A stretch of DNA of 38,037 nt. Source: Rhodospirillaceae bacterium (GTDB taxonomy: Bacteria > Pseudomonadota > Alphaproteobacteria > UBA828). How positions within the stretch are numbered: position 1 is the first letter of the stretch; each line of letters begins with the position of its first letter. Below, one piece after another: positions 1 through 38,037 of this stretch. The stretch covers positions 1 to 38,037 of the forward strand of contig JABIXB010000019.1 of assembly GCA_018666805.1 (NCBI GenBank). The letters run 5' to 3'. Both the position numbers and the translations under genes were made by a program. The notes below the pieces were generated by a model that saw nothing but the letters and a program-made list of their open reading frames with translations, did not search any database and had not been told where the DNA came from.

Positions 1-877
1 CCTCAACAACGCCGCTCGAGGAATTGCCGAGCATGACGGCGGCAAGGCGCATGGCATTGGCATAAAGGCGGGCACCAAGGGTATCGCGAAACACCGCCCA
101 CGGACGCGTCGCGGCAAAATCTTCTATTCGGGCGCGCATCTCAGCGCCACCTGGATCAGCATTGGGCGCGGTGATCACAGTGGCGCGCGGCGCGGCGTCA
201 AGCGCGGCGAGAGCCGCATCGAGCGGGCCAAAGGGATGGCTGACATTGGTTTCGGGATGAACCGTTGCAAGAATAAAGTTATCGCCGGCAGCAAGGCCGA
301 GCTCGGCGGCCAGTTCGTCGGCGCTCAGTTGCGGCGCTGCCAGCAGGCTATCCAGTCCGGGCGCGCCAGTGACATGTATACGCCATGGTTCCTCGCCCAT
401 TCGATTGAGGCGTGTGGCGGCGTCGACGCTGGCCGCACAATGGAGATGGGCGAGCTTGCTGATGGCGTGACGGATGCGCTCATCGACCGCGCCCTCCGAG
501 CTTTCGCCGCCATGCAGGTGAATGAGCGGAAGATTATAGGCCAGTGTGGCCATCGCCGCGGGTAGCATATCGAGCCGGTCACCGATCACCAACACACTGT
601 CCGGGCCAATCTGATCGATCAGCCGCACCATCGCTGCGGCAATCTCCGGCACCGCCGCTGCCGCCTCGGGCGCCGCCCGTCCGGCGAGATCGGCACCGCC
701 ACGATGCACCTCGGCGGCATCCGGCACGGCGCCGACAGCCGACGCGGCGTCACTCACATGTGCGCCGGTTAAGAATATGTGCAATTCCACGTCCGGCTCG
801 GCGGCGAGTAAATGCCACACCGGTGCCAGGATGCCGACATCGGCGCGGCTGCTGGAAACAGAAAGAACAATAATCAC
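1..877 (-). CDS. neuC: UDP-N-acetylglucosamine/bacillosamine 2-epimerase (hydrolysing), NeuC/LegG-like; 3' end cut by window edge
   Basis: Manual minus-strand translation from GTG at 877: VIIVLSVSSSRADVGILAPVWHLL...ATVHPETN...LGNSSSGVVE; absent from the ORF track because no stop lies in the window. GTGA overlap with neuB start. Confidence 0.85.
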   Translation of the reverse strand, partial: MIIVLSVSSSRADVGILAPVWHLLAAEPDVELHIFLTGAHVSDAASAVGAVPDAAEVHRGGADLAGRAAPEAAAAVPEIAAAMVRLIDQIGPDSVLVIGDRLDMLPAAMATLAYNLPLIHLHGGESSEGAVDERIRHAISKLAHLHCAASVDAATRLNRMGEEPWRIHVTGAPGLDSLLAAPQLSADELAAELGLAAGDNFILATVHPETNVSHPFGPLDAALAALDAAPRATVITAPNADPGGAEMRARIEDFAATRPWAVFRDTLGARLYANAMRLAAVMLGNSSSGVVE

Positions 878-1893
878 GCCGAACGCTCCGCCGCCGTGAT
901 ATCGGCCTCGCGGATCGGCTCGTCCGCGGCGCGCGCGACCTTAAGGCGTTGGCCGATCGGCGATTGCGCTGCGGAAAGCCCCGTCGCCGGGCGCTTGAGG
1001 CATACATCGCCGGCAGCCAACACAGCGCCCGCCTCCAGATCCGCCGCCGCGTGCCAACTCTTGCGCGCCACGGCGGCAACTTCCAGTTCCGCTGCGCTCG
1101 GTGCCTTCACGCCGTCGCCAAGGGCTAACGCGGTAGCGCGCAACCGCGCACTCATGGCGGCAAATTCCGCCGGCTCGAGCGACGCCGCATGGTCTGGGCC
1201 GGGAAGGCTGCGCTCCAGCGTCAGATGTTTCTCGATCACCGAAGCGCCGAGCGCCACGGCGGCGACCGCCACATGATCACCGAGGGTGTGATCGGAATAG
1301 CCGACCGCAACATTGAAACTGTCGCGCAAGGTTTGCATGGCGCGAAGATTGACGCTTTCCATCGGCGCCGGATAAAGCGAGGTGCAATGCAGCAGTGTGA
1401 TATCGCCGGCGCCGTTTTGGCGCAGTGTCTCAACCGCCAGGCGCACTTCTTCGAGCGTCGCCATGCCAGTCGATAACAACACCGGTAGGCCGGTTGCGGC
1501 GACATGCTCTAGGGCCGGCAGATTGTTGAGCTCTCCCGATGCCACCTTGATGCGCCGCATGCCCATTTCCACCAGCGCCGCGATCATCGCCGGATCAAAC
1601 GCGGTACACAGAAATTCTATGTCGCGCGTGCGGCAATGGCTGGCGAGTTTGGCCAATTGATCGAGTGAAAGCTCCAGGCGTTCAAGCATCACGCGCTGCT
1701 CACCAAGGCCGGTATTCTCTTTTTGATAGGCAGCCGTGGGCGTGTTATCGGCGACCAAGTCGCGGCTGCGGAAAGCCTGAAATTTGACGATGTCAGCGCC
1801 CGCTTTCGCTGCCTCATCGACCAGAGCCAGCGCGCGGTCGAGCTCGCCATCATGATTGACGCCCGCCTCGGCGATAATTTGCACGGCGCTCAT
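874..1893 (-). CDS. neuB: N-acetylneuraminate/legionaminate synthase (NeuB/LegI family)
   Basis: ORF 339 aa, IIAEAGVNHDGELDRALALVDEAAKAGADIVKFQ..., C-terminal SAF-like segment. Confidence 0.93.
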   Translation of the reverse strand: MSAVQIIAEAGVNHDGELDRALALVDEAAKAGADIVKFQAFRSRDLVADNTPTAAYQKENTGLGEQRVMLERLELSLDQLAKLASHCRTRDIEFLCTAFDPAMIAALVEMGMRRIKVASGELNNLPALEHVAATGLPVLLSTGMATLEEVRLAVETLRQNGAGDITLLHCTSLYPAPMESVNLRAMQTLRDSFNVAVGYSDHTLGDHVAVAAVALGASVIEKHLTLERSLPGPDHAASLEPAEFAAMSARLRATALALGDGVKAPSAAELEVAAVARKSWHAAADLEAGAVLAAGDVCLKRPATGLSAAQSPIGQRLKVARAADEPIREADITAAERSA

Positions 1894-2477
1894 GCCGCGC
1901 CACCTCTCGCCGGAGAGAGACTGTTCGCCGCCACCAACTGGCCATCGCCAATTTCGCCTTGCGGCAGCACGATCGCGCCGGCGCCGATCATGGCGCAGCG
2001 GCCAACCGTAACACCGCCGAGAAGCACCGCGCGCGGCGCCAAGTGGCTGCCGGCACCGAGATGTGAATCATGTTCGACAATGGCGCCCGTATTGACGATG
2101 GCGGCGCGCCCGATCACAGCGCCTGGCTGGACAATAGCGCCGGCAAGAATAATCGCGCCTTCTTCGATTTGCGCCGACGGGCTGACATGCGCTGCCGGAT
2201 GGCGCACCGGCGGCGCCGCGCGGCCCGAGGCAAGATATCTCTCGAACAGCGAAAAGCGATACTCAAGCGCACCGGACGTGACGCCCCCCATACCCATGAC
2301 GAAATTCGCCGGCTCGGCCGATTGCAGAGCTGTCTCATCGTCATCAATGCGCTGGGCAGCCAGCCACGGCGCTGCCGCGCTGTCGACATAAGCCATCAGC
2401 GCATGGCTTTCCAATGCTTCGGTAATCGCCTTGGCATGCCCGCCAGCGCCGACCATCAGAATGTTGTTGTCACTCAT
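1890..2477 (-). CDS. neuD: NeuD/PglD-like sugar O/N-acetyltransferase (left-handed beta-helix)
   Basis: MSDNNILMVGAGGHAKAITEAL plus hexapeptide-like repeats; start chosen at the ATGA overlap with legC. Confidence 0.85.
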   Translation of the reverse strand: MSDNNILMVGAGGHAKAITEALESHALMAYVDSAAAPWLAAQRIDDDETALQSAEPANFVMGMGGVTSGALEYRFSLFERYLASGRAAPPVRHPAAHVSPSAQIEEGAIILAGAIVQPGAVIGRAAIVNTGAIVEHDSHLGAGSHLAPRAVLLGGVTVGRCAMIGAGAIVLPQGEIGDGQLVAANSLSPARGGAA

Positions 2478-3601
2478 TTTTCCGCTGCCGATCCGCGCCA
2501 CTCACCAAGCGCCGCAATAACCCGGGCCTGATCTTCGGATGATAACGAGCTTGAGGACGGTAAGACGACAACACGGCCCGAGATAGCGCGCGAGACGCCG
2601 GTCAATTGCCGCGGGCAATCGGCGTAAGGTGTTTGGGCGGAGAGCGACAACCAAAAAATCGACGAATCGATCGCCTGCGCGGCGAGATCGGCAACCAGGC
2701 TGTCGGCGGCATCAGCGGACGGACACAGTACCGCATAAAGCCAATTGCTACTGAGCGCCCAATCGCGGCGCGGCATTGGCTTGAGGTCGCTACGCCCGGC
2801 CAGAGCCTGATCATACGCCGTGGCCAAGCTGCGCTTGGCGGCGAGCATGTCATCAAGCCGTTCGAGTTGGGCCAAGCCGACAGCGGCGTTGAGATTTGTC
2901 ATGCGATAATTGAACGCCACTTCGTCATGGCGGTAGGCCGAGGTCTCACGCGCCTGGGCGCTGAGCCGGCGCATGTGCTCCGCCGCCGCGCCATCATCGG
3001 TAACGATCATGCCGCCGCCACCGGCGGTAACCGTCTTGTTGCCGTTAAAGCTAAACACGGCGAAATCGCCGAACCCGCCCACCGGGCGCCCTTGATAACA
3101 AGCGCCAAGCGCCCCCGCCGCATCCTCGATCAGTGCGACGCCGGCGTCGCGGCAGATGGCGGCGAGTGGCGTCATTTCTGCGGGGTGGCCGAGCGCATGG
3201 ACGGCAATGACAGCGCGAATGCGGTGCTTCGGCTGCTGCAATATTTGCCGCACTGCCGCCGTATCGAGGGTCCAGCTGTCGTCTGTGATATCGGCGAAGT
3301 ACGGCTCCGCGCCGGCATGGAAAACGGCGTTGGCACTGGCGGCAAAGGTCCAATCCGGCAGCAATACCCGGTCGCCCGGGCCAACGCCCGCGGCGAGCAG
3401 CGCCAGATGCAGGCCCGCCGTGCCATTGACCGTGGCGACAGCGTGGGCGGTGCCGGTGATTTCAGCCACGCGGCGCTCCATGTCGCTGACAAACGGCCCC
3501 GCCGAGGAGACCCAATTATCAGCCACACAGCGCGCCAGATAGGCCGCTTCATTGCCGCGCAAATCGGGCACGGCGAGAGGAATATGGGCGACAGCGCTCA
3601 A
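2474..3601 (-). CDS. legC: DegT/DnrJ/EryC1/StrS aminotransferase, LegC-like
   Basis: ORF 375 aa; IPLAVPDLRGNEAAYLARCVADNWVSSAGPFV; FSFNGNKTVTAGGGGM PLP-lysine region. Confidence 0.87.
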   Translation of the reverse strand: MSAVAHIPLAVPDLRGNEAAYLARCVADNWVSSAGPFVSDMERRVAEITGTAHAVATVNGTAGLHLALLAAGVGPGDRVLLPDWTFAASANAVFHAGAEPYFADITDDSWTLDTAAVRQILQQPKHRIRAVIAVHALGHPAEMTPLAAICRDAGVALIEDAAGALGACYQGRPVGGFGDFAVFSFNGNKTVTAGGGGMIVTDDGAAAEHMRRLSAQARETSAYRHDEVAFNYRMTNLNAAVGLAQLERLDDMLAAKRSLATAYDQALAGRSDLKPMPRRDWALSSNWLYAVLCPSADAADSLVADLAAQAIDSSIFWLSLSAQTPYADCPRQLTGVSRAISGRVVVLPSSSSLSSEDQARVIAALGEWRGSAAEK

Positions 3602-4629
3602 GCGCCGTTCTCCGCATTGGCCCGCACCAGATCATCAGGCTGACCAACATCGCGCCAATATTCGTGCAACGGAAAGAGACCGACCCTGAGGCCTTCGCGG
3701 CGTCCGGCCTCGAGAAGTTCCGGCATGTCGACCGCGCGGCCGCGCGGCGTCAACGCAACAAATTCCGGCGACAGCATGTAAATGCCGGCGGCGACAAAAT
3801 AGGAATTTGTCGGTTTTTCCTCGATCCCGGAAAACAAGCCATCTTCGCCGAGGCGCAACACCCCGAAGGGTATATGTACGTTATAGCGTGATACCGCGAC
3901 GGTGCCGTCATGGTCATGCTCGGCATGAAAATTGCGCAAATGGGCGAAATCCACCCGCGACACCACATCGCCATTGACGACAATTGTCGTTTCATCCGCT
4001 GCGTCCGGCATCAATGTCAGCGCGCCGACCGTGCCAAGTGGCTCCGGTTCACGGATGAAATTAATGTCAGCCCGGTTGCTGCGCGCGGCGACGAACGCCT
4101 CTACCTGTTCGGCGCGATAATGCACAGCGATGGTGATCGCCTCGACGCCGCCATCTTCAAGCTGGGCCAGCAGGCGATCCAGAATGGGCCGTTCGCCGAC
4201 CGGCAAAAGGGGTTTCGGAATATCACGGGTCTGGGCGCCGAGGCGCTTGCCGAAACCGCCGGCCATCACCACGGCACGGCTCGCCAAGGGCGCGCGGGCC
4301 TGAATAAGCACCTGTTGAATACGTCCTTCGGTATCAACAATGGGTAAGAATTCGGTGCCACGCAGTTTATCGCGGTTGGCCGCTGTATCTCCGGACTGGC
4401 CGACGACGGGCGCCCCGTTCATGCATTTTTCCACACTGTCTTCGAGGGTGACCTCCTTCAGCATGGCGCGGCGCACATCACCATCGGTCACGGTACCGAT
4501 CACCCGGCGGTCGGCGTCGATAACGATCTGAAAGACGTGCGAGCGGTCATTATTGAGCCGGTTCAACGCCTCTCGAATCGTTGTCTCCGGCGCACAGACG
4601 AGATAATCGAGGTCGCTAACCCGTATCAT
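3598..4629 (-). CDS. CBS-domain nucleotidyltransferase, PtmE-like (GlcN-1-P guanylyltransferase family of legionaminate clusters)
   Basis: N-terminal CBS pair (MIRVSDLDYLVCAPETTIREALNRLNNDRSHVFQIVIDADRRVIGTVTDGDVRR) then VVMAGGFGKRLGAQTRDIPKPLLPVGERPIL. Confidence 0.82.
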   Translation of the reverse strand: MIRVSDLDYLVCAPETTIREALNRLNNDRSHVFQIVIDADRRVIGTVTDGDVRRAMLKEVTLEDSVEKCMNGAPVVGQSGDTAANRDKLRGTEFLPIVDTEGRIQQVLIQARAPLASRAVVMAGGFGKRLGAQTRDIPKPLLPVGERPILDRLLAQLEDGGVEAITIAVHYRAEQVEAFVAARSNRADINFIREPEPLGTVGALTLMPDAADETTIVVNGDVVSRVDFAHLRNFHAEHDHDGTVAVSRYNVHIPFGVLRLGEDGLFSGIEEKPTNSYFVAAGIYMLSPEFVALTPRGRAVDMPELLEAGRREGLRVGLFPLHEYWRDVGQPDDLVRANAENGA

Positions 4630-4674
4630 GGCCGGCCTTCGAAGCGCTTTTGAGGGAGTGCGGTAGTCATCAAA

Positions 4675-5238
4675 TTAGAACGACGAATTGGGCTCGCTCA
4701 GGAAGGCGATTTCCTCGGCCGTGCTGTCGCGGCCAAGTGCTGCGTTACGGTGGGGAAAGCGGCCGAAGCGGGCAATGATTTCCTGATGGCGCAGGGTATA
4801 TTCGAAGGTCTTGTCGTCTTCGAGTGTGCGGAACAGCTCGACCGAACGCGCCTGGTCCGCCGCGTTTTCACTGTGCTGCAGAGGCATATAGAGAAAGCGC
4901 CGCTCGTCCGCGTTCATGCCGTCATCAAAACCATGCGCCAATGCATGATCCATAACCTCGCGCGCCTGGCCATCCGCAGCAAAAGCGCGCGCATCATCGC
5001 GAAACAGATTGCGTGAGAATTGGTCAAGCAGAATGATTTCAGCGAGACAACCGCGCGGCGTCCCGCGCCACTCAGAGAGCGCACCGGCCAGCGCCCTTTT
5101 GTGCAGCGCCGAAAAATTTTTGCGAATCTCACTGTCCAAGGCGTCATCGCGGCTAAACCATTTATCGGGGCCGACCTGCAAAAGCCAGAAATCGAGCACG
5201 GCGCGCAATTCGGCATTCTCGCCAGATGAATGGCTCAT
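4675..5238 (-). CDS. DUF924 family protein
   Basis: VLDFWLLQVGPDKWFSRDDALDSEIRKNF...LAEIILLDQFSRNLFRDDARAFAADGQAREV...FLYMPLQHSENAADQARSVELF. Confidence 0.85.
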   Translation of the reverse strand: MSHSSGENAELRAVLDFWLLQVGPDKWFSRDDALDSEIRKNFSALHKRALAGALSEWRGTPRGCLAEIILLDQFSRNLFRDDARAFAADGQAREVMDHALAHGFDDGMNADERRFLYMPLQHSENAADQARSVELFRTLEDDKTFEYTLRHQEIIARFGRFPHRNAALGRDSTAEEIAFLSEPNSSF

Positions 5239-6092
5239 GCCGCGCGCCCGGAGCGAACCGAAAGGGTTTCGAGCATGACGAAATGGCGCAGTAGCGCGCC
5301 GGCAAAAACGCCAATCAAAGGCAGGGCGATCATCGTCGAGATCAAGCGGCGCAATCTAATCGAACCGTCATAATAGCTCGGATTGGTCACCGATTTCAGC
5401 CGCTCCAGGGTCAAATCCTGGCAGCTGCCGATATGCCTTTTGAGGGCGCGGCGATGGAACCATGGCCAGCGCAAGTGGAGATGGTCGGGAATGGGCGCGC
5501 CGAACAGCCGGCCCAGCGCGCGGTGCAGCGGCCCAGGAAAATAGTGAATCAACCACATTCGCGTATGTGAATCATATGGCGAGAGACGGTGCGGAATTTG
5601 ATGAATGGCCCAGCCCGCCGGCTTCAATACCCGGCGTTCCTCGGAAAAATAAGATTCGATGGCGGCATTATCGACATGCTCCAAAACCTGCTGACTGAAC
5701 ACAATATCGGCGCTGCCATCAGGCAACGGGATGGTTTTGCCGTCATCGATCGTGAAGCGCGGCGAGGGATGGTGCAGAATTTCCGTCGTGATGCGGTTCT
5801 GCATACTGAGGTCGCCGCCAACATCATTGCCATAAATATTCGTATAGCCGCGTGCCGCCAGATAGAGCAGCGTCAAGCCACCACCACAGCCATGATCAAA
5901 AATAGCGATTTCGCTCCTTTGCCGCGCGCCGCGATATTGCTCGATCCGGTTCAGTAATATCGCCAGATGATAAGGCGGCGCATCCGTCGTCCGTTGCACC
6001 GTCTGGCAAAACCCCTGCCAAGCTTCGGCGATCGGCCCGTCGCCCACTTCGCGCAGCTTTTTGTTAGCTGCTTTGATCTCCGCCCAGCTCAT
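5235..6092 (-). CDS. class I SAM-dependent methyltransferase
   Basis: IFDHGCGGGLTLLYLAARGYTNIYGNDV ... IVFSQQVLEHVDN; ATGA overlap with the DUF924 gene. Confidence 0.8.
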   Translation of the reverse strand: MSWAEIKAANKKLREVGDGPIAEAWQGFCQTVQRTTDAPPYHLAILLNRIEQYRGARQRSEIAIFDHGCGGGLTLLYLAARGYTNIYGNDVGGDLSMQNRITTEILHHPSPRFTIDDGKTIPLPDGSADIVFSQQVLEHVDNAAIESYFSEERRVLKPAGWAIHQIPHRLSPYDSHTRMWLIHYFPGPLHRALGRLFGAPIPDHLHLRWPWFHRRALKRHIGSCQDLTLERLKSVTNPSYYDGSIRLRRLISTMIALPLIGVFAGALLRHFVMLETLSVRSGRAA

Positions 6093-6133
6093 CCGTGCAC
6101 GAGCCCTGTGGACGGATTGGAAGCAGGTGTGAT

Positions 6134-7168
6134 ATGAGCGCGGCCATGAGCACGACCGATAACAGCTTTGACGGCAAGCGCGTGTTTCTCACCGGCGCCG
6201 ATGGTTTCATCGGCTCGCACCTGGCGGAAGCGCTGGTGCGGAGCGGCGCGAAGGTGACGGCGCTGGCGCTTTATAACTCTTTCGGTACTCGCGGCTGGCT
6301 CGACGAAACCGCCGAGGATGTGCGCGCCGAAATGCATATCGAGCTCGGCGATGTGCGCGACGGCGCACAGATGCGCAGCTTCGCCGAAGGCAGCGATATC
6401 ATCTTTCACCTCGCCGCCCTGATCGCCATTCCCTATTCCTACGTCGCAGCAGCTTCCTGCGTCGATGTCAATATTCACGGCACGCTCAATATGCTGGAGG
6501 CGGCGCGCGCCGGCACCGCCGGGCGCTTCATCCACACCTCGACGAGCGAGGTTTACGGCTCCGCCCTGATGCGGCCGATCAGCGAGGATCATCCCCTGCA
6601 CGGGCAATCGCCCTATGCCGCGAGTAAGATCGGCGCCGACCAGATGGTCGAAGCCTTCGCCCGCTCGCATGGCATTCCCGCCGTCACGCTGCGGCCGTTC
6701 AACACGTTCGGGCCGCGCCAAAGCGAGCGCGCGATCATCCCTACCGCGATCCGCCAGATGCTTGATCCGGCCTGCGAAGAAGTTCGCCTCGGTGACCTCA
6801 GCACGACGCGCGATTTTACTTTTGTCGGCGATACGGTGCGCGCCTTCATCGCCCTTGGTGCGGCGGAGGATGCGGAATTCGGCACCGTCTACAATGCCGG
6901 CACCGGCGTTGAAACCGAGATCGGCGCGGTTATCAACATGCTCAATGATTTGACCGGCAACAACAAAAAGATCATTGCTGAGAGCGCCCGCCTGCGCCCG
7001 GAAAATTCCGAGGTGCGCGCCCTGGTCGCCGATGCAACACGCCTCACCGCGCTCTCCGGCTGGCGCCCCGAGACCGACCTTAAAGGTGGCCTTGACCATT
7101 GCGTCGACTGGTGGCGCGAGCGCATCGCCACCGGGCGGCAACGCCGCGATACGGATTTCGCGCGCTAA
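6134..7168 (+). CDS. legB: NAD-dependent 4,6-dehydratase/epimerase, LegB-like
   Basis: GKRVFLTGADGFIGSHLAEALVRSGAKVTALALYNSFGTRGWLD; YAASK catalytic motif; ATG 6134 preferred over the upstream GTG. Confidence 0.87.
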   Translation: MSAAMSTTDNSFDGKRVFLTGADGFIGSHLAEALVRSGAKVTALALYNSFGTRGWLDETAEDVRAEMHIELGDVRDGAQMRSFAEGSDIIFHLAALIAIPYSYVAAASCVDVNIHGTLNMLEAARAGTAGRFIHTSTSEVYGSALMRPISEDHPLHGQSPYAASKIGADQMVEAFARSHGIPAVTLRPFNTFGPRQSERAIIPTAIRQMLDPACEEVRLGDLSTTRDFTFVGDTVRAFIALGAAEDAEFGTVYNAGTGVETEIGAVINMLNDLTGNNKKIIAESARLRPENSEVRALVADATRLTALSGWRPETDLKGGLDHCVDWWRERIATGRQRRDTDFAR

Positions 7169-7179
7169 GAATTTAGCGT

Positions 7180-8121
7180 TCATTTCGGCCCCTTGCCGGC
7201 AACGTCGCGCGGCGATGCCGGCACTTCATCGCTGAGATAGGCGCTCTCCGTATTCCTGAGAGCAGCGAGATAGCGGCCATAGTCACTGCCCGGCATATCC
7301 GCCGCCAGTTGCTCAAGCTGCGCCGCGTCGATCAAGCCGCGACGGAACGCGATCTCCTCCGGACAGGCAATCTTGAGGCCCTGCCGGTTTTCCACCGTGG
7401 CAACGAAATTGCCAGCATCGAGCAGTGATTCATGGGTGCCCATGTCGAGCCAGGCAACGCCGCGGCCAAGCACATTGACGCGCAATCCGCCTTCATTGAG
7501 GTAGGCCTGATTGATGCTGGTGATTTCCAATTCACCGCGCGCCGACGGCTCGATGCTGCGCACCATGTCGCACACCCGGCTGTCATAATAATAGAGCCCG
7601 GTCACGGCATAGGACGAGCGCGGTGTCTCCGGTTTTTCCTCAATGCTGACCACGGCGCCAGACTCGTCAAATTCGACGACGCCATAATCTTCCGGCTGCT
7701 TGACGTAATAGGCAAAGAGATTGGCAGTGGCATATTCCATACGCGCCGCCTGACGCAGCATGCGGCCAAAACCTTCGCCGTAATAAATATTATCGCCGAG
7801 GATAAGCGCGACCGCCTCACCAGCGATAAAATCCTCACCGATAATAAAGGCTTCGGCGATGCCGCGTGGCGCGCTTTGCGTCGCATAGCTGATCGAGATT
7901 CCCCATCTTGAGCCGTCGCCGAGCAGGGCCTCGAACAGGCGCTGCTCCTCCGGCCGGGTGATGATCAGAATGTCGGCGATGTCGGCCAGCATCAAGGTGC
8001 TGAGCGGATAATAGATCATCGGCTTGTCATAAACCGGCAGCAATTGTTTGCTGACGCTGTGCGTTGTTGGCGCCAGGCGGGTGCCGCTGCCGCCGGCCAA
8101 AATGATGCCTTTCCTGATCAT
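7180..8121 (-). CDS. rmlA: glucose-1-phosphate thymidylyltransferase
   Basis: [54 protein letters not shown]. Confidence 0.96.
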
Positions 8122-9224
8122 CCGCTGCCTCTCACGTCGCCGATCAAACCGAGGCGCTCGCCGCGATAACTGCCGTCGCGCACACGCTCGCACCATCCGC
8201 TATTCTCAAAATACCACTGCACGGTTTTTTCCAGGCCGGTCTCAAAGCTCTCGGCGGGCCGCCAGTTCAGCTCCTCGGCAATGCTTTCGATATTGATGGC
8301 GTAGCGCCGGTCATGTCCGGGCCGGTCTTCAACAAAGGTGATGAGATCGCGGTAGGACCCTTCGCGCTTGCCCGGCGCCATCCGGTCCAACAGACCGCAA
8401 ATGAGTTCAACCACCTGGATATTGGCATGCTCGGCTTCACCGCCGATGCAATAGACCCGGCCCGGCGTGCCGTCTTGCAGCACCCGCCAAAGTGCGGCCG
8501 CATGGTCATCGACATAAAGCCAGTCGCGCACCTGCTGGCCGTCGCCGTAGACCGGCAGCGGCTGGTCGGCGAGCGCGTTTAATACACACAGCGGAATCAG
8601 CTTCTCGGGAAACTGGCAGGGGCCGTAATTATTGCTGCAATGGGTGATTAGCACCGGCAATTCAAAGGTGTGCTGCCAAGCGCGGGCGAGATGATCCGCC
8701 GCCGCCTTGCTCGCCGCGTAGGGCGAGTTAGGACGATACGGGTGAGCGGCGCTAAAGGGCGGCGCGTCCGGTGTGAGCGCGCCGTAAACCTCATCGGTTG
8801 AGACCTGAAGAAAGCGGAAGCCGCCTTGGCCGAGCGGTCGCAAAGCTTCGCCGACATGTTCGCCGCAATAGGCGCGGGCGCATTCGAGCAACGTGTAACT
8901 GCCGAGAATATTGGTCTCGATAAATTCCGCCGGGCCGTCGATCGAGCGATCGACATGCGATTCGGCGGCGAGATGCATGACCGCATCGGGGCGATAGCTC
9001 TCAAACAGCCGCGCCATCGCGGGCGCATCGCAAACATCGGCCTGTTCGAAGCGGTAATTCGGCGCCGATACGGCATCGCCGAGCGATTCGAGATTTCCGG
9101 CATAGGTCAGCTTGTCGATATTGACCAACAGATGTTCCGTCCCGCGCACCAATTGGCGCACCAGTGCCGAGCCGATAAAGCCGGCGCCGCCGGTGACCAG
9201 GATCGTCAAGGGCCGGGCCCTCAT
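8118..9224 (-). CDS. rmlB: dTDP-glucose 4,6-dehydratase
   Basis: [19 protein letters not shown]...[22 protein letters not shown]...[11 protein letters not shown]. Confidence 0.95.
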
Positions 9225-9841
9225 GCGCCACCCTCCGGCGAGCGCTCGACATGCAGCATATGCGGCGTCAATACGCGCGCCGGCGGCAGGATTTCGATGA
9301 GCCCGTCATAGACCGCTTGCGGTTCATTGAAATCGGTAACGATCACGGCGTCGGGGCGCTCGAGCGCGCCGAGCTCAGCCACCACCGGCAAATCCAGGAT
9401 GTGCTCGCCATTACCGGCGCCGGCGATCACGCCTTGCAGCACGATATCATGCTCGCGCGCCGACAGGATGGCGATCTCGGCCAGCTCGCCGGCCCCGGCA
9501 AGGGCCAGATGACGCCAACCGTTGGCGACGCAATGTTCGTAAATCTCGCCATATTGATTGCGCGAGCGGCGGAAGAATGTGAGCGAATCGGAGAGATATT
9601 CGGCCGTCAGGCGCGTCTTTTCCGTGAAACCTTGCGGCGTTAGATAATAGGCGTAGCGATTGGGCGGAATCTCGCTGATTTTGATCAAACCCTTGCGCAC
9701 ACAACGGCGCACATAAGTGTTGGTCATGCCAAGCGCAATGCCCAGTTCCTTGGCCAAAGTGCGCTGATTGACATGCTCCGATTCGCCGACGCGAACCAGA
9801 ATATCGCGCATGATCTCGTCTTCGCGCGCCTTGCGGCTCAT
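9221..9841 (-). CDS. EPS-associated MarR-type winged-helix regulator with C-terminal Rossmann-like domain
   Basis: [56 protein letters not shown]-terminal [31 protein letters not shown]. Confidence 0.8.
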
Positions 9842-9927
9842 GTCAGGAACCGAAGTGAGCGATTTGGCGCGGTTCTTTTGTGCCTGCGCTTATGCATGAT
9901 TAAAATATTGATATAATTAGGTTTTTC

Positions 9928-19201: not shown

Positions 19202-20504
19202 CACTGAGGACGAGAAAGACGCCCTGCCACCAGGCGGCCCAAATCGAAAAATTGAGCATCGAGGACGACCAGAAGGCGACAAATATGGCGATGCCGCAGG
19301 CCGCCGTCCCGGGTGACGTTTTGCCGACCCGGAGCCACAGCCTGAGCATCAGAACCAAGGTCAACAACAGCATCATCAGGCCGACCGCGCCGGTCTCAAG
19401 AAATATCTCCAACAACCAACTATGCGGATGAGACGGAATAAAGGTCTGGTTGAATTTTTCAATCAGCACGGAGGCGCCGGGGAGATAGTTGCTGACATCG
19501 ATGCCATGGCCGAAAAACGGCGCCTCCAGCGCCTTATCGAAGGCGAAGCCCCAAATATATTGGCGGTGGGCGTCAATCAGGGAAACCGGCAGGTCGGTAT
19601 CGACCGGACCATGATAAATACCGTCAACAATCTGTCCGGTCTCGGGCGGCGGCGGCAAATGGCTCACAACCCAGGCAAAGGCGACAACCAACAACAGCGC
19701 CAGCAGACCGAGAAAAAGCGCCGCGGCATGGCCGCGCAGCAATTGCCAACACTGACATATTCCAACGACAGCACCCACCGCCAGACCGGCGATAAGTCCC
19801 AACAGGCCGGCCAGGCTGTCGACGGCAAAGATCAGCACGATTGCGGCGGGCAGATAAACAATTCCAGCGATGCGCCAGCGCCCGCCGAGGCGAAAACCGG
19901 CCCAGAGAACCACCGGTGTAAGACAAGCCAGGGCAGAGCCATAATATTTGAGAATTTGCGCCGCGTTGATATCGATCCAGCCCTTGCCGCGAAAAAGGCC
20001 GTAGATTGGACTCGCCGCGTAGAGGCCTAAAAGAGCAATCAGTGCACAAATCAGGCTGGCCACGATCAAAGCGCGCAGACAGTTATCGAGAGCGCCGCGT
20101 GACAAAAAGTGATGAATCAGTGCGGCAACGAAAACGAATCCGGCCATCCGCCCCCAAACACCGATCGAACGGCCGGAATCAAGCGATTCACCCATGCCGG
20201 GCAGCCACAGAATAAATGTTAGCAGGATGGCCAGGCCAAGCGGCGAGCGCGCGCCGCGCGCGAAATCCGCCACCAAGTGACGACGTCCCGGCGCCGCCAG
20301 AAGGAGAATAAGGGCGAGCGCCAGGGAGACGCCGGATACCGTCGGGCTCGACGCCAGCAACGGAATGCCGATGCCGGCGAATATCGCGGCACCGAGCGCC
20401 AACACATGCTGGCGCGGCGCAAGCGGCGCATCCCCTTCTTGGCTCGCAACTGGCAAAGGCTCGGCCTCCCAAAATTCAGCAACCCTTGTCATGTAACATC
20501 GCAA
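19149..20504 (-). CDS. O-antigen ligase/polymerase (Wzy/WaaL-like) membrane protein
   Basis: Multi-TM; FGHGIDVSNYL...FIPSHPHSWLLEIFLETGAVGLMMLL typical Wzy_C region; an internal ATG at 20492 is an alternative start. Confidence 0.82.
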   Translation of the reverse strand: MRCYMTRVAEFWEAEPLPVASQEGDAPLAPRQHVLALGAAIFAGIGIPLLASSPTVSGVSLALALILLLAAPGRRHLVADFARGARSPLGLAILLTFILWLPGMGESLDSGRSIGVWGRMAGFVFVAALIHHFLSRGALDNCLRALIVASLICALIALLGLYAASPIYGLFRGKGWIDINAAQILKYYGSALACLTPVVLWAGFRLGGRWRIAGIVYLPAAIVLIFAVDSLAGLLGLIAGLAVGAVVGICQCWQLLRGHAAALFLGLLALLLVVAFAWVVSHLPPPPETGQIVDGIYHGPVDTDLPVSLIDAHRQYIWGFAFDKALEAPFFGHGIDVSNYLPGASVLIEKFNQTFIPSHPHSWLLEIFLETGAVGLMMLLLTLVLMLRLWLRVGKTSPGTAACGIAIFVAFWSSSMLNFSIWAAWWQGVFLVLSAIVLAAAARDAETSPAP

Positions 20505-20582
20505 TCAAGGTGCGGCAAACCACCGTTTTTGCGCCGCTTCAGAGGTAAACGCCGGGCGGGCGATTGACGCGCGGCGGGGGCG

Positions 20583-20590
20583 GGCGGTAG
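20583..20590 (+). promoter_or_regulatory. ops-like GGCGGTAG in leader of carbamoyltransferase operon (candidate)
   Basis: GGCGGTAGGTTCGGCTTCGAGCC, 44 nt between the 8-mer and the 20635 start; followed by potential GGUUCG-GCUU-CGAGCC hairpin. Confidence 0.35.
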
Positions 20591-20634
20591 GTTCGGCTTC
20601 GAGCCCTTCAAACCCCTCTGAGCCCGCAACGCGC

Positions 20635-22359
20635 ATGATAATTCTCGGTGTCCACCCCGGATATCACGAGGCCGCAGCTTGCCTGTTCGACGATTATCGA
20701 ATGGTCGCGGCGGTCTCGCTCGAACGCCTGACCCGGCGCAAGATTGACGGCGGGCGAATACCCGATGAAGCGATCGACGAATGCCTCGCCATCGCCGGCC
20801 TCACGCGGCGCGATGTCGAGGCGGTGGTGCTCGGGCGCGGCGCCTATCCGTGGCGCTATTACAAACATTTTCGCGGCTCCCGCCTGATCGAGGGCAAAGT
20901 CCGCCAGGCGCTCGGCAAGGAGAAGCACAAGAGCATGGAGCGCGAGCTCGTGCGTGCCGGGCACAGCGATTCGGAAGCCTTGTTCGATGCGGCAAAGTTC
21001 CTCGACACCGCCGGCTTTGGCAAAACCACCCAACTAAAATTCTTCAACCATCATCTCGCCCACGCGCTGCCGGCCCTGTTCCACACCGATTGGCCGGACG
21101 CGCTGCTCTATACCTCCGATGGCGGCGGCGACAATGTGCAATACAGCCAGCGCGTCTTCCATGGCGGTGACTTGCGCCATCTCTATGGCGGTGACGAATG
21201 TTTCACCGCGCCGGCGCGGGTCGACAGTCTCGGCCTTGCCTATGGCTACGCTACCCAGGCGCTCGGCTGGCGCATCAACCGCCACGAAGGCAAGCTCACC
21301 GGCCTCGCGGCGCTCGGCGAACCTTCCGCCTATAAGGCCATCACCGATCATTTCAAGGTCGATGAAGACGGTCAGATCCGGAGCGATTTTGCCACCAACC
21401 CGGATCTCCGGCGCTTCATGTTCGAGACGGCCGAGAATATCTCACGCGAAGACATGGCGGCCTCGATCCAGCAAGTGCTGGAGCAGGTCACGCTGGCCTC
21501 CGTCCGCCGTTTGCTCGAGCGCCACCCGGTGCGCCATCTTGGCCTTTCCGGCGGCGTGTTCGGCAATGTCCGCCTCAACCGCTTGCTGGCGGAAGAAACC
21601 GATATCGATGAGGTTTTCGTCTATCCGGCGATGAGCGACCAGGGCCTGCCGGCCGGCGGCGTGCTGCAATATCTCCTGGAGCGCGACGGCATGGATGCCT
21701 GGCTGAACGCGCGCTATCCGCTGGAAACGCTTTATCTCGGGCGCGACTGGGGCAAGGGCGCGGATAAAGTGCTGGGCCAAACACCCGGCCTGAAAGTGAT
21801 ATCCGGCAAGCCGGTGGAGAAGACGGCAGAGCTGTTACAGGACGGCAAGGCGGTGGCGATTTTTACCCAGGGCATGGAATTCGGCCCGCGTGCGCTGGGG
21901 GCACGCAGCATTCTCGCCTCGCCCGCCGATGCTGGCATCAATGATGCCCTGAACGCGCGCCTGTCGCGCTCCGAATTCATGCCCTTCGCGCCGGTTGTCA
22001 GCGAGGAGGACGCCGGCGAATTATTCGATATCGGCGCGCCGAGCCAATATGCCGCGCGCTTCATGACCATCACCTGCAACGTCAAGCAATCGTGGCGCGC
22101 GCGCATCCCGGCTGTTGTCCATGTCGACGGCACGGCGCGGCCGCAAATCATTCGCCGCGCGCACAATCCGCTCTATTACGATATTCTTGCCGCCTTCAAA
22201 CAAAAAAGCGGCCTGCCGACGATGATCAACACCAGCTTCAACGTACATGAAGAGCCGATCGTCAACCGCCCCGAGGAATGCGCCCAGGCCTTGTTGGATG
22301 ACCGAGTGGACTATGTCGTCACAGAGGAAGCCGTGTACGGCCGCGACGGCGCGGCATGA
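20635..22359 (+). CDS. carbamoyltransferase (NodU/CmcH/TobZ family)
   Basis: MIILGVHPGYHEAAACLFDDYRMVAAVSLERLTRRK...GLSGGVFGNVRLN...EFGPRALGARSILASP. Confidence 0.92.
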   Translation: MIILGVHPGYHEAAACLFDDYRMVAAVSLERLTRRKIDGGRIPDEAIDECLAIAGLTRRDVEAVVLGRGAYPWRYYKHFRGSRLIEGKVRQALGKEKHKSMERELVRAGHSDSEALFDAAKFLDTAGFGKTTQLKFFNHHLAHALPALFHTDWPDALLYTSDGGGDNVQYSQRVFHGGDLRHLYGGDECFTAPARVDSLGLAYGYATQALGWRINRHEGKLTGLAALGEPSAYKAITDHFKVDEDGQIRSDFATNPDLRRFMFETAENISREDMAASIQQVLEQVTLASVRRLLERHPVRHLGLSGGVFGNVRLNRLLAEETDIDEVFVYPAMSDQGLPAGGVLQYLLERDGMDAWLNARYPLETLYLGRDWGKGADKVLGQTPGLKVISGKPVEKTAELLQDGKAVAIFTQGMEFGPRALGARSILASPADAGINDALNARLSRSEFMPFAPVVSEEDAGELFDIGAPSQYAARFMTITCNVKQSWRARIPAVVHVDGTARPQIIRRAHNPLYYDILAAFKQKSGLPTMINTSFNVHEEPIVNRPEECAQALLDDRVDYVVTEEAVYGRDGAA

Positions 22360-23384
22360 ATATTCTCGTCGCGCTTTATAGCGCGCTGGCCGCCGGTGCG
22401 GCGAGCTGGCTTGCTACTGGCGCTGTGTTGCGCTTTCTCCGCCGCCGCGGCGTCCTCGATATCCCGAATGAGCGCTCGAGCCATAGCGCACCGACACCGC
22501 GCGGCGGCGGCATTGCCGTTATCGGCGTCTTGCTCGCCGCCTGGCTGATTCTGTGGCTGGCCGGCGAAGGCAGCGCCGCGCCGGGCAATTTTTGGCTCGT
22601 GCTTGGCGCCGGCGCAGGCTTGGCATTGATCTCCTGGTTCGACGATGTACTGGGCGGCTTGCCGGCGGCCCTGCGCTTTGCCGCGCAAGCCATAGCGGTC
22701 GCCGCCGGCCTGTTTGCCCTGCCCGAAGGCGACGGCGTTTTCCAGGGCGCGCTACCGGCAGAGCTTGACCTCGCCCTTAGTGGCCTGATCTGGCTGTGGT
22801 TTCTCAATCTGTTCAATTTCATGGACGGCATTGACGGCATTGCCGGCAGCCAGACGGCAAGCGCCGGGCTCGGCCTGTTTGCTTTGGCGGTTCTATTCCC
22901 CGCCGCCGCCGGCCTCGGCCCCTATGGCCTGGTAGTGGCGGCGGTCGCCATTGGCTTCCTGCCGTGGAACTGGCAGCCGGCGCGCATTTTTCTCGGCGAT
23001 GTCGGCAGCGTGCCGCTCGGCTATGTCATTGGCTGGCTGTTGCTCGCGCTCGCCAGCTACGGCCTGTGGCAGGCCGCGCTCCTGCTGGTGCTCTATTATT
23101 TCGCCGATGCCAGCTTCACCCTGTTCAGAAGATTGCTGCGCGGCGAGGCCATCTGGCGCGCCCATCATCAGCATTATTATCAATTCGCCGTCGCTGCCGG
23201 GCGCAGCCACGCGCATGTGGTTGTGGTCATTACCGGGGTAAATATTCTGCTCGTCGGACTGGCGCTGGCGACCACGCTGTCTTCGACCTCGGCCTGGAGT
23301 GCCTTGGCTGCGGGAATGCTGCTCACCATCTGCCTTTTATGGTATCTTCGAGTCGGCCAAAGCAGAACGACCCATGCAGACTAG
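22356..23384 (+). CDS. MraY/WecA-family undecaprenyl-phosphate sugar-1-phosphate transferase
   Basis: LDIPNERSSHSAPTPRGGGIAVI...FNFMDGIDGIAGSQ...RIFLGDVGSVPLGY. Confidence 0.9.
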   Translation: MNILVALYSALAAGAASWLATGAVLRFLRRRGVLDIPNERSSHSAPTPRGGGIAVIGVLLAAWLILWLAGEGSAAPGNFWLVLGAGAGLALISWFDDVLGGLPAALRFAAQAIAVAAGLFALPEGDGVFQGALPAELDLALSGLIWLWFLNLFNFMDGIDGIAGSQTASAGLGLFALAVLFPAAAGLGPYGLVVAAVAIGFLPWNWQPARIFLGDVGSVPLGYVIGWLLLALASYGLWQAALLLVLYYFADASFTLFRRLLRGEAIWRAHHQHYYQFAVAAGRSHAHVVVVITGVNILLVGLALATTLSSTSAWSALAAGMLLTICLLWYLRVGQSRTTHAD

Positions 23385-25311
23385 ATTTCGCATCAACAGA
23401 ACATACGCGGTCGCCACTTTCGATGTGGCAATGGCGGCAATTTCATTCACGGTGGCGCTGTTGTTGCGCCGTGGCATCGGCAATTTTTGGCACGAATCGA
23501 GCGGCTTTTTCGTTGAAGGCATCGCCGCTTTCTGTGTCATTTCGGCGATTGTTTTCTGGCGCATGCGCATCTATCGCGGTTTTTGGCGCTACACCTCGTC
23601 GCGCGACGTCGCCAAGATCGGCTGGGCCGCCGGCATTGTCGTTCTGATATTTGTCGCACTGTTGTTTGCCGCGACGCGCCTTGAAGCCTATCCGCGCTCG
23701 GCCCTGCCGATAGACTTTCTTGTCCTCGTGGCACTTCTCGCCGGCCCGCGCATCCTCTATCGCAGCTTTATGGAACGCGGCCTGAGAGGCTTCTTCCAAC
23801 GCGGCAATGACGAGCACCGCATTCCGGTTCTGCTGCTCGGCGCGGGCGACGATGCCGAATTGTTCATGCGCGCCAGTCTGAGCGGCAGTGCGGCGAACTA
23901 CCGCGTGGTCGGATTGATCGACGATGAGGAAGGCAAGATCGGCAGCCATATTCACGGCGTCAGGGTATATGGCCCGGCGCGCGAATTGACCACCATCGTG
24001 CGCGCCCTCAAACAGCGCGGCACCCAGCCGCAACGCCTGATCCTGACCTCCGACAGCTTCGACCCCGACCGCTTGCGCGATGTTCTTGATGCGGCGGAGG
24101 GTCTCGCCCTGCCGCTCTCGCGCCTGCCGCGCATGACCGATTTTCATACCGAGGACAGCTCGGCCATTAATATCAAGCCGGTGGCGATTGAAGATTTGCT
24201 CGGGCGCCCACAGGCAGCGCTCGACAGCAAGGAAATGGCCGCCCTGATTCGTGGGCGGCGCGTCTGCGTCACCGGCGCCGGCGGCTCGATCGGCTCGGAG
24301 CTGTGCCGCCAGATCGCCGGCCATGAGCCGGCCCATATGACGCTGATCGATAGTTCGGAATTCAATCTCTACACCATCGATATGGAGCTTTCCGAGAGCC
24401 ACACGCATATTTCACGCACCATGGTGCTCGGCGATGTGCGCGATAAGGGGCGCCTGAACTCGACTTTCGAGGCCGCGCGCCCGCAATTGGTGTTTCATGC
24501 CGCGGCGCTCAAACATGTGCACATGGTCGAGGCCAACCCCAATGAAGGGGTGCTCACCAATGTCCTTGGCACACGCAATGTCGCCGATTGCTGCGTCGCG
24601 CACGGCGTTGCCGTGATGGTGCTGATCTCAAGCGACAAGGCGGTCAACCCGACCAACGTCATGGGCGCGACAAAACGCATCGCCGAGAGCTATTGCCAGG
24701 CGCTCGGCCTGTCGCTCGCCGCCAAGGGCGATGCGCACACCCGCCTGGTGACGGTGCGCTTCGGCAATGTCCTGGCTTCGTCCGGCTCGGTGGTGCCACT
24801 GTTTCAGCGGCAAATCGCCGCCGGCGGCCCGGTCACCGTGACCGACCCCGAGGTCAGTCGCTATTTCATGACCACACGCGAAGCCGTACAGCTTGTGCTG
24901 CAGGCCTCGGCGCTCGGTGCGCGCGGCGCCGGCGGCGAGATATTCGTGCTCGATATGGGCGAGCCGGTGCTGATCAAGGATTTGGCCAGCCAGATGATCC
25001 GCCTCGCCGGGTTGAAGCCGGGGAAAAATATCGAGATCGTCTATACCGGTTTGCGGCCGGGCGAAAAAATGGCCGAAGAACTTTTTCATGAGAAAGAGCC
25101 GCTGCGCGAGACATCGGTCGCCGGCCTGCAGCGCGCCGCCTCGCGCCCGACCGATCTCAGCCAACTGCAGACGCAAATTGAACGCCTCTGCGCGGCGGCA
25201 AATGCGCGCGACAGCGAAGCTACCCGTGCGGAAATCAGTGTTATCGTTCCCGAATTTCACGCCAGCGAAACAAAACCCAACAGCGCCACCGGCCAACGCG
25301 CCGCCCAGTGA
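23374..25311 (+). CDS. membrane polysaccharide biosynthesis protein, FlaA1/CapD/WbpM-like UDP-sugar 4,6-dehydratase
   Basis: N-terminal TM region; RVCVTGAGGSIGSELCRQI...VLISSDKAVNPTNVMGATKRIAE. Confidence 0.92.
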   Translation: MQTRFRINRTYAVATFDVAMAAISFTVALLLRRGIGNFWHESSGFFVEGIAAFCVISAIVFWRMRIYRGFWRYTSSRDVAKIGWAAGIVVLIFVALLFAATRLEAYPRSALPIDFLVLVALLAGPRILYRSFMERGLRGFFQRGNDEHRIPVLLLGAGDDAELFMRASLSGSAANYRVVGLIDDEEGKIGSHIHGVRVYGPARELTTIVRALKQRGTQPQRLILTSDSFDPDRLRDVLDAAEGLALPLSRLPRMTDFHTEDSSAINIKPVAIEDLLGRPQAALDSKEMAALIRGRRVCVTGAGGSIGSELCRQIAGHEPAHMTLIDSSEFNLYTIDMELSESHTHISRTMVLGDVRDKGRLNSTFEAARPQLVFHAAALKHVHMVEANPNEGVLTNVLGTRNVADCCVAHGVAVMVLISSDKAVNPTNVMGATKRIAESYCQALGLSLAAKGDAHTRLVTVRFGNVLASSGSVVPLFQRQIAAGGPVTVTDPEVSRYFMTTREAVQLVLQASALGARGAGGEIFVLDMGEPVLIKDLASQMIRLAGLKPGKNIEIVYTGLRPGEKMAEELFHEKEPLRETSVAGLQRAASRPTDLSQLQTQIERLCAAANARDSEATRAEISVIVPEFHASETKPNSATGQRAAQ

Positions 25312-25340
25312 GCGTCCAGCAGCCAGCATAGAGAAACCAA

Positions 25341-26942
25341 ATGACAAAAAAAGACTCCGGCCCCTGTGATCACTGCCCCATTTCCCGCGCTCTCCTTTCG
25401 GTATCCGACAAATCGGGCCTCGCGGAGTTTGGAAAATTTCTGAGCGCGCAGGGCGTTGAAATCCTTTCCACCGGCGGCACCGCGCAGACGCTGCGCGACG
25501 CTGGCATCGATGTGAAAGATGTTTCCGAGCATACCCAGTTTCCGGAAATGCTCGACGGCCGGGTAAAAACCCTGCACCCGAAAGTGCATGGCGGCATCCT
25601 CGGCATGCGTGACAACCCGGCGCATCAGGAAGCCATGCAGGCACATGACATCCAGCCGATCGATTTGGTGGTGGTCAATCTCTATCCGTTCGAGCAGACG
25701 GTGGCCGGCGGCGGCGACTTCGACGACTGTATCGAGAATATCGATATCGGCGGCCCCGCCCTGATCCGCGCCGCGGCCAAAAATCACCGCGACGTGGCGG
25801 TGGTGGTCGAGAGCGCCGACTATCAAAAGATCATGGCTGAAATGAGCGAACTTAACGGCGCGACATCGGCTGGTTTGCGCCGCTCGCTCGCGGCCAAGGC
25901 CTATGCGCGCACAGGCGCCTATGATTCCGCCATCGCCGCTTGGTTTGCCGGCCAGGAGGGCGAGCGCTTTCCCGAGCGCCTGTCTTTTTCAGCCCGGCGC
26001 CGGCAAATGCTGCGCTACGGCGAGAACCCGCATCTCGGCGCCGCCTTCTATAGCGGCGGCGCAGACCGCCCGGGTGTCGCCAGCGCCAAGCAAATTCAGG
26101 GCAAGGAGCTGAGCTACAATAATCTCAACGACACCGACGCCGCCTTCGAGCTGGTGGCGGAATTCGATACTCCCGCCATTGCCATCATCAAGCACGCCAA
26201 TCCGTGCGGCACGGCGCTCGGCGCCGACCTGAAAGAGGCCTATCTGAAAGCGCTGGCCTGTGATCCGGTTAGTGCGTTCGGTGGCATCGTCGCCGCCAAC
26301 CGGCCGCTTGATGGCGCCGTCGCCGAAGAGATTGCCAAGCTGTTCGCCGAAGTGGTGATCGCACCGGATGCGGATGCGGCGGCGCTGGAAGCGCTTGCGG
26401 CCAAGAAGAATCTGCGCGTGCTGTTGACCGGCGCGATGCCCGATCCCGGTTCGCCCGGCATGACGATCAGGCAGTTAAGCGGCGGCTATCTGGCGCAGGA
26501 GCGTGACAATGGCCGCATCCAGCGCGAGGACCTTAAGACGGTGACCAAGCGGAGCCCCAGCGCGGCCGAGCTTGAAGACCTGATCTTCGCCTTCCGCATC
26601 TGCAAGCATGTCAAATCAAACGCCATTATTTACGTCAAGAACGGCGCCACGGTCGGCGTCGGCGCAGGCCAGATGAGCCGGGTTGATTCGTCGCGCATCG
26701 CCGCCTTGAAAGCGGCCGAAGCCGGCCAGGCGGCGGGCCTCGAACAATCTCCGGCGATCGGCTCGGTGGTCGCGTCGGACGCCTTCTTTCCCTTTGCCGA
26801 CGGCCTCATTGCCGCCGCCGAAGCGGGCGCCACGGCGATCATTCAACCGGGCGGCTCGATGCGCGATGAGGAAGTGATTGCAGCGGCGGATGAGAAGGGC
26901 CTGGCCATGGTGTTCACCGGCATGCGCCACTTCCGCCACTAA
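25341..26942 (+). CDS. purH: bifunctional AICAR transformylase/IMP cyclohydrolase
   Basis: [39 protein letters not shown]...[14 protein letters not shown]...[14 protein letters not shown]. Confidence 0.97.
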
Positions 26943-26986
26943 CGTGACACGACCATAAAGCCGCCATAAGCAATCGGCACCTCCCT

Positions 26987-27083
26987 CCGGAATGCTTCAT
27001 GCATTCCGGCAAGCGCGACTGCGCGCCCGAGTTAATACGAGGTAGCCAAGGGAGTGGACGCGACCCGCCCGGCGTCTGAGGGA
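26987..27083. repeat. Structured intergenic element, copy A
   Basis: About 80% identical to 33715-33810; 18-nt identical core GCGCCCGAGTTAATACGA; perfect 9-bp stem CCGGAATGC-TTCAT-GCATTCCGG. Confidence 0.85.
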
Positions 27084-27093
27084 TCACTTATTA

Positions 27094-30000
27094 TTAAGCG
27101 ACGATCAGCTCGCGCATGTGGCGGTTGGCGAGGGCGAGCTTGGCGAGGTCGAGCGCACCGGCGCTTCGGAGATCTTCGAACAATGCCGTCGCGCGCTCGA
27201 ACACGCCTTCATTGTCCGCCACCCAATTTTCCACCGCATCTTCCGGCGCGCTGCCTTCCGAGGCGACCAGCACGGTACGGCAGAGGGCACGCTGCTGCGA
27301 ATATAGATCCTCGATAATGGCGGCAACCGCGCGGTGCTGCCAGTGATCGCCGGCGAGCAAGGGCTGGGCGCCATCGCGCAGCCATTCGAGATTGAAGCGC
27401 GCGCCGAGTTGAAAATAAACTGCCGCCGTGGTCGGCACGGAAAGCTCGGATTGGCGCGCCACCTCGACAATATCGCAAGCCGGGATCATCGCCTCGACCG
27501 AGGCGACGAGGCGGGCCAGCTTGTCAGGAACGCCGGTCTTGCCGAATTTGGTCTGGCGCGCACCCATATTGGCCAACCCCGCTGGCGAGAGCACGGTTTC
27601 AATCACGCCCTCCAATTCGGCAACGCCAGTCCCGAAATCGGCGATGGCGCGCGAGACATCGAGCGGACGCGGCCGATTGCTCAACAGCCACATGGTATGG
27701 TGCGTCAACAGTTTGTGAAATTCGCCAAACATGTCGAGCTGCACGTCGCTGGCAATCTTGTTGTCGAGCGCCTCAATCGTCTGCCAACTGCGCCGCAATT
27801 GATTGACATTGCGCGCCGCCAAATAGGCGCGCGCCACATCGCCCTGGCCACAGAGCCGTTCCTCGACCACCTCGGTGACGAAGCAAACGCCGGCGCGGTT
27901 GACCAAGCTGTTGGCCACCGATGTGGCAATGATCTCACGCCGCAGGCGATGGCCTTCAATACCGCCGACATGCTCGGCGCGCAGCGGGGCGGGAAAATAG
28001 AGCATCAGATCATCGCCGAGATGAGAATCTTCCGGCACATCGCTTTCCAGCAAACCATCGTTGAGCGACATTTTTGCGTGCGCCAAAAGCACGGAGATTT
28101 CCGGCCGGGTCATGCCCTGGCCGGCGTTCGCCCGCTCAATGAGCTCGTCTTCGCTGGGCAAGCCCTCGACTTCGCGGTCGAGCTGGCCACGGCGTTCGAG
28201 CGTGCGCATCAGCCGGGCATGTGAATCGAGGCGTTCCGGCGCATGTGCGGCCTCGGCACTCACCGCCTGGCTTTGCAGATAATTATTGCGCAACACCAGC
28301 GCCGCGACTTCATCGGTCATGCGGTGCAGGAGCTCGTTGCGCTCTTCCTTGTTGATCGCGCCCTCGGTTATCGGGTTGGCAAGGGCAATCTTGATGTTGA
28401 CCTCATGGTCCGAACAATCCACCCCGGCGGAATTGTCGAGCGCATCGCTGTTGATCTTACCGCCGGCGGCGGCGAACTCGATCCGCGCCGCCTGGGTCAG
28501 AGCCAGATTGGCGCCCTCGCCGATGACGCGGCAGCGCAGCTCCGAGGCCGCCGCGCGCACCGACGCATTGACCCGGTCACCGATCTCGCCATCACGCTCG
28601 CCACTGGCGCGGACAAAACAACCGATGCCGCCGAACCACAGTAAATCCGCCTCGGCGCGCAAGATGGCGGAGATCAGCTGGTTGGGCGTCAGCGATTCTT
28701 CCTCAACGGCAAAGCAGGCGCGCGCCTCAGCCGTCAAAATTACCGATTTCGCGCTCCGTTCGGCAATAAAGCCGCCGACCGACAGGCCCTGGTAATCGCT
28801 CCAATCGGAGCGCTCCTGGTAAAACAGACGCTTGCGCTCTTGAAAGCTGGCTTTGGCATCGGGATTGGGGTCGACGAAAATATGGCGATGGTTAAACGCC
28901 GCAAGCAGGCGGATATGTTCGGATTGCAGCATGCCATTGCCGAATACATCGCCGGCCATATCGCCAATACCGATGACGCTAAAATCCTCGCTCTGGATAT
29001 TGCGGCCGAGCTCGCGGAAATGGCGCTTCACCGATTCCCACGCGCCGCGCGCGGTGATGCCCATCTTCTTGTGGTCATAGCCATCGCGCCCACCCGAGGC
29101 AAAAGCATCGCCCAGCCAGAAGCCGCGATCGATCGCCAATTCGTTGGCGATGTCGGAGAAGCTGGCGGTGCCCTTGTCGGCAGCGACGACAAGATAGGGA
29201 TCGTCCTCGTCAAAGCGCACCACATCAATGGGCGGAATGATGATATCGCCTTCGCGGTTATCGGTTATATCGAGCAGGCCGGAAATGAAAAGCTTGTAGC
29301 ATTCGATCGCTTCGGTGTGCAGCGCCTCGCGCTCCGCCGGCGGCCGCTTGACGACAAAGCCGCCCTTGGCGCCAACCGGCACGATGACCGCATTCTTGAC
29401 CATTTGCGCCTTCATCAGGCCAAGCACTTCAGTGCGAAAATCCTCGCGCCGGTCGGACCAGCGGATGCCGCCGCGCGCCACTTTTCCACCGCGCAAATGC
29501 ACGCCTTCGACGCGCGGCGAATAGACAAATATCTCGACCAACGGCCGGGGCGCCGGCAAATCCTCAAGCTCGCGCGAATCCAACTTGATGGCCAAATAAG
29601 ACTTACTGCCGCCGGCGGCCGTTTGCTGAAAATAATTAGTGCGCAGGGCCGAATCGATGACATTGAGAAAACGCCGCAAGATGCGATCTTCGTCGAGGCT
29701 GGCAACACCATCGAGCGCCGTTAAAATATTACTGCGCAATGTTTCGGTATTGCCGTTCGGCCCGCCCGCCGGGTCGAAGCGCGCGACGAACAGCTCGGCC
29801 AGAGAGGCGGAAATAGATGCGTTGCGAGCCAGCGTCTCTTCCATATAGGGCTGGCTGAAGGGGATGCCCGCCTGGCGCAAATATTTGCTCACCGCGCGCA
29901 GGATCGCGACCTCACGCCACTGCATGCCGGTGCGGATGACCAAATGATTGAAGCCGTCATCTTCGGCATCGCCGGCCCATATGCGGGCAAAGGTTTCCTG

Positions 30001-38037: not shown

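Follow-up and report, generated by a model that had tools for sequence, protein, structure and literature searches.

The window, by which is meant the whole 38,037-nt stretch of DNA that was analysed, contains two pairs of convergent genes, and the gap within each pair is occupied by one copy of a short structured element (Table 1). Copy A begins 44 nt beyond the stop codon of purH and ends 11 nt before the stop codon of the converging glutamate dehydrogenase gene, and copy B lies between gdhA and a converging aldolase gene. An earlier sequence-only reading had recognised a structured intergenic element here, present twice with an identical 18-nt core, and both of these proposals were borne out. 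The core, GCGCCCGAGTTAATACGA, occurs at 27023-27040 in copy A and again in copy B, with no third site in the window; the chance expectation for the window is 0.05 matches even when 3 mismatches are allowed, and none of 100 shuffled sequences gave two. The model spans of both copies extend on either side into weakly conserved sequence; the element unit measures about 95 nt, or about 125 nt with these weakly conserved ends.

Table 1. Genes and element features at the two loci, in window coordinates (arms of hairpins are given as 5' arm/3' arm).
Feature	Position	Strand	Evidence or remark
purH (AICARFT/IMPCHase), left of copy A	25341..26942	+	PF01808, E 6e-124
Copy A (model span)	26987..27082	+	R1 model match, E 5.7e-22
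H1, copy A: CCGGAATGC-TTCAT-GCATTCCGG	26987..27009	+	9/9 pairs with two-sided changes across lineages; arms 26987-26995/27001-27009
H2, copy A: GCGC-GACT-GCGC, conserved CAA before it	27013..27024	+	100% paired in 30 copies; arms 27013-27016/27021-27024
H3, copy A: CCGAGT-TAAT-ACGAGG, 6 bp, central tandem G.A/A.G	27027..27042	+	contains most of the shared core
H4, copy A: GCC...GGC clamp enclosing GGGAGT-GGAC-GCGACC, tandem G.A/A.G	27045..27073	+	covariation; clamp GCC 27045-27047/GGC 27071-27073 around 27050-27055/27060-27065
Conserved 3' tail, copy A: GTCTGAGGG	27074..27082	+	GCCCGGCRNYTGAGGG 84 times in the genome
Large NAD-glutamate dehydrogenase, right of copy A, convergent	27094..31977	-	PF05088, E 2e-246
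GdhA-type glutamate dehydrogenase (gdhA), left of copy B	32245..33618	+	PF00208, E 5.9e-74; PF02812
Intrinsic-terminator-like hairpin 3' of gdhA, separate from and upstream of copy B	33649..33678	+	13-bp stem, T run
Copy B (model span)	33715..33809	+	R1 model match, E 4.3e-23
H1, copy B	33715..33737	+	
18-nt core, copy B	33751..33768	+	identical to copy A core
H4, copy B: GCC...GGC clamp enclosing GCGCGC-GGAT-GCGCGC, all Watson-Crick	33773..33800	+	sequence, fold
DeoC/LacD-family aldolase, right of copy B, convergent	33818..34717	-	PF01791, E 7.1e-19

What had been described as a pair of copies is part of a large family. A covariance model built from 30 copies (R1, from alignment A1; its E-values are rough) found 92 matches with E up to 0.01 in the genome from which the window derives (G000, 3.92 Mb on 317 contigs). 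In the same genome the core occurs 55 times at up to 3 mismatches, as against 7 for the reversed control, and the reversed control of the 3' motif GCCCGGCRNYTGAGGG gave 0. Matches to this model were obtained in 21 of 60 relatives, with 77, 71, 36, 11 and 1 in the sister species of the genus. A second model (R2; E-values likewise rough), which covers the 5' half of the element and was built across genera, matched at least 16 of 395 class-sampled genomes and at least 15 of 282 genera, and a phylum-wide sample gave at least 14 hits, every one in Alphaproteobacteria; with 14 candidates scored per genome, the class- and phylum-wide counts are lower bounds. The exact core or consensus is carried by Kiloniella species, an Emcibacter MAG, several marine MAGs, Sphingobium plasmids and Nitratireductor, and the spread across the Alphaproteobacteria is patchy. 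In these draft genomes, a large number of contigs break off at the repeats.

The unit is predicted to fold, on the given strand, into a succession of four hairpins, H1-H2-H3-H4. Two helices of the earlier reading were recovered as H1 and H2, together with the differences between the copies that it had cited in their favour, a U-A to U-G change in the first and a compensation of C-G by A-U in the second (GCGA/TCGC in copy B). Its third helix (GACGC/GCGTC) can be drawn, but it had to be given up, as it shows zero two-sided changes in 30 copies and its pairing does not exceed that of shuffled columns, with 474 of 500 shuffles equal or better. The supported 3' hairpin is the nested H4, in which a clamp surrounds an inner stem, and the segment joining helix 2 to the 3' part, which had been thought to diverge freely, is itself a hairpin, H3, with tandem G.A pairs. 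The broader proposal that selection acts on the fold gained strong support from two-sided changes, seen at 25 of the 27 base pairs when 75 matches of other lineages were compared, and from the more than 100 copies added to A and B as a test of the helices, in which the helices are kept.

Within the window's genus, the pairs of H2 are exchanged among C-G, G-C, A-U and U-A (30 copies), and those of H4 among G-C, C-G and A-U. In the cross-genus alignment the closing pair of H3 covaries between U-A and C-G. Two-sided cells numbered 35 in the window-genus alignment, against 7.4 after shuffling. The corresponding counts were 153 against 21.7 for 126 matches and 302 against 77.8 for 75 matches from other lineages, the latter including all nine H1 pairs and the three-pair H4 clamp; both of these alignments had been fitted to the model, which biases their counts in its favour. 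A cross-genus MAFFT alignment (A3), on which the structure was drawn by inspection, gave 85 two-sided cells against 26.5 shuffled. The folding energies of copies A and B alone were not significant (z about -1.0 and -1.3), and the evidence for the predicted fold is comparative, not energetic.

A tandem G.A/A.G step, or its Watson-Crick replacement, is common to three of the four hairpins. In H3, the consensus of which is CCGAGY-NNNN-RCGAGG, the central step is found in 120 of 145 copies, and in 6 of the 145 it is substituted by Watson-Crick pairs (CGCGCC-TTAT-GGCGCG). The GA and AG halves of H4 are coupled in 39 copies and uncoupled in 3, and in Emcibacter and NORP118 the H1 hairpin reads, by inspection, CCGAAG...CTGAGG, again with tandem G.A. 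Moreover, G.U was counted 23 times and A.C 5 times, one near-fixed G.U pair being excluded. The tandem G.A steps and the G.U bias therefore indicate that the folding strand is the given strand, since the other strand would have T.C and A.C mismatches in their place. To judge from the sequence, these strand-specific features would fit RNA and single-stranded DNA alike.

The genomic setting of the family is strongly skewed. When copies were pooled, 59 lay between convergent gene pairs and 6 between divergent ones (p 5e-12; gene calls by a simple codon-usage script, two fold-back contig-end loci being left out), and in tandem gene contexts 26 copies were sense and 15 antisense (p 0.12). Convergent gaps are almost filled by the element, the median distances to the two stop codons being 37 and 9 nt. 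A copy on plasmid pMSHV of Sphingobium herbicidovorans (L285:2481-2573) is situated in the spacer between the 16S rRNA and tRNA-Ile genes, and as it is sense, within the 16S-23S spacer and directly before tRNA-Ile, it should belong to the pre-rRNA; in S. indicum (L286) the element has a similar rRNA-spacer position, with H2 and H4 expanded. At another locus (L256:1357-1591) a TPP riboswitch is followed by the 5' part of the element and then by the start codon of the next gene, which is thiC-like by eye; an expression platform would be expected at the place that the element occupies. Neighbouring transcripts would probably be affected in their ends or spacing, as a side effect.

Some copies are arranged as head-to-head inverted pairs, 12 of which were found in Kiloniella and in IMG/VR contigs, with gaps of 11-40 nt; none was seen in G000. 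On three of the IMG/VR contigs (L280, L281, L282) element pairs lie within clusters of portal, terminase, capsid, tail-terminator and glycoside-hydrolase tail genes, with four pairs inside 14 kb on L280, and these clusters look more like chromosomal gene-transfer-agent clusters than like phages.

For ten loci, the ends of the flanking genes were looked for in five sister genomes (G001 to G005), and the junctions were then read wherever the sequence was available. The site of copy A is filled in G003 with its orientation unchanged, and that of copy B is filled in G000 and without the element in G001 and G003. At the site in G001 that is orthologous to that of copy B (L241), the gdhA terminator is flanked by short tandem repeats of the GGGGCCTGAATTGACC and CGGTGTCTTGGC types. 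Besides A and B, four loci have gene-abutting empty sites in two or three relatives, some of them with intact junctions of -4 to +5 nt. The L030 site is filled in G000 and G001 and is a 5-nt junction in G003, G004 and G005; the L035 site, filled in the same two genomes, is a 3-nt junction in G003 and a contiguous alignment in G002, with part of the site in G005; at the L041 site, filled in G000, the stop codons overlap (-4) in G001 and G004; and the L003 site is filled in G000, G001 and G003 and measures 15-40 nt in G002, G004 and G005. Gain is favoured over loss because G005, with its one weak match, is empty at both the L003 and the L030 sites. Some empty sites could be deletions, and part of the pattern of presence reflects vertical retention, since some sites share copies between sister species. 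The very compact empty junctions and the filler DNA beside the insert are atypical of simple transposition.

As regards a mobilising enzyme, no match to the Y1/RAYT transposase family (PF01797) was obtained in seven of the genomes (G000, G001, G002, G004, G770, G169, G214). Retro-mobility through a standard reverse transcriptase was rejected, as G000 has no match to RVT_1. Seven Y1 genes were found in six other genomes; the one in G003 (L289:31-834, 222 aa) has the element on one side, a single copy 40 nt beyond its stop codon, and the other Y1 genes had no strong element match in the loci examined. Mobilisation by a RAYT was set aside, and the G003 gene was rejected as a REPtron, as its association with the element is one-sided and its surroundings carry, by eye, a different inverted repeat of the GTGACA / GGGGACAG type. 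Target-site duplication gave p values of 0.03, 0.11 and 0.76 in three sets, a signal in one set, and for terminal inverted repeats the complementarity of the flanks was no higher than that of shuffled pairs. No autonomous version was seen, and among the H1 hairpins listed (exact pattern) all but one adjoin a 3' module; an autonomous copy could be hidden at draft contig ends. At two contig ends of G000 (C123, locus L018, and C91, locus L016) the left flank recurs inverted right after the element, over 151 and 64 nt respectively, and these fold-back ends are probably assembly artefacts at repeats.

It seems probable that copies A and B are members of a class-wide, non-autonomous, REP/REPIN-like mobile repeat, the folded single strand of which is recognised by a putative factor acting in trans. 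As in REP/REPIN, this folded strand would be the form in which the putative enzyme recognises the element for copying or movement; insertions would persist chiefly between gene ends, the places where they are least damaging, and the fold would be retained since copies unable to fold do not spread. A discrete transcript is not the favoured explanation, because the element is a dispersed, insertion-polymorphic family and not a two-copy RNA. Dispersed intergenic hairpins, inverted dimers and a strand-specific folded unit are shared with REP/REPIN, which also prefer convergent and unidirectional gene ends (PMC3733652, PMC3116915). In contrast, REP/REPIN consist of one palindrome of 20-40 bp, whereas the element comprises four hairpins over about 95 nt; their GTAG tag is not constant in the element, which has GGTAG in the window's genus and GGAAAGCC, GGATAGCC or GGCAGCC elsewhere; and they are moved by RAYT/TnpA-REP, whereas several element-bearing genomes have no Y1 transposase match. 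Since a constant GTAG tag and a flanked Y1 transposase are both missing, the element is described as REP-like in its working and not as a member of the REP family. To MITEs it is likened by being short, non-coding, non-autonomous and insertion-polymorphic, and it differs from them in having no long terminal inverted repeats, and perhaps also in target duplication, on which the three sets disagree.

A rather unlikely alternative is that the element is a cis-acting RNA of 3' or 5' untranslated regions, the hairpins of which would shield mRNAs at their ends, direct processing or serve as a protein-binding site, with recognition through the tandem G.A pairs and the GGA loop in H4, and with copies kept for their benefit. 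A role at the RNA level might also exist beside mobility. The strand specificity of the G.U and tandem G.A pairs agrees with such a role, as do the sense Sphingobium copy in the rRNA spacer, the copies within gene-transfer-agent-like operons and the copy that separates the TPP riboswitch from the start codon. Nevertheless, the sense bias in tandem contexts is not significant, copy B is preceded by a terminator of its neighbour at a place where two sister genomes are without the element, and close relatives differ in its presence at orthologous sites, all of which argues against this alternative.

That the element belongs to an alphaproteobacterial repeat already described is very doubtful, the comparison being one of descriptions, although class, size, intergenic site and folding are alike (PMC2229807, PMC2573895, PMC3733652). 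The Caulobacter CcrM-associated CIR is about 110 bp long, intergenic and conserved among Alphaproteobacteria, with hairpin arms and a linker (PMC2229807), but its terminal loop has a conserved GANTC, the CcrM site, which occurs in 13 of 191 element spans and sets the two apart by description. RIME and the A/B/C motifs of the Rhizobiaceae are mosaic palindromic intergenic elements with dozens of copies (PMC2573895); when the element consensus was searched, plasmid matches came from Sphingobium and Nitratireductor, and none from Sinorhizobium. The CGTC-tagged REPs of Alphaproteobacteria have a spotty distribution and no dedicated transposase known (PMC3733652), but they are single palindromes of 20-40 bp with a CGTC end, whereas the element has no constant CGTC end and is far longer than a single REP. 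The earlier failure to recognise a named RNA family was upheld by Rfam, which gave 0 matches in the window at the gathering threshold and one unrelated weak hit at E<1. Phage and plasmid records gave no match with the whole of copy A as query, and the 17-nt core, in either form, was absent from the open-licence papers searched; the claim of novelty is limited in scope to Rfam 15 and the open-licence literature.

Least probable of all is a bidirectional terminator or boundary element of convergent genes, as might be supposed from more than half of the placed copies lying between such genes and often taking up the whole gap, for the hairpins of A and B are followed by no T run on either strand, empty orthologues work with overlapping or 3-5-nt junctions, and gdhA already has its own terminator.

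Fold evidence this strong is rare among dispersed bacterial repeats, and with the covariance model any genome can be searched for the family. The REP-like repeat raises the question of how an element of four hairpins is mobilised in genomes that give no match to the usual REP transposase, and the recurring tandem G.A step offers a specific handle on a binding protein. A more far-reaching proposal, which may be entertained tentatively, is that a class-wide structured repeat with one tandem G.A recognition step shared by its hairpins is read, as a folded single strand, by a factor of its own, distinct from both RAYT and reverse transcriptase, and would represent a new non-autonomous mobile nucleic acid or a domesticated RNA-binding platform.

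The family also varies in architecture. In a subtype with the core GAGCTTATGCGA (L045, L048-L050, L191, L192 and others) a fifth palindrome like ACAACGGGTCATTCTCATGACCCGTTGGTA often follows, and at loci of the CAJXFT sister species (L079, L112, L123 and others) there are often about 100 nt more 3' of the element, with a CTTCTCCCCAACCCCTCTTCCCC...GGGAAGAGGGG hairpin. Composite copies (L005-L007, L022, L031-L034, L055, L093) carry an extra H4 module at H2 or form tandem arrays, that at L033 having a unit of about 73 nt. Modules shuffle among copies, and one site can be simple in one sister species and composite in another.
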